DNA of 64,000 nucleotides from Pseudomonas sp. B21-048. GTDB lineage: Bacteria; Pseudomonadota; Gammaproteobacteria; Pseudomonadales; Pseudomonadaceae. Under the pieces are notes generated by a model. The model did no database searches and was not told the DNA's origin. It saw only the letters and a list, made by a program, of their open reading frames with translations. The stretch lies in NCBI RefSeq assembly GCF_024748615.1, contig NZ_CP087168.1, forward strand, positions 3,472,001 to 3,536,000, given 5' to 3'. The translations under genes and the position numbers were made by a program. Shown here piece after piece: positions 1-64,000 of the stretch (position 1 is the first letter of the stretch; each line of letters opens with the position of its first letter).

Positions 1-131
1 ATCAGGCTGCCGCTTTCCCAGTTCAGATCGGCGAAATGAATCGGTGCCTGGGCAGCGAATACCGGAACGGGTGAAGCCAATAAACCAAACGTGGCCAGGA
101 CAGTGGCCAGCAACCGTCGAAATCCCTTCAT
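1..131 (-). CDS. Glycine betaine/choline-type ABC transporter substrate-binding protein, N-terminal fragment
   Basis: Only the first 43 codons lie inside the window; the gene runs off the left edge. It begins with a clear Sec signal peptide (MKGFRRLLATVLATFGLLAS, cleavage near VFA-AQ). The mature start reads APIHFADLNWESGSL, which I recognise as the beginning of OpuAC/ProX-type periplasmic proteins that bind quaternary ammonium compatible solutes and deliver them to an ABC importer. The partner permease and ATPase would lie outside the window. Ligand specificity cannot be judged from this fragment. Confidence 0.75.
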   Translation of the reverse strand, partial: MKGFRRLLATVLATFGLLASPVPVFAAQAPIHFADLNWESGSL

Positions 132-250
132 GCTTTTGCACCTCGTGCTGTTCACAGCAATAGCAGGATGGCCTGACAAAGAAGACCGCAAGCCTCTGAA
201 TACTCAGTCATCTGACTGTAGTTGAGGTTCCTGCTTTCGAGGGGCGAGGA

Positions 251-454
251 TTAACTTTCGGAAAGTTCCTGCAAGCGGGCAAGCTCTCTTCTGACCATGC
301 CGGCGTACGCCGCCGGACGCAACAGGTAGATCTGTGACGCCACCCAACTCAGCCAGGCTCCCTGCAGAACGGCCTTTTGCGCCAACAAGCGCTGCGCCTC
401 GGCGTGGGCACTGGCCTGGTTCTGTTCGTGGAAATCAGCGCGGGTCAGGGTCAT
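251..454 (-). CDS. Conserved hypothetical small protein (67 aa)
   Basis: A 67-residue soluble-looking protein, rich in Ala, Leu and Glu and probably mainly helical, with one more hydrophobic stretch around residues 33-52. There is no signal peptide and no motif I recognise. Its ATG overlaps the stop codon of the upstream minus-strand gene by one base, so the two are almost certainly co-transcribed and translationally coupled. Function unknown. Confidence 0.6.
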   Translation of the reverse strand: MTLTRADFHEQNQASAHAEAQRLLAQKAVLQGAWLSWVASQIYLLRPAAYAGMVRRELARLQELSES

Positions 455-903
455 TACTCGCTGGCCTTGAAGGTCACCAGTTCACCTTTACGCCACTTGG
501 CGGCCTTGGCGGTCACGGCTTTCAGTGTTTTGGTCAGGCCTTCCTGCAATTGTTGATGGGCCGCGAACACCATCACCACGCTATGACCTTCCTTGAACAC
601 AATGCCGTGACCGTCCGCGGTGGTCACGAACGCGTAATCCCCCAGCCCATACACCGTCAGCTTGATTTCGCGGAACTTGATGTCCAGTTTGCCGCCTTCG
701 CGGCTGGGCAATACGGAGGCGCTGAAATGATCGCCGACCTTGAGTTTGAGCCCTGGTTTGTCATCCACCACCAGCGCTGATTCGGTGTCGAGCTCGGCAA
801 TGTAAATGCCTTCGGCGTTCTGTTCGGTGATGTAGACGAAACGTGACTGAAACTGTTTAACCAGCTTTGCGCGCAAATCGCCCAGTACGAACAAAGCATG
901 CAT
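454..903 (-). CDS. Conserved hypothetical protein (149 aa)
   Basis: An acidic, beta-rich soluble protein with no signal peptide or membrane segment. The chosen start is the ATG at 903, where the protein begins MHALFVLGDLRAKL; an in-frame ATG at 975 would add 24 residues, and neither has a convincing ribosome-binding site. The sequence contains regular alternating stretches (FVYITEQNAEGIYIAELD, KLKVGDHFSASVLPS) suggesting a compact beta domain. It is coupled to the 67-aa gene downstream by a one-base overlap. I do not recognise the family. Confidence 0.7.
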   Translation of the reverse strand: MHALFVLGDLRAKLVKQFQSRFVYITEQNAEGIYIAELDTESALVVDDKPGLKLKVGDHFSASVLPSREGGKLDIKFREIKLTVYGLGDYAFVTTADGHGIVFKEGHSVVMVFAAHQQLQEGLTKTLKAVTAKAAKWRKGELVTFKASE

Positions 904-1322
904 ATCGAGATTACTTACTGCCAAGGAACCATCCCCACATCTGAAAATGACGTCGTACGCCGCAAAGGCGCACAACAGAAAAAAGCGGCAATGCCGAGGT
1001 ATAGCCAGATAATCCGGGAATGAGCAGAGGGCCCATTCATCGCGAGGTTGAGAAGGTTACTGGAACATGCCTCACGTCGTCTTGCCTGGCGGTCGTCAGA
1101 TACTGAAGGAAAAGTCCCTTCTGACGGCCAGAGAAAACCGGATTACTAACTTTAGGGAAAAATCTCTTTAAAAAAAGCACTTTTCCGACATATCGCCAGT
1201 AAAAAATTGCTTTAGATGGGCAGCAAACGCCAACCGTTAATGACGATTCTAGAGCAGCCATGCTCAACGAGACTACCCAAAACAACGTACACACGTCGGT
1301 AAAACCACGAAAAGGACTTCAT
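904..1322. other. Intergenic region, AT-rich, no gene recognised
   Basis: About 420 bases between divergent genes. The part around 1140-1225 is clearly AT-richer than its surroundings (runs of A and T), as expected for promoters of the flanking genes. No RNA gene, repeat or convincing reading frame was seen. Confidence 0.4.
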
Positions 1323-1586
1323 ATGTGCACACTGACTCATTTCGTCCAGCCTTACACACGGCAGACAAACGGCTCATCTCCTCTGCATTCGATGGGGCTC
1401 CACAAGCAGGACTTCCTGCCTGAAGAGCCTCTACTCCCACGTTTTCAGGTGGTATTGGCCGGCACTGCCTTTTTCCACATCAGAGAAATATCCACCGGAT
1501 GTGTAAGAGGTTTCCGCGGCAACCATAACGAAGCCTGCGCCCTTGCCCGTTCACTCGAGGCACGTAGCTGGCCCTTCATTCCATAG
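1323..1586 (+). CDS. Hypothetical small protein (87 aa)
   Basis: The frame starts at ATG 1323, preceded by an AAAAGGACTT Shine-Dalgarno-like sequence about seven bases upstream; the frame is also open further upstream. The product is basic and soluble, with a hydrophobic patch near residues 42-52 (FQVVLAGTAFF) and three cysteines. The phrasing of its C-terminal half (IREISTGCVRGFRGNHNEAC) resembles small proteins I vaguely recall from Pseudomonas, but I cannot assign a family or role. Confidence 0.4.
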   Translation: MCTLTHFVQPYTRQTNGSSPLHSMGLHKQDFLPEEPLLPRFQVVLAGTAFFHIREISTGCVRGFRGNHNEACALARSLEARSWPFIP

Positions 1587-1712
1587 ACGTTTCGTCACAC
1601 CGGCGACTTAACTCAGCCGCCGGCAGGCAACTACTGCCATACTGCCCGCCCCATGAAACCCGCCCCCCGGGGCGGCGTTTCACCACAATTGTTTCCAAGG
1701 GAAGACTGCTAC

Positions 1713-1943
1713 GTGACGGAATTTGATATCGGTGAATTTTTTATCCGGGGCGAAGCCAGAGAAGTCGAAGGCGAATTCCAGGCAGTCATTATCATGCGTG
1801 CCAAACCGCCGTTGACCACTGTGACGTATCACCAGGTCGAAAAGGATCGCTGGTTCAAGACTGCGGATGTCGCGACCGTCGCTGCCCAGGAAGCCGCAAA
1901 AGCCCTGAAGCTTGCCGTCGATGAAGGGGCATTGAACGCCTGA
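1713..1943 (+). CDS. Conserved hypothetical small protein (76 aa)
   Basis: A GTG start at 1713 is chosen because it follows a good ribosome-binding site (AAGGGAAG, 1697-1704). Earlier in-frame ATGs would add an unlikely Pro/Gly-rich leader. The product is small, soluble and slightly acidic, with a predicted beta-beta-alpha layout (EFQAVIIMRAKPP then VATVAAQEAAKALKLAVDEG). No domain is recognised. It stands alone between two gaps. Confidence 0.6.
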   Translation: MTEFDIGEFFIRGEAREVEGEFQAVIIMRAKPPLTTVTYHQVEKDRWFKTADVATVAAQEAAKALKLAVDEGALNA

Positions 1944-2098
1944 GACGGGTGTGGACACACAGCCAGGTACAAACGGGGACAGCGCGATGTGCATGGCCGC
2001 CAGTGCAACGAGACAGGGAACAGCCTATTTCCCGGCCTGAGAGATGTCTGCGGCGTGCCAGTCCTGCACAGATAGCACGCCTTTATCTCGACAACGGG

Positions 2099-2677
2099 TC
2101 AGATCAGCTTGCGTTTGACCGCTTCATCAAGCGTGCTCTGGGTCAGGTGTGTGAGCACCGCGTCCCCACGCTCATTGAACGGCAAGCCGACAATCAGCAA
2201 AACCTGCATCCAGGTACGAGTCCTCTCCTGCTTGACGATTTTGCCCAACACGTTGCCTTCCCGATCCTTGAACACCGTTTCCAGCGTGAAGGTGTTGCTG
2301 AACGTTGTCGGAATCACGAAGAGCGTGAAGCCTGTCAGCCAGGCACTCGCGATATTCCCCTGCTCGTTATTGGTCAAAGTACTCGTCACGTACAGGCTCG
2401 AGTCGACCTTGTCCGTAGTCACGCTCTTGAACTGCCCGGACTCCTTGAAGGTTTCCAGCATCTTCTGCTCCACCAGCGCCGCATTGCCGACGCCACCTGA
2501 CAGTTCGCCGTTGAATTGCTGCTGGGTGGTTACGTGCAGATAAGCAATGGGCTTGTCCTGCCGCGCTTGCACGAGTGGCCACTGATCCACCGGCGCCAAC
2601 TCATGCTGGGAGTAAGAAATGCAGCCCGTCAGGGTGCTGCTGACCAAAAACAGCAAAAACAATAGGTACTTATTCAT
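2099..2677 (-). CDS. Probable lipoprotein (192 aa)
   Basis: Start chosen at ATG 2677, giving MNKYLLFLLFLVSSTLTGC: a textbook lipoprotein signal with lipobox LTGC, so Cys19 would be acylated after signal peptidase II cleavage. The rest is a periplasmic domain with beta-rich character and a hydrophobic stretch around residues 115-130 (WLTGFTLFVIPTTFS) that may be membrane-associated. Its start overlaps the end of the upstream lipoprotein gene by 8 bp, so the two form an operon and may act together at the outer membrane. The family is unrecognised. Confidence 0.75.
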   Translation of the reverse strand: MNKYLLFLLFLVSSTLTGCISYSQHELAPVDQWPLVQARQDKPIAYLHVTTQQQFNGELSGGVGNAALVEQKMLETFKESGQFKSVTTDKVDSSLYVTSTLTNNEQGNIASAWLTGFTLFVIPTTFSNTFTLETVFKDREGNVLGKIVKQERTRTWMQVLLIVGLPFNERGDAVLTHLTQSTLDEAVKRKLI

Positions 2678-3302
2678 GTGCAGCCAGTTCCTTTGACGGT
2701 GTACGCAATTGAGGGGTGGCACTGGCCAGTAATTGAGCGATCAAGTCGCGCAACTGGGAACCGCCCAGACGCGGATTGAGGTAGTCGGCGTTCCACATGC
2801 CGACATTTTTGTCGAGCTTGACCTGCTCGACCGACCTGGCCAGTTGCTTGCCCTGACGGTCTTCGATGATCAGTTCGCCGGCGAGGTCGTATTTGTCGAC
2901 GTAAATCGGCCCATCAACCCAGATCCAGAGGGTCAACGTCACCAGCGCTCCGGGGATGTAAGCCGGGTGCACGGTACGTTTGCCTGCCAGTGAGGTCAGG
3001 TTGAACTTGAGCACCACGTCGTCTTCGCCAGCCTTGACCGGGAATACCACGATTCGCTTGAAGTAGTCGCTTTTATCGACATAGGCGCTGACCTGCTCGG
3101 TCAGTTGTCGGCTGCCGGCGACACGCACCTTGTCATCCAGCTCGGGGGCGGAAATCACCACGTCACTGATCTCGGCACTACGATCAAGGGTGGAAGACGC
3201 GGGCTTCAAGGGCTCGCCAATGGGACCCAGCGGCGTGAAAGACACGCAGCCGGTCAACGACAGGCCAAGTGCGATGGCCATCAGATAAACAAGACGCTTC
3301 AC
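2670..3302 (-). CDS. Probable lipoprotein (210 aa)
   Basis: Begins at a GTG (3302) with a good AAGGA site eight bases upstream. The N-terminus (MKRLVYLMAIALGLSLTGC) is a lipoprotein signal with lipobox LTGC. The mature part is a mixed alpha/beta periplasmic domain; a hydrophobic segment near residues 113-127 (GALVTLTLWIWVDG) could be a membrane hairpin. The gene overlaps the next lipoprotein gene by 8 bp. The pair looks like a two-component envelope lipoprotein system; no known function is assigned. Confidence 0.75.
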   Translation of the reverse strand: MKRLVYLMAIALGLSLTGCVSFTPLGPIGEPLKPASSTLDRSAEISDVVISAPELDDKVRVAGSRQLTEQVSAYVDKSDYFKRIVVFPVKAGEDDVVLKFNLTSLAGKRTVHPAYIPGALVTLTLWIWVDGPIYVDKYDLAGELIIEDRQGKQLARSVEQVKLDKNVGMWNADYLNPRLGGSQLRDLIAQLLASATPQLRTPSKELAAHE

Positions 3303-3585
3303 TGCTTACATCCTTTTCATGCGGGATCGGGGGCGGGTCGAGTTGAAAGAAGATCACGCAACGGATGGGGCGGATCGGCACCGCAAGGCGCTGAACTTGA
3401 GACGACGACATCCATGTACGGACTCTTTGAATGGCGCCTTGGTGACGCCAGAAACGCGACCGCATCGTAATCGCTGGAACAACGACAGGCAATTGCTCGT
3501 TGCCATCACTGGTGGCAAATTCTGAAAAAGCTGCTAAACCCCTATCGAACTCTAGGCGCGACGGATTATCGGCAAGGAGATGAAG

Positions 3586-3825
3586 ATGGATTCACCCACT
3601 CATGATTTGAAAGGCCTGTTCGACCAGCTCGGCCTGGATTCCAGCGAAAAAGCCATCGACGATTTCATTGCCCGTCATTCCCCCTTGCCCGATGACCAGA
3701 AACTCATCGACGCCGAGTTCTGGACCCCACAACAAGCAGGCTTCCTCAAGGAACAACTGCGTGAAGACGCCGATTGGGCGCATGTGGTCGACGACCTGAA
3801 CCTGCGCATGCACCAGATCCATTAG
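3586..3825 (+). CDS. DUF2789 family protein (79 aa)
   Basis: A short acidic protein beginning MDSPTHDLKGLFDQLGLDS and containing DAEFWTPQQAGFLKE and EDADWAHVVDDL, which match the DUF2789 family of small cytosolic gammaproteobacterial proteins as I recall it. ATG 3586 is preferred over ATG 3580 because the AAGGAG site (3574-3579) is six bases from the former and directly abuts the latter. Function unknown. The gene is monocistronic. Confidence 0.85.
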   Translation: MDSPTHDLKGLFDQLGLDSSEKAIDDFIARHSPLPDDQKLIDAEFWTPQQAGFLKEQLREDADWAHVVDDLNLRMHQIH

Positions 3826-3855
3826 CCCGGGACTCAATGCAGGCTGTCGGACCTC

Positions 3856-4090
3856 TCACCGAGGACGCTCTGGTTTGTAACCCAAGCGCAAACCACCCCA
3901 ATGGCGGCCCTTGAGCATGATCGGCACCGACAGGTCGTGCATCAGTTCACCGGTGTCGCGGGTGTAAGTCTGCAACAACACGGCCTGTTGATGGCTGCCA
4001 CAGCGGATCACGGTGCGGTCGGCGAATTTGCGTTTGGTGCGGTTTTGCAAGGTATCGACCTGCACATCACCGGTAGATCAATCGAAGTGA
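3856..4090 (-). pseudogene. Remnant of a methyl-accepting chemotaxis protein C-terminus
   Basis: About 70 residues end in HDLSVPIMLKGRHWGGLRLG, with DRTVIRCGSHQQAVLLQTY before it. This is the extreme C-terminal segment that I recall from a class of PAS-containing Pseudomonas chemoreceptors. No signalling hairpin, HAMP or sensor domain is present upstream; the frame runs into a large inverted repeat (4116-4208). The rest of the receptor has been lost, so this is a gene relic rather than a functional small protein. Confidence 0.7.
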
Positions 4091-4115
4091 GTGAGATTTT
4101 TCGGACGAAAAAAAG

Positions 4116-4208
4116 CTTCGCGGGCAAGTCGGATCGCCGCACCGCTCTTACAGGGTTCACGTAATCCTGTAGGAGCGAGCGGTGCGGCGATCCGACTTGC
4201 CCGCGAAG
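4116..4208. repeat. REP-like perfect inverted repeat
   Basis: Two 31-base arms (4116-4146 and 4178-4208) are exact reverse complements, separated by a 31-base spacer. The arms contain the CGCGGGCAAGTCGGATCGCC theme of Pseudomonas REP elements. It sits between a gene relic and the DksA-like gene, reading toward it on neither strand, and would form a strong stem-loop in RNA. No T tract follows, so it is better called a REP doublet than an intrinsic terminator. Confidence 0.8.
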
Positions 4209-4222
4209 GGGGCGCTACGAAA

Positions 4223-4627
4223 TCAGGCCTGACGCTGGTGCTTGTCGATCTGTTCGTGACGCTCTTGGGCTTCGATGCAGTACTTGGTGGTCGGGCTGAT
4301 CAGCAGGCGTTTCAGGCCAATGGCCTCGCCGCTGTCATCGCACCAGCCGAAGCTGTCTTCCTTGATGCGCTCCAGGGCCTGTTCCAACTGAGGCAGCATG
4401 CGCTGATCGCGATCGATCGCGTTCACCAGCCAGGTGCGCTCTTCTTCGACGGAAGCCGCGTCAGCCGGATCGGCCGGGGTGTCCAGGCTCTCGATGGCGA
4501 TGCGATTCTGTTCGATGCGCTCGTGGGTTTCGACTTTCATGTTCTGCAACAGCTCTGAGAAAAAAGCATGTTGCTCGGCATTCATGTAGTCATCCGCCGG
4601 CATGGCCAGCAACTTGTCCTTTGTCAT
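4223..4627 (-). CDS. DksA/TraR-family RNA polymerase-binding factor with reduced zinc finger
   Basis: Start at ATG 4627 gives a 134-residue protein beginning MTKDKLLAMPADDYMNAEQH. The coiled-coil tip carries the Asp-rich DPADAA motif (residues 53-58) used by DksA to reach the polymerase secondary channel. The C-terminal finger keeps only two of four cysteines: C96 (GWCDDSG) and C117 (YCIEA), while the second and fourth positions are Ser and Ala. In P. aeruginosa the zinc-independent DksA2 has lost cysteines in a similar way, so this is probably a low-zinc or specialised paralogue modulating transcription in the stringent response. Monocistronic. Confidence 0.85.
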   Translation of the reverse strand: MTKDKLLAMPADDYMNAEQHAFFSELLQNMKVETHERIEQNRIAIESLDTPADPADAASVEEERTWLVNAIDRDQRMLPQLEQALERIKEDSFGWCDDSGEAIGLKRLLISPTTKYCIEAQERHEQIDKHQRQA

Positions 4628-5064
4628 TGATATCTCTATAAAAAAACGTGCATTAAGGCGAATTAGGGAGCGATCCGTTGAACCTTTAGCGGTCATTGGA
4701 AAGGCGCCGTTTATTCCAAGCGCCACCCGGCACTCAATTTACGAGGGGCGGCAGTCTAAGGCCGACTTGAGGCCTCAGCAACTGAAAAGACAGCAAATTT
4801 GTGCGACAAAGCCCTGAAAGTGCGCTATGGCAGGCTTTAAGGCGCTTATCGGAGTGCGTTTATAGCAAGAAATTCAGTCGCACGGCTGTATATAGAAGAC
4901 AAACGGCCGCGCCACGCGGATCAGGCGTGGCGCATTTACGCATTTCATCCGGTTCAGCGCTTGAGTTTGCGCGTGTTGCGGTATGGGTCAATGACCACCG
5001 CGCCACCCTCATCAGCCCGCCGCTTCTACCTGAGGTAAAGCGGCGTAGCAGTGTCTGAACAGCG
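4628..5064. other. Gene-free stretch containing a GC-rich hairpin
   Basis: No gene is recognised. At 4909-4933 a perfect 9-bp stem (GCGCCACGC / GCGTGGCGC, 7-base loop) lies downstream of the minus-strand 5139/6105 genes and could end their transcript, although no long T tract follows. The rest near 4628-4740 is likely the promoter and leader of the DksA-like gene. Confidence 0.4.
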
Positions 5065-5139
5065 TCAGTGCGTGAGCAAGGCAATCAGAATGATGATCGG
5101 GATCGGTACACCGAGAAAGAACAGCAGTAATGAGCGCAT
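5065..5139 (-). CDS. Small hydrophobic membrane peptide (24 aa)
   Basis: A 24-codon frame starting MRSLLLFFLGVPIP and continuing as an unbroken isoleucine/leucine-rich segment ending LLTH. It is preceded by GGAG eight bases before the ATG (reading on the minus strand) and lies 15 bases downstream of the membrane-protein gene at 5155-6105. The whole peptide is one transmembrane span. I believe similar peptides are conserved in Pseudomonas next to the same neighbour; this is recollection, not a search. Role unknown, perhaps an accessory subunit of the upstream membrane protein. Confidence 0.65.
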   Translation of the reverse strand: MRSLLLFFLGVPIPIIILIALLTH

Positions 5140-5154
5140 TGGGGTTCTCCTGGG

Positions 5155-6105
5155 TTAACGAACAGGTGGCAGCGTCGTGGTTGTGGTGGTGGTCACGTAG
5201 GTATCGGCTTCCAGATACTCCACGGCATCCCGACGACGACCGCCGAAAGTCGCGGCGAGGCTGGCAAAAAAAGCACCGGCCAGCAACGTGACGAACATCC
5301 ACAACGCCATCACCGCTGCGACTTTGGCGGCGGTGTCAGCCGTTTGTTGCGCGGCCAGTTTGGCGTCGGCGACGGCTTTTTGGGTGCGCGCATAGACTTC
5401 ATCGACTCGACGCTCGGCGTCCGCTTGCGTGAGGTTGGTCCGCTGCGCGACCAATTGCGTCAGGTAGGCCCGATCTTCGGCCGCCAGTTGACCGTCGTTG
5501 CTCAGGCTGCGCGCGAAGATCCGGGTGACGGTAGCATTGACGGCATCATCGCTGACCGCGACTGGCCGATCATCGCGAAACAGGCTGTCGATGAAGTACC
5601 CGTACGGATCACTGTCGGTATTGCCGACAGCATTGCCGGCGGCTTGGGACATGGCGCTGGCGGCACCGCTGGCGACCGTCGCCCCGGCCTGCACGCCGCC
5701 GCTGACGATACTGCTGACCGAACCGACCACCAGGGTCGCAGTGACCAGTGTCGCGACACACCAAGCCAGAAAGCCATGGGCCGTGTCACGGAAATAGACT
5801 TCATCGCTGTGCATGTAGGCCCACCTCACCCGCAGACGACCGGCGATGTAACCACCGAGTCCGGACGCGACAATTTGGGTGAACGCCAGCCAGACAATCG
5901 TCGAGATACCCAGGCCCTTGGCGCTGACGCCTTCATGGGCCCACGGCGAAACGGCCGAAAAACCCAGACCGACCCCAAGCAGCACGAGGATCAGCGACAA
6001 TGCCGCAGCCGCTGCGGCCCCGGCGAAGATAGCCGCCCAGGACACGCCCGAGAGCGTGCTGAACTCATCTGCGGCAGGATAAAAACCATCAGAGGATCTG
6101 TTCAT
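5155..6105 (-). CDS. PhnA-like inner-membrane protein (316 aa)
   Basis: An integral membrane protein with an N-terminal Ala-rich span (about 23-50), further spans near 65-90, 112-135 and a C-terminal one near 263-288. A long soluble helical segment (about 165-260) lies between the last two, with a coiled-coil-like tract (TQADAERRVDEVYARTQKAV). It ends in an unusual run of eight threonines. Proteins of this layout are annotated PhnA-like in pseudomonads, with no proven role and no relation to phosphonate PhnA chemistry that I can see. A 24-aa membrane peptide gene follows immediately. Confidence 0.7.
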   Translation of the reverse strand: MNRSSDGFYPAADEFSTLSGVSWAAIFAGAAAAAALSLILVLLGVGLGFSAVSPWAHEGVSAKGLGISTIVWLAFTQIVASGLGGYIAGRLRVRWAYMHSDEVYFRDTAHGFLAWCVATLVTATLVVGSVSSIVSGGVQAGATVASGAASAMSQAAGNAVGNTDSDPYGYFIDSLFRDDRPVAVSDDAVNATVTRIFARSLSNDGQLAAEDRAYLTQLVAQRTNLTQADAERRVDEVYARTQKAVADAKLAAQQTADTAAKVAAVMALWMFVTLLAGAFFASLAATFGGRRRDAVEYLEADTYVTTTTTTTLPPVR

Positions 6106-6310
6106 TGTTGTAGTGCTCCAGGCAGGTGTTACAACTCGTCAAACGAGTAATTGCAGCCAACGTGCCAGTCGCGCCACTGAAATAAATCGTTCTATTTCAA
6201 TGATTTGAAAACAATGAACTTCTCAGGGGTCATGCAGTTTGCAAGGAGCAGGTCTAATCGACGGGTTTTATGCATTGCGTTAGTCGCGCTGAGTTGGGGC
6301 CGCAAACGAA

Positions 6311-6646
6311 TTACTTGCGCTTGTAGCTCTTGTTGCCGCTGGGCGTCAGGCAATACACCCCGCCTCTTGGCCCGGTGCAGAACGTGCCGGTGCCGCAGGC
6401 GCAGCCATCGGAATCCTGCAGCAGCGTCTGCGGTCGCGCTTGGTCTTTACTGCCAAACATCGCCGAGCAACTTTTCTTCGAACCGCTGATGGAGCCGTCA
6501 TTGCACAGGAACAGATCGCCGTCGCAACGATCGATGCCGCCCTTCTTCCCCGAACATGGCGTGTTGGCAGCCCAGGCGGATGAGCCAAACACGCACAACA
6601 ACAGTAGAAACATTGGCATCCCGCCACGAACCATTAAAGTGCGCAT
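6311..6646 (-). CDS. Secreted cysteine-rich small protein (111 aa)
   Basis: ATG 6646 is chosen because of the GGGAAG site upstream; an earlier in-frame start would spoil the signal peptide. The N-terminus MRTLMVRGGMPMFLLLLCVF ending SSAWA-AN is a Sec signal. The mature part has ten cysteines in patterns such as CSGKKGGIDRCDGDLFLC and CACGTGTFCTGPRGGVYC, implying several disulphides in the periplasm or outside the cell. It is basic at the C-terminus (SYKRK). Family unknown; it resembles small disulphide-rich exported proteins. Monocistronic and divergent from the two-component pair. Confidence 0.7.
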   Translation of the reverse strand: MRTLMVRGGMPMFLLLLCVFGSSAWAANTPCSGKKGGIDRCDGDLFLCNDGSISGSKKSCSAMFGSKDQARPQTLLQDSDGCACGTGTFCTGPRGGVYCLTPSGNKSYKRK

Positions 6647-6795
6647 AGTGCAGCTTCCCTTTAGAGTCATGGCCGGATGATATCAATGTTCCAGGCAGAC
6701 TCACGACGCAACATGAAAGTTATTTTAAAAAGCCGCGCGTAATTCTTGGCAAAATGAGCCCCACTTCGTATTGAACCGATTATCAGGCAAGCCCT

Positions 6796-7479
6796 ATGAC
6801 CCGCATCTTGACCATCGAAGACGACGCTGTGACCGCCCGGGAAATCGTCGCCGAACTGAGTAGCCACGGCCTCGACGTGGATTGGGTCGACAATGGCCGT
6901 GAAGGCCTTGCGCGCGCGGTCAGCGGCGACTACGACCTGATCACCCTCGACCGCATGCTGCCGGAGCTCGATGGTCTGGCGATCGTCACCACCCTGCGCA
7001 CCATGGGGGTTGCCACGCCGATCCTGATGATCAGCGCCCTCTCCGATGTCGATGAACGGGTGCGCGGCCTGCGCGCCGGCGGCGACGATTACCTGACCAA
7101 ACCGTTCGCCACCGATGAAATGGCCGCCCGGGTCGAAGTCTTGCTGCGCCGGCAGAACACCGTGACCGCCCAGGCCACCACCTTGCGCGTGGCCGATCTG
7201 GAGCTGAACCTGATCAGCCACGAAGCCAGCCGCGACAGCCAGTTGCTGACGCTGTTGCCCACCGAGTACAAGTTGCTGGAATTTCTGATGCGCAACACCG
7301 GGCAGATTCTGTCGCGGATGATGATTTTCGAAGAGGTCTGGGGTTATCACTTCGACCCTGGCACCAACCTGATCGACGTGCACATCGGCCGTCTGCGCAA
7401 AAAGATCGACCCGCCAGGCAAAGTCCCACTGATTCGGACGGTGCGAGGCTCGGGTTATGTCATTGCTGAACCCCTCTAA
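6796..7479 (+). CDS. OmpR-family two-component response regulator (227 aa)
   Basis: An N-terminal receiver domain has the acidic pocket (E8, D9), phospho-acceptor D52 in LITLDRMLPELDG and the conserved Lys102 (YLTKPF). Residues about 130-227 form a winged-helix DNA-binding domain (LLPTEYKLLEFLM, IDVHIGRLRKKID, VRGSGYVI). It overlaps the histidine kinase gene by 23 bp, so both proteins are made from one message. The kinase would phosphorylate D52; the stimulus is not evident from sequence. The nearest families are QseB/PmrA/IrlR-like regulators, but I would not give a symbol. Confidence 0.92.
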   Translation: MTRILTIEDDAVTAREIVAELSSHGLDVDWVDNGREGLARAVSGDYDLITLDRMLPELDGLAIVTTLRTMGVATPILMISALSDVDERVRGLRAGGDDYLTKPFATDEMAARVEVLLRRQNTVTAQATTLRVADLELNLISHEASRDSQLLTLLPTEYKLLEFLMRNTGQILSRMMIFEEVWGYHFDPGTNLIDVHIGRLRKKIDPPGKVPLIRTVRGSGYVIAEPL

Positions 7480-8866
7480 AGGCTGGCGTTCCTCCAGCAG
7501 CCGCTTGCTGGCGCTCTACAGTTCGCTGTTCGTGGCCTGGAGCGGGATTCTCATGGGGGTCATGTATTACGAGGTGTCCAGCTACCTGGACACCCTGGCC
7601 AAGCATTCGCTGATGCAACGCCAGCATCTGTTTTCCCGCTTCCAGGGCGAGCAACTGGAGGACGCCCTCGCCGCCAGCGTGACCTTCGACGTTCGCGGCA
7701 TCGATGCCTATGGCCTGTTCGATGATCAGCAGCGCTACCTCATCGGCCCCTTGCGCCAGATCCCCCAAGGCCTGCCGCTGGACGGCAAGATTCACATCCT
7801 CAGCGACTGCGTCGACGCCGACGACCCGACCCTGCCCGCCGACAGTTGCGACGCCGTGGCGACCCGGACCCTGGACGGGCGCTGGCTGGTGCTGGTGCGG
7901 GACAACGGTTCGCTGTTTGCCGTGACCCGGATCATCCTGCACGCGCTGCTGTGGGGCGTGTCGCTGACCATTCTGCCCGGCATCGCCGGCTGGCACTTAT
8001 TGAGGCGGCGCCCACTGCGGCGGATCCGGGCGATCCAGGCCAGCGCCGAAGCCATCGTCGCCGGCGACCTGACCCGGCGTCTGCCGCTGTCCAACCGCCG
8101 TGACGAGCTGGACATGCTCGCCGCCATCGTCAACGCCATGCTCGAACGCATCGAGCGCTTGATGAACGAGGTCAAGGGCGTGTGCGACAACATCGCCCAT
8201 GACCTGCGCACACCGTTGACGCGCCTGCGGGCGCAGTTGTACCGGATTCAACAGCAGGCTGACGACGGCTCGACGCTGGCCGTGCAACTGGATTGCGTGC
8301 TCGGCGAGGCCGATACCTTGATGGCGCGTTTTCGCGGTTTGCTGCGAATTTCCGAGCTGGAGGATCGCCAGCGCCGTTCAGGCTTTGTGCAACTGGACCC
8401 GGTGCCGTTGCTGCAAGAGCTGCACGACTTTTATCTGCCACTGGCCGAAGAAGGCGAACTGACCTTTGAACTGCAACTGCCCGAGTCCCTGCCCCAACTC
8501 AACGGCGACCGGGCGTTGCTGTTCGAGGCCTTGGCGAATCTGCTGAGCAACTCGATCAAATTCACACCGCCAGGTGGCGAGGTGATTTTGCGTGGGTTGA
8601 ATGACGCTGGGCATTCGCGAATTGAAGTACTCGACTCCGGCCCTGGCATTGCGCTGACCGAACGTGAGGCGGTGTTTCAGCGTTTCTATCGCGCCGAGGG
8701 CGGTAGCCCGAAAAGCGGTTTCGGGCTGGGGTTGTCGATCGTCGCGGCGATTGTCAGCCTGCATGGGTTTACGCTGGAAGTCGGCAGTAGCGAACTAGGT
8801 GGTGCGCTGTTAGTGCTGGATTGCAGGCAGAACCTGATTCCCGAGGCCTTACCCAAAATATCCTGA
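7457..8866 (+). CDS. Two-component sensor histidine kinase (469 aa)
   Basis: Two membrane spans (about 17-38 and 157-178) flank a periplasmic sensor domain of roughly 120 residues. A HAMP linker (about 180-235) leads to the dimerisation helix with His248 in NIAHDLRTPLTRLRAQ, followed by the ATPase domain with N box (LANLLSNSIKFTPPGG), G1 (VLDSGPGIA) and G2 (GFGLGLSIV). It autophosphorylates and passes the phosphate to the overlapping response regulator. The periplasmic domain has two cysteines (C118, C131) that may form a disulphide. Downstream lies only a half-REP. Confidence 0.92.
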   Translation: MSLLNPSKGWRSSSSRLLALYSSLFVAWSGILMGVMYYEVSSYLDTLAKHSLMQRQHLFSRFQGEQLEDALAASVTFDVRGIDAYGLFDDQQRYLIGPLRQIPQGLPLDGKIHILSDCVDADDPTLPADSCDAVATRTLDGRWLVLVRDNGSLFAVTRIILHALLWGVSLTILPGIAGWHLLRRRPLRRIRAIQASAEAIVAGDLTRRLPLSNRRDELDMLAAIVNAMLERIERLMNEVKGVCDNIAHDLRTPLTRLRAQLYRIQQQADDGSTLAVQLDCVLGEADTLMARFRGLLRISELEDRQRRSGFVQLDPVPLLQELHDFYLPLAEEGELTFELQLPESLPQLNGDRALLFEALANLLSNSIKFTPPGGEVILRGLNDAGHSRIEVLDSGPGIALTEREAVFQRFYRAEGGSPKSGFGLGLSIVAAIVSLHGFTLEVGSSELGGALLVLDCRQNLIPEALPKIS

Positions 8867-8878
8867 ACTGACACATAA

Positions 8879-8900
8879 CCTGTGGGAGCGGGCTTGGGCC
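8879..8900. repeat. Single REP half-site
   Basis: The tract CCTGTGGGAGCGGGCTTGGG matches one arm of the Pseudomonas REP (GTGGGAGCGGGCTTGC); no matching second arm is present nearby. It lies between the convergent kinase and DinB-like genes. Confidence 0.5.
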
Positions 8901-8912
8901 GGGAAACTGGAT

Positions 8913-9419
8913 TCAATACCCTGGAACATCGCGCAGAAACACCGGTAAATCGGTGATCGGCGGCATGGCCGGAATCTCGAAGTACATCTGGACCACCCAA
9001 CCGCGGTGATAACTGGCGTGGTTGATCACATGCAACAGCATCGCGCCAGCGCTCATGACCCCGCTTTCCCCCGAGACAGAGGTGAATTCGATGGGTTTAT
9101 CCAACGAGTCATCAGTCTGCGCCGAGCTCCACCCACAGAACCATTGATCGATCTCCTGTTGCGCCATTCGCAGCTCATTGAGTTCGGTATGGAGCAGGTC
9201 ATGGGACGTTTTGAAATCATGACCTCGGCCCTCCAGATGCGCTTGCCAGATGCAGTCGACCACGTAGATGTGGTTCAAGGTGCCGATGATGTTGTTGAAC
9301 ACCGACACCCGTTTGCGATTGAGCTCTTCCGGGGGCAGCGCCATGAGGCTGTCGAAGAGTCGCTGATCGGCCCAGCGCCTGTAATCGGCGAGCAGGCGGG
9401 CAGTGCGTACATTTATCAT
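8913..9419 (-). CDS. DinB-family protein (168 aa)
   Basis: Start at ATG 9419, downstream of GGGAGACC. The protein begins MINVRTARLLADYRRWADQR, the usual first helix of the DinB/YfiT four-helix bundle. It keeps putative metal-binding histidines in the expected places: NHIYVVDCIW after the second helix and HASYHRGWVVQ in the last. These proteins bind a divalent metal and often act as thiol-S-transferases or remain uncharacterised. The C-terminus TDLPVFLRDVPGY is typical of this subgroup. It stands alone. Confidence 0.82.
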   Translation of the reverse strand: MINVRTARLLADYRRWADQRLFDSLMALPPEELNRKRVSVFNNIIGTLNHIYVVDCIWQAHLEGRGHDFKTSHDLLHTELNELRMAQQEIDQWFCGWSSAQTDDSLDKPIEFTSVSGESGVMSAGAMLLHVINHASYHRGWVVQMYFEIPAMPPITDLPVFLRDVPGY

Positions 9420-9744
9420 CAGAGGTCTCCCATGACGATGGGCGCATTGCCAAGAATAGCCTTCGCGGCTGGCAGCATCATAAACGCTGATCATCGGTCA
9501 CGCCGTAGGTGGTCATCAGGCATTCGCTATCAACGCTCACCTGCCCCCACTCTCGAAGAGCAGATCACGATAGATGGCGAAGCCCGATCTTTTGATTCTG
9601 ATCCGCTTTCGCCAGTGCCTAAGCGCCTAACGTGCGGTTCTGAGCAGTCGCTGGTGCCTATGTCGAATCGGCAGGGAACTCCTGAGCGCTGCCAGGCATC
9701 CTAAATTATGTGTTACTTCCTTTACGCTTTCGGAGGACGCCGTC
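9420..9744. other. Intergenic region, nothing recognised
   Basis: About 325 bases between divergent genes. The last 40 bases (AT-richer, then CGGAGGACG) are the leader and ribosome-binding site of the DUF2388 gene. No repeat or RNA gene was identified. Confidence 0.4.
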
Positions 9745-10041
9745 ATGCGCCGTCTGTTGCTCATATCTTCACTAGTGCTTTGTTTGCCCGTTGGTTCGGC
9801 CATGGCCGATGTAGATGCAAAAGATGTCGCCACCTCGGCCGGGGTCTCCGCATCGCTGTACTCGACGTTCAAGGATGACAAAATCGTGATTCCCGCACGG
9901 GATGACGCCTCTAGCTTCGTGGCAAGTGGCGGCACGATTCGTGGCGTTTACCTGGAGTCGGTGTTGAAGGAAATTCGACTCAATCATCCTGACCTCAAGG
10001 CCAGCGATGAAGATCTGGCCAGAGCGATCCTCGCTCAGTAA
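9745..10041 (+). CDS. DUF2388 periplasmic protein (98 aa)
   Basis: A Sec signal peptide (MRRLLLISSLVLCLPVGSAMA) precedes a 76-residue mature domain containing SAGVSASLYSTFKDDK, ARDDASSFVASGG and IRGVYLESVLKEIR. These are hallmarks of DUF2388, a family I know chiefly from Pseudomonas periplasm and one with no proven function. A strong GGAGGA ribosome-binding site sits eight bases before the ATG. It is convergent with the dehydratase gene. Several paralogues usually occur per genome. Confidence 0.88.
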   Translation: MRRLLLISSLVLCLPVGSAMADVDAKDVATSAGVSASLYSTFKDDKIVIPARDDASSFVASGGTIRGVYLESVLKEIRLNHPDLKASDEDLARAILAQ

Positions 10042-10104
10042 GGTCCAGCCGCCAAGCCGCAAAAGTCGGCAGTGGGGCTCGCAACACCGGATCGTGTTCG
10101 GGCC

Positions 10105-11037
10105 CTATATCGCTTGCGCCCCGATGGGCAAGCGCGCCCAGTCGGCAACCAGCTGGGCACTGATGCTGACGCCGCCGCACACCACAATCACCACATCTTG
10201 GGCCTTGGCAATGGCCGGATGGTCGAGGTACGCCACCGCCAATGAAACGCCGCACGCCGGTTCGACCAACTGACGCAGGTCGTTGGCGTAACGAACCACG
10301 CCCATGATCGCTTCATCGTCGCTGAGCACCACGCATTCGTGTGCAAAATCGAGGATGTGCTGTACTGGCCAGGCCGCCACTTGCGCCGCGCCGAGTGACG
10401 TGGCGACGGTATCGATGCGCGGCAATCGGATCGGGTGACCAGCACTCACGGCGGCCGCGAAAGACGCCGCGCCCTGGGTTTCGCAAGCCACGATTCGACA
10501 ATCCATGCGCTGATGACGAATCAGTCCAGTGAGCAGACCCGCCAGCAAACCGCCGCCCCCCACTGACGTTACCAACGCATCGACCTGAGGACAGTCCTCG
10601 AGGATTTCATCGATCATCGTGCTGTGCCCTTCCCACAACACCGGATGATCGAAGGCTGGCACGTATTCGGTGTCCGCACCCTGTGCAAGCTCTTTCGCCC
10701 GTTGGTTGGCTTCGTCCCAGACCTTGCCGTGGACGATCACTTCGGCACCGGTTTTCCTGATCCGGGCGCAAGTGGTTTCCGGGGTCGTGTTCGGCACCAC
10801 GATGCAAGCTTTCAGCCCAAGGCTGGCAGCGGCCACGGCGGTGGCCAAACCGGCATTACCACCCGAAGGACAGACGACTTTACGTTTGCCCTGCTCCGCT
10901 GCCTGACTGCACAGCAAGCCCATGCCGCGCAGTTTGAATGAACCGCTGGGTTGCAGGTTTTCCAGCTTGAGCCAGATTCGCCGGGCCGGGGTCGACAGGT
11001 CGGGGTGCAGAATCAGGGGCGTTCTGATGTGAAGCAT
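10105..11037 (-). CDS. PLP-dependent serine/threonine dehydratase-like enzyme (310 aa)
   Basis: A fold-type II PLP enzyme. The lysine that binds the cofactor lies in SGSFKLRG (near residue 37), followed by the phosphate-contact loop SGGNAGLA and the glycine loop SVGGGGLLAG. Length and motifs match L-serine/L-threonine ammonia-lyases that yield pyruvate or 2-oxobutyrate and ammonia. There is no ACT regulatory domain, so it is a catabolic rather than IlvA-type biosynthetic enzyme. Start at ATG 11037 is supported by AAGGA upstream. Substrate choice between Ser, Thr and related amino acids is not resolvable here. Confidence 0.85.
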   Translation of the reverse strand: MLHIRTPLILHPDLSTPARRIWLKLENLQPSGSFKLRGMGLLCSQAAEQGKRKVVCPSGGNAGLATAVAAASLGLKACIVVPNTTPETTCARIRKTGAEVIVHGKVWDEANQRAKELAQGADTEYVPAFDHPVLWEGHSTMIDEILEDCPQVDALVTSVGGGGLLAGLLTGLIRHQRMDCRIVACETQGAASFAAAVSAGHPIRLPRIDTVATSLGAAQVAAWPVQHILDFAHECVVLSDDEAIMGVVRYANDLRQLVEPACGVSLAVAYLDHPAIAKAQDVVIVVCGGVSISAQLVADWARLPIGAQAI

Positions 11038-11194
11038 TGTGTGATCCTTGTGGTACTCCCGGTTCGTCGAGATTTTCAACAAACAGAGAGTGAATAGATA
11101 GCATCAGCTTTATCCAAGCTTAGTTCACCCTGCCCTGTGGCTATCGTCCTGGCCATGACACGATGCCGCGTCGAATGACCGAACAACCATGCAG

Positions 11195-11217
11195 AAGCTG
11201 CCGCGGCTGCGATCTTT
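11195..11217. repeat. Half copy of the CTGCCGAAGGCTGCGATC repeat
   Basis: AAGCTGCCGCGGCTGCGATC plus TTT is one degenerate arm of the inverted repeat found complete at 33916-33986. It lies upstream of the methyltransferase-family gene. Confidence 0.5.
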
Positions 11218-11271
11218 CAATGCAGCCTGCGCTAGCTTCTACACTGGTTTTACGTCCTTGCGAAGTCAGTC

Positions 11272-11931
11272 ATGAAAATCTCGGCCAAACTCGCGTTTTT
11301 CACCCTCGTCAGCACCCTTGCCTACCTCGCTCTCGCGGTGTTCGGACTGGGCGGGTTGGCAGCTTTTTTCTCGCACCCGCCACTGGTGATCATTGCGCTT
11401 GCCACCCTGGTGATGGCGATCGTGTCATTGTTCAGCGAGGGCAACCTGAGCGCCGGCGAACGTGAAGATCGGGGCAATCGCTGGGTGCTGCCAGTTTTCG
11501 GCGTGCTTGGGTTGTTGAGCGGGTATCTGCCGGCCTACACCGACCGGATCGATTTCTGGGCCTTCGGTGGCGAGGGCGTGCGTTGGCTGGGCGCGCTGCT
11601 TTTCATCGGCGGCGGCGCGCTGCGGATGTGGCCGGTGTTTGTGCTGGGCAAACGCTTCAGCGGCCTGGTGGCGATTCAGCCGGGGCACCGCCTGGTCACC
11701 GACGGGGTTTATCGGACCTTGCGCAATCCCAGTTATCTGGGACTGCTGATCAATGGCGTGGGTTGGGCGTTGGCCTTTCGTTCCGGGGTCGGGTTGCTGC
11801 TGGTGGCGCTGACGTTGATCCCGTTGATCGCTCGCATTCGCTCCGAAGAAGCGTTGTTACGCGCGCAATTCGGCCATGAATATGAGGCTTACTGCGCCCG
11901 TAGCTGGCGATTGATTCCCGGTATCTACTGA
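11272..11931 (+). CDS. Isoprenylcysteine carboxyl methyltransferase (ICMT/PEMT)-family membrane protein (219 aa)
   Basis: A membrane protein with about five hydrophobic spans. The C-terminal half carries the family signature: GHRLVTDGVYRTLRNPSYLG, then the RSEEALLRAQFGHEYEAYCAR motif, which together bind S-adenosylmethionine and form the active site in ICMT/PEMT enzymes. Bacterial members methylate unknown acceptors, possibly lipids or small acids. It is convergent with the HAD gene, with only 9 bases between stop codons. Substrate unknown. Confidence 0.82.
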   Translation: MKISAKLAFFTLVSTLAYLALAVFGLGGLAAFFSHPPLVIIALATLVMAIVSLFSEGNLSAGEREDRGNRWVLPVFGVLGLLSGYLPAYTDRIDFWAFGGEGVRWLGALLFIGGGALRMWPVFVLGKRFSGLVAIQPGHRLVTDGVYRTLRNPSYLGLLINGVGWALAFRSGVGLLLVALTLIPLIARIRSEEALLRAQFGHEYEAYCARSWRLIPGIY

Positions 11932-11940
11932 TACCCCACA

Positions 11941-12609
11941 TTAAAGTGGGTACAGGCTGATTTGGCTGTGAAGATCCACTCGCGCTTCGACCGAGTGATA
12001 ACTGGCCAAAGTGGCATGCGGGGTCTGGAGCGGATGAACATGGGTCGCGGTGATGACCATGACGTGACCACCCGCCGCTTCGCCTGCGCGAATCCCCACG
12101 GCGGCGTCTTCAAAAATCAGGCAATCGGTGGGTTCGACCCCTAACCGACGAGCGGCCAGCCGATAGCCCGCAGGGTCGGGTTTGCCAACGCTGACGTCTT
12201 CGGCGGTGACCATCACCCCAGGTTCGGGTATACCTGCCGCCGCCATTCGGCGCAAGGCCAGCGCCCGTGGCGCGGAGGTGACGATGGCCCATTGCTTAGT
12301 GGGCAGCGAGTTGAGGAAATTCGCCGCGCCGACTACCTCGACAATCCCTTGCACATCCTCGATTTCCGCCTCGGTGATCCACGCAGCTTCAGCTTCAGCG
12401 TCCACCCCCGGCAAGGCCAGACGGTTGATGGTGTCGATCGCGCGAACACCGTGGATGGTCGGCAGGAAGGTGTCGACGTCGATGCCGTGACGCAGCGCCC
12501 AGGTGGTCCAGATCCGCTCGGCGGCCGCGATGGAATTGAGGACGGTTCCGTCCATATCGAACAGGAACGCGCGGTACGAAGCGTTGAACACGGAGGCTTT
12601 AACGGACAA
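11941..12609 (-). CDS. HAD-superfamily phosphatase, sugar-phosphatase-like (222 aa)
   Basis: Contains HAD motif I (FLFDMDGTVLNS, nucleophile Asp near residue 18), motif II (IVTSAPRAL), motif III lysine (VGKPDPAGYRLAARRLG) and motif IV (IFEDAAVGIRAGEAAG). An alpha-helical cap lies after motif I. This is the YcjU/YfbT-type arrangement of phosphosugar phosphatases. The start is a TTG at 12609 with AAGGAAG upstream; the next good alternative is a GTG six codons in. Substrate is not predictable. Confidence 0.85.
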   Translation of the reverse strand: MSVKASVFNASYRAFLFDMDGTVLNSIAAAERIWTTWALRHGIDVDTFLPTIHGVRAIDTINRLALPGVDAEAEAAWITEAEIEDVQGIVEVVGAANFLNSLPTKQWAIVTSAPRALALRRMAAAGIPEPGVMVTAEDVSVGKPDPAGYRLAARRLGVEPTDCLIFEDAAVGIRAGEAAGGHVMVITATHVHPLQTPHATLASYHSVEARVDLHSQISLYPL

Positions 12610-12661
12610 AGGGCGGACTTCCTTTCACAAGAACCAGATGAATATTTTCAAGTAATGTACA

Positions 12662-13075
12662 TCAGCCCTGCTGGGGTCGGCTCGACTGCAAAGCGTTTTG
12701 CACACAATCGAGCAACTGCCCCACCGCCCAAGGCTTCTTGATGAACGCAACCGGATGCTTGACCCCGGAGCTTTTCGGGGTTTCGAAGCCAGACATGATC
12801 ATGATCGGTTTGTCCGGCCAACGGTCGCCAAACTGATTGGCCAAATCCGCGCCATTGAGCTTGCCCGGCATGGTGATGTCCGTCAGCAACAGTCCCACCT
12901 GCGGCGCATGCTGCTCGAGAAACTGCGACGCGGCGTCCGCGCTGACCTTTGGTTCAACCGCAAAGCCTTCCTCCTGAAGAATTTCGCAAAGAAACTCCAG
13001 GATCAATGGGTCGTCCTCAACCACAAGAATCAAACTGTCAGACAAATGCGCGCCCGCCGTTGATACTGGACTCAT
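12662..13075 (-). CDS. Single-domain response regulator (receiver only, 137 aa)
   Basis: A CheY-like receiver: acidic pair in VVEDDPLILEFL, probable phospho-acceptor Asp in LLLTDITMPGKLNGADLA, conserved Thr/Ser in IMIMSGFE and Lys in FIKKPW. There is no output domain. ATG 13075 follows GGGAG. Such stand-alone receivers usually pair with hybrid kinases encoded elsewhere; no kinase is adjacent here, so the partner is unknown. Confidence 0.88.
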   Translation of the reverse strand: MSPVSTAGAHLSDSLILVVEDDPLILEFLCEILQEEGFAVEPKVSADAASQFLEQHAPQVGLLLTDITMPGKLNGADLANQFGDRWPDKPIMIMSGFETPKSSGVKHPVAFIKKPWAVGQLLDCVQNALQSSRPQQG

Positions 13076-13276
13076 GACTGTACTGCTCCCTGATCGCAAA
13101 ATGATTTCGCAGGCTCACATCCGCCACCTATCACTTATGAGCAGCGGGCTTCGCGGAAATTCATTTTTGATACACCCGACTTGGATATTCTCCGTCCGGC
13201 CTGATCAATACGACCGTTTGTCAGCCCATAATTGTGGTTAAAATGCCGCCCCCCTCTGCATGGCCGACCTTGCCCG

Positions 13277-14215
13277 ATGAACCCAGACGCCCTCTCCGTC
13301 CTCCACGACTATCTGCTGACAGCGCTCGCGGCTACCCCTGCAGAAACCCGTCGCTTGTTCCATGGCCGAGGCCGCTGCTGGCCGGGGCTGGAGCAATTGA
13401 CTGTCGACTGGTTGCAGGGCGTGGTGCTGGTCTGCCTGTTCAAGGAGCCGCAAGCGTCTCACCTGGATGATTTGAAGCAGCGGCTGCTGGCAATCACGCA
13501 ATCGCCTGCATGGGCGACATCCGGCGCGCATACCCTGCTGCTGCAACATCGATACCTGCAGGAAAGCACCACCGAATGGCTGCTCGGGGAGCCGATCGAC
13601 GAGATGACGATCACCGAGGGCGACCTGCAGTATCGGGTCGACCTGGGCCGCAAACAGAACACTGGCCTGTTCCTCGACATGCGCTACGGCCGCGATTGGG
13701 TGCGGGCCAATGCTGATGGCAAGCGGGTGTTGAATCTGTTTGCCTATACCTGCGGATTTTCCGTGGCCGCCCTCGCGGGTGGCGCTGCGCATGTGGTCAA
13801 TCTGGATATGGCTCGCTCGGCCCTGAGCCGTGGCCGCGACAATCACCGGCTCAACGGGCATGACCTGAGCAAGGTGAGTTTTCTCGGCCATGACCTGTTC
13901 AAGTCCTGGGGAAAAGTCATCAATAGCGGTCCTTACGACCTGGTGATCATCGACCCGCCGTCCTTTCAGAAAGGCAGTTTCTTGCTGACCAAGGATTATC
14001 AGCGCGTGCTGCGCCGCTTGCCGGAATTGCTCAGCCCTCAGGGCACGGTGCTGGCCTGCATGAACGATCCGGCTTTCGGTGCGGACTTCCTCATCGACGG
14101 CGTCACCCGCGAAGCGCCGAGCCTGCGGTTTGAGCAGCGGCTGGAGAATCCGCCGGAGTTTCCCGACGCCGATGTTGAGTGCGGGTTGAAGGCGTTGGTG
14201 TTCAAACAGGGCTAG
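13277..14215 (+). CDS. Class I SAM-dependent methyltransferase, RlmK/RlmI-like (312 aa)
   Basis: The C-terminal two-thirds is a Rossmann methyltransferase: motif I VLNLFAYTCGFSVAALAGGA, acidic residue of motif II in VVNLDMARSAL, and motif IV DLVIIDPPSFQKG (DPPSF, typical of RNA/DNA base methyltransferases). Preceding this is QNTGLFLDMRYGRDWV, as in RlmI/RlmK 23S rRNA methyltransferases. The protein lacks the THUMP or PUA domain of those enzymes, having a shorter N-terminal region. Start at ATG 13277 (MNPDALSVLHDYL). It is likely an rRNA methyltransferase, but the target is unproven. Confidence 0.82.
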   Translation: MNPDALSVLHDYLLTALAATPAETRRLFHGRGRCWPGLEQLTVDWLQGVVLVCLFKEPQASHLDDLKQRLLAITQSPAWATSGAHTLLLQHRYLQESTTEWLLGEPIDEMTITEGDLQYRVDLGRKQNTGLFLDMRYGRDWVRANADGKRVLNLFAYTCGFSVAALAGGAAHVVNLDMARSALSRGRDNHRLNGHDLSKVSFLGHDLFKSWGKVINSGPYDLVIIDPPSFQKGSFLLTKDYQRVLRRLPELLSPQGTVLACMNDPAFGADFLIDGVTREAPSLRFEQRLENPPEFPDADVECGLKALVFKQG

Positions 14216-14218
14216 ATC

Positions 14219-14283
14219 AAAAGATCGCAGCCTTCGGCAGCTCAGAGTTTTGTGTACACCCGTAAGCTGCCGAAGGATCTTTT
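14219..14283. repeat. Imperfect CTGCCGAAGGCTGCGATC inverted repeat
   Basis: Left arm 14219-14242 (AAAAGATCGCAGCCTTCGGC and AGCT) and right arm 14265-14283 are inverted copies; the right arm lacks five bases (CTGCG) relative to the left. Immediately after the methyltransferase stop it can fold in either strand and ends in TTTT, so it may also work as a terminator. It is the same element as the complete copy at 33916-33986. Confidence 0.7.
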
Positions 14284-14310
14284 GATGTTGAGTTGGCCGG
14301 GGGGATTAGA

Positions 14311-14439
14311 CTAATGGTACTTGAGTGCCAGCCACCGCCTTCTTACGATGGTTATACGTAGCGGTTGGAGGTTTAAGGCCGTTGCGTAGGTGATGAGTGA
14401 ACTGAACCCCAATAAGCTCACCACTTGTTTCATGCGCAT
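14311..14439 (-). CDS. Possible small protein (42 aa)
   Basis: A 42-codon minus-strand frame begins MRMKQVVSLLGFSSLIT and ends with a basic tail (RRRWLALKYH). A short hydrophobic segment is followed by positive charge, as in small membrane peptides. A weak AGAGG lies about six bases upstream of the ATG. It overlaps the candidate plus-strand RNA, so at most one of the two interpretations may be right, or they could form an antisense pair. Confidence 0.25.
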   Translation of the reverse strand: MRMKQVVSLLGFSSLITYATALNLQPLRITIVRRRWLALKYH

Positions 14440-14471
14440 CTTGAGCCTCTGGGCTCTACTTCCTCCCCATC

Positions 14472-14495
14472 AAAGAGCTTCGAGGCTCTTTTTTT
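14472..14495 (+). terminator. Intrinsic terminator
   Basis: A seven-base stem AAAGAGC/GCTCTTT with a six-base loop (TTCGAG) runs directly into a T tract on the plus strand. On the minus strand only three T would follow, so it serves plus-strand transcription. Confidence 0.8.
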
Positions 14496-14498
14496 GTC

Positions 14499-15152
14499 TC
14501 AAAAAGCATCGGCGCTGACCGGTCGGCAAAGGTGAATAGCCTGAGCCGCGTCGCAGCGCCCGGATGCACCGAAAAGATCACGACCAATCACCCGCGCAGC
14601 CTCCAGATGAACCGTCGGCGCCTGAATTTCCGAGTCGAACAACAGCTCGGACGTCACAACGCAGGCGCCGCAATAATCGAATATCCCATGGTCGATCTGC
14701 GTCTTCATGGCGTCGGCATAACCGTGGCGCGCATAGGTTCCCGCGTCGGCGCCGCCGACACCCACAAGGTGAACCCGCAGATGGCGAAGTTTCTTCTCCA
14801 ACTTGGCATCCGCACTGAAATCGAATGCCCAGCCATTGGCGAACACCCGATCGATCCAGCCTTTGAGCAGCGCCGGCATCGACCACCAATAAACCGGATA
14901 CACCAGCACCAGCGCATCGGCGCGATCAATCCTCGCCTGCTCGGCGACCACGTCGGCAGGGGGTGGGGCTTCCCGGTGATGGACGGCGAGATCGGCCGCG
15001 CCGAACCTCGGATCAAACCCTTGCGCCCAGAGGTCTGCGATTTCGAAGGAGTTGTCTGGATTGGCCCCGGATACACCTTCGGCGATGTGCCTCGCCAGGC
15101 TATGGGTGAGCGACTGAGGGTTATGGTGAGCCACAACGATGAGTGCATGCAT
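14499..15152 (-). CDS. NAD(P)H-dependent FMN quinone reductase, flavodoxin-like (217 aa)
   Basis: Begins MHALIVVAHHNPQSLTHSLA, the phosphate-binding loop of NQO1/MdaB-type flavodoxin-like enzymes. It continues with LVLVYPVYWWSMPALLKGWI, the FMN-contacting signature, and GVGGADAGTYARHGY. Such enzymes reduce quinones or electrophiles by two-electron transfer in the cytosol. The gene is divergent from a TetR regulator that probably controls it; the 100-bp gap holds the shared control region. Confidence 0.87.
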   Translation of the reverse strand: MHALIVVAHHNPQSLTHSLARHIAEGVSGANPDNSFEIADLWAQGFDPRFGAADLAVHHREAPPPADVVAEQARIDRADALVLVYPVYWWSMPALLKGWIDRVFANGWAFDFSADAKLEKKLRHLRVHLVGVGGADAGTYARHGYADAMKTQIDHGIFDYCGACVVTSELLFDSEIQAPTVHLEAARVIGRDLFGASGRCDAAQAIHLCRPVSADAF

Positions 15153-15252
15153 GTCGAAAACTCCTGCTACGGAATGAATGATTGAGGGCTAGAAGCGAGC
15201 CTTATATACTCATGGTAAGTTATGATCAGTAAGCTACTTTTGGTACATAAGC
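15153..15252. promoter_or_regulatory. Divergent promoter region between reductase and TetR genes
   Basis: The AT-rich tract TATATACTCATGGTAAGTTA (15201-15220) is followed by a TGATCA centre flanked by imperfect inverted GTAAG/GTAAGC-like segments (about 15209-15236). This is a plausible TetR operator overlapping divergent promoters. The dyad is imperfect and the assignment is inferred from gene arrangement. Confidence 0.4.
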
Positions 15253-15894
15253 ATGTCAAGCACCGAAACACCCGAGCAGGATCCCAGCCCGCCACCGCGC
15301 CGTCGGATGTCGCGGGATGAGCGCCAGCGCCAGTTGCTGGATGTCGCCTGGCAGCTGGTTCGAGAGGAAGGCACGGAAGCCTTGACTCTGGGCCGGCTCG
15401 CCGAACAGGCGGGGGTGACCAAACCGGTGGTTTACGACCATTTCACCACCCGCCCCGGGTTGCTGGCGGCGCTTTATCAGGAGTTCGACGCGCGTCAGAC
15501 CACGCTCATGGACGCCGCGCTTCAAACCAGTGAACCGACCCTGGCCAGCAAGGCAATGGTCATCGCCTCGTCTTATGTCGATTGCGTCCTGCTTCAGGGC
15601 CGCGAGATACCCGGCGTGATCGCCGCGTTGACCAGCTCGCCCGAGTTGGAAAAGATCAAGCGCGAGTACGAAGCGATCTTCATGGACAAGTGCCGCAACG
15701 CCCTTCTCCTCTTCGCCGGAACGGGTGATATCGCGCCGGCGAGTCTTCGGGCGATGCTCGGTGCAGCCGAGGCGCTGTCCCATGCCGCCGCGACTGGCGA
15801 GATCACGCCCGTGCAGGCACAGGAGGAACTTTTCGCAACGATCGTGGCGATGGTCGAAAGGAGCGCACGCACTGGAGTCGGCCTCGAAACCTGA
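15253..15894 (+). CDS. TetR-family transcriptional regulator (213 aa)
   Basis: The helix-turn-helix is clear at about residues 25-70: RQLLDVAWQLVREEGTEALT, LGRLAEQAGVTKPVVYDHF. The C-terminal part (about 75-205) is the helical ligand-binding and dimerisation domain. It starts with a Pro-rich tail. Placed back-to-back with a quinone reductase gene, it most likely represses that gene and itself until an electrophile or quinone binds. Ligand unknown. Confidence 0.9.
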   Translation: MSSTETPEQDPSPPPRRRMSRDERQRQLLDVAWQLVREEGTEALTLGRLAEQAGVTKPVVYDHFTTRPGLLAALYQEFDARQTTLMDAALQTSEPTLASKAMVIASSYVDCVLLQGREIPGVIAALTSSPELEKIKREYEAIFMDKCRNALLLFAGTGDIAPASLRAMLGAAEALSHAAATGEITPVQAQEELFATIVAMVERSARTGVGLET

Positions 15895-15996
15895 ACGGCT
15901 GGCCCCGCCAGGATAGCAGCGTAATGCCACCTATACTCCAAACCACCTTCCCCTACGGGGGGCTGCGCTACCAACAATAAAAAGCAGAGGTGGAAC

Positions 15997-17754
15997 ATGG
16001 TCTGGCAGCAAATCTACGACCCCTTTGGCAACCCGTTGCTATCAACCATCATGGCGGCGGTGCCGGTGGTGGTGATGCTGGTCTCCCTGGCGTTTTTCCA
16101 CATCAAGGCGCACCTGGCGGCGTTGTTGGCCTTGGGCTCGGCCTTGCTGATTGCGATTTTCGCCTTCGGTATGCCGGCGAACATGGCGGGCTCGGCCGCG
16201 CTTTACGGTGCCGCCAACGGTCTGCTGCCAATCGGCTGGATCGTGCTTAACATCATTTTCCTGCATCGGCTGACCACCGAAAACGGCTCGTTCAAAGTGC
16301 TGCAGGATTCACTGGCGCGCATCACTGACGATCGACGTCTGCAACTGCTGCTGATTGCCTTCTGCTTCGGTGCTTTCTTCGAAGGCGCCGCCGGTTTCGG
16401 CACCCCCGTGGCGGTGACCGGGGCCATTCTGATCGGGCTGGGCTTCTCGCCCCTGGCCGCGTCTGGCCTGGCACTGATCGCCAATACCGCGCCCGTGGCG
16501 TTCGGTGCCCTGGGCACGCCCATCATCACCTTGGCCAAAGTGACCGGGCTGGATGAAATGGAGCTGTCGATGATGGTCGGCCGGCAACTGCCGTTTTTCT
16601 CGGTGATCGTGCCGTTCTGGCTGATCTGGGCCTTCGCCGGCTGGCGCAAGATGCTGGAAATCTGGCCGGCGATTCTGGTCGCGGGAGTCAGCTTCGCCAT
16701 ACCGCAGTTCCTCGTGTCCAACTACCACGGGCCGATGCTGGTGGATGTAATCGCCGCGCTGATTTCCATGGCCTGCCTGACCGGTTTCCTCAAGGTCTGG
16801 AAGCCGGCCACTGTGCATACCTCCGCTGCCTTGTCAGGCCGCGCCGACACCTCCAGGGTGGATGCGGACCCGGACGAACAACCCAGCGCGACCTTTGCCA
16901 GCGATGCAAAACCCGCAGTGATGCGCGCATGGATGCCGTGGATCATCCTCACGGTCTTCGTGTTTGCCTGGGGCACTCAAAGCTTCAAGAACCTGTTCGA
17001 TACCCGCCCGGCGATAGATCCGCTAACCAGCTCGGCCAAGCTCGATCCTCAGGGCAAGCCAATGCGCGAGGCAAACCCGATCTTTGCCCCGACCTTGACC
17101 TTCACCACCATTCACCAACAGATCGAGAAGGTCCCGCCCGTGGTGCCCGTGGCTAAAACCGAGGACGCGGTCTACAAGTTCAACTGGTTCACCAGCACCG
17201 GCAGCGGCATCTTGCTGGCGGCGATCCTCGGCGGGCTGCTGATGGGTTATTCCATCCCGCAGCTGCTGCACCATTACCTGCGAACGATATGGGTGGTGCG
17301 CTACTCGCTCATCACCATTGTGGCCATGCTTGCCCTGGGCTTCCTGACCCGCTACTCGGGCCTCGACGCCACGATGGGTCTGGCCTTCGCCGCAACGGGC
17401 ATTTTCTACCCCATGTTCGGCACGCTGCTCGGCTGGCTCGGCGTTGCCCTGACCGGCTCGGACACGGCCTCCAACGTGCTGTTCGGCGGCTTGCAACGGG
17501 TAACGGCCGAGCAATTGGGCCTGAGCCCGGTATTGATGGCCGCGGCCAACAGTTCCGGTGGGGTCATGGGCAAGATGGTCGACGCCCAGTCGATCGTGGT
17601 CGCGTCCACCGCCACTCGCTGGTACGGCCATGAAGGGGAAATCCTGCGCTACGTGTTTTTCCATTCCGTGGTGCTGGCGATTCTGGTCGGCGGGCTAGTG
17701 ACGTTGCAGGCGTATGTGGCGCCGTTCAGCCATATGGTGGTGGTCGGGCATTGA
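15997..17754 (+). CDS. lldP: L-lactate permease (585 aa)
   Basis: A polytopic inner-membrane protein of the LctP family that imports L- and D-lactate and glycolate with protons. The signatures are the N-terminal MVWQQIYDPFGNPLLSTIMA, the highly conserved AFCFGAFFEGAAGFGTPVAV, the ANTAPVAFGALGTPI loop, and the C-terminal GSDTASNVLFGGLQ and NSSGGVMGKMVDAQSIVVA. The length is about normal for the family, with an unusually long cytoplasmic loop (residues about 270-305). No lactate dehydrogenase gene is adjacent, unlike typical lld operons. Confidence 0.92.
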   Translation: MVWQQIYDPFGNPLLSTIMAAVPVVVMLVSLAFFHIKAHLAALLALGSALLIAIFAFGMPANMAGSAALYGAANGLLPIGWIVLNIIFLHRLTTENGSFKVLQDSLARITDDRRLQLLLIAFCFGAFFEGAAGFGTPVAVTGAILIGLGFSPLAASGLALIANTAPVAFGALGTPIITLAKVTGLDEMELSMMVGRQLPFFSVIVPFWLIWAFAGWRKMLEIWPAILVAGVSFAIPQFLVSNYHGPMLVDVIAALISMACLTGFLKVWKPATVHTSAALSGRADTSRVDADPDEQPSATFASDAKPAVMRAWMPWIILTVFVFAWGTQSFKNLFDTRPAIDPLTSSAKLDPQGKPMREANPIFAPTLTFTTIHQQIEKVPPVVPVAKTEDAVYKFNWFTSTGSGILLAAILGGLLMGYSIPQLLHHYLRTIWVVRYSLITIVAMLALGFLTRYSGLDATMGLAFAATGIFYPMFGTLLGWLGVALTGSDTASNVLFGGLQRVTAEQLGLSPVLMAAANSSGGVMGKMVDAQSIVVASTATRWYGHEGEILRYVFFHSVVLAILVGGLVTLQAYVAPFSHMVVVGH

Positions 17755-17777
17755 TCGAGGCGAATGCTGTCAACCAT

Positions 17778-17800
17778 GGCCCGGGGGCACAGCCCGGGCC
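17778..17800. terminator. GC-rich hairpin after lldP
   Basis: A perfect eight-base stem GGCCCGGG/CCCGGGCC with a seven-base loop lies 24 bases after the lldP stop. There is no T tract, so it may be a weak terminator or an mRNA-stabilising hairpin. Confidence 0.5.
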
Positions 17801-17958
17801 GTTCACATCAGGCCGAAACTTGCTCATAGCAACAGTAGGCTAAGCTTTCAGCAGCTCATTGCTCACGATGCTCGATTCTGCAGGTTTTGGTTTTTTCTGG
17901 AGAGCGTCTGCAACAGCTATTTCAGACAGGCCCAAACTTTTCACGCAGGACTGACGTG

Positions 17959-19332
17959 ATGACCGAGCCCCTCCTCAGCTTTGATGCACTCAAGCGCGCC
18001 GCTGCCGCAGGCGAGATCGATACCGTGTTGGTCTGCATGGTCGACATGCAAGGACGATTGGTCGGCAAGCGATTCCAGGTCGAGTTTTTTATCGACAGCG
18101 GCCATGAAGAAACCCACTGCTGCAATTACCTGCTGGCCGACGACATCGACATGGAGCCCGTGCCGGGTTACGCCGCGGCCAGCTGGAGCAAAGGCTATGG
18201 CGACTTTGTCCTGAAACCCGACATGGCCACACTGCGTCGCGTGCCTTGGCTGGAATGCACGGCGCTGGTGCTCTGCGACGTGCTCGATCATCACCACCGA
18301 AGGGATCTGCCGCACAGCCCGCGGGCGATTCTGAAAAAGCAGGTCGAGCGCCTGCGCGAACGTGGCTATACCGGCATGTTCGCCTCGGAGCTGGAGTTTT
18401 ATCTGTTCGACGAGAGCTATGAGGCAATCCACGAGCGCAACTACCACAAGCCGAAGACCGCCGGCCATTACATCGAGGATTACAACATCCTCCAGACCAC
18501 CCGCGAGGAGCCGGTACTGCGGGCGATTCGCAAACACCTGCAGGCCTGCGGCATTCCGGTGGAAAACTCCAAGGGTGAATGGGGGCCGGGGCAGGAAGAG
18601 ATCAACATCCGTTATGCCGACGCCCTGACCATGGCCGATCACCACGTGATCATCAAACACGCCTGCAAAGAGATCGCGCAATTGCAGGGCAAGGCGATCA
18701 CGTTCATGGCCAAGTGGCGCTATGACGCCGCTGGCTCCAGCAGCCATGTGCACAATTCGCTGTGGGACAAGAATGGTAAAAAATCACTTTTCTTCGATCC
18801 CAAGGCGGAGTTTGGCATGTCGAAGCTGATGCGCTCCTGGGTGGCCGGGCAGCTCAAATACGCCAACGACATCACCTGTTTTCTCGCGCCCTACATCAAT
18901 TCGTACAAGCGCTTCCAGGCCGGCACTTTCGCGCCGACGCGGGCCGTATGGAGCCGGGACAATCGCACCGCAGGCTTTCGCTTGTGCGCGGAAGGCAGCA
19001 AGGCCATCCGCATCGAATGTCGCATCGGTGGCGCCGACCTCAACCCCTATCTGGCCTTCGCCGCGTTGATCGCCGCGGGCCTTGCCGGTATCGACGAGAA
19101 ACTCAGCCTGGCGCCGCCCTTCGAGGGCGACGCTTACGTCGACGAGCACTTGCCTGAAGTGTCGAAAACCCTGCGCGAAGCCTGCGCCGCGCTCAAGGCG
19201 TCGAGCATGTTGCGCGAAGCGTTCGGCGATGAAGTGATCGACCACTACGTGCACACCGCCGAATGGGAGCAGAAAGAGTACGACCGGCGAATCACCGACT
19301 GGGAACTGCAGCGCGGCTTCGAGCGCTATTGA
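17959..19332 (+). CDS. Glutamine synthetase-family gamma-glutamylamide ligase (457 aa)
   Basis: The glutamine synthetase fold is evident: N-terminal beta-grasp (VLVCMVDMQGRLVGKRF), metal-binding Glu in MFASELEFYLFDESY, GEWGPGQEEINIRYADAL, SSHVHNSLWDKNGKK, and the C-terminal NRTAGFRLC and RIECRIGGADLNPYLAFAA. This is a PuuA/GlnA4-like member that joins glutamate to an amine using ATP, rather than the housekeeping enzyme. Start at ATG 17959 with AGGA upstream. It leads an operon with an aldehyde dehydrogenase, an iron alcohol dehydrogenase and a permease, suggesting gamma-glutamyl protection of an amine or amino alcohol. Substrate not established. Confidence 0.87.
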   Translation: MTEPLLSFDALKRAAAAGEIDTVLVCMVDMQGRLVGKRFQVEFFIDSGHEETHCCNYLLADDIDMEPVPGYAAASWSKGYGDFVLKPDMATLRRVPWLECTALVLCDVLDHHHRRDLPHSPRAILKKQVERLRERGYTGMFASELEFYLFDESYEAIHERNYHKPKTAGHYIEDYNILQTTREEPVLRAIRKHLQACGIPVENSKGEWGPGQEEINIRYADALTMADHHVIIKHACKEIAQLQGKAITFMAKWRYDAAGSSSHVHNSLWDKNGKKSLFFDPKAEFGMSKLMRSWVAGQLKYANDITCFLAPYINSYKRFQAGTFAPTRAVWSRDNRTAGFRLCAEGSKAIRIECRIGGADLNPYLAFAALIAAGLAGIDEKLSLAPPFEGDAYVDEHLPEVSKTLREACAALKASSMLREAFGDEVIDHYVHTAEWEQKEYDRRITDWELQRGFERY

Positions 19333-19341
19333 GCACACACC

Positions 19342-20733
19342 ATGACTGAGATCGTTCAACTCATCTCCCCGGTCGATGGCCGGGTCTACGCCGAACGCCG
19401 CCGTGCCGATGCGGCGCAGCTCGAACAGGCTCTGGCGGCGGCCGCAGCCGCCCAGGCGCAATGGAAGCGCCGCCCATTGAGTGAACGCGCCGCATTGTGC
19501 AATGCCGCCGTGGACGCGATGCTCGCGATGAAAGACGAGATCGTGCCGGAACTGGCCTGGCAGATGGGCCGCCCGGTACGCTTCGGTGCCGGCGAACTGC
19601 GCGGTTTTGAAGAACGTGCGCGGCACATGATCGCCATTGCGCCTGAAGCGTTGGCAGCCATTGAACCTGCGCCTGTCGCCGGTTTTCGGCGCTGTATCAA
19701 ACGTGAACCGCTGGGTACGGTGCTGGTCGTCGCGCCGTGGAATTACCCCTATCTGACGGCGGTGAATACGATCATTCCGGCGCTGATGGCGGGCAACAGC
19801 GTGATTCTCAAACACGCCACGCAAACGCTGCTGGTGGGCGAACGGTTCGCCGAGGCGTTTCGCCGCGCCCATCTGCCCGAAGGCCTGTTCCACAACTTGC
19901 TGCTCGATCATAAACAGACCGCCGCGATCATCGCTTCAGGACGCGTGCAGCAGGTGAACTTCACCGGTTCAGTCGATGCCGGCAAGGCCATGGAAAGCGC
20001 CGCCACTGGATGCTTCCTCGGCGTGGGCCTGGAGCTTGGCGGCAAAGACCCCGCCTACGTCCGGGCAGATGCCAACCTTGAACATGTGGTAGAAAACCTG
20101 GTGGACGGCAGTTTCTTCAACTCCGGGCAAAGCTGTTGCGCCGTCGAACGTATCTATGTCGATGAAAAAATCTACCCGGCCTTTGTCGAGCGCTTCGTCG
20201 CCTTGACCCGCCAATATGTACTCGGCAACCCACTGGACGAAGCCACCACCCTCGGCCCGCTGATCACTCCGAGCGCCGCTGAATTCGTTCGCGGGCAGAT
20301 CGCCGATGCGCTGGCACAAGGGGCCAGGGCGTTGATCGATCCAAAGGACTTTCCTGCTGATGCGCCAGGCAGCGCCTACCTCGCGCCGCAGGTATTGGTG
20401 GACGTCACTCACCAAATGTCAGTGATGCGCGAGGAAAGCTTTGGCCCGGTGGTCGGCATCATGCCGGTGGCCAGCGACGACGAAGCCATCGCCTTGATGA
20501 ACGACAGTGAGTTCGGGCTCAGCGCTTCTATCTGGACGCAAGACCTCGGCGCCGCCGAACGCATCGGCGACGAGATCGCCACCGGCACCGTGTTCATGAA
20601 CCGCTGCGATTATCTGGACCCGGCCCTGGCCTGGACCGGGGTGAAAAACAGCGGGCGCGGCGTAACGCTGTCGCGTCTTGGCTATGAACACCTGACCCGC
20701 GCGAAATCCTTCCATCTGCGCCACGAGATCTGA
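19342..20733 (+). CDS. NAD(P)-dependent aldehyde dehydrogenase (463 aa)
   Basis: An aldehyde dehydrogenase with all key elements: the catalytic Asn in LVVAPWNYPY, the cofactor loop VNFTGSVDAGKAM, general-base Glu in GLELGGKDPAYV and catalytic Cys in FFNSGQSCCAVERIYVDE. The C-terminal PFGP-equivalent reads ESFGPVVGIMPV. It lies 9 bases after the ligase and 3 before the alcohol dehydrogenase gene. In a gamma-glutamylation route it would oxidise gamma-glutamyl aminoaldehyde to the acid. Confidence 0.9.
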   Translation: MTEIVQLISPVDGRVYAERRRADAAQLEQALAAAAAAQAQWKRRPLSERAALCNAAVDAMLAMKDEIVPELAWQMGRPVRFGAGELRGFEERARHMIAIAPEALAAIEPAPVAGFRRCIKREPLGTVLVVAPWNYPYLTAVNTIIPALMAGNSVILKHATQTLLVGERFAEAFRRAHLPEGLFHNLLLDHKQTAAIIASGRVQQVNFTGSVDAGKAMESAATGCFLGVGLELGGKDPAYVRADANLEHVVENLVDGSFFNSGQSCCAVERIYVDEKIYPAFVERFVALTRQYVLGNPLDEATTLGPLITPSAAEFVRGQIADALAQGARALIDPKDFPADAPGSAYLAPQVLVDVTHQMSVMREESFGPVVGIMPVASDDEAIALMNDSEFGLSASIWTQDLGAAERIGDEIATGTVFMNRCDYLDPALAWTGVKNSGRGVTLSRLGYEHLTRAKSFHLRHEI

Positions 20734-20736
20734 GCC

Positions 20737-21897
20737 ATGAGCCTGACCGCGAACTGGAACTACCCCACGAGCATCCGCTTTGGCGTCGGCCGCATCGCCG
20801 AATTGGCCGAGGTCTGCCGCAGCCAAGGGATCCAGCGACCGTTGCTGGTCACCGACAGCGGCCTGGCGCGTGCCCCGATCACCACGGCGGCGCTGGAATC
20901 CTTGCGCGCTGCTGGCCTCGGTGTCGCGCTGTTTTGCGACCTCAAGCCCAATCCCATTGAAGCCAATCTGGCAGGAGGACTCGACGCCTGGCGCGCCGGC
21001 AAACACGATGGCGTGGTCGCCTTTGGCGGTGGCAGTGGCCTGGACATGGGCAAGCTCATCGCGTTCATGAGCGGCCAGACCCGACCGGTCTGGGATTTCG
21101 AAGACATCGGCGACTACTGGACACGCGCCAACGAAAGCAGCATCGCCCCGGTCATTGCGGTGCCGACCACCGCGGGCACTGGTTCCGAGGTGGGCCGTGC
21201 GGCGGTGATCATCGACGAACGTAAGCACACCAAACGCATCATCTTCCACCCGAAGATGATGCCGCGGGTGGTCATCAGCGACCCGGCCCTCACCATCGGC
21301 ATGCCGGCAAAAGTCACCGCCGGCACCGGCATGGATGCGTTTGCCCATTGCCTGGAATCGTACTGCGCTCCCGGTTTTCATCCGATGGCCGAAGGCATTG
21401 CGGTGGAAGGCATGCGACTGGTGGCCAATGCGCTGGTACGCGCCGTACACACCCCCTCCGACCTCGACGCGCGCGCGCAAATGCTGGCGGCTGCGGCGAT
21501 GGGCGCTACCGCTTTCCAGAAAGGTCTGGGTGGCATGCACGCACTCGCGCATCCGGTGGGCGCCCTGTACGACACCCACCACGGCATGACCAATGCCACT
21601 TTCATGCCCTACGTGTTGAAGTTCAATCGCCCGGCCATCGAAGAACGCATCACCCGCCTGGCAGCTTATTTGCGTCTGCCCTCCCCGGGCTTCGACAGCT
21701 TTCTGGCCTTCGTCCTCAAGCTGCGCAAAGACATCGGCGTGCCGCATACGCTGTTTGAACTGGGGGTGGATGACAAGCAGGCCGATTTGATCGCGGACAT
21801 GGCGATTGTCGACCCCTGCGCCGGTGGCAACCCGTTGCCGTTGACACGAACTGGCGCGGCAGAAATTTTCGACGCGGCGTTTCACGGCCGCCTTTAA
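20737..21897 (+). CDS. Iron-containing alcohol dehydrogenase (386 aa)
   Basis: A group III (iron-dependent) alcohol dehydrogenase. The nucleotide-binding glycine motif is VVAFGGGSGLDMGK and the substrate/cofactor loop is AVPTTAGTGSEVGRAAVI. Metal ligands appear in GMDAFAHCLESY and HALAHPVGALYDTHHG. It follows the aldehyde dehydrogenase by 3 bases. In this operon it most likely oxidises a hydroxyl-bearing gamma-glutamylated compound, such as gamma-glutamylethanolamide, to the aldehyde taken up by its neighbour. That substrate is inferred from context only. Confidence 0.9.
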   Translation: MSLTANWNYPTSIRFGVGRIAELAEVCRSQGIQRPLLVTDSGLARAPITTAALESLRAAGLGVALFCDLKPNPIEANLAGGLDAWRAGKHDGVVAFGGGSGLDMGKLIAFMSGQTRPVWDFEDIGDYWTRANESSIAPVIAVPTTAGTGSEVGRAAVIIDERKHTKRIIFHPKMMPRVVISDPALTIGMPAKVTAGTGMDAFAHCLESYCAPGFHPMAEGIAVEGMRLVANALVRAVHTPSDLDARAQMLAAAAMGATAFQKGLGGMHALAHPVGALYDTHHGMTNATFMPYVLKFNRPAIEERITRLAAYLRLPSPGFDSFLAFVLKLRKDIGVPHTLFELGVDDKQADLIADMAIVDPCAGGNPLPLTRTGAAEIFDAAFHGRL

Positions 21898-22002
21898 GCG
21901 GGTTAGAGGCAGGAGCAGTACGACAGGGGGTTGAAGACAAACCCATTCGGCAACGCACCACGCGGATGGATGTGGATCAAAACCTGAACAAGAGCACACG
22001 TT

Positions 22003-23568
22003 ATGAGTCCAGTAAGCCAACCCGGCGCCACCGCGCCACAAGACGACGACCTCAAGGTGTTGCACAACATGGGCTATGCCCAGCAACTCTCGCGACGCAT
22101 GGGCGTTTTCTCCAACTTTGCCATTTCCTTTTCGATCATCTGCATCCTCTCGGGCGGCATCAACTCGCTGGCACAAGGCACCTCGGGTGCGGGCGGTGCA
22201 GCCATCGGTATCGGCTGGCCACTCGGCTGCCTGATCTCCGGGGTTTTCGCCATGGCCATGGCGCAGATTTCCTCGGCCTATCCCACCGCTGGCGGCCTCT
22301 ATCACTGGGGCTCGATTCTCGGTAACCGCTTCACCGGCTGGCTGACGGCCTGGTTCAACCTGTTGGGGCTGATCACGGTGCTCGGCGCGATCAACGTCGG
22401 TACCTATTACTTCTTTTTCGGTGCCTTCGGACCGGCCCTGGGAATGGAAGACACCATCACCACACGGATCACTTTCCTGGCGATCCTGACTGGCCTCCAG
22501 GCTTTGTGTAACCACTTCGGCATCGGCCTGACGGCAAAGCTCACCGACTTCTCGGGCTACCTGATCTTCGCCACGGCGCTCGCGCTGACCATCGTCTGCC
22601 TGATCGCCGCGCCCAGCTATGAGTTCGTCCGGCTGGTGACCTTCAGCAACTATTCCGGTGAGGCCGGCGGCAACGTCTGGCCACAGGTGTCGAACGGCTG
22701 GATTTTCATGCTCGGCCTGCTCTTGCCGATCTACACCATCACCGGCTATGACGCCTCGGCGCATACGTCCGAAGAAACCCATCAGGCATCCGTGTCGGTA
22801 CCGGTCGGGATGGTCAGCTCGGTGGCCTGGTCGTTGCTGTTCGGCTGGGTCATGCTCTGCTCGTTTGTACTGATGCTGCCGAGCATGGACGAAGCGGCGA
22901 AGCAGGGTTGGAATGTGTTCTTCTGGGCGATGGACACTCAGGTAAACCCGGCGATCAAGATGGCGCTTTACCTGGCGATTTTCATCTCGCAGGTGCTCTG
23001 CGGGCTGGCGACCGTGACCTCGGTTTCGCGCATGATTTTCGCGTTCTCCCGTGACGGCGGCCTGCCCTTCTCCAAAGCATTGGCCTCGGTCTCACCGACC
23101 CATCGCAGCCCCGTGCAGGCGATCTGGACCGGAGCCACGCTCGCGGTGTTGTTCGTGTGGGGATCGTCCCTGGTATCGATCGGCGAAACGCCGGTTTACA
23201 CGATCGTGGTCTCCTGCACGGTGATCTTCCTGTTCTTCTCTTTCATCATTCCCATCGTACTGGGCCTGTTTACCTACGGGACCTCGAAGTGGCCACACAT
23301 GGGGCCATGGAACATGGGGCGCGGGTTGTACTCGTTGTTCGCCATCCTCTCGATCCTCTCGATGGTGCTGATCTTTGCCATCGGCATCCAGCCACCGAAC
23401 GATTGGGCGCTGTACATCACGCTCGGTTTTCTGATTCTGACGGCGATTGTCTGGTTCGGCTTTGAAACCCGACGCTTCCAGGGCCCGCCAGTGGGCGACA
23501 TGATCATCAAGCGTCAGGCAGAAATCGCAGCGACGGAAGAGGCGTTGAACAAACAGGCTGGGAGCTGA
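22003..23568 (+). CDS. APC-superfamily amino acid/amine permease (521 aa)
   Basis: A twelve-span permease of the amino acid-choline transporter type. It has the N-terminal GYAQQLSRRMGVFSNFAISF and the AYPTAGGLYHWGSILGNRFT loop conserved in GABA-permease-like members, then GYDASAHTSEETHQASVSVP, also typical of this branch. It is the last gene of the ligase/dehydrogenase cluster (105-bp gap) and probably imports the amine or amino alcohol that the cluster degrades. The substrate is unproven. Confidence 0.88.
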   Translation: MSPVSQPGATAPQDDDLKVLHNMGYAQQLSRRMGVFSNFAISFSIICILSGGINSLAQGTSGAGGAAIGIGWPLGCLISGVFAMAMAQISSAYPTAGGLYHWGSILGNRFTGWLTAWFNLLGLITVLGAINVGTYYFFFGAFGPALGMEDTITTRITFLAILTGLQALCNHFGIGLTAKLTDFSGYLIFATALALTIVCLIAAPSYEFVRLVTFSNYSGEAGGNVWPQVSNGWIFMLGLLLPIYTITGYDASAHTSEETHQASVSVPVGMVSSVAWSLLFGWVMLCSFVLMLPSMDEAAKQGWNVFFWAMDTQVNPAIKMALYLAIFISQVLCGLATVTSVSRMIFAFSRDGGLPFSKALASVSPTHRSPVQAIWTGATLAVLFVWGSSLVSIGETPVYTIVVSCTVIFLFFSFIIPIVLGLFTYGTSKWPHMGPWNMGRGLYSLFAILSILSMVLIFAIGIQPPNDWALYITLGFLILTAIVWFGFETRRFQGPPVGDMIIKRQAEIAATEEALNKQAGS

Positions 23569-23639
23569 TTGCGACAACCATGAACAGCGGGGCATTGAGC
23601 GCCCAGCTGTTCATGGAATTCAATGCTCCCATCTCAGGC

Positions 23640-23760
23640 GGTTGGCGACCAAGTCTTATCCGGCGGTTCTCCTGCAGCCAGCCAAACTTGCGCTCGATGA
23701 TATTGCGCTGCCGGTACTTGGGCTTGTCGAACAGCCTGGCTAGCCAGGCGTGGGTTTACG
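23640..23760 (-). pseudogene. IS5-family transposase remnant
   Basis: The minus strand encodes LFDKPKYRQRNIIERKFGWL then QENRRI, a well-known C-terminal stretch of IS5-group DDE transposases (including the RxxIERxF motif with the final catalytic Glu). Homology stops abruptly on both sides: downstream residues no longer match and an in-frame stop precedes it. No terminal repeats were found. It marks the left edge of the island that follows. Confidence 0.75.
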
Positions 23761-23846
23761 CTTCATGGTGGGCAAAGCGCCATACAGTAGAAGCGGCCCT
23801 ATCAGCCGCTTCTACTGTGCTCCTTCGCCCAGATACACGGAGGGCG

Positions 23847-26800
23847 CTAGAAGAACATCCCTTTGGCTATATCGTTTCGAATATCACTCGTGGTTGGAAG
23901 CCCAATGAACTGCAATGCACCATTCACGGCCGCCAATGTGTCGTTGATCTCCGTGCCGGTGCTCAACGTGGTTGAGCCACCGGGCACATAGAGCACATTG
24001 GTCGTCGCCGCTGGGCTTGACCAGGAGTTCCCATTCGCAGTGGAGATATAGTAGATCCCGCCAGGAGGAACCGAAGTTTCATTGGGGCCCCCAACGTTCA
24101 TGTAGTACACATAGAGTATGCCGTCAGACACAACCGGATAGACAAACTGCGCAACCTGGGGCCATACGATTGGCATGGAGTTCGAGTTGCAGGGCGCGGT
24201 CGAAAAAATATTGACGGGACTGGACCAGCTTGCACCATCGTATTTGCTATAGCTAACCGGACGGAGATTTACCCATTCATGGTTGTTTTCCGACCATTCC
24301 GTCGTTTGTTGAATATAGAAAACGTACAGTTCACCGTTGAATACGATCGCCTGCGGCGGTGTGGCGGAATCAATACCATGGAACGTTGTCTGCGAAACCT
24401 GAAGCCCCGTTGTAGTAGTGGAGGGCGTGGTGTAGGAGACTGGCACTTGCGATTGGCTCCACTCCCCTCCGGAATAGACGCAATACTCCAGATAAGTGTT
24501 GGGCCTGTCCGATTGCGATCCCGAGCTTCCGTTTTTTTGATAGAACACGTAGGCCTGCGCGGTCGCCCCTTCGGGGGCATAGGACACCACCGAGGGCGAT
24601 TGCGTCATGAAGGGAATTGAACAGCCGGCGGGTATGATTTGGCTTGGAGCGCTCCAGCCGGACGATCCCATCATCGAGTAATAGAGCACGCCCGCAGAAT
24701 CGTTGCCCTGCCAGAAGACATACAGTTGATCCGGATCACCGGCTGAATCCAGTGGTGGCATGGAAGCCACTGAGACGTTGGACATTGTGGTGGCACCGGA
24801 AATTGTTTGCAGCCCGGACCACTCCAAACCGTATGCGCTACTGCTGGGCGCATAATACGTGCCGTCGGTCGTGACGTAGCGAATCTGGTTCGTCGAATCA
24901 GGCCAGAATACGTAGAGGAGATTGCCCGTTGCCGAGGATGAGAACGCCGTGGCCATGGGCACTGCATTCGGCAAAATCGTTGCTCCTTCCCCCGACGGGG
25001 TGATGCCGGTATTCCAGGTCCAGCACTTCGAGTCGGGTGTATGGCAGTAAAATGGTGAACCGGTGGCGTTAATCTGCCATCCATTCTTTTCTGTAAAGCC
25101 GGGTACTTGAACGCCTTGTGAGAAACACCACAAATCGTTATTGAAAATTGCGACGGATGGGCCTGTGCTGCAGTTCATGCGGCTGATCGGAGTAGCGGGC
25201 GAAAGCGTCACCGTTTCCGCGGTCGGGGAAGTAACCTGTGGGAAGATGGTGTAATAGTTGAGATCATTCTGACTGTAGAACAGGTAGATCTGGCCATTGC
25301 ACACACTGGCGATGACGCCCAGGGTGTTCACCATGGGGCATGGGCTCAGGTCAAGGGCCGCCCACGACGCACCATCGATCGTGTATTGACATTGGAGCGA
25401 ACCCTGATTGTTGTTGCCAGCTCCAACCCAAAAGACATACAGCGCGTCATTGCAAACCACGGCCGCTGGTGAACAGTTACTGGCGAGGGAACCCGGCAAT
25501 GTCTGCACACTCACCGACGCAGGATCCGTGAAAGCGCTGTAGGCGACTTCGTTACTTCCAGTGTTGTAGAAGACATAGGGCACGCCCTGCAAGGTGGCTG
25601 CCGCTGGCGAGTTGGCTACGGTAACGTAACCCCCAATTTGAGTCATATCATCGTAACCAACAACCACAGCCGTCGCCGAATGGTATCCCAGACCCGGATC
25701 TTCAGAATCGGAAGAAGGCAGTGGAATCTGCATGTAGGAAAGAGTGCCACCTACGTAGCCAGTGTCTTCTAAACTGGTGCCATTGTAGAACAGACAGATG
25801 TTTCCGTTAGCGATCGTTGCACTAGGCGCACCGATCATGGCCGGGTAGTATTCAGGCGTGCCATCTGTGTTGTAAATGGTAACAGCCCCCTCAAACAAGC
25901 TCCCTTGAGCCGTGCTCATGACCGAGCTGACGCAGTAGCCAATCTGTCCCACATTGGCGCCGCTGTTGTTGTGATACAGATAGAGCCAAGCATCGTTGTT
26001 GTCGTCCAGGTACATCATCGCGCTCACCCAGCCGTCGAGCGTCGTGACCGTTGTCGTTCCCATCGGCGACCAGAGCGAATGATCGGAATCGTAGACGCAG
26101 TAGAGCAGCTCTCCCGGATTCGAAGCCAGCTGGAAGAAGACGTTGAGCTTACCGGTATCTGACACCGCATAGGCCGAGGGTGAGTCGGTGACGAAAATGC
26201 CAGACACTGCGGCCTGCGTCCAGGTGGTGCCGTCGGCGCCCAGAGTGCAATACATCAGCGGCATACCACTGCCGGTGTCGGCGCCGGCATATACAACGAA
26301 CAGCTGACTGTTGCCGGATGAGTCAGTGACGACGCACGCTGACGGAGAACCGGACATGATGACGCTCGAGGACATCAGGCCACCTGGAATCACTTGGGTG
26401 GGCCCAGACCAGGTGCCGTTCGAGCCCGACAGGCATGAGTACCAGAGCGTGCCGCAATCACCGCCCCCTTGGTAGAAGACATAAAGGTCGCTGTTGAACA
26501 CCACCGCCGAAGGCGATCCGGAAAGCAGCGCATCACTTAGTACGAAAGGTTCACTCCATTCCATAGAACCCGCTGGCATCGGATCGGCGCACTTCGTGCA
26601 GTACAGGCCGCTGCTCTCGAAATCCTGATAGAACAGGAAAACCTGGCTGTCATAGAACGCCATGGACGGTGAACCACTTGCAATGACGCCGGGAATCGGG
26701 GTCGGCTCGCTGGGGAAGTTCCAGCCAACTGGCCCTCCGCCACTCGCAAACATGCCTTGCGATGAATTGAAGGCCACGATCGCCCCTGAGGGAATGCCGG

Positions 26801-28424
26801 GATTGTCTATCGATACCGGAAGCACGGCAGGTGAACCTGTCGACGCGACAAAAGGAGGGGCGGTGGATGGCACTGTCTCCGAGACTGGAGTTGGCAGCGA
26901 ATTGCCGCTAGTCCACTTCCCCCCCTCGTAGACTGCGTACTGAAACTCCGAGGAGTTGGGCGTATAGGATAAATAGAAAAGCCAGGGCTGGGGTGCTGCA
27001 AAGCCCGGCAGATCAACCGCAAGCAGGAATGCACCAAAGACCCCGGTATTTTGATATTGAACCCATTCGTCCTCGGGTGGGAAGGGCGTTGCCTGCGAGA
27101 TTGGGCACGCGTCTTCGCCCAAGGATGAAACAAACGCCGCAGTGATAGTGTCGCCCGGGGAACTGCTCCCTGGGGAATTCACAGTGCTGAAATAAATGTT
27201 CGGGACGGCCGTCAGGGTGTTGTTGAACGACTCGGGCGGAAATACGGCAAGAGTCGTTCCGTACCTTCCATCGAGGGTACTGACACTTGGCAGCGGCACG
27301 GGGGACGTCCAAGTGTTGCCGTCGAACGTGGTATACGAAATGTCCCAGTTACCCGCGTCATTCCGCATTTCGAAAAAAAGATAAACGAGTGGATCGGTAG
27401 CATTGGATGGTGTTTGGACAATGGCGTTAGTCGTGTACACACCTAGCGGCACATTGGGGACCGTCACAGGTGCACTAAATCCCCCTGTTTGGTCGGGGTA
27501 GACTATGTAACTTGATTGTGAGTAGCCACTCTCCGTGGAAGCCCAACTAGCCGTATAGAAGATATAGATCTGCTCTGAGCTGGCCCCAGGTGCCGCATAC
27601 ACAATGGGTGATAATGCTACGGATATTTCGCCTACAGCGGCACCTAAGCCTTCGGGGGCGATATCAACCCATGTCTGGCCGTCTACCGTGGCTACGCAGC
27701 CGATGTCCGAGGAGTATTGCACGCCGCTGCCAGCCTTGGGATAGAACACAAAAAGCTGTTCTGTTTGCGCGTCGGGCGGCGTGAATACGACCGGATAGGC
27801 TCCGCATGTTCCTCCACCCGTGCTGACCTCAAGCCCTGTGTAGGCGCCCGCATCGGCCATGAGAGTGGTATTGACATCGGGCAACAATGTGAGCTGCGAC
27901 CATGCAGTGCCATCAAACGTGGTGTACCAGATCTGTCCGGTTTGCCCAACGTTACCCGGTGCACCGCCATAGAAAGCGTACACTTTGCCGCCGAACATGA
28001 CCGCCGAGATAGCGGTAGGGGCGACACTGGGACCTTGCACAGGGGGGGGTGGCGGAGACGGTGTCATTTCGCAGAGCTGATCCGCTCCGACGGTGCCGTA
28101 TATCCTCGCGGTATAGTAGGGATAACCGCCCGTTCCGCCCGTCGATGTGTACAGTGCTTGCCCCTGATAGAAGCTGTACATTGTGCTCCCGTCCACTACA
28201 ACGGATGGCAATGAATAGACATTGCCAACATTGGGCACACTCGCATATGGCGACCAATACATCGTAGTGTTCAGCTGATTAACACCTCCAGCGATAGCAT
28301 CACTAACCACATTGCCGAAAAAATCCGACGCCATGTCGGACCACCCTTTCTCCCCTGTCCCTATAGCGATGCCATAGTTAACGGCCTCCAGGGTGTCTTT
28401 GACTGCTTTGTAGATGATAGGCAT
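23847..28424 (-). CDS. Giant beta-propeller-like repeat protein (1525 aa)
   Basis: Start chosen at ATG 28424, five bases after GAGGAA, giving MPIIYKAVKDTLEAVNYG. After about 60 residues the protein consists of roughly twenty imperfect units of 45-75 residues, each with the pattern SPSAVVFN-x-LYVFYQG-x(n)-LWYS-x(n)-DG-x-x-W(S/T)-P. Such four-stranded units form blades of lectin- or sialidase-like beta-propellers; twenty or more would make two to four propellers. The DG-x-x-W part recalls an Asp-box. No signal peptide, membrane span or catalytic motif was seen. It lies in tandem with a DUF1906 hydrolase-like gene. Its GC content and codon use (many A/T-ending codons) are lower than the flanking chromosome, suggesting acquisition. 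A carbohydrate-binding or surface-adhesive role is inference. Confidence 0.75.
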   Translation of the reverse strand: MPIIYKAVKDTLEAVNYGIAIGTGEKGWSDMASDFFGNVVSDAIAGGVNQLNTTMYWSPYASVPNVGNVYSLPSVVVDGSTMYSFYQGQALYTSTGGTGGYPYYTARIYGTVGADQLCEMTPSPPPPPVQGPSVAPTAISAVMFGGKVYAFYGGAPGNVGQTGQIWYTTFDGTAWSQLTLLPDVNTTLMADAGAYTGLEVSTGGGTCGAYPVVFTPPDAQTEQLFVFYPKAGSGVQYSSDIGCVATVDGQTWVDIAPEGLGAAVGEISVALSPIVYAAPGASSEQIYIFYTASWASTESGYSQSSYIVYPDQTGGFSAPVTVPNVPLGVYTTNAIVQTPSNATDPLVYLFFEMRNDAGNWDISYTTFDGNTWTSPVPLPSVSTLDGRYGTTLAVFPPESFNNTLTAVPNIYFSTVNSPGSSSPGDTITAAFVSSLGEDACPISQATPFPPEDEWVQYQNTGVFGAFLLAVDLPGFAAPQPWLFYLSYTPNSSEFQYAVYEGGKWTSGNSLPTPVSETVPSTAPPFVASTGSPAVLPVSIDNPGIPSGAIVAFNSSQGMFASGGGPVGWNFPSEPTPIPGVIASGSPSMAFYDSQVFLFYQDFESSGLYCTKCADPMPAGSMEWSEPFVLSDALLSGSPSAVVFNSDLYVFYQGGGDCGTLWYSCLSGSNGTWSGPTQVIPGGLMSSSVIMSGSPSACVVTDSSGNSQLFVVYAGADTGSGMPLMYCTLGADGTTWTQAAVSGIFVTDSPSAYAVSDTGKLNVFFQLASNPGELLYCVYDSDHSLWSPMGTTTVTTLDGWVSAMMYLDDNNDAWLYLYHNNSGANVGQIGYCVSSVMSTAQGSLFEGAVTIYNTDGTPEYYPAMIGAPSATIANGNICLFYNGTSLEDTGYVGGTLSYMQIPLPSSDSEDPGLGYHSATAVVVGYDDMTQIGGYVTVANSPAAATLQGVPYVFYNTGSNEVAYSAFTDPASVSVQTLPGSLASNCSPAAVVCNDALYVFWVGAGNNNQGSLQCQYTIDGASWAALDLSPCPMVNTLGVIASVCNGQIYLFYSQNDLNYYTIFPQVTSPTAETVTLSPATPISRMNCSTGPSVAIFNNDLWCFSQGVQVPGFTEKNGWQINATGSPFYCHTPDSKCWTWNTGITPSGEGATILPNAVPMATAFSSSATGNLLYVFWPDSTNQIRYVTTDGTYYAPSSSAYGLEWSGLQTISGATTMSNVSVASMPPLDSAGDPDQLYVFWQGNDSAGVLYYSMMGSSGWSAPSQIIPAGCSIPFMTQSPSVVSYAPEGATAQAYVFYQKNGSSGSQSDRPNTYLEYCVYSGGEWSQSQVPVSYTTPSTTTTGLQVSQTTFHGIDSATPPQAIVFNGELYVFYIQQTTEWSENNHEWVNLRPVSYSKYDGASWSSPVNIFSTAPCNSNSMPIVWPQVAQFVYPVVSDGILYVYYMNVGGPNETSVPPGGIYYISTANGNSWSSPAATTNVLYVPGGSTTLSTGTEINDTLAAVNGALQFIGLPTTSDIRNDIAKGMFF

Positions 28425-28796
28425 AACGTTCCTCGACCTGTTCTGGAGAATGACTGCCATCGGTTAAAAATGCGGGTCAGGTGTGAATTCAGGTCATGTG
28501 CCTGGACAAAACGCATACATCGTGTTGTCACAGGCCGACCGTCAGCGGGCTGTTCATGATTTGATGGGCACGAACGCCTGCCAAACGGGTTTTCAAATGA
28601 GCTGCCCGATCGCATTTCCTATTTTTTTACCGATCCAAATGCACAGTCCTTGTCCGTAGGGGCCAGATAAGCGTCCATAGTGGCGCTCATAAAGTTCCCC
28701 TTGAAGATGATGGATGTATCTAATTGAGGGCACATCCGTGATGAATGGACGGCGTTGCGTCCATGTAGAGTCAAACTTATCGATGAAACTCAGCTC
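28425..28796. other. Spacer between DUF1906 and repeat-protein genes
   Basis: About 370 bases separate two same-strand genes. Apart from the 23-codon frame at 28619-28690 nothing coding is recognised. It probably contains the promoter of the repeat-protein gene. Confidence 0.35.
28619..28690 (-). CDS. Possible 23-aa peptide upstream of the repeat protein
   Basis: A minus-strand frame (starting MSATMDAYLAPTDKDC, ending SVKK) has a good AAGGGGAAC ribosome-binding site before its ATG and lies between the DUF1906 and repeat-protein genes in the same orientation. Its composition is that of a soluble peptide with one cysteine. It could be a real small peptide, a leader, or the surviving start of a deleted gene. 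Confidence 0.3.
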   Translation of the reverse strand: MSATMDAYLAPTDKDCAFGSVKK

Positions 28797-29459
28797 TCAC
28801 ACTGCGCTGCTCTGCGTCAACCACAGTGCCTGTCCACCCAACAGATCCGTTTGCGTCATGTCATCATCGATACCGATGCCATTCACGGGATTTTGAACAA
28901 GGGTTTGAACCATCTGATACCCCCGCACAGCAACTGTCGGCACCTCGCTGCAGGACTGCCAATAGTGTTCAAAAGGCAAATCGTAGAGCTGTTGCCCGCT
29001 CAACACAGCATTAGCGCCGACATACAGCCCCGGCACATAGCCAGCAGCCGATACTGCGTTGTACCAGGCCGTGCAGTAATTAATGACGTTCTGTGCAGTT
29101 ACGCTGGCCGCCACCCCCTCAAGGTCGCACCACACGTTCAAGCCCGGTGGCAGGCCGATGGTATCGGCGTTAGTCACAGCGTTGTTGCCGTGAGTCTGCC
29201 CGACGCTCTGGGACGGAGACCAGCCAGGGGCGTCGACGTGCTGAACGACCATCAAGGCGAGTCCTGATGCCAGAATGTCATTGGCCTCGCTCGATGACAG
29301 ATCCCCTGCACCCTGGCTGTCACCGAGAGATAGATAGCGGATGCAGAATGTGTAGCCCTGCGCCGCGAATTGCTGAGCTGTGGCGGATGAAATCACCGTA
29401 TCAGCGTCAAATCCGCGGGAGTTGGCTGGAGCGCTTTGGATATTTCCGGAAAGTGACAT
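28797..29459 (-). CDS. DUF1906 (Rv2525c-like) glycoside-hydrolase-like protein (220 aa)
   Basis: A TIM-barrel-type domain of the DUF1906 family: N-terminal SRGFDADTVISSATAQQFAA, FCIRYLSLGD (the strand after the first helix), GLALMVVQHVDAPGW, the acidic NVWCDLEGVA that corresponds to the catalytic-site Asp/Glu of related GH25 muramidases, and GYVPGLYVGAN. There is no signal peptide. Members are thought to act on cell-wall or other glycans but few are characterised. ATG 29459 follows GAGGAA. Tandem with the giant propeller-like protein, which could supply carbohydrate binding. Confidence 0.82.
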   Translation of the reverse strand: MSLSGNIQSAPANSRGFDADTVISSATAQQFAAQGYTFCIRYLSLGDSQGAGDLSSSEANDILASGLALMVVQHVDAPGWSPSQSVGQTHGNNAVTNADTIGLPPGLNVWCDLEGVAASVTAQNVINYCTAWYNAVSAAGYVPGLYVGANAVLSGQQLYDLPFEHYWQSCSEVPTVAVRGYQMVQTLVQNPVNGIGIDDDMTQTDLLGGQALWLTQSSAV

Positions 29460-29999
29460 CGTGTATTTCCTCTTCCTTAAGGTAATTGAAAGTCGCTATT
29501 TCTTTGTGCTGTTGGAATGCCCCCAATCACTATCGCTGAGCCCTCCAGGCCCGACGGCGTGAACAGTGCAAGCCGCCGCCGAGAGGGTTTCCTTCCTTCG
29601 GTAGGCGGGCTTATCCGGGACATTCGGCGCGTTCATCTGGTTCATCAAAAGGCTAGGAAACGAGAGCCGCGAGTTTCAGAGGCTCAGGAAATCTCCTTCA
29701 GAATTCCCCTGCGAGATCAAACGCTAAGCAAGGCTAGTACAGCCCGAAAAAGTCGCTTATAACATTACGAAATTAAAATGCACGAGACCTCTATTCGGCG
29801 CCGTGATGAGCACCCCGACATAAGTCCAGACCTCACCCTGATTAAGTTAAGTTTGATGGTGTTGATTTGTTAAAAGGCAGTGGCACCCACCACTGCACTA
29901 GGCTATATCAGGTTACTGCGCGTATATGCCTTCAATCCGGATCGCAGTTTTGTCCGGGATATTGGGCAACCCCCGGATCAACCAAAGGGAAGCACGCAG
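29460..29999. other. Intergenic region, nothing recognised
   Basis: About 540 bases between divergent genes. The portion 29745-29890 is AT-rich and likely holds the promoter of the broken hydrolase gene; 29990-29999 supplies its ribosome-binding site. No repeat, RNA or convincing reading frame was found. Confidence 0.4.
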
Positions 30000-30340
30000 A
30001 TGGACCGTATCACAGCGAAAGATTTTGCCCCTGAACTGCTCGAACTCTACGACTACTACGCCCACGGCAAAATCAACCGGCGAGAGTTTCTTGATCGTGC
30101 GGCGCTGTTCACCTTGGGCGGCTTGACAGCCACAGCCCTCCTCGCCGCCCTGAGCCCGAATTATGCGCTGGCCGAACAGGTGCAATTTACCGACCCGGAC
30201 ATCACCGCCGAGTACATCACTTACCCTCACCCAAGGGTCACGGGCAGGTTCGTAACGACTCCACGCCTCGATACGATGATGCCGCCGCCAGGCTTGCCTG
30301 GGACGGGACACTGGCCTGGTTTCGGCGTTACCTGATTTAA
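30000..30340 (+). pseudogene. Dienelactone hydrolase family gene with large internal deletion
   Basis: The first about 78 codons encode the intact N-terminus of a Tat-exported dienelactone hydrolase-like protein: FAPELLELYDYYAHGKINRR, the hydrophobic Tat-type core and TDPDITAEYITYP. The following bases, in another reading frame, encode the family's extreme C-terminus (TPRYDDAAARLAWDGTLAWF then RRYLI, stop at 30338). The central region of roughly 190 residues, with the catalytic Cys/Ser-Asp-His, is missing and the frames no longer match. The gene is therefore inactivated by an internal deletion. It sits between the minus-strand island genes and the plus-strand DUF1843 cluster. Confidence 0.85.
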
Positions 30341-30410
30341 ATGTGTGAATAATGGCGATAACGAACTTAACGCTTATGAAGAAGTCACTTAACCTATCTT
30401 TCTTCATCGC

Positions 30411-30424
30411 CAATCTTAAGATTG
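30411..30424. promoter_or_regulatory. Perfect 14-bp palindrome upstream of the DUF1843 cluster
   Basis: CAATCTTAAGATTG reads identically on both strands and lies in an AT-rich tract 148 bases before the first DUF1843 gene. It could be an operator for a dimeric regulator. No regulator gene is adjacent, so this is only a structural observation. Confidence 0.35.
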
Positions 30425-30571
30425 AAACCTGCGCCTTCTAACCAATCGCGATTAATAAAATAATATTAAAAATTACTCTTCCATTGCCCATTGCATATTT
30501 ATCCGCGCCTGCTTAACTGCAAAAACTGCTGATGACAGCAGTGCCCGCAAAACACCACGGAAGGAATCGTT

Positions 30572-30760
30572 ATGAGCAGTTCAACTCGCCATAGCATGCC
30601 CCCCTATGGGGTGGCCATCCAAAGCGCGATCAAGACCGGCGACCTGCCGCAAATGAAGACGCTGTTGAAACAACGCGATGCATCCACACCTGAAAACAAA
30701 GAGCTAAGTACCGCTTACGAGCAATTGGCTAAGGAAGTCGCACGCCTGGAAAAGCATTAA
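30572..30760 (+). CDS. DUF1843 GDL-motif peptide (62 aa)
   Basis: A small protein that consists almost only of a DUF1843 unit: MPPYGVAIQSAIKTGDLPQM followed by KTLLKQ and a helical end (AKEVARLEKH). The Thr-Gly-Asp-Leu turn is the motif shared with the C-terminal domains of the next two proteins. AAGGAA lies seven bases before the ATG. Radical SAM maturases associated with GDL-motif peptides are a named group, and one is encoded 1.6 kb downstream, so this peptide is a candidate substrate. Modification has not been seen. Confidence 0.8.
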   Translation: MSSSTRHSMPPYGVAIQSAIKTGDLPQMKTLLKQRDASTPENKELSTAYEQLAKEVARLEKH

Positions 30761-30801
30761 CAGCTATTTCCGCTCCCCTTATTGCAATGGAGGCAATAAC
30801 C

Positions 30802-31446
30802 ATGTCTGGTTCTAATCAGCAATCTGTCGGTTTGTTCCCACTCGCCTACCGAATTGGTACTTCGATGCCGGGTGCACAAACTCTGGCACTCAATATTCTA
30901 GTCTTTACCCCTGATGAGACTGTCAACGGCACCGCTGCAATCACTCAGGCGACCAACCCGCCGCTGGATGTGCACTCCGATGTCTGGGGCGAATACACCT
31001 ACCTGACGGTCATGTCACCCGGCGTCAGCAAAATCCTGATCACCGCACAAGGCAATCACGGCGGCCCGGGCTCGAATTCCATCGTGAATTTCAAGTTGCA
31101 ACTGGTGGTGGGCACCGACTGGAAAGAAGGTATCGCCAACTATTCGTACTTGAATGGTCAGCAGTGGGTCGAGGTCAACAATGCTCCCGCCCATCTCATT
31201 GAGGCGGTGCCGTCCCACGTTTCCTTGCCGCCGTTGGAACCCGGCCCGGTGATTCCGCCGGAGTCGTCTTATCCGCCAATCATGCCGCTGTATGCCGCAC
31301 CGATTCAAAGTGCAATGGCCAGCGGTGACCTGGCCCAGATGAAAAACCTGTCGCGCCTGGCCCAGCAGCAACTGGATCAGCAACCCCAACTGCAGACGGC
31401 GCTTGAAACGGCCAAGGAAGAAATCAGCCGGCAGGAACGCCGCTGA
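30802..31446 (+). CDS. DUF1842-DUF1843 two-domain protein (214 aa)
   Basis: ATG 30802 is chosen because GGAGG sits about ten bases upstream. Residues about 5-120 form a beta-rich DUF1842 domain (FPLAYRIGTSMPGAQTLALN, DVWGEYTYLTVM). A proline-rich linker (about 140-165, PPLEPGPVIPPESSYPP) leads to a C-terminal DUF1843 unit with AAPIQSAMASGDLAQMK. It lies about 40 bp after the 62-aa peptide gene and about 50 bp before its paralogue. No signal peptide. It is a likely partner or substrate of the radical SAM protein; the actual role is unknown. Confidence 0.82.
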   Translation: MSGSNQQSVGLFPLAYRIGTSMPGAQTLALNILVFTPDETVNGTAAITQATNPPLDVHSDVWGEYTYLTVMSPGVSKILITAQGNHGGPGSNSIVNFKLQLVVGTDWKEGIANYSYLNGQQWVEVNNAPAHLIEAVPSHVSLPPLEPGPVIPPESSYPPIMPLYAAPIQSAMASGDLAQMKNLSRLAQQQLDQQPQLQTALETAKEEISRQERR

Positions 31447-31500
31447 CTCGACCACGAAATATGCCCGACTTGTCTTGAATACAAATAAGGGAGTAGCACC

Positions 31501-32082
31501 ATGTCAATCGGACTTTTTCATACCCGCCTCAATGTCAGTAATCACCTGCTCGGCGCACCGGTTTTAACCCTGGATCTGCTGGTCGACACCGTAAAGAAAA
31601 AAGTCAGCGGGATTGCCAGTATTTCCCAAAGCACCTACCCGCCCCTGAACTTCCGTGCCCGTGTATGGGGTGAATACTCCGAGGCCAAACTTGTGCCGAC
31701 GACGGAGAACCACATCATCCTCACCTTGGCCGGCAGCCCGAGCGGCCCTCTCAGCCAGATCGCCCAGACCTTCGGTCTGAAGGGCATTTTAGGCGGCGAT
31801 TGGGCGAGCGGTTATGCCGACTACAAGTACGAGAATCAGGGTCAATGGCATTACGTGAAACACGCAGCGGTCAGCCAGGCTCCCGTTATTGTGCGCCCAG
31901 AGCATCCGCATCATGCGGTGCCGCTCTACGCCGTCGCGGTCCAACAAGCGCAAACCAGCGGTGACCTGGCACAACTGAAAGCCGTGGTCAGCCAGGGTGA
32001 ACAGCAACTGGCCCACAGCGGTGCATTGCGTAATGCACTGGATCAGTTGAACGTTGAAATCGCCCGGCTGGAGGCCCGCTAA
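31501..32082 (+). CDS. DUF1842-DUF1843 two-domain protein, paralogue (193 aa)
   Basis: The same architecture as its upstream neighbour: DUF1842-like N-terminal part (MSIGLFHTRLNVSNHLLGAP, RARVWGEYSEAKLV), a short linker rich in His and Pro (VRPEHPHHAVPLYA) and a DUF1843 end with VAVQQAQTSGDLAQLKAVV. AAGGGAG precedes the ATG. The N-terminal domains of the two proteins are only distantly similar, whereas the GDL unit is well kept, which suggests that the GDL segment is the functional handle. A REP pair separates it from the maturase gene. Confidence 0.82.
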   Translation: MSIGLFHTRLNVSNHLLGAPVLTLDLLVDTVKKKVSGIASISQSTYPPLNFRARVWGEYSEAKLVPTTENHIILTLAGSPSGPLSQIAQTFGLKGILGGDWASGYADYKYENQGQWHYVKHAAVSQAPVIVRPEHPHHAVPLYAVAVQQAQTSGDLAQLKAVVSQGEQQLAHSGALRNALDQLNVEIARLEAR

Positions 32083-32118
32083 CCCGTCGGCCAATGCCAG
32101 TCAGGCAAACACAATCCA

Positions 32119-32223
32119 TGTGGGAGCGGCGGTGCGACGATTCGACTTGCTCGCGAAGGCGGCAGCACAGTCAAAATTAATGTCGCCTGACACACCGCTT
32201 TCGCGAGCAAGCCCGCTCCCACA
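32119..32223. repeat. REP doublet
   Basis: Two inverted REP units: TGTGGGAGCGGCGGTGCGAC at the left and the complement ending GCAAGCCCGCTCCCACA at the right, with TCGCGAA/TTCGCGA inner arms. It separates the DUF1842/1843 genes from the radical SAM gene and may reduce read-through or stabilise the upstream message. Confidence 0.8.
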
Positions 32224-32357
32224 GGGTTCCGCGCTTAACTGACTGGCCCGGCTCATTTCAATAACAAAAGGTAAATCCGGTCGCGCCACTGACACAGGGA
32301 AGGCGCGAACACTTCGATGGATTCGTGCCGCGCACGCGTTGTGCGCAAGGATTTTCC

Positions 32358-33821
32358 ATGTCAGACAGTCGCCCTGCCCGCTACCTCAGTGAAACCGACC
32401 TCAAACGCTACGTGCCAGTGCATGTGGTCTGGGAAATCACCCTGGCCTGCGATCTCAAATGCCTGCACTGCGGCTCACGCGCCGGCCATCGACGCCCCGA
32501 TGAATTGAACACCCGGGAATGCCTGGACGTCATCGATTCCCTGGCCGCCCTCGGTACCCGCGAGATCACGCTCATTGGTGGTGAAGCCTATTTACGCAAG
32601 GACTGGACGCAACTGATCCAGGCCATCCACGATCACGGCATGTATTGCGCCATACAAACCGGTGGACGCAACCTGACACCGGCGAAAATGCAGGCAGCGG
32701 TAGATGCCGGGCTCAATGGCGTCGGTGTTTCACTGGATGGATTGGCCCCGCTGCATGACGCGGTGCGCAATGTTCCGGGCTCCTTCGACAAGGCGGTAGA
32801 CACCTTGCGACGGGCCAAACAGTCCGGACTTGCGGTGAGCGTCAACACCCAGATCGGCGCGGCCACGTTGCCCGATCTGCCCGAGTTGATGGACCTGATC
32901 ATCGGCCTCGGCGCCACTCACTGGCAGATCCAGCTGACGGTCGCGATGGGCAATGCCGTCGATCACCCGGAGCTGTTACTGCAGCCTTATCAACTGCTGG
33001 AAGTGATGCCGTTGCTGGCGCGTCTGTATCGCGAAGGTGTCGACCGCGGCCTGCTGATGAACGTGGGCAACAACATTGGTTACTACGGCCCTTATGAACA
33101 CATGTGGCGTGGTTTCGGCGACGAGCGCGTGCATTGGAGCGGCTGCGCCGCCGGCCAGACCGTGCTGGCGCTGGAAGCCGACGGCACCGTCAAGGGTTGC
33201 CCGTCATTGGCAACGGTGGGGTTTTCGGGCGGCAACGTACGGACCATGAGCCTGCACGATATCTGGCACTACAGCGAAGGTATGCACTTTGGCCGACTGC
33301 GCGGCGTCGAAGACCTGTGGGGTTACTGCCGAAGCTGTTACTACAACGACGTCTGCCGTGGCGGCTGCACCTGGACGTCACACTCCCTGCTCGGCAAACC
33401 CGGCAACAACCCCTACTGCCATTACCGCGCGCTGGACCTGCAAAAACGCGGGTTGCGCGAGCGCATCGTCAAACTCGAAGACGCGGCAAAGACCTCCTTC
33501 GCCGTCGGACGTTTTGACCTGATCACCGAACGCATCGACACCGGCGAGAAGGTCAATAGCGTCAGCGACAGCGGCCAGCTGATCAAACTGGCCTGGGCAA
33601 ACCAGGGCCAGAAATCGCCGGACGAAGGACGTATTCCACCGCAGCTGGCGCTGTGTCGCGGTTGCTTGCAGTACATCCATGCACACGAAGTGACCTGCCC
33701 TCACTGCGACGCCGATGTCGCCGCCGCTGAAGCCGTGCACCAGACAGACCGTGCCCGGCAACAAGCGATTATCAACACCCTGACCGGCCTGCTGGGGATG
33801 CCGCAAAATACCTTGATGTGA
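32358..33821 (+). CDS. GDL-motif peptide-associated radical SAM/SPASM maturase (487 aa)
   Basis: ATG 32358 follows AAGGA with seven-base spacing. The radical SAM cluster motif C-x3-C-x2-C is C31-C35-C38 (ITLACDLKCLHCGS), followed by a TIM-barrel (LIGGEAYLRKDW, GVGVSLDGLAPLHD). A SPASM domain (about 265-370) has the expected cysteines in WSGCAAGQ, VKGCPS and YCRSCYYNDVCRGGCTW, holding auxiliary Fe-S clusters. Near the end is an extra CxxC...CxxC zinc-ribbon-like pair (LCRGCLQYIHAHEVTCPHC). SPASM enzymes usually modify ribosomal peptides. I recall a named family linked to GDL-motif (DUF1843) peptides, which fits the three genes upstream. The chemistry is unknown. Confidence 0.88.
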   Translation: MSDSRPARYLSETDLKRYVPVHVVWEITLACDLKCLHCGSRAGHRRPDELNTRECLDVIDSLAALGTREITLIGGEAYLRKDWTQLIQAIHDHGMYCAIQTGGRNLTPAKMQAAVDAGLNGVGVSLDGLAPLHDAVRNVPGSFDKAVDTLRRAKQSGLAVSVNTQIGAATLPDLPELMDLIIGLGATHWQIQLTVAMGNAVDHPELLLQPYQLLEVMPLLARLYREGVDRGLLMNVGNNIGYYGPYEHMWRGFGDERVHWSGCAAGQTVLALEADGTVKGCPSLATVGFSGGNVRTMSLHDIWHYSEGMHFGRLRGVEDLWGYCRSCYYNDVCRGGCTWTSHSLLGKPGNNPYCHYRALDLQKRGLRERIVKLEDAAKTSFAVGRFDLITERIDTGEKVNSVSDSGQLIKLAWANQGQKSPDEGRIPPQLALCRGCLQYIHAHEVTCPHCDADVAAAEAVHQTDRARQQAIINTLTGLLGMPQNTLM

Positions 33822-33841
33822 CCTTTGTCACGCACCAAAAA

Positions 33842-33864
33842 AACGCCATTCTGGGAATGGCGTT
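33842..33864. terminator. Bidirectional intrinsic terminator
   Basis: A ten-base stem AACGCCATTC/GAATGGCGTT with a three-base loop follows the maturase stop. On the plus strand TTTTG follows; on the minus strand a run of seven T follows, so it can end transcripts from both the maturase and the convergent LysR gene. Confidence 0.85.
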
Positions 33865-33915
33865 TTGTGCATTGGCGAATCGAAGACAGAGACATTCGGT
33901 GCGTATCAGATCGCC

Positions 33916-33986
33916 AAGATCGCAGCCTTCGGCAGCTCCTACAGTATTTGCGTACACCTGTAGGAGCTGCCGAAGGCTGCGATCTT
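33916..33986. repeat. Complete CTGCCGAAGGCTGCGATC inverted repeat
   Basis: Two perfect 29-base inverted arms (33916-33944 and 33958-33986; core GGAGCTGCCGAAGGCTGCGA) with a 13-base loop. This is the best copy of an element that also occurs, broken or as half copies, at 14219, 11195, 42150 and 60893. It lies just downstream of the minus-strand LysR gene. Confidence 0.85.
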
Positions 33987-34002
33987 TTGGGGCAGGCAAC
34001 GC

Positions 34003-34932
34003 TTAACTGACTGCCATTTGCCAAGGCGGTCCTTGCGCAAATCTGGCCTCCAGCCATTCCTTGAATGCCATGAGCGTCGCCGGTGTGAACGCAGCGGATG
34101 CTCGCACCAGATAAATCCCGCCCTGGGCATCCAGATCCCACTCCGGCAGAACGCGAACCATCTGGCCGTTGGCGATTTCCCGGCTCATCAGCCACTCACC
34201 GGCGCCCAAAATACCGACACCAGCCTTGGCCGCGGCGAGCAATGCCTCGCCATCGTTCGAGGTCAAGGTGCCCCGGGTGATGATCTTATCCTGCCGATCA
34301 CCCTTCGACAAACGCCATTCAGGAAACGCCGCAAGGCCGGTAAAGCCCAGGCAGTTGTGCTCGGTCAGTTCTTTCGGACGGGTCGGTAAGCCGTGCTGTT
34401 CGATGTAACTCGGTGAAGCGCAGAGAATGCGGCGATGCTCGCTGAGTTTCTTCGCGACCAGGCGGTTATCGTTCAATTCGCCGATACGAATCGCTGCATC
34501 GAATCCTTCACCAATGATGTCGACGACGCGATCGCTGTAGTCCACCTCGACGGAGACCAGTGGATGAGCCGCCAGAAATTCCGGCAACATCGACGCCAGC
34601 CACAGGCGCCCCATCGCAGCAGGAAAAGCCAGGCGCAAAACGCCACGAACCTGCGCCGCGCCCAGTGACGCTTCCTGTTCAGCCTCGATGATCAAACCCG
34701 TGGCGGAGCGCAGGCGTTCGACGAGACGGCTGCCGGCATCGGTCAACCGCACTTGTCGCGTCGTACGCTCCATCAGCCGCACGCCCAAGCGCTTTTCCAT
34801 GGCTGCCAGGCGCTTTGAAATCACCGTCGGATGGCGTTGCAACAGACGTCCGGCAGCCACGAACGAATGCGCCGAGGCGACCGCGAGAAGCGCTGCAATT
34901 TCATCGATGTGGCGGCTGTCCAGTGGGTTCAC
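34003..34932 (-). CDS. LysR-family transcriptional regulator (309 aa)
   Basis: The N-terminal winged helix (about 9-66) reads AALLAVASAHSFVAAGRLLQ, RHPTVISKRLAAMEKRLGVR, LMERTTRQVRLTDAG. The effector domain includes GFDAAIRIGELNDNRLVAKK, as in the CrgA/DmlR branch. It starts at a GTG (34932). The upstream quinone oxidoreductase gene lies 30 bases away on the same strand, so the two may share a transcript, or the regulator may control that gene. Inducer unknown. Confidence 0.88.
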   Translation of the reverse strand: MNPLDSRHIDEIAALLAVASAHSFVAAGRLLQRHPTVISKRLAAMEKRLGVRLMERTTRQVRLTDAGSRLVERLRSATGLIIEAEQEASLGAAQVRGVLRLAFPAAMGRLWLASMLPEFLAAHPLVSVEVDYSDRVVDIIGEGFDAAIRIGELNDNRLVAKKLSEHRRILCASPSYIEQHGLPTRPKELTEHNCLGFTGLAAFPEWRLSKGDRQDKIITRGTLTSNDGEALLAAAKAGVGILGAGEWLMSREIANGQMVRVLPEWDLDAQGGIYLVRASAAFTPATLMAFKEWLEARFAQGPPWQMAVS

Positions 34933-34962
34933 GAAACACTCTTTTCTTCAGGTAAAAAACGA

Positions 34963-35937
34963 TCAGGGCTTGAGGACGATCGCTCCGCGAGATTGACCAC
35001 CTTCCAGATCGGCATGAGCCTTGGCCACATCGGCCAATGCATAGCGGCCCCAGATGCCGGGCTTGATTATGCCCGCCTCGACCGCAGCCAGTACATCCTC
35101 GGCCCGTTGCCGGTATTCAGCGATGTCAGCAGTGTGCGCGGCGAGTGAAGGACGGGTCAGGAACAACGAGCCCTTGGCATTGAGCGTCGCCAGTTCGACC
35201 GCTGTCGGCGCCCCGGAGGATGCCCCGAAAGACACCATCAACCCACGCGGTCGCAAGCAGTCGAGCGAAGCTTCGAACGACACCCGCCCGATGGGATCGT
35301 AGACCACATCGGCTTTCTTGCCGTCGGTGATCTTTGCGACATCCGCGGCCAATGTTTGTGCATTGAACACCAGCACCGCATCGCAGCCCAGCGCCTTGGC
35401 GGTCTCGACACTTTCGGCCCGGGATACAACTCCGATGACAAAAGCCCCCAGGTGTTTGGCCCACGTCGCCATGATCTGCCCGAGGCCGCCCGCGACGCCA
35501 TACAGAACCAGGGTGGTACCGGGGCCGACCGGATACGTCGTCTTCAGCAGGTACTGCGCGGTAATGCCCTTGAACAACACCGCGGCGGCCTCTTCAGCCG
35601 TCAACGCATCGGGAGTCGACACCAGCCGGTCGGCCGGAAACAGGCGCGCACTGGCGTAAGCGCCGATAGGCCCTGTTGCGTAGGCCACCCGATCACCCAC
35701 CTTGACGTTGCTCACTCCCGCGCCGATGGCGGCAACCCGGCCCGCCCCTTCAAGGCCAAGACCCGACGGCAATGGCAGCGGTACGGCGCCCTTGCGCTGA
35801 CTCACATCGAGGAAGTTGACGCCAATCGCCTCCTGCTCCAGCCAGACTTCACCCGGCCCCGGCTCACGCGCCGACACTTGCTCAATGGTCATCACCTCAG
35901 GTGCGCCGGTGTGTGCGATACGAACGACAGAAACCAT
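34963..35937 (-). CDS. qor: NADPH:quinone oxidoreductase, zinc-type MDR (324 aa)
   Basis: A medium-chain reductase of the quinone oxidoreductase (zeta-crystallin) type, lacking zinc ligands. Signatures: IGVNFLDVSQRKGAVPLPLP, GLGLEGAGRVAAIG, LLKTTYPVGPGTTLVLYGVA, and the Rossmann GGLGQIMATWAKHLGAFVIG. It catalyses NADPH-dependent reduction of quinones or alpha,beta-unsaturated carbonyls in the cytosol. The LysR gene follows by 30 bases. Confidence 0.88.
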   Translation of the reverse strand: MVSVVRIAHTGAPEVMTIEQVSAREPGPGEVWLEQEAIGVNFLDVSQRKGAVPLPLPSGLGLEGAGRVAAIGAGVSNVKVGDRVAYATGPIGAYASARLFPADRLVSTPDALTAEEAAAVLFKGITAQYLLKTTYPVGPGTTLVLYGVAGGLGQIMATWAKHLGAFVIGVVSRAESVETAKALGCDAVLVFNAQTLAADVAKITDGKKADVVYDPIGRVSFEASLDCLRPRGLMVSFGASSGAPTAVELATLNAKGSLFLTRPSLAAHTADIAEYRQRAEDVLAAVEAGIIKPGIWGRYALADVAKAHADLEGGQSRGAIVLKP

Positions 35938-36021
35938 TGCCAGACTCCTTCACTTCAGCGCAGCCCATCTGCGCCATGTGCGGGAAGTATCGGTATTCGA
36001 TTTCAGGTGAACAATACAGCT

Positions 36022-37443
36022 TCACTGCAGTTCATTACTGCACATAGTGCAGCAGTGTGAAACTCGCAGCGTCAGCACAATAGCGAGGGCCAGAACGATT
36101 AACAGCGCAGCGACGGCAAACGTTATTCGCATACCGTTGGCGATGGCTGCGGGAGATGCTGTGCTGATGTCTGCCGTCGCCGAGGCAAAGGCAAACACCG
36201 CGCCCATGACTGAGGCCCCAGTGATCAGTCCGAGATTGCGCGACAGGCTGAGCATCCCCGCAATCACGCCACGCTGGTCCGGGCGGATGTCGGTCATGAT
36301 CGCGGTGTTGTTGGCCGCCTGGAACAACGCGTAACTGGCAGTGATCACCGCGATGGGCGCGAGGTAACCGAGGATGCCGAAACTCGCCGGCATCATCGAT
36401 AAAGCACCCGTGCCGAGCGCCATTGCGACGAGCCCGACAAGGGTCATGCGCCGAGTACCAAAACGGTCCACCAGACGACCGGCCGGCACCCCGGTCAGCG
36501 CCGCCACCAACGGGCCGACCGACAAGGCAAGGCCGACAAGCGCCGAACCGAGCCCAAGCGCACCCGAAAGATAAAACGGCCCGACCACCAGCGTCGCCAT
36601 CATCACCGTCGAAACGAGCGTGCTCATGGCCAGGCTCGCGCTCAATCCCGGCTCCCGGAACAGCGCCAATTTAATCAGTGGTGATGCAACCGTGGCCTCT
36701 ACGAAGATGAAAAGCCCAACGCCGAAAACAGCCGTCAGCAGCAGCGCGATATTGAGCGGACCAAAATCACCGCGCCCGATCGTCATGGCCAGCGCATACG
36801 CCGCAAGCGTCAGCGCCAACAGCAACGTGCCTGCCTTGTCGAAACCCACCCGCCCCGCTTTCACCCGCTGAGGATCCGCGGGCAAATAGCGATACGCGAG
36901 CCAGAAATTCAGAACACCCAGCGGCACGTTGAGCAGAAAAATAGCCTGCCAGCCTGCGCCTGCGATCAACATCCCACCGAGCGACGGCCCCAGCGTGGTG
37001 CCGATCGCCGACATCGTGCCGAGCAATCCCATGGCCCTGCCGGTCTGCGCTTTCGGCACTGTCTCGGCGACAAACGCCACGGTCAGCGCCAGCATGATGG
37101 CTGCCCCGAGCCCTTGCACCGCCCGGGCACCGATCAGCCACCAAAGCGACGGCGCGACACCACACGCCAGCGATGACAGGGTGAAAATGCCGATGCCCGC
37201 CAGCAGCAAACGTCGACGGCCGACGAGGTCACCGAGTCGTCCGACACTCACAATCAGCGTGGTGATCGCCAGCAGATATGCCAGAACGATCCACTGCACT
37301 TGCTGAAAGGAAGCATCGAACGCCTCGGCCAGTGTCGGCAATCCCGCGTTGGCGATGCTGGTATCGAGTGAGGGCATCAACATCGACAGCGAAAGGCTGA
37401 CGAGTGCCCAGCGGACCGAGCCTGATTGAGTGATGAGTTTCAT
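36022..37443 (-). CDS. MFS drug exporter, DHA2-like (473 aa)
   Basis: A polytopic carrier with motif A-like VGRLGDLVGRRRLLLAG between spans 2 and 3, motif in span 1 (SLDTSIANAGLPTLAEAF) and the exporter motif C-like GPSLGGMLIAGAGW in span 5. These features define drug:H+ antiporters of the DHA2 type. Start ATG 37443 is preferred over upstream starts, which would add a non-membrane leader. It is divergent from a LysR gene that likely regulates it. Substrate unknown. Confidence 0.88.
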   Translation of the reverse strand: MKLITQSGSVRWALVSLSLSMLMPSLDTSIANAGLPTLAEAFDASFQQVQWIVLAYLLAITTLIVSVGRLGDLVGRRRLLLAGIGIFTLSSLACGVAPSLWWLIGARAVQGLGAAIMLALTVAFVAETVPKAQTGRAMGLLGTMSAIGTTLGPSLGGMLIAGAGWQAIFLLNVPLGVLNFWLAYRYLPADPQRVKAGRVGFDKAGTLLLALTLAAYALAMTIGRGDFGPLNIALLLTAVFGVGLFIFVEATVASPLIKLALFREPGLSASLAMSTLVSTVMMATLVVGPFYLSGALGLGSALVGLALSVGPLVAALTGVPAGRLVDRFGTRRMTLVGLVAMALGTGALSMMPASFGILGYLAPIAVITASYALFQAANNTAIMTDIRPDQRGVIAGMLSLSRNLGLITGASVMGAVFAFASATADISTASPAAIANGMRITFAVAALLIVLALAIVLTLRVSHCCTMCSNELQ

Positions 37444-37571
37444 GGTTTGGCCACGTCTGAAAGGTAGATCAGCAGCGTATGCCTGGCCGTGACATGGCGG
37501 AAGACGCACCACTTGCACTTGTTAGATGCGTTTGACGCCATGTCACCCACACACCGTGCTAACGTTGAGGC

Positions 37572-38465
37572 ATGACGACTCCCGACCTGAATTTGCTGAT
37601 TACCCTGGATGTGCTGCTCGCCGAAGGCAGCGTCGCCCGCGCCGCTCAACGACTGCGGCTGAGCCCGTCGGCCATGAGCCGGGCGCTGGCGCGGTTGCGC
37701 GAAACCACCGGCGACCCGCTGCTGGTCCGGGCCGGACGCGGGCTGGTGCCGACGCCCCGGGCGCTGGAACTGCGCGAACATGTCAGTCGCTTGGTGCAAG
37801 ACGCAGAAGCCGTTTTGCGCCCCGCCGAACAACTCGACCTCAAGCAACTTGTGCGAACGTTCACCCTGCGCACCAGCGACGGTTTCGTCGAAAACTTCGG
37901 CCCGGCGTTGATAGCTCGCGTCAGTGAGGAAGCGCCCGGCGTGCGCTTGCACTTTGTGCAGAAGCTGAACAAAGACAGCGCCGCGCTACGCGACGGTTCG
38001 GTCGACCTGGAAACTGGCGTGGTCGGCGGCACGACGAGCCCGGAAGTGCGCAGCCGGGCGTTGTTCGAAGATCGCCTCATCGGCGTCGTGCGTATGGGGC
38101 ATCCACTGAACCAGGGTCAGGTCACCGCTTCCCGTTATGCCGCTGGCAAACACATCCTGGTCTCACGGCGCGGGCTCGATAAGGGGCCGATGGATGAAGC
38201 CTTGGAAGCACTGGGGCTAGAGCGGGAGATCACCACCATCGTCGGCGGCTTCTCGGCCGCGCTGGCGCTCGCTCGCGCCTCCGACCTGATTGCCACCGTG
38301 CCCGCGCAACACACCCGAAACCTGCGCGCCGGCCTGCACAGTTTTGACCTTCAGTTCGACCTGCCGCCGATCACCATTTCGATGCTCTGGCACCCACGGA
38401 TGGATGCCGATTCAGCGCATCGGTGGTTGCGTGGTTGTGTTCGAGAGGTTTGTGCGCAGCCCTAG
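37572..38465 (+). CDS. LysR-family transcriptional regulator (297 aa)
   Basis: Begins MTTPDLNLLITLDVLLAEGS, then VARAAQRLRLSPSAMSRALA, the winged helix of the NodD/PcpR-like LysR branch. The effector domain (about 90-290) contains RTSDGFVENFGPALIARV and the DLETGVVGG segment. It is back-to-back with the MFS exporter gene with a 128-bp control region, a typical LysR-target arrangement. Inducer unknown. Confidence 0.9.
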   Translation: MTTPDLNLLITLDVLLAEGSVARAAQRLRLSPSAMSRALARLRETTGDPLLVRAGRGLVPTPRALELREHVSRLVQDAEAVLRPAEQLDLKQLVRTFTLRTSDGFVENFGPALIARVSEEAPGVRLHFVQKLNKDSAALRDGSVDLETGVVGGTTSPEVRSRALFEDRLIGVVRMGHPLNQGQVTASRYAAGKHILVSRRGLDKGPMDEALEALGLEREITTIVGGFSAALALARASDLIATVPAQHTRNLRAGLHSFDLQFDLPPITISMLWHPRMDADSAHRWLRGCVREVCAQP

Positions 38466-38484
38466 AATTTCAGACCTGACCGCT

Positions 38485-38661
38485 TCATTTTTTCTGCAGC
38501 CCCTTCAACCGCAAACTCGCCCGCTGTACCGCCGCCATTTTTTCCGGACGCTTCATGCGTTTCCATTTTCTGATGTCGTCCTTGGTGCGGCCACAACTGA
38601 CACACAGCTCGCCACTCAGCTGGCAAATGGAAACACACGGATTTTCGATATCCTTGGCCAC
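38485..38661 (-). CDS. DUF1289 zinc-ribbon-like small protein (58 aa)
   Basis: Starts at a GTG three bases after the stop of the upstream gene and reads AKDIENPCVSICQLSGELCV then SCGRT, with the CVSxC...CxxCGR cysteine pattern that defines DUF1289. A lysine- and arginine-rich helix follows. It is likely a metal-binding small protein of unknown role, co-transcribed with the 123-aa gene. Confidence 0.85.
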   Translation of the reverse strand: MAKDIENPCVSICQLSGELCVSCGRTKDDIRKWKRMKRPEKMAAVQRASLRLKGLQKK

Positions 38662-38664
38662 GTT

Positions 38665-39036
38665 TCAACCCCGCGTCGAGCGCTTGGGCGCCAGGCGTTG
38701 CTGCCAGTTGCCGGCATTGGCGCGCTGACATTGTTCTTCAGAATCAAACTGCACATGGGCCGCTACCGGGCTGACGAGAACGTCCGCTTCACTTAACGCC
38801 ATGGCCGTCAGTTCGACCATGCGCTCGCCCTGCCCGCTCGCCAGCGCCTGATCCTTGTTGGCCTGCGTATCGAAGACCCAGATCACCCGCAGGCTGGAAG
38901 GAAAGACGTCGTAGTCGATTTCGTGGGTCAGCCAGCAGAACCCGACTATTTCCGCTTTAGCGGTTTCACACGCCTCGGTCAGGGTGGTGACCAGGCGACG
39001 TTCGATGTGGGCCTGATCGCGTTTGCTTAAAGACAT
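38665..39036 (-). CDS. Conserved hypothetical protein (123 aa)
   Basis: Start at ATG 39036 (MSLSKRDQAHIERRLVTTLT). The protein continues with a helix-strand pattern (AEIVGFCWLTHEIDYDVFPS, SLRVIWVFDTQANKDQAL) and ends RANAGNWQQRL and a basic tail. I recall similar proteins throughout Pseudomonas but no function. It is cytosolic and forms a two-gene operon with the DUF1289 gene, 3 bases apart. Confidence 0.75.
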   Translation of the reverse strand: MSLSKRDQAHIERRLVTTLTEACETAKAEIVGFCWLTHEIDYDVFPSSLRVIWVFDTQANKDQALASGQGERMVELTAMALSEADVLVSPVAAHVQFDSEEQCQRANAGNWQQRLAPKRSTRG

Positions 39037-41778
<2,742 letters not shown>

Positions 41779-41832
41779 TCTGAGCAGCATTGCTGAAAAC
41801 GCGCCCGGATGATTTAGATCTTCAAAACGGAA

Positions 41833-41865
41833 AAGCCCCATCCCCCTAAAAACGGGACGGGGCTT
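41833..41865 (-). terminator. Intrinsic terminator for the 27-aa gene
   Basis: A 12-base stem with one mismatch (AAGCCCCATCCC / GGGACGGGGCTT). Read on the minus strand it is followed by TTTTCCGTTTT, fitting termination of the small gene at 41909-41992. It may also help end katG transcription on the plus strand. Confidence 0.7.
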
Positions 41866-41908
41866 GTTGCTGTGCAATTCGCTGGATATAGGAGCCAACA
41901 ACCCCTCC

Positions 41909-41992
41909 TTACACCGGAGAAATCGTGGCAAGTGCACCAATCAAAATGGTCAACACCAGAAATCCACCCAGGAAAAATGCCATCTTACCCAT
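41909..41992 (-). CDS. Small membrane peptide (27 aa)
   Basis: A 27-codon frame beginning MGKMAFFLGGFLVLTILIGA and ending in ISPV: a single transmembrane span with a short basic N-terminus. An excellent AGGAGG site precedes the ATG and an intrinsic terminator follows, so it looks like a self-contained gene. Role unknown. Confidence 0.65.
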   Translation of the reverse strand: MGKMAFFLGGFLVLTILIGALATISPV

Positions 41993-42347
41993 TGGGCCTC
42001 CTACGTTATAAGTTTGCGCGCAGTGGCTAACGCAACTGCCGACCGTGCTGTCATTGTGGGCCGGAGGCTGATGCCATTAAAGATGCAGATAACAACGTAA
42101 ACACCGTATCAGCCTCCCCCGAATGTCGCAGACCGCGAGCAGCCAGCAGGAGCTGCCGAAGACTGGGGCCGCGTTCGGACGATCTTTTGATCTTTCAGTC
42201 CATCCCATTGCGCTACCCTGTCAACCCTCGACGGTTACGCCGTCGCGTTTCAAGAACAGCAAAAGAGCATTTCAGCCTTTTCATCGCGGCCGGGCCACAG
42301 AGGCGCTGCTTTATTGCATGGAAAAAAGCTTAAAAGCCGGGGAGATA
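41993..42347. other. Intergenic region with a degenerate repeat
   Basis: About 355 bases between divergent genes. At 42150-42195 the segment GGAGCTGCCGAAGACTGGGG to GATCTTTTGATC is a decayed copy of the CTGCCGAAGGCTGCGATC repeat. Otherwise only promoter sequence is expected. Confidence 0.45.
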
Positions 42348-42839
42348 ATGTTGGCTACCACATCACCTGCTCACACGCTGCGTACGCTGTCCGAACTTGA
42401 TTATTATGACAGCAGGTCGCTTTCGCTCCCTGCTGAAATCACCGTGCTTGAGGCTTGGAACATCATGACGGCCGAATCGGGATTGCTCATGCGGCTAGCT
42501 TTCCGGACGAGGGACGCTATTTCCTCGTTATTCGGCGTGAAGCGTATCGGCGGGTTCTCCGGCGTCAGGCGAGCGACAGCGCAAGTGGGCGAACGGCTGG
42601 ATTTCTTTCTGGTGGAACAGAGTACCCCCGACCTGCTGGTTCTGACCGAGCGTGACCGGCACCTGGATGTCATGATTTGTCTTTCGATAACAGATCGCGT
42701 GCTCATGATCACATCCTCTGTCGTCACGCATAACGCCTTTGGGCGCTTCTATATGTTACCGGTCGGTCCAATGCATAAGCTGATCGTCAATAGAGATCTC
42801 AGGCGACTGAAACGAAAACTGGAAGGGATGGCATCCTGA
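42348..42839 (+). CDS. DUF2867-like protein (163 aa)
   Basis: ATG 42348 follows GGGGAG by five bases; the frame is open far upstream but without a better start. The product has TLSELDYYDSRSLSLPAEIT, AWNIMTAESGLLMRLAFRTR and a C-terminal DRHLDVMICLSITDRVLMIT, a layout I associate with DUF2867 proteins. It is soluble or peripherally membrane-associated, with no known activity. It is convergent with the VOC gene. Confidence 0.65.
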   Translation: MLATTSPAHTLRTLSELDYYDSRSLSLPAEITVLEAWNIMTAESGLLMRLAFRTRDAISSLFGVKRIGGFSGVRRATAQVGERLDFFLVEQSTPDLLVLTERDRHLDVMICLSITDRVLMITSSVVTHNAFGRFYMLPVGPMHKLIVNRDLRRLKRKLEGMAS

Positions 42840-42856
42840 ACGGTTAGGCCAATGCA

Positions 42857-43513
42857 TCACCAATTTATAATCATCGGCAACCCAGGGCGGAAATCGTGTG
42901 TCTGGCCGCTTGCGCCATAATCGATTTCCAATACGACCAGATGCTCATCACCATGAACAATTTCAAATTCTTTCAGCTGGTTTGCGCAGTTGGCAGGGGT
43001 AGAAAAAGCTTGGCTGTTGAGAGTGGTAACTCGTAAAGATGTAATGTCGCGAAAGCCGTTGGGATGTTCAAACGGCTGCGCTCGCTCAATCAGAGCCTCA
43101 TCCGGCCTCTTGGCAAACGAAAGAAAAAACCACATCGGTTCGGATATAGGCGCATGTCCCACGTCGACTTTCAGGGCAGCGGGTAAGTAAACAGGTCGAT
43201 ACTCCCAGACCGGAAATATTGGCTTCTCGCCTACGGTGGATGGTCTGAAGCAAATTCCAAAGGGCGCGGCCACTCCATCTGCGCACTTGAGGCGGTCAAA
43301 GAGCTGGGTTGGCGCTGTTAACTGACTTTGAGCTTCTAACTCATCGGTGAGATGTAAAAGCTCAATAAAAGAATTTCGGAAGAAGAACCTTCTATTGGCA
43401 GTGCCTTGGCCTGGGTGTGCGTTTGGCGTCCCTTCAGCAAGCCCGAGGGCTTTCAGAGCGTCAGCGCCTCGACCGTCATCATTCACACAAATAAAAATGT
43501 GATCTATTTCCAT
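42857..43513 (-). CDS. VOC/glyoxalase-like domain protein (218 aa)
   Basis: Starts MEIDHIFICVNDDGRGADAL, the opening strand of a vicinal-oxygen-chelate domain with the first metal-ligand His (H5). The following RRFFFRNSFIELLHL supplies the strand with the conserved Glu. It is shorter on recognisable motifs in its second half. ATG 43513 follows GGGGAA. It lies downstream of transposase and tautomerase fragments and outside the terminator of the azomycin operon, so a role in that pathway is not implied. Confidence 0.7.
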   Translation of the reverse strand: MEIDHIFICVNDDGRGADALKALGLAEGTPNAHPGQGTANRRFFFRNSFIELLHLTDELEAQSQLTAPTQLFDRLKCADGVAAPFGICFRPSTVGEKPIFPVWEYRPVYLPAALKVDVGHAPISEPMWFFLSFAKRPDEALIERAQPFEHPNGFRDITSLRVTTLNSQAFSTPANCANQLKEFEIVHGDEHLVVLEIDYGASGQTHDFRPGLPMIINW

Positions 43514-43519
43514 TGTTAA

Positions 43520-43690
43520 TTCCCCAAATACCAGTTCGCCCACTGACCAGGAACCGGTTGGCCATCGGCACTTCGAAGCTTTCTACCAACGCGTCGTGCA
43601 GCCCCTGTGAGAGGGCCTGTAAATACTCGCCAGAATTTCCCGGTGCAATGAAATACGTGCAAATGGCATAACGGTCTACTCCTGAAAAAC
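43520..43690 (-). pseudogene. Tautomerase-family gene fragment
   Basis: The minus strand encodes YAICTYFIAPGNSGEYLQAL then SQGLHDALVESFEVPMANRF, which matches the internal part of 4-oxalocrotonate-tautomerase-like (Tautomerase_2) proteins. No initiating Met-Pro is attached in frame and the C-terminal strand is lost where the VOC gene begins. It is joined directly to a transposase fragment, so a past insertion or recombination truncated it. Confidence 0.55.
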
Positions 43691-43695
43691 CCACT

Positions 43696-43888
43696 GACAG
43701 AGTGATAAGCAGGTCGGCCAGTATCGGCTGGAATTTGCACCTTCAAAACCCAGATTGATCAGGTCGAATTCGTCGACAAAGACGTCGACTACGCGCACCG
43801 GATTGGTATCACTGACGTAGTCGTCGAGGCCCTCGGGAAGTAAGGTGCCTTGGCCTCGATGTTCACCTTGGATAAAGCATATACGCAT
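43696..43888 (-). pseudogene. IS1182-like transposase N-terminal remnant
   Basis: The frame from 43888 gives FIQGEHRGQGTLLPEGLDDY then VSDTNPVRVVDVFVDEFDL, the characteristic start of IS1182-group transposases. A frameshift is needed to continue with the conserved PADTGRPAYH. Homology stops a few residues later. The catalytic domain is absent, so the element is dead. Confidence 0.75.
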
Positions 43889-43998
43889 CACCAACCGCTC
43901 GTTATTTGTGCACTGGGAGATGACAAAATAATCGAAGGACTGTGTTCGGGTCATGACGAATTTGAAGTCATACCGATACCTCCTTGTATGCTGTGCAT

Positions 43999-44030
43999 AA
44001 AAAACGCCGCTTCCTCGGAAGTAAGCGGCG
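43999..44030 (-). terminator. Intrinsic terminator of the roh operon
   Basis: A perfect eight-base stem CGCCGCTT/AAGCGGCG (44005-44012 and 44023-44030). On the minus strand it runs into six T. It lies 34 bases downstream of the last gene of the five-gene operon, marking its end. Confidence 0.85.
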
Positions 44031-44063
44031 GTAAATAGATCGCACGATCGCTATTTAACGCCC

Positions 44064-44300
44064 CTAACTCAAGCGTTTAACCTCAAGGCGCCCACAAGGT
44101 GGGCCGCTCAGTTGCTCACCGGTTTCCAGACTGAACACTGAGAAATGTAATGGGCACGTGATGCTTTTGCGCTGCTCATTGACCACCCCGTGCTCTAACC
44201 ACCCTGCGCGGTGCGGACACGTGTGCGGCACTTCAAAATGTTGATCACCAATTACGACGGCGAATGTGCCTGGGCGATAAAATTCAGATGGCTCGCTCAC
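44064..44300 (-). CDS. rohT: Rieske [2Fe-2S] ferredoxin of the azomycin pathway (78 aa)
   Basis: A small Rieske protein: cluster ligands C28-x-H30 (HTCPHRAGWL) and C49-x2-H52 (ITCPLHFSVF). Start is a GTG at 44300, with AAGGAG seven bases upstream and an in-frame stop immediately before it; the gene overlaps the previous one by 17 bases. In the Streptomyces cattleya azomycin pathway a Rieske ferredoxin accompanies the di-iron N-oxygenase and supplies electrons, which is the role proposed here. The symbol is by analogy; exact letter assignment is from memory. Confidence 0.8.
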   Translation of the reverse strand: MSEPSEFYRPGTFAVVIGDQHFEVPHTCPHRAGWLEHGVVNEQRKSITCPLHFSVFSLETGEQLSGPPCGRLEVKRLS

Positions 44301-45141
44301 TCACTCGCTCCTTGTCGAAGTTCTTCTGGTGCCTTGCCTTCTCGACGGCAGCATCAAAAGCAGCATTGGTGATTTCGCGCCCCATACAGATACCTTCCCA
44401 CGCTTTGACCGGGTTCAGATCTCCCGCCGCATCCATCGCCTTGAGCAAGCGCTGGCCTTCAATAGCGTGGAATACATCGATGTGCACGTGCTCGGAATAA
44501 TAGGTATGGGCCTTGATTTGCAAACGCGAACATATCGACGTATAGCATTCGAAAAAAAACGGCACGACGGTTTCGAAGTAAGTAATGACCCCTGCAAAAT
44601 ACGATGGGTCATCCGCCCGCATCGTCAGCCAGCAGAACATATTGGGAAACGAGAATCCGGCCGAAGCGTTGACGTCGATGTAGAACGCCAGGTCGGTAGG
44701 CATCTCCAGCTCGTTAAGCAGGTCAATGTACAACGTGGTATGAGAACGCTTGAGAGTTCCGGATCCGAATTCGTCAATCATCATCCGCAACATCGGCATC
44801 TGAGCGGCCAGGCTTAGTCGGGGCATTAAGTGATAAAACACCTGTGCCTCGGTCAAGCCATCCAAAGCAAATTCTTGCACCAGGATCTTGAATTCTTCGC
44901 GGGTCATATGATCGCCCACATAGGCCGCGCTGGGCGGCATTACGCTGCGCTCCAAATCCACCAGTTCGGCCAGTTGCTTGCGCAATGCGGCAAGGTCGGT
45001 TGGCGGGTTGGCGGTGCGCGTTTTACTGATAGTCGAATCGATCCAGTCACGCTCGAACTCCAGAATGTGGCTCGGCAATGGCTTGAGCTGCTTGATACAG
45101 GAGCGATTGGCCAAGAACAGATCTTTTTGCAAACCGCTCAT
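44284..45141 (-). CDS. rohS: Haem-oxygenase-like di-iron N-oxygenase, RohS-like (285 aa)
   Basis: An all-helical protein of the haem-oxygenase-like di-iron oxygenase (HDO) type. Candidate iron ligands are E124 (MIDEFGSG), H134, and the cluster H212-E217-D222-H225 in AHTYYSEHVHIDVFHA, the pattern seen in SznF/UndA-like enzymes. Start ATG 45141 overlaps the upstream stop by 4 bases. In the azomycin pathway this enzyme oxidises the amino group of 2-aminoimidazole to the nitro group, forming azomycin with electrons from the Rieske protein. Assignment rests on motifs plus operon context. Confidence 0.82.
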   Translation of the reverse strand: MSGLQKDLFLANRSCIKQLKPLPSHILEFERDWIDSTISKTRTANPPTDLAALRKQLAELVDLERSVMPPSAAYVGDHMTREEFKILVQEFALDGLTEAQVFYHLMPRLSLAAQMPMLRMMIDEFGSGTLKRSHTTLYIDLLNELEMPTDLAFYIDVNASAGFSFPNMFCWLTMRADDPSYFAGVITYFETVVPFFFECYTSICSRLQIKAHTYYSEHVHIDVFHAIEGQRLLKAMDAAGDLNPVKAWEGICMGREITNAAFDAAVEKARHQKNFDKERVSERAI

Positions 45142-45941
45142 GCCATGGCCTCCTCTTCTGCAAACACTCTGTCCGTGGTGATAATGCCTCGCGCCTTGAG
45201 TTCCTTTTTGACCTGAGCGTACCAATCGTCTGCGCCCAGTTCGAAATGCTCATTGAGCGTTTCCACCAGAGTGCCTACCGAAGTTTGTCGTGCACCGATC
45301 GCCAGGCGACAGAGCGCGGGCTCCAGGTTGGCCAACGACACGACATTGCCATCGGACTCCAGATCCTTCGCCAGAAGCATCTCCCAGCCGATGAAGTAAT
45401 CAAGACCTTCATTGCGCAGTTGATTGATCTCGCTTTGAACGCGCGGCTGCGAGGGCGAGTCCTTGATGCCGATGACCCTGGGTAACTGGGCAATGGCAAG
45501 TAAGGTCTCGAAGGTCTTCTCGTTACCGGATAACGCCGACTCGTTGTAGATGAAAATGTCCAGGGAAATGGCGTCATGTACTGCGCGGTAATGCTCAATG
45601 ATATCTTGCTGGCTTGTGCCTGAAGCAAAAGGCGAAGTAAACATGACCGCCTGGGCACCCAATTCCTGGGCCTGCAGTGCATATTCGATCACCTCGGCCG
45701 TCGTAGCACGTTCGATGCCAGCAATCACCGTTTTATCCTGCGCATGGGCCAATGTCAGTTCCAGCATACGCCGCCAGTCCTCCCTCCCCAGCCGCCAGCC
45801 TTCACCGGATGTCAAACAAGGTATGTACCCATCGACAAACGGCCGCGAGCAATGCAATAGCCGGTGCACACTGGCTTCACAGATGCGCGACTGCTCATCG
45901 AGGGGAGAGATCAGAGGCACGAAAATATTCTTACCGGACAT
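45138..45941 (-). CDS. rohR: DapA-fold retro-aldolase, RohR-like (267 aa)
   Basis: A class I aldolase of the dihydrodipicolinate synthase family with Schiff-base Lys160 (VIGIKDSPS) and proton-relay Tyr132 (DIFIYNESA). The N-terminal GxxPCLTSGEG loop replaces the usual TTGE. AGGAGG lies eight bases before ATG 45941. In azomycin formation the aldolase cleaves 4-hydroxy-2-ketoarginine to guanidinoacetaldehyde and pyruvate, consistent with its place between the other Roh homologues. Overlaps of 11 and 4 bases with its neighbours show tight coupling. Confidence 0.83.
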   Translation of the reverse strand: MSGKNIFVPLISPLDEQSRICEASVHRLLHCSRPFVDGYIPCLTSGEGWRLGREDWRRMLELTLAHAQDKTVIAGIERATTAEVIEYALQAQELGAQAVMFTSPFASGTSQQDIIEHYRAVHDAISLDIFIYNESALSGNEKTFETLLAIAQLPRVIGIKDSPSQPRVQSEINQLRNEGLDYFIGWEMLLAKDLESDGNVVSLANLEPALCRLAIGARQTSVGTLVETLNEHFELGADDWYAQVKKELKARGIITTDRVFAEEEAMA

Positions 45942-46449
45942 ACTGGAAGTCCTCCTGCTCAATCGACATTTCACGGGACTGCTCGTACAGACTCTGCAGT
46001 TTCTCGGGAAATGCGGGGCTCGAAATCGATGGCGGGAACGATTGCAGGAAAGGCTTCAACGCGCTCAACTCGCGCAACGAATCATCGTGGGTGAAAAATG
46101 GGCGCTGATGCTCGACCACTTGGGCAGCCAATAATTTTTTCTCGACACTCAGATGGGCCCAGTCAGTCTCCTGGCAAGCGCGCTTCAAGACTTTATTGCA
46201 GTAGCCCTGGCGCTGGATGTTCATGTCTGTATGGAGGACGTCCATGAAGGGGTAGTAGACATCCTGCAAATGGCGACTCTTCTTCCAGATAATGGCATCG
46301 CATATCCCGATCTGGCCGAAACTCATCAGCACCTGACGCGAATAGAATGCGCTGAAAAAACTCAGAGATTTTGCGCGAACATCTGGATCGCTATGGTGCA
46401 TGCCCATGAAAACAGAGGCATCGATAACAGGAATGGCGCCATCAGTCAT
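45931..46449 (-). CDS. rohQ: DUF6190-like protein, candidate RohQ cyclodehydratase (172 aa)
   Basis: Begins MTDGAIPVIDASVFMGMHHS, with an Asp in a PIN-like first strand, and continues SFFSAFYSRQVLMSFGQIGI and CDAIIWKKSRHLQDVYYPFM. I recall such proteins as DUF6190, found in actinobacterial biosynthetic clusters. In the Roh pathway one protein without an obvious enzyme signature converts guanidinoacetaldehyde to 2-aminoimidazole by cyclodehydration, and this gene occupies that slot by elimination. It overlaps rohP by 8 and rohR by 11 bases. Confidence in the function is lower than for its neighbours. Confidence 0.7.
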   Translation of the reverse strand: MTDGAIPVIDASVFMGMHHSDPDVRAKSLSFFSAFYSRQVLMSFGQIGICDAIIWKKSRHLQDVYYPFMDVLHTDMNIQRQGYCNKVLKRACQETDWAHLSVEKKLLAAQVVEHQRPFFTHDDSLRELSALKPFLQSFPPSISSPAFPEKLQSLYEQSREMSIEQEDFQYVR

Positions 46450-47617
46450 GATAGTGCTCCAGTGCAAGGGCGATGGTTTTGACCGCCTGTTCAAACTCTT
46501 CGGGTTTGCGGGCTAATGCCAGACGAATGTACTTCTGCCCCGCCTGCGGCTGACTCCAATAAAAGTACTTGCCTGGCAACACGTACACTTCGAACCCCAT
46601 CAGATACGCCTGCAAATCATCGGCCGTCACACCCTCGCGCAGGATTTCGAACCACGCGACACTGGTCTCGACCATGGGTAACACGTAACTTAAAAAATCA
46701 CCTTCCAAGTGGTGCCTGGCGGCTGTTCGATTGACTTCAAGCACGCAACGGACAGACTCGAAATCGTCTTCGCTGCTGTCTCGAATGTATTGGGTCACCA
46801 CGTTAAGAATGAATGGCGAGACGTTCAGCAGAACACTCGTCACAATGCTGTAGATATCGGCGTTAATGGCCTGACTGGACATGATCGTTGCGCACTTGGT
46901 GTCTTGCAGCGGCCAGGTTTTGCCGGTGTCTTCCATGATTATGTACTGGGTGCCGATGTCGTCCAGGATCGCATAAGCGTCGAATCGGCTGCCCCCTGCG
47001 ATCTTGAAAAACGCAGCAAAGCAAAAGTCCAGAATAAGCAGCTTGCCGTGGTCCTTGCAGTAACGCGCCACCTCCACAAAAGTATCGGCGCCTTTAGCAA
47101 ACATGCTCGAACCGGTCGGGTTGTTGGGATCCACCAGAAAAATCGCATCGACATTAGCTGCCGCCGTTTGGAGTTTTGCATAGACGTTTGCTGAAGACTG
47201 AAAAAGGCTCTCGTCCAGCGCAATCAATGGCACTTCCATGTGCTTGAGCAAGTCATGCAGGTTATCGAAGCACGGCTCGATCAGCCCCACGCTCATGTTG
47301 CGTTTGCGCAGATAGGTTGCGGTGATGTGCATCGCAATTGAAGCTGCATAGACCAGGTAAATTTCATCATGTCGCTTGAGCGCGTGCTCTTGACCATGAA
47401 AGGAGAAAAACGCCTGAATGAACTCTTGCTCACTCTGGTACTGACTACGGCTTTGGGCGCGATACCAGAGTTCGGGTAGGCGCTCGACGATCTGTCGCTG
47501 AGTGATGCTCTGGTCCTGGTGCGTATGGGCATCGGCCAGATTGAAGCGTGTTTTCAGGGCAGAAATTTCATGCTGGGTAATATCTTCTTTAACGTCGTGA
47601 CGGGCTACAACACTCAT
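46442..47617 (-). CDS. rohP: PLP-dependent L-arginine oxidase, RohP/MppP-like (391 aa)
   Basis: A fold-type I PLP protein that closely matches the MppP/RohP arginine oxidases: VGLIEPCFDN (110-119), VDPNNPTG (162-169), YCKDHGKLLILDFCFA (186-201), the PLP lysine K233 in MEDTGKTWPLQDTKCA, TSVLLNVSPF and VYVLPGKYFYWS. These enzymes use oxygen to convert L-Arg to 4-hydroxy-2-ketoarginine, the first step toward azomycin or enduracididine. It heads the operon. AGGA lies upstream of ATG 47617 and lux-box-like dyads lie 100-160 bases further up. Confidence 0.9.
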   Translation of the reverse strand: MSVVARHDVKEDITQHEISALKTRFNLADAHTHQDQSITQRQIVERLPELWYRAQSRSQYQSEQEFIQAFFSFHGQEHALKRHDEIYLVYAASIAMHITATYLRKRNMSVGLIEPCFDNLHDLLKHMEVPLIALDESLFQSSANVYAKLQTAAANVDAIFLVDPNNPTGSSMFAKGADTFVEVARYCKDHGKLLILDFCFAAFFKIAGGSRFDAYAILDDIGTQYIIMEDTGKTWPLQDTKCATIMSSQAINADIYSIVTSVLLNVSPFILNVVTQYIRDSSEDDFESVRCVLEVNRTAARHHLEGDFLSYVLPMVETSVAWFEILREGVTADDLQAYLMGFEVYVLPGKYFYWSQPQAGQKYIRLALARKPEEFEQAVKTIALALEHYHD

Positions 47618-47721
47618 ATTGTTATTCCTGTAGGAGTTAACTTAGTTATCTACGGAGATAGTCAGCTCACGGAGCCGCAGACAAACCCGGTTCAATAGTT
47701 AACGCTGCCCTATTGCTCTAC

Positions 47722-47741
47722 AACTGTACCTGAGTGCAGTT
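47722..47741. promoter_or_regulatory. Lux-box-like dyad 1
   Basis: AACTGTACCTGAGTGCAGTT is a 20-bp imperfect dyad (seven of ten positions pair), similar in size and CTG...CAG layout to LuxR-type operators. Its centre is about 114 bases upstream of rohP and 130 bases upstream of luxI. Confidence 0.6.
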
Positions 47742-47756
47742 TTGTGTTTTTTTTAA

Positions 47757-47776
47757 ACCTGTCTTTAGGTACAGTT
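47757..47776. promoter_or_regulatory. Lux-box-like dyad 2
   Basis: ACCTGTCTTTAGGTACAGTT, a second 20-bp dyad with CTGT/ACAG half-sites. Its right half (AGGTACAGTT) is the exact reverse complement of the left half of dyad 1, which supports a common binding protein. Its centre is about 94 bases upstream of luxI. Confidence 0.55.
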
Positions 47777-47860
47777 GTTTTCTGCATACTCAAGCGCCAT
47801 CCTGCTCGCGCGTTCAAAATCAATCCACGTTGTAGTACACGGACGGAAGTCATAAAACGC

Positions 47861-48490
47861 ATGGACAAGGTCAGCTTTTACAGCGTCGATTATTCAGATG
47901 CCTCACCAGAACTAATGGGCAATCTATTCTGCTTAAGAAAAGAAATATTCGCCGACCGGTTGGACTGGCGCGTCATCGTTAACGAAGGCAGGGAAATTGA
48001 CGAGTATGACAACGCATTCTCAACGTATCTGGTAGGAATGTATGCAGGCATACCCTTGGCCAGCCTGCGCCTGATCAATACGCTGAACCCCTATATGGCA
48101 GAGGGACCCTTTCGCGGCTTTTTCAACTACGTGTTACCCAAAAACCAGCTGATCGCTGAGTCCAGCCGCTTTTTCGTGGACAAGACCCGCTCACGGGCTT
48201 TTGCGCTGACTCGAGTGCCGATCACTGAGATGTTGCTTCTGGCGATGCACAGCCATGCCGCTCGCCTGGGTCTGGACTCGATCATAACGGTGGTCAGCCA
48301 AGCCATGTCACGCATCGTCCTCAGGGCAGGATGGCATTACGAGATATTGGATACAGGCGAAGCTTCACCAGGAGAGAAAGTACTGTTGCTGAATATGCCC
48401 ATTCGTCCTGAAAACGATTGGCGGCTTAAAGAAGTGATCAATTCAAAGAACAATCATCCTTTGCACAAGTTGCTCGAAATCAACTGTTGA
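47861..48490 (+). CDS. luxI: LuxI-family acyl-homoserine-lactone synthase (209 aa)
   Basis: All invariant LuxI-family residues are present: R26, F30 and W36 (LRKEIFADRLDWRV), D47 and D50 (GREIDEYDNAFS), R70, F84, E100 and R103 (IAESSRFFVD). The start ATG 47861 follows GGAAG. The enzyme makes an N-acyl-homoserine lactone from S-adenosylmethionine and an acyl-ACP; acyl length cannot be read from sequence. It is divergent from the azomycin operon and convergent with luxR, 19 bases between stops. The symbol is generic. Confidence 0.9.
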   Translation: MDKVSFYSVDYSDASPELMGNLFCLRKEIFADRLDWRVIVNEGREIDEYDNAFSTYLVGMYAGIPLASLRLINTLNPYMAEGPFRGFFNYVLPKNQLIAESSRFFVDKTRSRAFALTRVPITEMLLLAMHSHAARLGLDSIITVVSQAMSRIVLRAGWHYEILDTGEASPGEKVLLLNMPIRPENDWRLKEVINSKNNHPLHKLLEINC

Positions 48491-48509
48491 ACATGACTCC
48501 GGCATTAAT

Positions 48510-49238
48510 TCAGACCAGTCCCAAACTGACAGCCTTGTACACGGCTTGCTTGGCATTGCAGACCCTAAGCTTGTTTACTACATTCGCCATGTGGAATTTC
48601 ACGGTGCGCACGGAAATGGCATAAATCGCGGCGATTTCCCTGTAAGCCTTGCCCATGACAACCCACTTGAGCACGCCTAGTTCGCGATCCGAGAGCCCAG
48701 TCTCATCCCGCTCGGGAAAAAGCTCATTGAGGGAAAAACAATTCGTCAACCTGCTTTGAAACTGAACGAGCGTCATCTGAATTTCCGCCGCCCTACGCAT
48801 CATGAACTGCTCGAAGTCGTTACGACGGTCGGTATTGCTGATGCTCAGGGCGGCGAAAAGGCCATTAGCATCATGCAGATTAAAAGTCAAACCATCGGAT
48901 ATTCGATACTTCTCCGAGGACGCAAAAACTTCCTGGCCTTGCCCCGGTTCCCTGGATTCAAGTGCCTCACGCCAAAAGAACGGTGCTATACATTTCATGC
49001 CGTGTTTGATGACGGGGTCTATAAGATGATAACCCTCAGCTTTATATACATCGAGCCAGCGCTTCGGATAGTTGGAGAAAATTCTTGGCTTGACCTCACG
49101 TCCCTTGCAAGTGATGAAATAAGCATAATGACAGCCCTCTAGAGGTTGCAGACATTTCTCAAACTCACTTCTGAGTCGTTCATCCAATTCAGACTCGGCA
49201 CTTACCACTCCCCCGCCTTTCAAATATTGAGTGCTCAT
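48510..49238 (-). CDS. luxR: LuxR-family quorum-sensing transcriptional regulator (242 aa)
   Basis: An N-terminal autoinducer-binding domain has the conserved W61, Y65, D74, P75, W89 and G116 (RWLDVYKAEGYHLIDPV). A C-terminal GerE-type helix-turn-helix follows: GLSDRELGVLKWVVMGKAYR, EIAAIYAISVRTVKFHMANV. ATG 49238 follows GGGAG. It should bind the lactone made by the adjacent synthase and activate genes with lux boxes, most obviously luxI itself and the divergent roh operon. The symbol is generic. Confidence 0.9.
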   Translation of the reverse strand: MSTQYLKGGGVVSAESELDERLRSEFEKCLQPLEGCHYAYFITCKGREVKPRIFSNYPKRWLDVYKAEGYHLIDPVIKHGMKCIAPFFWREALESREPGQGQEVFASSEKYRISDGLTFNLHDANGLFAALSISNTDRRNDFEQFMMRRAAEIQMTLVQFQSRLTNCFSLNELFPERDETGLSDRELGVLKWVVMGKAYREIAAIYAISVRTVKFHMANVVNKLRVCNAKQAVYKAVSLGLV

Positions 49239-49406
49239 AAAAACTCCCTTTTTTATGGTTGCGGTTTAAAGTTTGCCCTGCAGCATCTCAAGTGATGGGG
49301 TTATTCAATCCAAGTCTGAATCCGTAGTAAAGACAAATCACCACTACACATGTTGCGATGGCTATTGAATCACTTATTGAAGCTGACGATATATAACCTG
49401 CCTATC

Positions 49407-49441
49407 GAAAAGCCGCCCTCCTCTGTGGAGTCAAGCGGCTT
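49407..49441 (-). terminator. Intrinsic terminator after the glutathione S-transferase gene
   Basis: A seven-base stem AAGCCGC/GCGGCTT (49410-49416 and 49435-49441) ends in TTTT on the minus strand, 30 bases downstream of the transferase stop. It isolates that gene from luxR. Confidence 0.65.
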
Positions 49442-49470
49442 GTGTCATCCAGCGTGATTCAGAAGCCGCG

Positions 49471-50109
49471 TCAGTCAGCAGGGCCATCGCGGGATTCCGC
49501 GAGCCCGGCTTGCACGGCAGGACGAGATTCAATTACCGCCAGCCAGCGCAATACATTCGTAAAAGGTGTGATATCCAAGTCAAGCTCCTCATAGGTGCGC
49601 AGCCAGGGAAACGCCGCGATATCGGCGATGGAATACTGGTCGGATGCCAGGTAAGTGTGCTCGCTCAGTTGCTTGTCCACCACGCCATAGATCCGCAGCG
49701 CCTCTTTGCGGTAACGCGCGATAGCTTCCTCATTGCGCGTCGTGGTGCCGTGCAAGAACCACCACAACTGGCCCAGCATCGGACCGATGGCCCCGACCTG
49801 GAAGAAAAGCCATTGTTGAACCACAAGTTGTTCGGCAGATGAACCAGGCTGCAGACGATCGAATTTCTGCGACAGGTGGCTCAGGATGGCAGCAGATTCG
49901 AAAACCGAAATGCCCGCCTGATGATCGACGATGGCAGGGATTTTTCCGTTGGGGTTTATCCGTAGAAACTCCGGTGAGTGCTGCCGCCCCCTGGACAAGT
50001 TGAACTTCACCTTTTCACAGTCAATTGCAGCTTCTTTGAGGAATATACTGATTTTTTGCCCGTTCGGTGTATCGGCCGTATACAACGTGATGGGGTAAGG
50101 CGCGCTCAT
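49471..50109 (-). CDS. Glutathione S-transferase, YfcG/YghU-like (212 aa)
   Basis: An N-terminal thioredoxin-like domain (ITLYTADTPNGQKISIFLKE, NPNGKIPAIVDHQAGISVFE with the Glu-Ser glutathione contact) is followed by the helical C-terminal domain (ADIAAFPWLRTYEELDLDIT). TPNGQK resembles the Nu-class (YfcG/YghU) start, which acts as a disulphide-bond reductase. ATG 50109 follows GGAG. Being next to the nitroimidazole cluster it might defend against reactive products, but that is speculative. Confidence 0.87.
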   Translation of the reverse strand: MSAPYPITLYTADTPNGQKISIFLKEAAIDCEKVKFNLSRGRQHSPEFLRINPNGKIPAIVDHQAGISVFESAAILSHLSQKFDRLQPGSSAEQLVVQQWLFFQVGAIGPMLGQLWWFLHGTTTRNEEAIARYRKEALRIYGVVDKQLSEHTYLASDQYSIADIAAFPWLRTYEELDLDITPFTNVLRWLAVIESRPAVQAGLAESRDGPAD

Positions 50110-50207
50110 TAGGGAACTCCAATACAGGGTAATGTCATTGCATTTGCAATCATATTGAGGCGTGCAGTATGGTGCAAGTACGACGGAACGCACGGAGATT
50201 TCAGGAT

Positions 50208-51311
50208 ATGATCGGCTTTTCCAGCTTCAATAAGACACCAGAGACCACTCTTGCCGCTCAGGCCTGCATCGATAAAATACGAAACCTGGCACAGCAATAC
50301 ACTGCTGGTTTTTCCTCGCCGCTCTACACCATGATTGATATCGCCAATCGACTGGAAAGGGATCCTGGAACGGCCAGACATATCTGGGTCATCCGGTCCA
50401 ACAACCAATCTCAAATCGATAGTTGTCACCCACGTATCAACGCCTGGCCACTGCGTTTTAGCCCTGCAGCCCGTGCCAGCGAAAAACCGCTGTTGTACCT
50501 GACCAGTTCTGCGACATCGGCCGAACTTTGCGCACTTTCGAACGAATCCGCCCACAGAGGCATTCTGTGCAATGACATAGAAACCCTGCCCTCTCGTTGG
50601 CCGAAGGGCGCCCACCCTTGGGTCTCGATCTGGCTGGCCGCCAATCCGCAATGCCTGCCCTTCGACCCCGCCAGCGGTGCCGAAGCGCACGCCATTGCGC
50701 TTGCTGCGTTGCAAAGCTTGTATGTGGAAGGCAATGACGGTTTCTATTACATGGCGCTTCACGATGAACCCAATGATTTCATCGCCCCTATCAGCCAACT
50801 CAGTGCGAGCCAGGCACTTAAGGGCATGTACAAGCTCAACGAGATAGATACAGATGCCGGGCAACCTCGGATTCGCTTGTTAGGCGCGGGGCTGGCCTTG
50901 CAGTCAGTGGTCTCAGCAGCGCAGATATTGCGTGATGACTGGGGTGTCGAAAGTGAACTCTGGAGCTGCCCCAGCTACACTCGCCTGGCCCGGGATGCAG
51001 ACAAGGCACAACGCTGGAACCGGATGCATCCGCATATGCCGCGGCGGTCTTCACATTTGCTCGACTGCCTGAGCGCCGATGATTGCCCGGTGGTCGCGGT
51101 GACCGGTTATGCCCAGCATGTCGCCGATCAGATCGGTGCGCATATCCAGTCACGATTCGTGGCGCTCGGCGCTGACTCAACCGAAACACCGCCGGGCAAA
51201 TCGTTGGATAAACGCTGGATTGTGGTCCTCGCTCTGCGCGCCTTGGCTGAGGAAGGTGCTATCGCGCAGACGCGCGTCGAACAGGCCATCGGCCGCTATC
51301 TGCTGCAATGA
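50208..51311 (+). CDS. Truncated pyruvate dehydrogenase E1-like protein, C-terminal domains only (367 aa)
   Basis: From about residue 165 the protein parallels the C-terminal part of AceE: ALQSLYVEGNDGFYYMALHD, ALKGMYKLNE, LLGAGLALQSVVSAAQILRD then DWGVESELWSCPSYTRLARD, and the end SRFVALGADSTETP...LDKRWIVVLALRALA. The N-terminal thiamine-diphosphate domain (GDG...N motif) is absent, so it cannot be a catalytic E1 alone. Residues 1-160 are weakly similar to the middle of E1, if at all. It is intact and encoded beside a full aceE paralogue. ATG 50208 is chosen over 50169 because of AGGA nearby. It may be a regulatory or scaffolding subunit; function unknown. Confidence 0.75.
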   Translation: MIGFSSFNKTPETTLAAQACIDKIRNLAQQYTAGFSSPLYTMIDIANRLERDPGTARHIWVIRSNNQSQIDSCHPRINAWPLRFSPAARASEKPLLYLTSSATSAELCALSNESAHRGILCNDIETLPSRWPKGAHPWVSIWLAANPQCLPFDPASGAEAHAIALAALQSLYVEGNDGFYYMALHDEPNDFIAPISQLSASQALKGMYKLNEIDTDAGQPRIRLLGAGLALQSVVSAAQILRDDWGVESELWSCPSYTRLARDADKAQRWNRMHPHMPRRSSHLLDCLSADDCPVVAVTGYAQHVADQIGAHIQSRFVALGADSTETPPGKSLDKRWIVVLALRALAEEGAIAQTRVEQAIGRYLLQ

Positions 51312-51322
51312 CCGGACAACGG

Positions 51323-51775
51323 TCAACTCGCTCGCCCACTGTTGCGCGCCGCCCTTGCGGCTCGCTCAAGCGCGTCACTGAAAAACCGCTGTTGCTCGAC
51401 ATCGAATTGCGACAAAAACAACTCGTCCACCGCCCCTTCATAGACTTGCCACATTTTTTTACGTAGCACTTTCCCGCTCTCGGTAATGGCGGCATACGCA
51501 CCACGGCCGTCATCGCTGGCACGGCTGCGTGTAACCAAGCCTTCGGCCTCCAGACGGTCCACCAACCGGGTGAGGTTGTAACGCTCGATCGCCATCACGT
51601 CAGCCAATTCGTTCATGCGCCGGGTGCCGTCAGGGCCGCTTTCCAGGCCCCATAGCGCGTCGTACCACGCGTAAGCCGGCAGTCCGGCGGCCGCCAGCCG
51701 ACGCTCGATTTCCCGGATCAGGCAGCGGTGAGCCCTGACGAATCTGAACCAGGTATCCGGATCGCTTGAAGACAT
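51323..51775 (-). CDS. MarR-family transcriptional regulator (150 aa)
   Basis: A winged helix-turn-helix is visible: RMNELADVMAIERYNLTRLV then DRLEAEGLVTRSRASDDGRG, flanked by dimerisation helices. It is convergent with the truncated E1 gene (11 bases between) and divergent from aceE. Two near-identical palindromes in the aceE upstream region are the likely operators, so it probably represses aceE and itself. Ligand unknown. Confidence 0.88.
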   Translation of the reverse strand: MSSSDPDTWFRFVRAHRCLIREIERRLAAAGLPAYAWYDALWGLESGPDGTRRMNELADVMAIERYNLTRLVDRLEAEGLVTRSRASDDGRGAYAAITESGKVLRKKMWQVYEGAVDELFLSQFDVEQQRFFSDALERAARAARNSGRAS

Positions 51776-51803
51776 GCATCACCCATTTCATGAAATCTAT
51801 TTA

Positions 51804-51817
51804 GTTGCAATTGTAGC
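51804..51817. promoter_or_regulatory. Probable MarR operator 1
   Basis: GTTGCAATTGTAGC differs from the perfect palindrome at 51845-51858 at only three positions and lies 29 bases from the MarR start codon. Confidence 0.5.
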
Positions 51818-51844
51818 GTGCAGCAGGCTAAGTTCTCGCATGTA

Positions 51845-51858
51845 GTTGCAGTTGCAAC
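51845..51858. promoter_or_regulatory. Probable MarR operator 2
   Basis: GTTGCAGTTGCAAC has perfect inverted halves GTTGCA/TGCAAC around a two-base centre. It is 41 bases from operator 1, about four helical turns, and 90 bases before the aceE start. Confidence 0.6.
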
Positions 51859-51947
51859 CACATATATTATTCAAGGTTGGCGTCGACCCACGCCCCTTAG
51901 CTAAGCACCAAACGACTCGGTGCTGCTGCACTGTCCAGGAGACGACG

Positions 51948-54617
51948 ATGGCACAACAACCCCTGTTTTTCGACGAGGATCCACAAGAAACTCGCGAATG
52001 GCTCGAATCCATTGAATCGGTGGCGAGCGTCGAAGGGCGCCCTCGCGCCCACTATCTGATCGATCAGATGCTGGATTTCGATGCCAACCGCCATGGTAAT
52101 TTTTACGGGCGCGTCACCACGCCCTACGTCAACACCATTGCGGTCGACCGTCAGCAGCCTTACCCCGGCGACCTGACGATAGAGCACCGGATCAATGCTT
52201 ATATCCGTTGGAACGCTTTGGCCATGGTGCTGCGCGCCGGCAAACATTCGAACGTGGGCGGGCACATCGCTTCCTATGCCTCGGCGGCCATTCTGTACGA
52301 CGTCGGCTTCGAGCATTTCTTCCGTGGGCGCACCGAGCAGTTTGGTGGCGACATGGTGTATATCCAGGGCCACTCTTCGCCGGGCATCTACGGGCGCGCT
52401 TATCTGGAGGGACGACTGAGTGAAGATCAGTTGGATAACTTCCGCCGTGAGACCGACCGCGACGGTGTCTCGTCCTATCCGCACCCAAGGCTCATGCCGG
52501 ACTTCTGGCAGTTTCCGACGGTGTCCATGGGACTCGGACCGATCACCGCCGCGTATCAGGCCAGATTCATGCGCTACCTCGAAGACCGTGGCCTGAAAGA
52601 ACATCAAGGGCGCAAAGTGTGGGCGTTTCTCGGTGACGGCGAAATGGACCAGCCGGAATCGCTGGCGGCAATTTCCCTGGCAGGTCGGGAGAAGCTCGAC
52701 AATATTATTTTTGTCGTCAACTGCAACCTCCAGCGCCTGGACGGACCGGTGCGCGGCAACAGCAAGGTGATCCAGGAATTTGAAAGCCTGTACCGGGCGG
52801 CCGGCTGGAACGTCATCAAAGTGATCTGGGGCAGCGGTTGGGATGCCTTGCTGGAAAAGGACAAAAGCGGCCTGTTGCGTCAGCGCATGATGGAATGCGT
52901 GGACGGCGACTATCAAAACTACAAATCCCAGAACGGCGCTTATGTACGTGAGCATTTTTTTGGCAAATACCCTGAGCTGCTGGAACTGGTCAGCGACCTG
53001 AGCGACGACGAAATCTGGAAGCTCTCACGCGGTGGCCATGACCCGGAAAAAGTCTACAATGCCTACGCCGCCGCCATGCGCCACAGCGGCGGACCAACAG
53101 TCATTTTGGCAAAAACCGTCAAAGGCTTCGGCATGGGCGAAGCAGGCGAAGGCCAGAACATCAACCATCAACTCAAGAAGATGGGTGAGGACGCTGTCAA
53201 AGCGTTCCGTGATCGTTTCGGGCTGGACCTCACCGACGATCAATTGGGCGATATGCCCTACCTCAAACCGGCGGCGGACAGTGTCGAGGCCCTTTATCTA
53301 CAAGCCAGGCGCACCCAACTGGGCGGTTACGTGCCTGCGCGCTTCAGTGCGGTGGAGCCGTTGCAGATCCCGCCATTGTCGGCCCTGGACAGCCAGCTCA
53401 AAGGTACCGGCGAGCGCGGAATTTCCACCACTATGGCGTTTGTGCGCATCCTCGGCACTTTGCTCAAGGACCCGAGCATCGGCAAGCTGATTGTGCCCAT
53501 TGTCCCGGACGAATCACGCACCTTCGGCATGGAGAGCCTGTTCCGCCAGATCGGGATCCACTCCCACGTCGGCCAGTTGTATACACCTCAGGACGCCGGC
53601 CAACTGAGTTATTACAAGGAGGCACGGGATGGCCAGATCATGCAGGAGGGGCTGAACGAGTCCGGCGGAATTTCTTCCTGGATCGCAGCGAGTACTTCGT
53701 ACAGTACACACGGCGTGATGACGGTACCCTTCTACATCTTTTATTCGATGTTCGGCTTCCAGCGCGTCGGCGATCTGGCCTGGGCGGCGGGCGATGCACG
53801 CGCCCGAGGTTTTCTGCTGGGCGCCACGTCCGGCAGGACCACGCTGATGGGCGAAGGCCTGCAGCATGACGATGGTCACAGCCATGTGCTGTCCTCTACC
53901 GTACCGTGCTGTGTGTCCTACGACCCGACGTTCGCCTATGAACTGGCCGTGATCATCCAGGATGGCATGCGGCGTATGTATGTCGAAAACGAAGACATTT
54001 ATTACTACATCACACTGCTGAACGAAAACTACGCCCATCCGCCCATGCCCGAAGGTGTCGAGCAGGACATTCTCAAAGGTATGTATCGGCTCTCAACATC
54101 GGCGCAGCCAATCGAAGGCAAGCACGTGCAATTGATGGGTTGTGGTTCGATCCTGCAAGAAGTCATCGCCGCCGCGCAGTTGCTGGAGCAGGACTTCGGT
54201 GTAAGCAGCGAAGTGTGGAGCGTCACCAGCCTGACCGAACTGCGTCGCGATGGACAGGATGCCGAACGCTGGAATTTGCTGCATCCCCAGCAGCCACCCC
54301 GTATCGGTCACGTTGAAAGTTGCCTGCAAGATAAACAGGGTCCGGTGGTGGTAACGACTGATTACATGAAGATATTCGCCGACCAGATCCGCCCGTTCGT
54401 GCCCAAGCGGCGCTTTGTGGCATTAGGCACCGACGGTTTCGGTCAATCGGATACCCGGGAATCGTTGCGCAGGTTTTTCGAAGTGGATCGTCACTTCATT
54501 GCGTTGGCGGCCTTGAAGGCGCTGGCCGATGACGGAGGTGTGCCTAGGGAAAAAGTAGCTGAGGCGATTGCACTTTATGGGATTGACCCGGAGAAGCAGA
54601 ACCCAGCGAAAGTTTGA
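51948..54617 (+). CDS. aceE: Pyruvate dehydrogenase E1 component, homodimeric type (889 aa)
   Basis: A full-length AceE: the thiamine-diphosphate motif G229-D-G-E-M-D (AFLGDGEMDQPESL) running to NCN258-260, the inner loop VKGFGMGEAGEGQNINHQLK, GISSWIAASTSYSTHGVMTV, GATSGRTTLMGEGLQHDDGH and the C-terminal RRFVALGTDGFGQSDTRESL. It decarboxylates pyruvate and acetylates the lipoyl domains of E2. No aceF or lpd gene follows; an intrinsic terminator does, so this is a solitary paralogue that must borrow E2/E3 encoded elsewhere. ATG 51948 follows AGGAGA. Probably under MarR control. Confidence 0.92.
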   Translation: MAQQPLFFDEDPQETREWLESIESVASVEGRPRAHYLIDQMLDFDANRHGNFYGRVTTPYVNTIAVDRQQPYPGDLTIEHRINAYIRWNALAMVLRAGKHSNVGGHIASYASAAILYDVGFEHFFRGRTEQFGGDMVYIQGHSSPGIYGRAYLEGRLSEDQLDNFRRETDRDGVSSYPHPRLMPDFWQFPTVSMGLGPITAAYQARFMRYLEDRGLKEHQGRKVWAFLGDGEMDQPESLAAISLAGREKLDNIIFVVNCNLQRLDGPVRGNSKVIQEFESLYRAAGWNVIKVIWGSGWDALLEKDKSGLLRQRMMECVDGDYQNYKSQNGAYVREHFFGKYPELLELVSDLSDDEIWKLSRGGHDPEKVYNAYAAAMRHSGGPTVILAKTVKGFGMGEAGEGQNINHQLKKMGEDAVKAFRDRFGLDLTDDQLGDMPYLKPAADSVEALYLQARRTQLGGYVPARFSAVEPLQIPPLSALDSQLKGTGERGISTTMAFVRILGTLLKDPSIGKLIVPIVPDESRTFGMESLFRQIGIHSHVGQLYTPQDAGQLSYYKEARDGQIMQEGLNESGGISSWIAASTSYSTHGVMTVPFYIFYSMFGFQRVGDLAWAAGDARARGFLLGATSGRTTLMGEGLQHDDGHSHVLSSTVPCCVSYDPTFAYELAVIIQDGMRRMYVENEDIYYYITLLNENYAHPPMPEGVEQDILKGMYRLSTSAQPIEGKHVQLMGCGSILQEVIAAAQLLEQDFGVSSEVWSVTSLTELRRDGQDAERWNLLHPQQPPRIGHVESCLQDKQGPVVVTTDYMKIFADQIRPFVPKRRFVALGTDGFGQSDTRESLRRFFEVDRHFIALAALKALADDGGVPREKVAEAIALYGIDPEKQNPAKV

Positions 54618-54664
54618 GTCTTATCTATTGTAACTACCTCCCAATAAGGAGGGAGACAGCTTCT

Positions 54665-54691
54665 GGCCGCTGTGTTTACAGCGGCCTTTTT
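54665..54691 (+). terminator. Intrinsic terminator after aceE
   Basis: An eight-base stem GGCCGCTG/CAGCGGCC with a six-base loop (TGTTTA) is followed by TTTTT on the plus strand. Confidence 0.9.
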
Positions 54692-54997
54692 ATGGACTCT
54701 ATTAACTCCCCTGCTATTTCTCTTCAAGGAACTCGGCGTAACCCGACTGATGCGGTTGTGCGAAAACCACATGCCGTGGGAATCTCCGTTGTTCGCGTAC
54801 TCGATCCACTTCGATCTCGATAAACCCTTACCCTGGTTACGCCATTTCCAAGAACCCTGACTTCGATTGGGATCGCATCCTGATCGACGAAGATGAACTG
54901 CGCCGGGTTGACGACATCTCATGCCCAAGCACTGTATCGCCTCGCAGATAACTAAGATAAACGGCCGAATACGATCGTCCGTTTCGCCGGGGATGTC
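54692..54997. other. Gene-free stretch, possibly gene debris
   Basis: About 300 bases between the aceE terminator and the end of the efflux operon. Short frames such as NPDFDWDRILIDEDELRRV look protein-like in composition but have no start and no family I recognise. It may be the remains of a deleted gene. Confidence 0.35.
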
Positions 54998-56593
54998 TCA
55001 CGCTACTGCTCGTAAAGCGCGCACTTTCTCGTATCGCGAGAATCCGATCTTGATGCCGACTAGCATGGGGGCGGCGATTACAAAAAGCAGGGCCACGGCG
55101 ATGAACGCTGTGTCGAAGGCAATCACCGTGGACTGAATTGTCACTGACCGGCCCAGAAGGCTCATCGCTGCCCGGCTAGCGGCCGTTGTATCCATTCCTT
55201 TCGCGCTCAGCATGGCAGTCGTGGTCGTCATTCGCTCGATGACCGCGGCCCCGCCTGGGGTGACGTTGGCGCCGAGGACCACGGCATTGGTGACGACGTT
55301 ATGGTCGATCAGTGTCTGGAGCCCTGCGACTCCAATGAGGCCACCTAGTTGGCGACCCGTATTGAAAAGGCCTATTCCACTGGCGAGGTTTCGGCTGTTG
55401 AGGTGGCTGAAGGCGATCAGCGTGATCGATAAAAACAGAAAGCCAAGCCCCAACCCGCGCAACAGGATAGCCGCCATCATGTCGTCCGCGCCGCTTTCGC
55501 TGGTAGAACCGGACAGCATCCACATCGCCACCATGATCATCAGGATGCCAAAGGGCACGGTGGCGAACGGCGCAACGCGGCGGGCCTGCATGAGCCAAGC
55601 CGATATGAGCAGCGCGCCGACAAAAAACGCGCCGCTGGGCAACAGGAGCCGACCGGCATCGGTAGGCGTGAACCCGAGGACCGACAGGGCGAACGCCGGA
55701 ATCAGGAACGCGCTGCCGAACAAGGCGGCGCCGGCAACAAAACTGACGATAAAGGCGAAAGAAAAATCGCTCGATTTGAACAGGGTGAAGTCCAGCAGCC
55801 CCTGCCCTTTGGCCAACACTTGTTGACCGAAAAATGCCAGCAGAGCGGCTGCGCCGATCACGGTTAGCCACAGGATGTGAGGCTCCTCGAACCAGTCCCA
55901 TCGGCTGCCTTGGCTGAGAACGTAGGTGAAACAGAACAAGGTGGCAGAGATCAGCGAGAAGCCGATCCAGTCAAACGGACGATGCCGGACCTTGACGGGC
56001 ATTGGGCCGTCCGCGATCAGCACAAGTCCGGTAGCCGCCAAAGCAATCGGGACAACGCTGAAGAAAATCCATGTCCAGGATTGGCTATCGATCAACCACC
56101 CTTGAAGCGCCGGGGCGAGCGTCGCGGGCGCGACAACGGAGCCCATGGCAAACAGGGCCTGGAGGATGGGCTGACGGGACCGCGGATAAGCGCGAAATAT
56201 CATCGCCTGCCCCCCGACCAGCAGCGTGCCGCCGGCGAAGCCCTGAATCACCCGAAGTGCAACCAGCAGATCCAGCCGAGCGGTAATGGCGGCAATGCCA
56301 CACGCCAGGCCCATGACCAGGGTCGAGCTGATGATCACATGACGCGCAGCGAAACGGTTTATCAGCCAAGGAGCGGTCATGAACCCGATCAGCTTGAGCG
56401 CAATGTAGCCAATATCCAACCAGGCAAACTCATCTGGCGTTGCATAGGTGTCGCCGATGATGTCGCTGCGTCCGAGCGACAGAACGGTGCTGGCAATCGC
56501 TTCCGTCAGCGTGGCAAGCACAATGCCGGCAATGAGCAGGACACCGGTCGTAGCGCTGGCGTTGCTCCGCGTGGCACTGGCAACCGTGTTCAT
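54998..56593 (-). CDS. MFS multidrug exporter, EmrB-like (531 aa)
   Basis: About fourteen transmembrane spans, with LINRFAARHVIISSTLVMGL (motif A region) and VIQGFAGGTLLVGGQAMIFR (span 4 motif) of the DHA2/EmrB group. Its ATG overlaps the stop of the membrane-fusion gene by 4 bases, so exporter and adaptor are made together. With the HlyD-family partner and an outer-membrane TolC-like channel it would pump drugs out of the cell. Substrate unknown. Confidence 0.87.
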   Translation of the reverse strand: MNTVASATRSNASATTGVLLIAGIVLATLTEAIASTVLSLGRSDIIGDTYATPDEFAWLDIGYIALKLIGFMTAPWLINRFAARHVIISSTLVMGLACGIAAITARLDLLVALRVIQGFAGGTLLVGGQAMIFRAYPRSRQPILQALFAMGSVVAPATLAPALQGWLIDSQSWTWIFFSVVPIALAATGLVLIADGPMPVKVRHRPFDWIGFSLISATLFCFTYVLSQGSRWDWFEEPHILWLTVIGAAALLAFFGQQVLAKGQGLLDFTLFKSSDFSFAFIVSFVAGAALFGSAFLIPAFALSVLGFTPTDAGRLLLPSGAFFVGALLISAWLMQARRVAPFATVPFGILMIMVAMWMLSGSTSESGADDMMAAILLRGLGLGFLFLSITLIAFSHLNSRNLASGIGLFNTGRQLGGLIGVAGLQTLIDHNVVTNAVVLGANVTPGGAAVIERMTTTTAMLSAKGMDTTAASRAAMSLLGRSVTIQSTVIAFDTAFIAVALLFVIAAPMLVGIKIGFSRYEKVRALRAVA

Positions 56594-57687
56594 GAGCCGC
56601 CCCCTTGCGCCACCTCGACCCGCGCGGACAAGCCAGGCACGATGCGGCCCGGCAACGGGTTGTGGGCAAGCCGGATTTTTACCGGAACCCGCTGCACGAC
56701 ACGCACAAAGTTCCCTGTTGCATTGTCTGTGGGGAGCAAGCTGAACGCCGACCCACTGCCCGGTGCAAAACTGTCGACCATGCCTTCAAGTGCCTCGTTC
56801 GGGTAGCCGTCGACCGTAATGCGCACACGCTGACCGGGGCGGATATGTTCGAGCTGGGTCTCCTTGAAATTCGCCACGACCCACACATCATTGACCGGCA
56901 CGATATCGAGCAAGGCCCCACCCGGCGTAACGAACCGGCCGACGCGGACCTGACGGTTACCGACAACGCCATCAACAGGCGCGTGTACCACGGTGCTGTC
57001 GAGATCGATCTGGGCCAGATCGCGCGCGGCCTGTGCCTGCGCCACAGCAGCAACGGCAGCTTCTCGCTGGGCCACAAGGACGGTGATGCGTTGCTGTTGA
57101 GCCTCGACCGTTGCCGAAGCCGCCGATACCGTCGCCTCGGCTCTGGAGCGTGCCGTGCCGGTTTCATCGACGAGGGCCTGGCTGACCGCGTTGCTGACGA
57201 TAAGTTTTTGGCTGCGATCGTGGGTCTTGGTCGCCAGATTCATCTCGGCGGAGGCCGAGCGGCGCTGGGCTTCGGCCTGTCGAATCAGGCTACGCTGAAG
57301 CTGGGTTTCGGCATCGACATGGGTCAGGCGCGCCTGGGCAGCGCTGACATTGGCCACTGCTTGAGCAAGTCGCGCTCGATAGTCCCTATCGTCAATCCGG
57401 AACAGGACATCCCCCGCACGGACGGTCTGGTTGTCCTCGACCTCTACCGCCGTGACATAGCCGGCAACTTTGGCGGCGAGCGAGGTGAGGTCGCCGCGCA
57501 CATAAGCGTTATCGGTGGAGGTCGCACCACTCGAAAACGCCATGGCCCATCCGCCAGCCAAGACCGCCACGGCGCCGATGCACAGCAGGATGCCAATCGT
57601 CTTTTTCTTGCTTTGCCGCGCCACCACGACAGGGATCTCATCGCTTGCGCTGGTGGCAATGGCGGCCTTGTCCTGAAGCGAGTTCAT
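56590..57687 (-). CDS. HlyD/EmrA-family membrane fusion protein (365 aa)
   Basis: One N-terminal span (about 31-50: IGILLCIGAVAVLAGGWAMA), a biotinyl-lipoyl-like half (VAGYVTAVEVEDNQTVRAGD), a long Ala-rich coiled-coil hairpin (about 100-215), the second lipoyl half (VVHAPVDGVVGNRQVRVGRF) and a beta-barrel (FKETQLEHIRPGQRVRITVD). This is the periplasmic adaptor of an EmrAB-type pump, cotranscribed with the exporter through a 4-base overlap. Confidence 0.9.
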   Translation of the reverse strand: MNSLQDKAAIATSASDEIPVVVARQSKKKTIGILLCIGAVAVLAGGWAMAFSSGATSTDNAYVRGDLTSLAAKVAGYVTAVEVEDNQTVRAGDVLFRIDDRDYRARLAQAVANVSAAQARLTHVDAETQLQRSLIRQAEAQRRSASAEMNLATKTHDRSQKLIVSNAVSQALVDETGTARSRAEATVSAASATVEAQQQRITVLVAQREAAVAAVAQAQAARDLAQIDLDSTVVHAPVDGVVGNRQVRVGRFVTPGGALLDIVPVNDVWVVANFKETQLEHIRPGQRVRITVDGYPNEALEGMVDSFAPGSGSAFSLLPTDNATGNFVRVVQRVPVKIRLAHNPLPGRIVPGLSARVEVAQGGGS

Positions 57688-57786
57688 GTTCTTGTTTCCT
57701 GTTCAATGCCAAGGGACCTGCAACAACCGCAGGACGGCAGTGACCTGCCGCCCGGCTGTTGAGCGTCGATGAGCGCGTTGATCGGC

Positions 57787-58200
57787 TCACTTCTTAATAG
57801 GTGTAACGAGCTCCTTTTCGTTGCTGTCGAGGACGAACACGGCCAGCAGGCGTGCGGGCTTCGTGTCGCTGGCGTTGGCGCTGACTTCGTGCACGGAGCC
57901 CGGCTCCTCTACGAAGTTTTCGCCGACGTTGTAGATCTTTTCCGGCTCGCCTTTGACTTTGATGCGAAACGAGCCCTCCAGGACCGTTGCATAAATGAAG
58001 GCCGTTTTCGGATGGGTGTGGGACGGCGACGCGGCGCCCGGCCCGTACTCGACCAGCACGCCCTTCATGCTTTTGCCAGGGAGGTTGGGAATGGGCCGGT
58101 CAAATACGACCGACACCTTGCCTGCGGGCGGCTCGGCGGCCGACGCTGCGGTGATCGACAGCGCTGCGAAGGCAGCGGCCAAGAGATATCGGGTAAACAT
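57787..58200 (-). CDS. Exported cupin-domain protein (137 aa)
   Basis: A Sec signal (MFTRYLLAAAFAALSITAAS, ending ASA-AE) is followed by a single cupin barrel: PSHTHPKTAFIYATVLEGSF with the two metal-ligand histidines and Glu of motif 1 region, and VEEPGSVHEVSANAS for motif 2 (His). It is probably a metal-binding periplasmic protein. It lies between the pump operon and the NmrA-like gene, on the same strand, with gaps of 99 and 43 bases. Confidence 0.83.
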   Translation of the reverse strand: MFTRYLLAAAFAALSITAASAAEPPAGKVSVVFDRPIPNLPGKSMKGVLVEYGPGAASPSHTHPKTAFIYATVLEGSFRIKVKGEPEKIYNVGENFVEEPGSVHEVSANASDTKPARLLAVFVLDSNEKELVTPIKK

Positions 58201-58243
58201 GGCAATTCTCCTTTATGCGTATGTGTTGTGATGGCGCGGCCCG

Positions 58244-58996
58244 TTACCGAGCCGTCGACTGACCGAGCCAGTCCTCGAAGCGGATCGCGCCCAGGCGTGG
58301 GTTCTTGCCGGGGGTCAGCGATTGATCGTCGAGCACCGAACCGAAGTAGCGCGCGTGCACATCCGGCACGACCTTGCGCGTGTCCTGAGTGGCCCGCAGG
58401 AAGCGCCTGACCAGTTCGTCGAGTGGCATGGCCTCGGGACCGGCGACTTCGACCGTGCCATTGACCGGCGTTGCTAGCGTGACCTCGGCGAGCGCCGCCA
58501 CCACGTCGTCGGAGGCCATCGGCTGGATCAGCGCCGGTGACAGGCAAATCTCCTCGCCAACGGTGGCCGCCTGCGCAATGCCGCCGACAAACTCGAAGAA
58601 CTGTGTGGCACGCAAAATGGTGTAAGGGATGCCGGACGCCTTGATCAGGTTTTCCTGCGCGACCTTGGCCCGGAAATAGCCGTTTTCGGGAAGCCGTTCA
58701 CTGCCGACGATCGACAGGGCAACGTGATGGCGAACGCCAGCGGCCGCCTCGGCAGCCAGCAGGTTACGGCTCGATGTTTCGAAGAACTCGAGCACGGCCT
58801 GGTCTTCCCATGAGGGCGCATTCGCCACGTCGACGACGATATCGGCGCCATCCATCGCTTGGGCCAGGCCCTCGCGAGTGATGCTGTTCACGCCCGTGCT
58901 GGGGGCGGCTGCGAGCGCTTCGTGGCCGCGCTCGCGGAGGATCTTCACAAGTTTCGATCCGATGAGGCCGGTGCCTCCAATGACGACGATCTTCAT
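58244..58996 (-). CDS. NmrA/SDR-like NAD(P)-binding protein (250 aa)
   Basis: Start ATG 58996 gives MKIVVIGGTGLIGSKLVKIL, a Rossmann GGTGxIG nucleotide-binding loop. It continues with VVDVANAPSWEDQAVLEFFE, HHVALSIVGSERLPENGYFR and YTILRATQFFEFVGG, as in atypical SDR (NmrA/YbjT) proteins. The usual YxxxK pair is replaced by YFRAK, typical of this subgroup. It is divergent from the CadC-like regulator, which may control it, the cupin and the pump. Confidence 0.85.
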   Translation of the reverse strand: MKIVVIGGTGLIGSKLVKILRERGHEALAAAPSTGVNSITREGLAQAMDGADIVVDVANAPSWEDQAVLEFFETSSRNLLAAEAAAGVRHHVALSIVGSERLPENGYFRAKVAQENLIKASGIPYTILRATQFFEFVGGIAQAATVGEEICLSPALIQPMASDDVVAALAEVTLATPVNGTVEVAGPEAMPLDELVRRFLRATQDTRKVVPDVHARYFGSVLDDQSLTPGKNPRLGAIRFEDWLGQSTAR

Positions 58997-59240
58997 GGTT
59001 TCTCTCCGCTTCTCGACGGCAACCATTGCCGTCGATGTAGATCGAGAGTGCCAGCGCGTATCAGGGAAGTCCTTGTGCCGGCCTTGGGTTTGCCTTCAGG
59101 CAAGCTTGGTTTTTCGTCCAAAGACTGGCGTCCCTCGCTGGACGGTGCAGCGGGTTACACGCTGTCGTATTATTCGATACCACTTACTAATCGCCTGCTC
59201 AGACACGGAGTCGGGGGCGCTCGACCAGGGGATTCTTACC

Positions 59241-60830
59241 TTGCCATTCGTGTTTGAAGACTACGTGCTCGATCAGCAGCGCCGGGAACTGACCTTGCGC
59301 GGGCAAGTCGTGGCTGTCGGGCCGCAGGTCTTCGATCTATTGCTGCAGCTCGTCAGCAACCGCGATCGCGTCGTCAGCAAGGACGACCTGCTCAGCGCCG
59401 TGTGGAGCGGTCGGATCGTCTCGGAATCGACGATCACCAGCCACATCAATGCGGTGCGCAAAGCCATCGGCGATACCGGCGAAGAACAGCGCTTGGTGCG
59501 CACAGTCGCCCGTAAGGGCTACCGCTTCGTCGGCGAGATCAAGGTGGATGAGGTCGGGGAAACGCGACAGCCTGACATCGAAGAGCCCACTCCCGAGGAC
59601 CTGAAGCAAACGCCTCCACCCACCCTCGTCCTGCCGGACAAACCCTCCATTACTGTCTTGCCCTTTCAAAACCTGAGCGGCGATCCGGAGCAGGAGTATT
59701 TCGCCGATGGCATGGTGGAGGACATCATCACCGCCCTGTCGCGTATCCGCTGGCTGTTCGTCATCGCACACAATTCAAGCTTCACCTACAAGGGACGGGA
59801 CGTGGACGTCCAGGGCGTTGGCCAGACACTCGGCGTGCGCTACGTGCTGGAAGGTAGCGTGCGCAAGTCCGGGAACAAGGTACGCATCACCGGGCAGCTG
59901 ATCGACGCGACGACCGGGATGCATATCTGGGCGGAGCGCTTCGAAGGAATGCTCCACGACATCTTCGAGCTGCAGGATCAAATCGCCGAAAGCGTCGTCG
60001 GCGCCATAGCACCGCAGCTGGAACGGGCGGAAATCGAGCGCGCCAAGCGCAAACCGACGGAAAGCCTGGACGCTTACGACTATTACCTGCGCGCAATGCC
60101 GAAACTGCACAACGGCACCCGCGAAGCCATCGAGCAAGCGCTGCCGTTGTTCTACAAGGCCATCGAGCTCGATCCGGAATTCGCATCGGCCTATGGCATG
60201 GCAGCCTGGTGCCACTTCTGGCGCAAGTTGAATGGCTGGATGACCGATCGGCCTCAAGAAATCGCCGAGGGCGCACGGCTTGCGCGTCTGGCGGTGGAAC
60301 TCGGCCGGGATGATGCGGTGGCGCTGACGCGAGGCGGACATGCACTTGCCCATCTCGCCGGCGATGTCGATGGCGGCATTGCCCTGCTCGACAGGGCACG
60401 CCTGCTCAACCCCAACCTCGCCCCCGCGTGGTTCCTCGGCGGGATCCTGCGCGCGCTGCGCGGCGAAACAGACGCCGCCATCGAGCATCTGACCCATGCC
60501 GTTCGCTTGAGCCCGCTGGATCCGGAAATGTTCAGAATGCAGGTCGGGATGGCGCTCGCCCACTTCGTCGCCGGGCGCTTCGATGCCGCTGCTGCTTGGG
60601 CGGAAAAGGCGCTGGGTAACCTGCCCTGCCTTCTGATATCGGTTGCCCTGATGGCGGCCAGTCATGCACTCAGCGGACGCATGGACAAAGCGAAGCAAGC
60701 GATGCAGCGTTTGCATGAGCTGGATCCGTCTTTGCGCATTTCTAACCTGAAGGAGTGGTTGCCAATCCAGCGTCCTGAGGATTTTGCGCGGTTTGCTGAT
60801 GGGTTGCGGCTGGCTGGGTTGCCGGAGTGA
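59241..60830 (+). CDS. CadC-like winged-helix regulator with tetratricopeptide repeats (529 aa)
   Basis: The probable start is a TTG at 59241 (LPFVFEDYVLDQQRREL) with AGGGG about ten bases upstream; no ATG or GTG fits the family's N-terminus. Residues about 1-100 form an OmpR-type winged helix (VGPQVFDLLLQLVSNRDRVV, INAVRKAIGDTGEEQRLVRT, KGYRFVG). After a Pro-rich linker comes a conserved domain ITVLPFQNLSGDPEQEYFAD, as in adenylate-cyclase-like/TolB-N-type regulators. From about residue 290 on, TPR-like helical pairs follow (PLFYKAIELDPEFASAYGMA). There is no membrane span, so it senses cytosolic signals. Confidence 0.85.
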   Translation: MPFVFEDYVLDQQRRELTLRGQVVAVGPQVFDLLLQLVSNRDRVVSKDDLLSAVWSGRIVSESTITSHINAVRKAIGDTGEEQRLVRTVARKGYRFVGEIKVDEVGETRQPDIEEPTPEDLKQTPPPTLVLPDKPSITVLPFQNLSGDPEQEYFADGMVEDIITALSRIRWLFVIAHNSSFTYKGRDVDVQGVGQTLGVRYVLEGSVRKSGNKVRITGQLIDATTGMHIWAERFEGMLHDIFELQDQIAESVVGAIAPQLERAEIERAKRKPTESLDAYDYYLRAMPKLHNGTREAIEQALPLFYKAIELDPEFASAYGMAAWCHFWRKLNGWMTDRPQEIAEGARLARLAVELGRDDAVALTRGGHALAHLAGDVDGGIALLDRARLLNPNLAPAWFLGGILRALRGETDAAIEHLTHAVRLSPLDPEMFRMQVGMALAHFVAGRFDAAAAWAEKALGNLPCLLISVALMAASHALSGRMDKAKQAMQRLHELDPSLRISNLKEWLPIQRPEDFARFADGLRLAGLPE

Positions 60831-60892
60831 CTGTGGTCTGGTGAACTGCGAAATTGCTTGCTAAAGCCAACGCATGCGATGACCTGGCTCCC

Positions 60893-60905
60893 GGAGCTGC
60901 CGAAG
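60893..60905. repeat. Fragment of the CTGCCGAAGGCTGCGATC repeat
   Basis: GGAGCTGCCGAAG matches the inner half of one arm of the repeat at 33916-33986. The rest of the arm is degenerate (AAAGTCG). Confidence 0.4.
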
Positions 60906-61011
60906 AAAGTCGTGTTCGCCCTCAGCTCCCCACCCGACGGCTATGCCCAGCTCCTGTCAGTATGCTTAATGTTAAGGCTTTACATGGGCTCATCCCTGTC
61001 CGACTCAGAAT

Positions 61012-61641
61012 TCATGCCGGCCGCGACGTGAACGCCAGGCGAACCGCAAGCAACACCAATACGAATGCCAGGCCCCGCGACTGCCACTTCGCGGACTCGC
61101 CTTTGTGGGACGCGTAACCCCGGATGATTCCCCCCACCAGGCCCAGCGCGACGTGGAAAAAGGCCGCGATCAGTGTCAACACCAGCCCCAGCGTCACGAT
61201 TTGCTGTGCGACCGGAGAACTGCCCCGAACAACGAACTGCGGCAAAAACACCATGAAGAACAGCAGCGCTTTCGGGTTGAGCAAAGAGTTCAGCATCGCA
61301 CGTATGAACACCGACATCAGCGAGGCCTGGATGGCGGAGTGGAGTGGAAGTCCGGCACGAACCCGTATGGCCTTCCAGGCCATCCAGAGCAGATAGAACG
61401 CACCGGTCCAGCGGATCAGGTCGAACGACGGTGGCCACTGCGCTATTGCGGCCGTGAGACCGGCTGCGGTGAGCGCGGTCAATACGAGGTCAGCTGCGCC
61501 AATTCCCAATGCAGCAACGACGCCGCCACGCCAGCCGTAGCTCGCGCCGTGCGCAATCACGAAGGCCATGTTGGGGCCGGGAGACATCAGCAACAGCAAC
61601 ACCGCCCCCGCAAACAGCAGTAGCGTCGATGGCTCTACCAT
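61012..61641 (-). CDS. LysE-family amino acid exporter (209 aa)
   Basis: Six hydrophobic spans with the N-terminal signature LLLMSPGPNMAFVIAHGASY then GWRGG of LysE/RhtB exporters and the LLNPKALLFFMVFLPQF motif in the middle. These proteins export basic amino acids, threonine or homoserine derivatives. Its start overlaps the VOC gene stop by 7 bases, so the two are coupled. The substrate could be the compound handled by the VOC protein or sensed by the divergent MocR-type regulator. Confidence 0.9.
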   Translation of the reverse strand: MVEPSTLLLFAGAVLLLLMSPGPNMAFVIAHGASYGWRGGVVAALGIGAADLVLTALTAAGLTAAIAQWPPSFDLIRWTGAFYLLWMAWKAIRVRAGLPLHSAIQASLMSVFIRAMLNSLLNPKALLFFMVFLPQFVVRGSSPVAQQIVTLGLVLTLIAAFFHVALGLVGGIIRGYASHKGESAKWQSRGLAFVLVLLAVRLAFTSRPA

Positions 61642-62045
61642 GTGTGCTCCAGATCGCCGCGATAGACGATGTGAAGCTTGTTGCCATCAGGGTCTCGAAG
61701 GTAGGCACCGTAGTAGCCCTCGCCATACCAGGGCCGCTCACCCGGAGTGCCTTCATCAGTACCGCCCTTCAGAATCCCCGCTGTGTAGGCCGCGCGTACG
61801 ATGTCGGGCGTTTCGGCATGAAACGCGAGCATGCTGCCATTGCCCGGCGTGGCCGCAAGACCATTACGCGGCAAGTAGACATAGAACCTGGGCAGTGTGA
61901 GCGTCGGATGGACCCAGCAAGCCGAGGCGGGACCTCCATCCGGAGTCACCGCGCGGCGGATCAGCCCGAGTGGCGCAAGCACGGCGTCATAAAAAGCCGA
62001 TGCTCTTTCGAGGTCGGTGCATCCCACAGTAACGTGACTGAACAT
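61635..62045 (-). CDS. VOC-family protein (136 aa)
   Basis: A single glyoxalase/bleomycin-resistance type domain: MFSHVTVGCTDLERASAFYD with ligand His4, LAFHAETPDIVRAAYTAG and the end YGAYLRDPDGNKLHIVYRG with the conserved acidic strand. Such proteins bind a metal or sequester small molecules. It overlaps the LysE exporter gene and is divergent from the MocR-type regulator, forming a likely detoxification or export unit. Confidence 0.88.
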   Translation of the reverse strand: MFSHVTVGCTDLERASAFYDAVLAPLGLIRRAVTPDGGPASACWVHPTLTLPRFYVYLPRNGLAATPGNGSMLAFHAETPDIVRAAYTAGILKGGTDEGTPGERPWYGEGYYGAYLRDPDGNKLHIVYRGDLEHTW

Positions 62046-62173
62046 GTCTCAATCGATTCGACGCCACTGGAACGGTTGCGTCCTGCGCGCCGAGCTCGCC
62101 TCCTTGTTTTGTGAGGTAGTGGAGCCTACGCTCGCCACTTGATACACACAAAGAATTGTTCTAGGTACATTCA

Positions 62174-63496
62174 ATGACGATGCCACGGTACAAAACCATT
62201 GCTGACCAGGTAGCGGAAGACATTCGCAGCGGACGTTTGCGCCCTGGAACCCAACTCCCGACAGTACGCACATTGATGAACGAACATGGCATTGCGCTTG
62301 CGACAGCAGCTCGCGTTTACCGCACGCTGGAATCGATGGGCCTGGTGGTGGGTGAAATGGGGCGTGGCACCTTTGTGCGCGACACATCCCTTCCACGCGA
62401 CCTCGGTCTGCAACCGGCATCCGAAGCTGGAATAATTGACCTGACCTTCAATAATCCAGCGGTTCCCGGGCAAGCAGAGATGCTGAGGCAGGCACTGCGC
62501 AGCATCGCATCGTCGGGCGATCTGGACGCCTTGTTGCGCAACGCCCCCCATGGCGGGCGTCCGCATGAACGAGAAATCGCTGCGAAACATCTTCGCAATC
62601 GAGGGATTCGAGTCCCCGGATCGCAGGTGTTGATCGTCAATGGCGCGCAGCAAGGGCTGGCGCTCGCGATGATGGCGATGCTCAAGCCGGGCGACGTACT
62701 CGCTGTCGACGCGCTCACTTATCCGGGCATCAAAGCGCTGGCCGTCGTCCATCGCATTGAGCTTCTGCCTATACCGTTGGCTGATGGCAAGACCAATCTC
62801 GATGCGCTCGCGGCAAGTTGCAAGCGGCGTCCGGTACGCGCGTTTTATGCGATGCCAACCCTACACAATCCGCTGGGATCGATCATGCCGGCCGCCGAAC
62901 GTAAGCGTTTGGTAGCGCTGGCCGAGGAACACGATTTTGCGCTGATCGAGGACGGCGCCTATGCGTTTCTAGCCGAGCCGGCGCCGAAGCCGTTGTTCAT
63001 GCTCGCACCGAATCGCACGATCTACGTTTCCGGCCTTTCCAAAAGCGTCGCCTCGGGCTTGCGAATCGGATTCATCGCAGCGCCTGTATCGCTCATCCCT
63101 GCGCTCGAGCAAGCCGTGCGAGCCTCCACATGGAGTTCGCCATCGATCACCGTCGAACTGGGGTGTCGCTGGATCGAAGAAGGCGTGGTGGATGACCTGG
63201 AAGAATTGAAGCGCAAAGACGCCGCGAATAGACAACGACTTGCCCGCCGCATTTTCGGCGGCATCAACCTGATCGCGCATCCAAACGCCTACTTCCTGTG
63301 GCTACCATTGCCCGAAGACATGCGGGCCGAGAGCATTGCTGCTGCATTGCGGCGCGACAACATTTTGGTCACGACAGCAGAGCCGTTTTCTGCTGCATCC
63401 CATGCGCCTAATGCGCTGCGCGTGGCGCTGGGATCGGTGCCTGTTGAAACGCTTGAACTCGCCCTGAAAAAAGTGAGAGTTGCCTGCGGCTATTAG
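62174..63496 (+). CDS. MocR/PdxR-type GntR regulator with aminotransferase domain (440 aa)
   Basis: An N-terminal GntR winged helix (about 5-75: YKTIADQVAEDIRSGRLRPG, HGIALATAARVYRTLESMGL) is fused to an aminotransferase-like domain. That domain carries the PLP lysine K290 (VSGLSKSVASGLRIGFIAAP), the MPTLHNPLG loop and IEDGAYAFL. These regulators use PLP or an amino-PLP adduct as ligand. It is divergent from the VOC-LysE pair, which it probably controls. Confidence 0.9.
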   Translation: MTMPRYKTIADQVAEDIRSGRLRPGTQLPTVRTLMNEHGIALATAARVYRTLESMGLVVGEMGRGTFVRDTSLPRDLGLQPASEAGIIDLTFNNPAVPGQAEMLRQALRSIASSGDLDALLRNAPHGGRPHEREIAAKHLRNRGIRVPGSQVLIVNGAQQGLALAMMAMLKPGDVLAVDALTYPGIKALAVVHRIELLPIPLADGKTNLDALAASCKRRPVRAFYAMPTLHNPLGSIMPAAERKRLVALAEEHDFALIEDGAYAFLAEPAPKPLFMLAPNRTIYVSGLSKSVASGLRIGFIAAPVSLIPALEQAVRASTWSSPSITVELGCRWIEEGVVDDLEELKRKDAANRQRLARRIFGGINLIAHPNAYFLWLPLPEDMRAESIAAALRRDNILVTTAEPFSAASHAPNALRVALGSVPVETLELALKKVRVACGY

Positions 63497-63609
63497 TTTG
63501 AGTTTTCATACCATCACATGTCAGATTTCACTTGGCGCGGAGCAAATATCCGATCGTACCTCGTCGATGTTTTCAGCATGATTTTCTACAACCTAGTGGG
63601 CGAGCACTG

Positions 63610-63822
63610 CTATTTCGGGCCGGTTTTAGTCCGGGTTTCGCAGGTTGGTGGAATATCGCCCGTGTTGCACGGCGAATTGATCCCGTGGCTTCGCACTAGC
63701 GACGGTAGTAGCGGCGCCTGAACGGCTGTGACTTCAGTTGCGAAAACAGGGGTTGAGGTTTTCATCTGTGTTGCTGATGCCGAGCCCACCGCCGCGAACG
63801 CGAACAGGCCGAAGAGCACCAT
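63610..63822 (-). CDS. Possible small exported protein (70 aa)
   Basis: Reads MVLFGLFAFAAVGSASATQM, a short signal-peptide-like segment, then a Ser/Thr/Pro-rich mature part with two cysteines (PCNTGDIPPTCETRTKTG) that could form a disulphide. The ribosome-binding site is poor and the lysine expected before the hydrophobic core is lacking, so the true start may differ or the frame may be fortuitous. Confidence 0.4.
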   Translation of the reverse strand: MVLFGLFAFAAVGSASATQMKTSTPVFATEVTAVQAPLLPSLVRSHGINSPCNTGDIPPTCETRTKTGPK

Positions 63823-64000
63823 CCGTGGGTCATGGAGTTCGGCTTTCTCACAAAAAACCGCGAACAGAGTTAACGATGAAAGTTATGCGCGGCGGTTCGA
63901 ATGTGGGCTTTAATGTCCGTGCTTATAGGCAGCCACATTAGCTTCGATTCCGTACGAAGATGAATGCGCCTAACGGCGGGTTCAGGTTGCCATGCCCTTA
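63823..64000. other. Right window edge, nothing recognised
   Basis: The last 180 bases contain no convincing start, stop pattern or repeat; a gene could begin or end just beyond the window. Confidence 0.3.

What the first reader, a model, noticed from the sequence alone, without database searches (positions are those of the whole stretch)
44064..47617. Azomycin (2-nitroimidazole) biosynthetic operon in a Pseudomonas
Five overlapping genes correspond one-to-one to the route from L-arginine to azomycin worked out in Streptomyces cattleya: RohP-like PLP oxidase (VGLIEPCFDN, DTGKTWPLQD, YVLPGKYFYWS), a DUF6190-like protein, a DapA-fold aldolase (K160, Y132), a haem-oxygenase-like di-iron protein and a Rieske ferredoxin. 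Azomycin has been reported as a Pseudomonas product, and related clusters are known in proteobacteria, so the set is recognised rather than wholly new. The compact 3.5-kb layout with 4-17 bp overlaps and its own terminator makes it an unusually clean copy.
Basis: partly seen in the sequence, partly recalled or inferred. Interest (0 to 1): 0.88.

Follow-up and report, generated by a model that had tools for sequence, protein, structure and literature searches.

The report
Quorum-linked azomycin antibiotic operon
This Pseudomonas carries a complete five-gene set for making the nitro-antibiotic azomycin from arginine, a set already known in the genus; beside it lie quorum-sensing genes with matching DNA sites and a spare copy of a central metabolic enzyme that might protect the producer.

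Summary
Window 47617..44064 (-) is an intact rohPQRST operon. RohQ and RohS closely match PDB entries of those names, and the five proteins are 79-92% identical to those of L110, taken to be Pseudomonas DF41, in which deleting rohPQRST abolishes azomycin (PMC12713392). Product and expression in this strain are inferred.

luxI is divergent from rohP, with two lux boxes between them (12/12 and 11/12), the two best in the window. A box of at least 10/12 lies upstream of rohP in 20 of 20 loci with adjacent LuxR and in 0 of 9 without. Print says Pseudomonas roh always adjoins luxRI; of 20 roh-positive species genomes here, 10 have luxI beside roh, 8 only luxR, 2 neither.

A second pyruvate-dehydrogenase E1 gene (aceE2) and a half-E1 protein lie within 10 kb of roh in 16 of those 20, and an aceE lies near roh in one Streptomycetaceae clade. 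I propose self-protection, with low confidence. A DF41 relative carries a deletion scar here, so loss explains part of the patchy distribution.

The parts
46442..47617 (-). rohP: PLP- and O2-dependent arginine oxidase
   Evidence: Best PDB relative 6c3a, 414 bits, over MppP 202; catalytic Lys233 kept in 84 of 85 aligned rows
45931..46449 (-). rohQ: cyclodehydratase (DUF6190)
   Evidence: DUF6190 203 bits; PDB RohQ 9c5w 308 bits
45138..45941 (-). rohR: retro-aldolase of the DapA fold
   Evidence: DHDPS family; Tyr132 and Lys160 in 86 of 86 rows
44284..45141 (-). rohS: haem-oxygenase-like di-iron N-oxygenase
   Evidence: PbrRohS 9pfx 576 bits, SznF 35 bits; E98, E124, H134, H218, D222, H225 in 86 of 86 rows; that these are the iron ligands is recalled from SznF
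44064..44300 (-). rohT: Rieske [2Fe-2S] ferredoxin, probable electron donor to RohS
   Evidence: Rieske 31.5 bits; C28, H30, C49, H52 in 86 of 86 rows
43999..44030 (-). hairpin plus T run after rohT, probable terminator
   Evidence: Sequence; stem in the predicted fold, z -1.08 for 81 nt
47722..47741 (.). lux box on the rohP side
   Evidence: 11 of 12 consensus positions
47757..47776 (.). lux box on the luxI side
   Evidence: 12 of 12; exact pattern once in 64 kb, 0 in 100 shuffles
47861..48490 (+). luxI: acyl-homoserine-lactone synthase, divergent from rohP
   Evidence: Autoind_synth 140 bits
48510..49238 (-). luxR: acyl-homoserine-lactone receptor, convergent with luxI
   Evidence: Autoind_bind and GerE; six signal-binding residues kept
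49471..50193 (-). glutathione-S-transferase-like gene, conserved neighbour; true start probably about 28 codons inside this frame
   Evidence: GST domains; beside luxR in 12 of 21 related Pseudomonas loci
50169..51311 (+). half-E1 protein: middle and C-terminal part of pyruvate dehydrogenase E1, function unknown
   Evidence: Transketolase_C_1; model pLDDT 81.5; TM 0.70 to E. coli E1
51846..54617 (+). aceE2: second pyruvate dehydrogenase E1
   Evidence: TIGR00759 1418 bits over cut-off 860; 60% identical to the other aceE of this genome; aligns end to end with E. coli E1

Best explanation
An intact azomycin (2-nitroimidazole) operon switched on by quorum sensing. RohP oxidises L-arginine with O2, RohR splits the product by a retro-aldol step, RohQ closes the ring to 2-aminoimidazole, and RohS oxidises the amino group to the nitro group, with RohT as the likely electron donor. 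The divergent luxI makes an acyl-homoserine lactone; LuxR with that signal binds the two lux boxes in the 240-bp gap and drives luxI one way and rohPQRST the other. Shown here: the genes, their conserved residues, the boxes and their conservation. From print: the in vitro chemistry of roh enzymes, and the need for rohPQRST in DF41. Inferred: enzyme activity, LuxR binding and azomycin production in this strain, and RohT as donor.
For: Families and nearest solved relatives. Five proteins 79-92% identical to those of L110, taken to be DF41, whose rohPQRST deletion makes no azomycin (PMC12713392). L110 RohS is 285 of 285 identical to PbrRohS. 84 of 87 loci keep all five genes and the key residues are kept. 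Lux boxes: the two best of the window; at least 10/12 upstream of rohP in 20 of 20 LuxR-linked loci, 0 of 9 others, 35 of 920 random 600-bp stretches. LuxR keeps six signal-binding residues.
Against: No product, transcript or binding data for this strain. Two P. syringae strains with the operon made no detectable azomycin in LB. In 6 of the 11 luxI-linked loci the best match near the rohP-side box is weak (9 or less), DF41 itself at 9. The loci are related and the box score was fixed after seeing the window. RohP stays under the NCBIfam MppP cut-off.
Confidence: 0.78

Rival explanations
1. The operon is intact but silent or expressed only under special conditions, so that this strain makes no azomycin in ordinary culture.
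For: P. syringae DC3000 and B728a carry the genes but made none in LB, and DF41 made it on pea only when the oomycete was present (PMC12713392).
Against: The window is closer to DF41, which produced in LB, and has two strong lux boxes.
Confidence: 0.25
2. The enzymes make another arginine-derived compound, for example 2-aminoimidazole or a hydroxylated arginine, and not azomycin.
For: RohP is related to MppP of the enduracididine pathway, and RohS is distantly related to SznF.
Against: RohQ and RohS match proteins named for the azomycin pathway far better, all five genes are present in the order P-Q-R-S-T, and the same operon makes azomycin in DF41.
Confidence: 0.04
3. aceE2 and the half-E1 gene are mere neighbours: roh sits beside them because of shared ancestry at one chromosomal site, with no link in function.
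For: The half-E1 gene also occurs in 47 of 378 roh-negative genomes, and 13 of 20 loci fetched share another conserved neighbourhood. No lux box of 10/12 or more lies near the pair. Several roh-positive Streptomyces hold two aceE genes with none near roh.
Against: Half-E1 is present in 18 of 20 roh-positive genomes against 47 of 378 (Fisher 1.1e-13, genomes not independent). In L008 and L115 it lies on the other side of roh. An aceE also lies near roh in 5 loci of one Streptomycetaceae clade.
Confidence: 0.7

Closest known systems
rohPQRST of Pseudomonas sp. DF41 (taken to be L110, from contig length and locus-tag prefix)
   Same: Same five genes and order, adjacent luxI/luxR, GST, half-E1 and aceE2; proteins 79-92% identical.
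   Different: Rohp-side lux box scores 9 there and 11 here; another species.
rohPQRST of Streptomyces eurocidicus (L040, L075)
   Same: All five genes; L075 has an aceE about 2 kb from rohP.
   Different: Proteins 34-57% identical; no LuxI or LuxR match in the locus.
rohPQRST of the P. syringae complex (L005, L006, L007)
   Same: Five genes with luxI and luxR; half-E1 and aceE2 beside luxR in L006 and L007 (L005 ends beside luxR).
   Different: Proteins 62-81% identical; rohP-side box weak (7-8 of 12); two P. syringae strains made no azomycin in LB (PMC12713392).
MppP (enduracididine) and SznF (streptozotocin)
   Same: Same enzyme kinds as RohP and RohS.
   Different: Far lower scores: MppP 202 against 414 bits; SznF 35 against 576 bits.

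Membership tests
azomycin (rohPQRST) gene cluster | PLP enzyme of the RohP/MppP kind, not an ordinary aminotransferase | tested here: met
   6c3a 414 bits, MppP 202 bits; MppP model first in NCBIfam, but 162 bits is under its cut-off of 450
azomycin (rohPQRST) gene cluster | RohQ cyclodehydratase (DUF6190) | tested here: met
azomycin (rohPQRST) gene cluster | RohR aldolase with Schiff-base lysine | tested here: met
   DHDPS family; K160 and Y132 in 86 of 86 rows
azomycin (rohPQRST) gene cluster | RohS di-iron N-oxygenase and RohT Rieske protein in the same operon | tested here: met
azomycin (rohPQRST) gene cluster | Makes 2-nitroimidazole | not testable with these tools
   Needs LC-MS
LuxR-controlled operon | luxI/luxR pair and a lux box upstream of the first gene | tested here: met
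LuxR-controlled operon | Expression depends on LuxR and its signal | not testable with these tools
   No expression data
duplicated-target self-resistance gene (aceE2) | Second copy of a housekeeping enzyme beside the biosynthetic genes | tested here: met
   aceE2 60% identical to the other aceE of the genome; linked in 16 of 20 roh-positive Pseudomonas genomes
duplicated-target self-resistance gene (aceE2) | Found only with the cluster | tested here: not met
   Half-E1 occurs without roh in 47 of 378 genomes
duplicated-target self-resistance gene (aceE2) | Housekeeping enzyme sensitive, copy resistant | not testable with these tools
   Needs enzyme assays

The most novel reading that the evidence does not exclude
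The azomycin locus is larger than rohPQRST. A second pyruvate-dehydrogenase E1 (aceE2), with a half-E1 partner in Pseudomonas, shields the producer, either by standing in for a pyruvate dehydrogenase that azomycin or its hydroxylamino and nitroso intermediates inactivate, or by trapping those intermediates on hydroxyethyl-thiamine diphosphate. The link arose twice, in Pseudomonas and in a Streptomycetaceae clade. One Pseudomonas clade of the cluster is under lux-box control throughout, and a subclade that lost luxI may make the antibiotic in answer to its neighbours' signals.
Probability: 0.2. Interest if true: 0.62.

Novelty: new member of a known kind. Interest (0 to 1): 0.38.

Why it matters
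As an azomycin operon it fits what was published in 2025. What is added is testable: a pair of lux boxes that turns possible quorum control into a named binding site; a class of roh loci with luxR and no luxI, which the published survey did not report; a deletion scar that shows loss at a fixed site; and an aceE copy near roh in two phyla. If aceE2 protects the producer, it would point to pyruvate oxidation as a target of a nitroimidazole in aerobes, which bears on how azomycin harms oomycetes and plants.

Tried and rejected
A GST remnant in L128, L130 and L131 was rejected: the 21-23 matching residues lie before the likely true GST start, next to the half-E1 gene. An IS1182 transposase remnant at 43676-43954 was rejected: 20.5 bits against a cut-off of 270. 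The idea that a weak rohP-side lux box explains silence in P. syringae is not supported as it stands: the three P. syringae-complex loci score 7-8, but so do L003 and L108 (8 each), and the producer DF41 scores 9. Paper searches for a known AhlR target operon, by a recalled name and by locus tags, found nothing. Searches for azomycin with quorum, for azomycin with self-resistance and pyruvate dehydrogenase, and for aceE with luxI listed no paper whose title or abstract start ties aceE or a lux box to azomycin (open-access library, listings only).

L009 and L011 (rohP match in two frames) and L033, L073, L078 (genes missing) were left out of the tree; rohT was not used in it. The search for related loci kept 80 of 113 relatives. 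In one search, partial half-E1 matches in G358, G280 and G305 and the 38% match in G080 were not counted as present; two of the 65 counted (G178, G099) hold one stop.
Full report
OBSERVATION. Five overlapping genes on the minus strand from 47617 to 44064 are real and intact. Their families are those claimed. Nearest solved relatives: RohP to 6c3a (414 bits; recalled as S. cattleya RohP) ahead of MppP (202 bits); RohQ to PDB RohQ (308 bits); RohS to PbrRohS (576 bits); RohR to DapA/NanA-type enzymes; RohT to one Rieske ferredoxin (27.7 bits). A genome scan with a RohQ alignment gave 113 relatives, of which 80 were kept. With 7 further Pseudomonas loci, 84 of 87 hold all five genes. RohP Lys233 is kept in 84 of 85 rows, RohR Lys160 and Tyr132, the six RohS residues and the four RohT residues in 86 of 86.

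WHAT IT IS. The set is the azomycin operon. Its five Roh proteins are 79-92% identical to the window's, and its RohS is 285 of 285 identical to PbrRohS. The route arginine to 2-aminoimidazole (RohP, RohR, RohQ) and on to azomycin (RohS) is as told in passages of PMC10724926. The 2019 paper that worked it out was not available to me. RohT as electron donor is inference.

REGULATION. Divergent from rohP lies luxI (start 47861), convergent with luxR. In the 240-bp gap are two 20-bp lux boxes, 47722-47741 and 47757-47776. On 12 consensus positions they score 11 and 12; the next best places in 64 kb score 10 (three of them). The stricter pattern matches once in the window and in none of 100 shuffles. 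Over 29 loci, the best box within 600 bp upstream of rohP reaches at least 10 in 20 of 20 loci with an adjacent LuxR and in 0 of 9 without; random 600-bp stretches of the LuxR-linked loci reach it in 35 of 920. The loci are related and the score was fixed after seeing the window, so independence is overstated. The rohP-side box on its own is weaker: it scores 10 or more in 5 of the 11 luxI-linked loci and in 9 of the 9 LuxR-only loci. The 2025 paper calls quorum regulation possible; in its main text 'lux' occurs twice, both as LuxRI.

TWO REGULATORY CLASSES. The paper states that roh adjoins luxRI in all Pseudomonas cases. In a sample of 398 Pseudomonas genomes, 20 have RohQ. Of the 8, 6 have no LuxI-family match in the genome and 2 have one elsewhere. 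All 20 LuxR sequences aligned, LuxR-only ones included, keep six signal-binding residues (that these bind the signal is recalled). In a tree of four concatenated Roh proteins (83 loci, 1110 columns) all 18 LuxR-linked loci form one clade (support 1.0), the 7 LuxR-only ones form a clade (1.0) nested among the luxI-linked ones, and the two Pseudomonas loci without LuxR (L015, L119) fall outside it, printed beside Bordetella, Achromobacter and Marinobacter loci. The simplest reading is one loss of luxI and a separate entry of roh into the genus.

NEIGHBOURS. Beyond luxR lie a GST-like gene, a 380-aa protein and aceE2. The 380-aa protein is modelled (mean pLDDT 81.5) as the middle and C-terminal part of pyruvate dehydrogenase E1 (TM 0.70 to E. 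coli E1). aceE2 passes the NCBIfam aceE cut-off, is 60% identical to the genome's other aceE and aligns end to end with E. coli E1. By my reading of the match list, the half-E1 protein is present at full length (47% identity or more) in 65 of 398 genomes: 18 of 20 with roh, 47 of 378 without (Fisher 1.1e-13; related genomes). It lies on the same contig within 10 kb of roh in 16 of 20, each time with aceE2; of the other four, one has it on another contig (the roh contig ends beside luxR), one has it unlinked, one has only a 38% homologue beside roh, and one has none. In L008 and L115 it lies on the rohT side. Of 20 loci fetched around half-E1 genes away from roh, 13 share another conserved neighbourhood with nitrilase-like, AraC, flavin-oxidoreductase and PLP-enzyme genes. 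Among 67 further roh loci (L015-L081), an aceE lies within the locus in 5, four Streptomyces and one Wenjunlia, one clade (support 1.0), including one of the two roh loci of S. eurocidicus. Those five genomes hold 2-3 full-length aceE genes, but so do three of four other roh-positive actinobacteria checked, with none near roh, so chance is not excluded. Self-protection is my inference. That nitroso aromatics react with thiamine-diphosphate enzymes and that nitroimidazoles interfere with thiamine are recalled and were not looked up.

LOSS AT A FIXED SITE. L129 is 97.7% identical to L110 over 2,488 bp up to the GST gene, then jumps to a 156-bp piece of rohT (92%) and on to the far flank; no luxI, luxR or rohP-S match better than chance is left: a deletion scar. 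L128 is collinear with L002 on both sides (93.0% over 4,315 bp; 85.7% over 992 bp and 88.6% over 4,993 bp) and lacks the roughly 6-kb GST-lux-roh block. So part of the patchy distribution is loss, besides the several gains argued in print. The roh genes (53.1% G+C) and lux genes (49.6%) lie below the window mean (58.0%).

VERDICT. The interest rests on the regulatory and aceE findings, which are computational and in part speculative.

Noticed in passing
L033 (rohQ 8001-8450, rohR 8462-9220) and L078 (rohQ 8001-8456): Two Woesearchaeota contigs encode a RohQ relative, one with a RohR relative beside it, and no RohP, RohS or RohT in the stretch held. What they make is unclear.
   Followed up: partly
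L073, 8001-9812: A Nostoc calcicola locus has rohQ, rohS and rohT relatives and no rohP or rohR in the stretch held.
   Followed up: partly
L009 6856-7990 and L011 6850-7990: rohP matches in two frames in these two Pseudomonas loci, at different points, so the gene may be broken or the sequence wrong.
   Followed up: no
L040 and L075; L037 and L071; L034 and L059: Three Streptomyces genomes, S. eurocidicus among them, each hold two separate roh loci.
   Followed up: no
G000:C1:2605907-2606356: The window's genome has a second LuxI-family gene far from roh (76 bits).
   Followed up: no
window 54998-57687: An EmrAB-like efflux pair follows aceE2; the EmrB part passes its NCBIfam cut-off. Whether it exports azomycin is unknown.
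   Followed up: no
window 42857-43543: The glyoxalase-like gene after roh occurs in 13 of 398 Pseudomonas genomes; only one other roh-positive genome has it, on another contig, so it is probably not part of the cluster.
   Followed up: yes
L129 8716-9107: Side-by-side pieces of GST and rohT mark a deletion of the lux-roh block in a close relative of DF41.
   Followed up: yes
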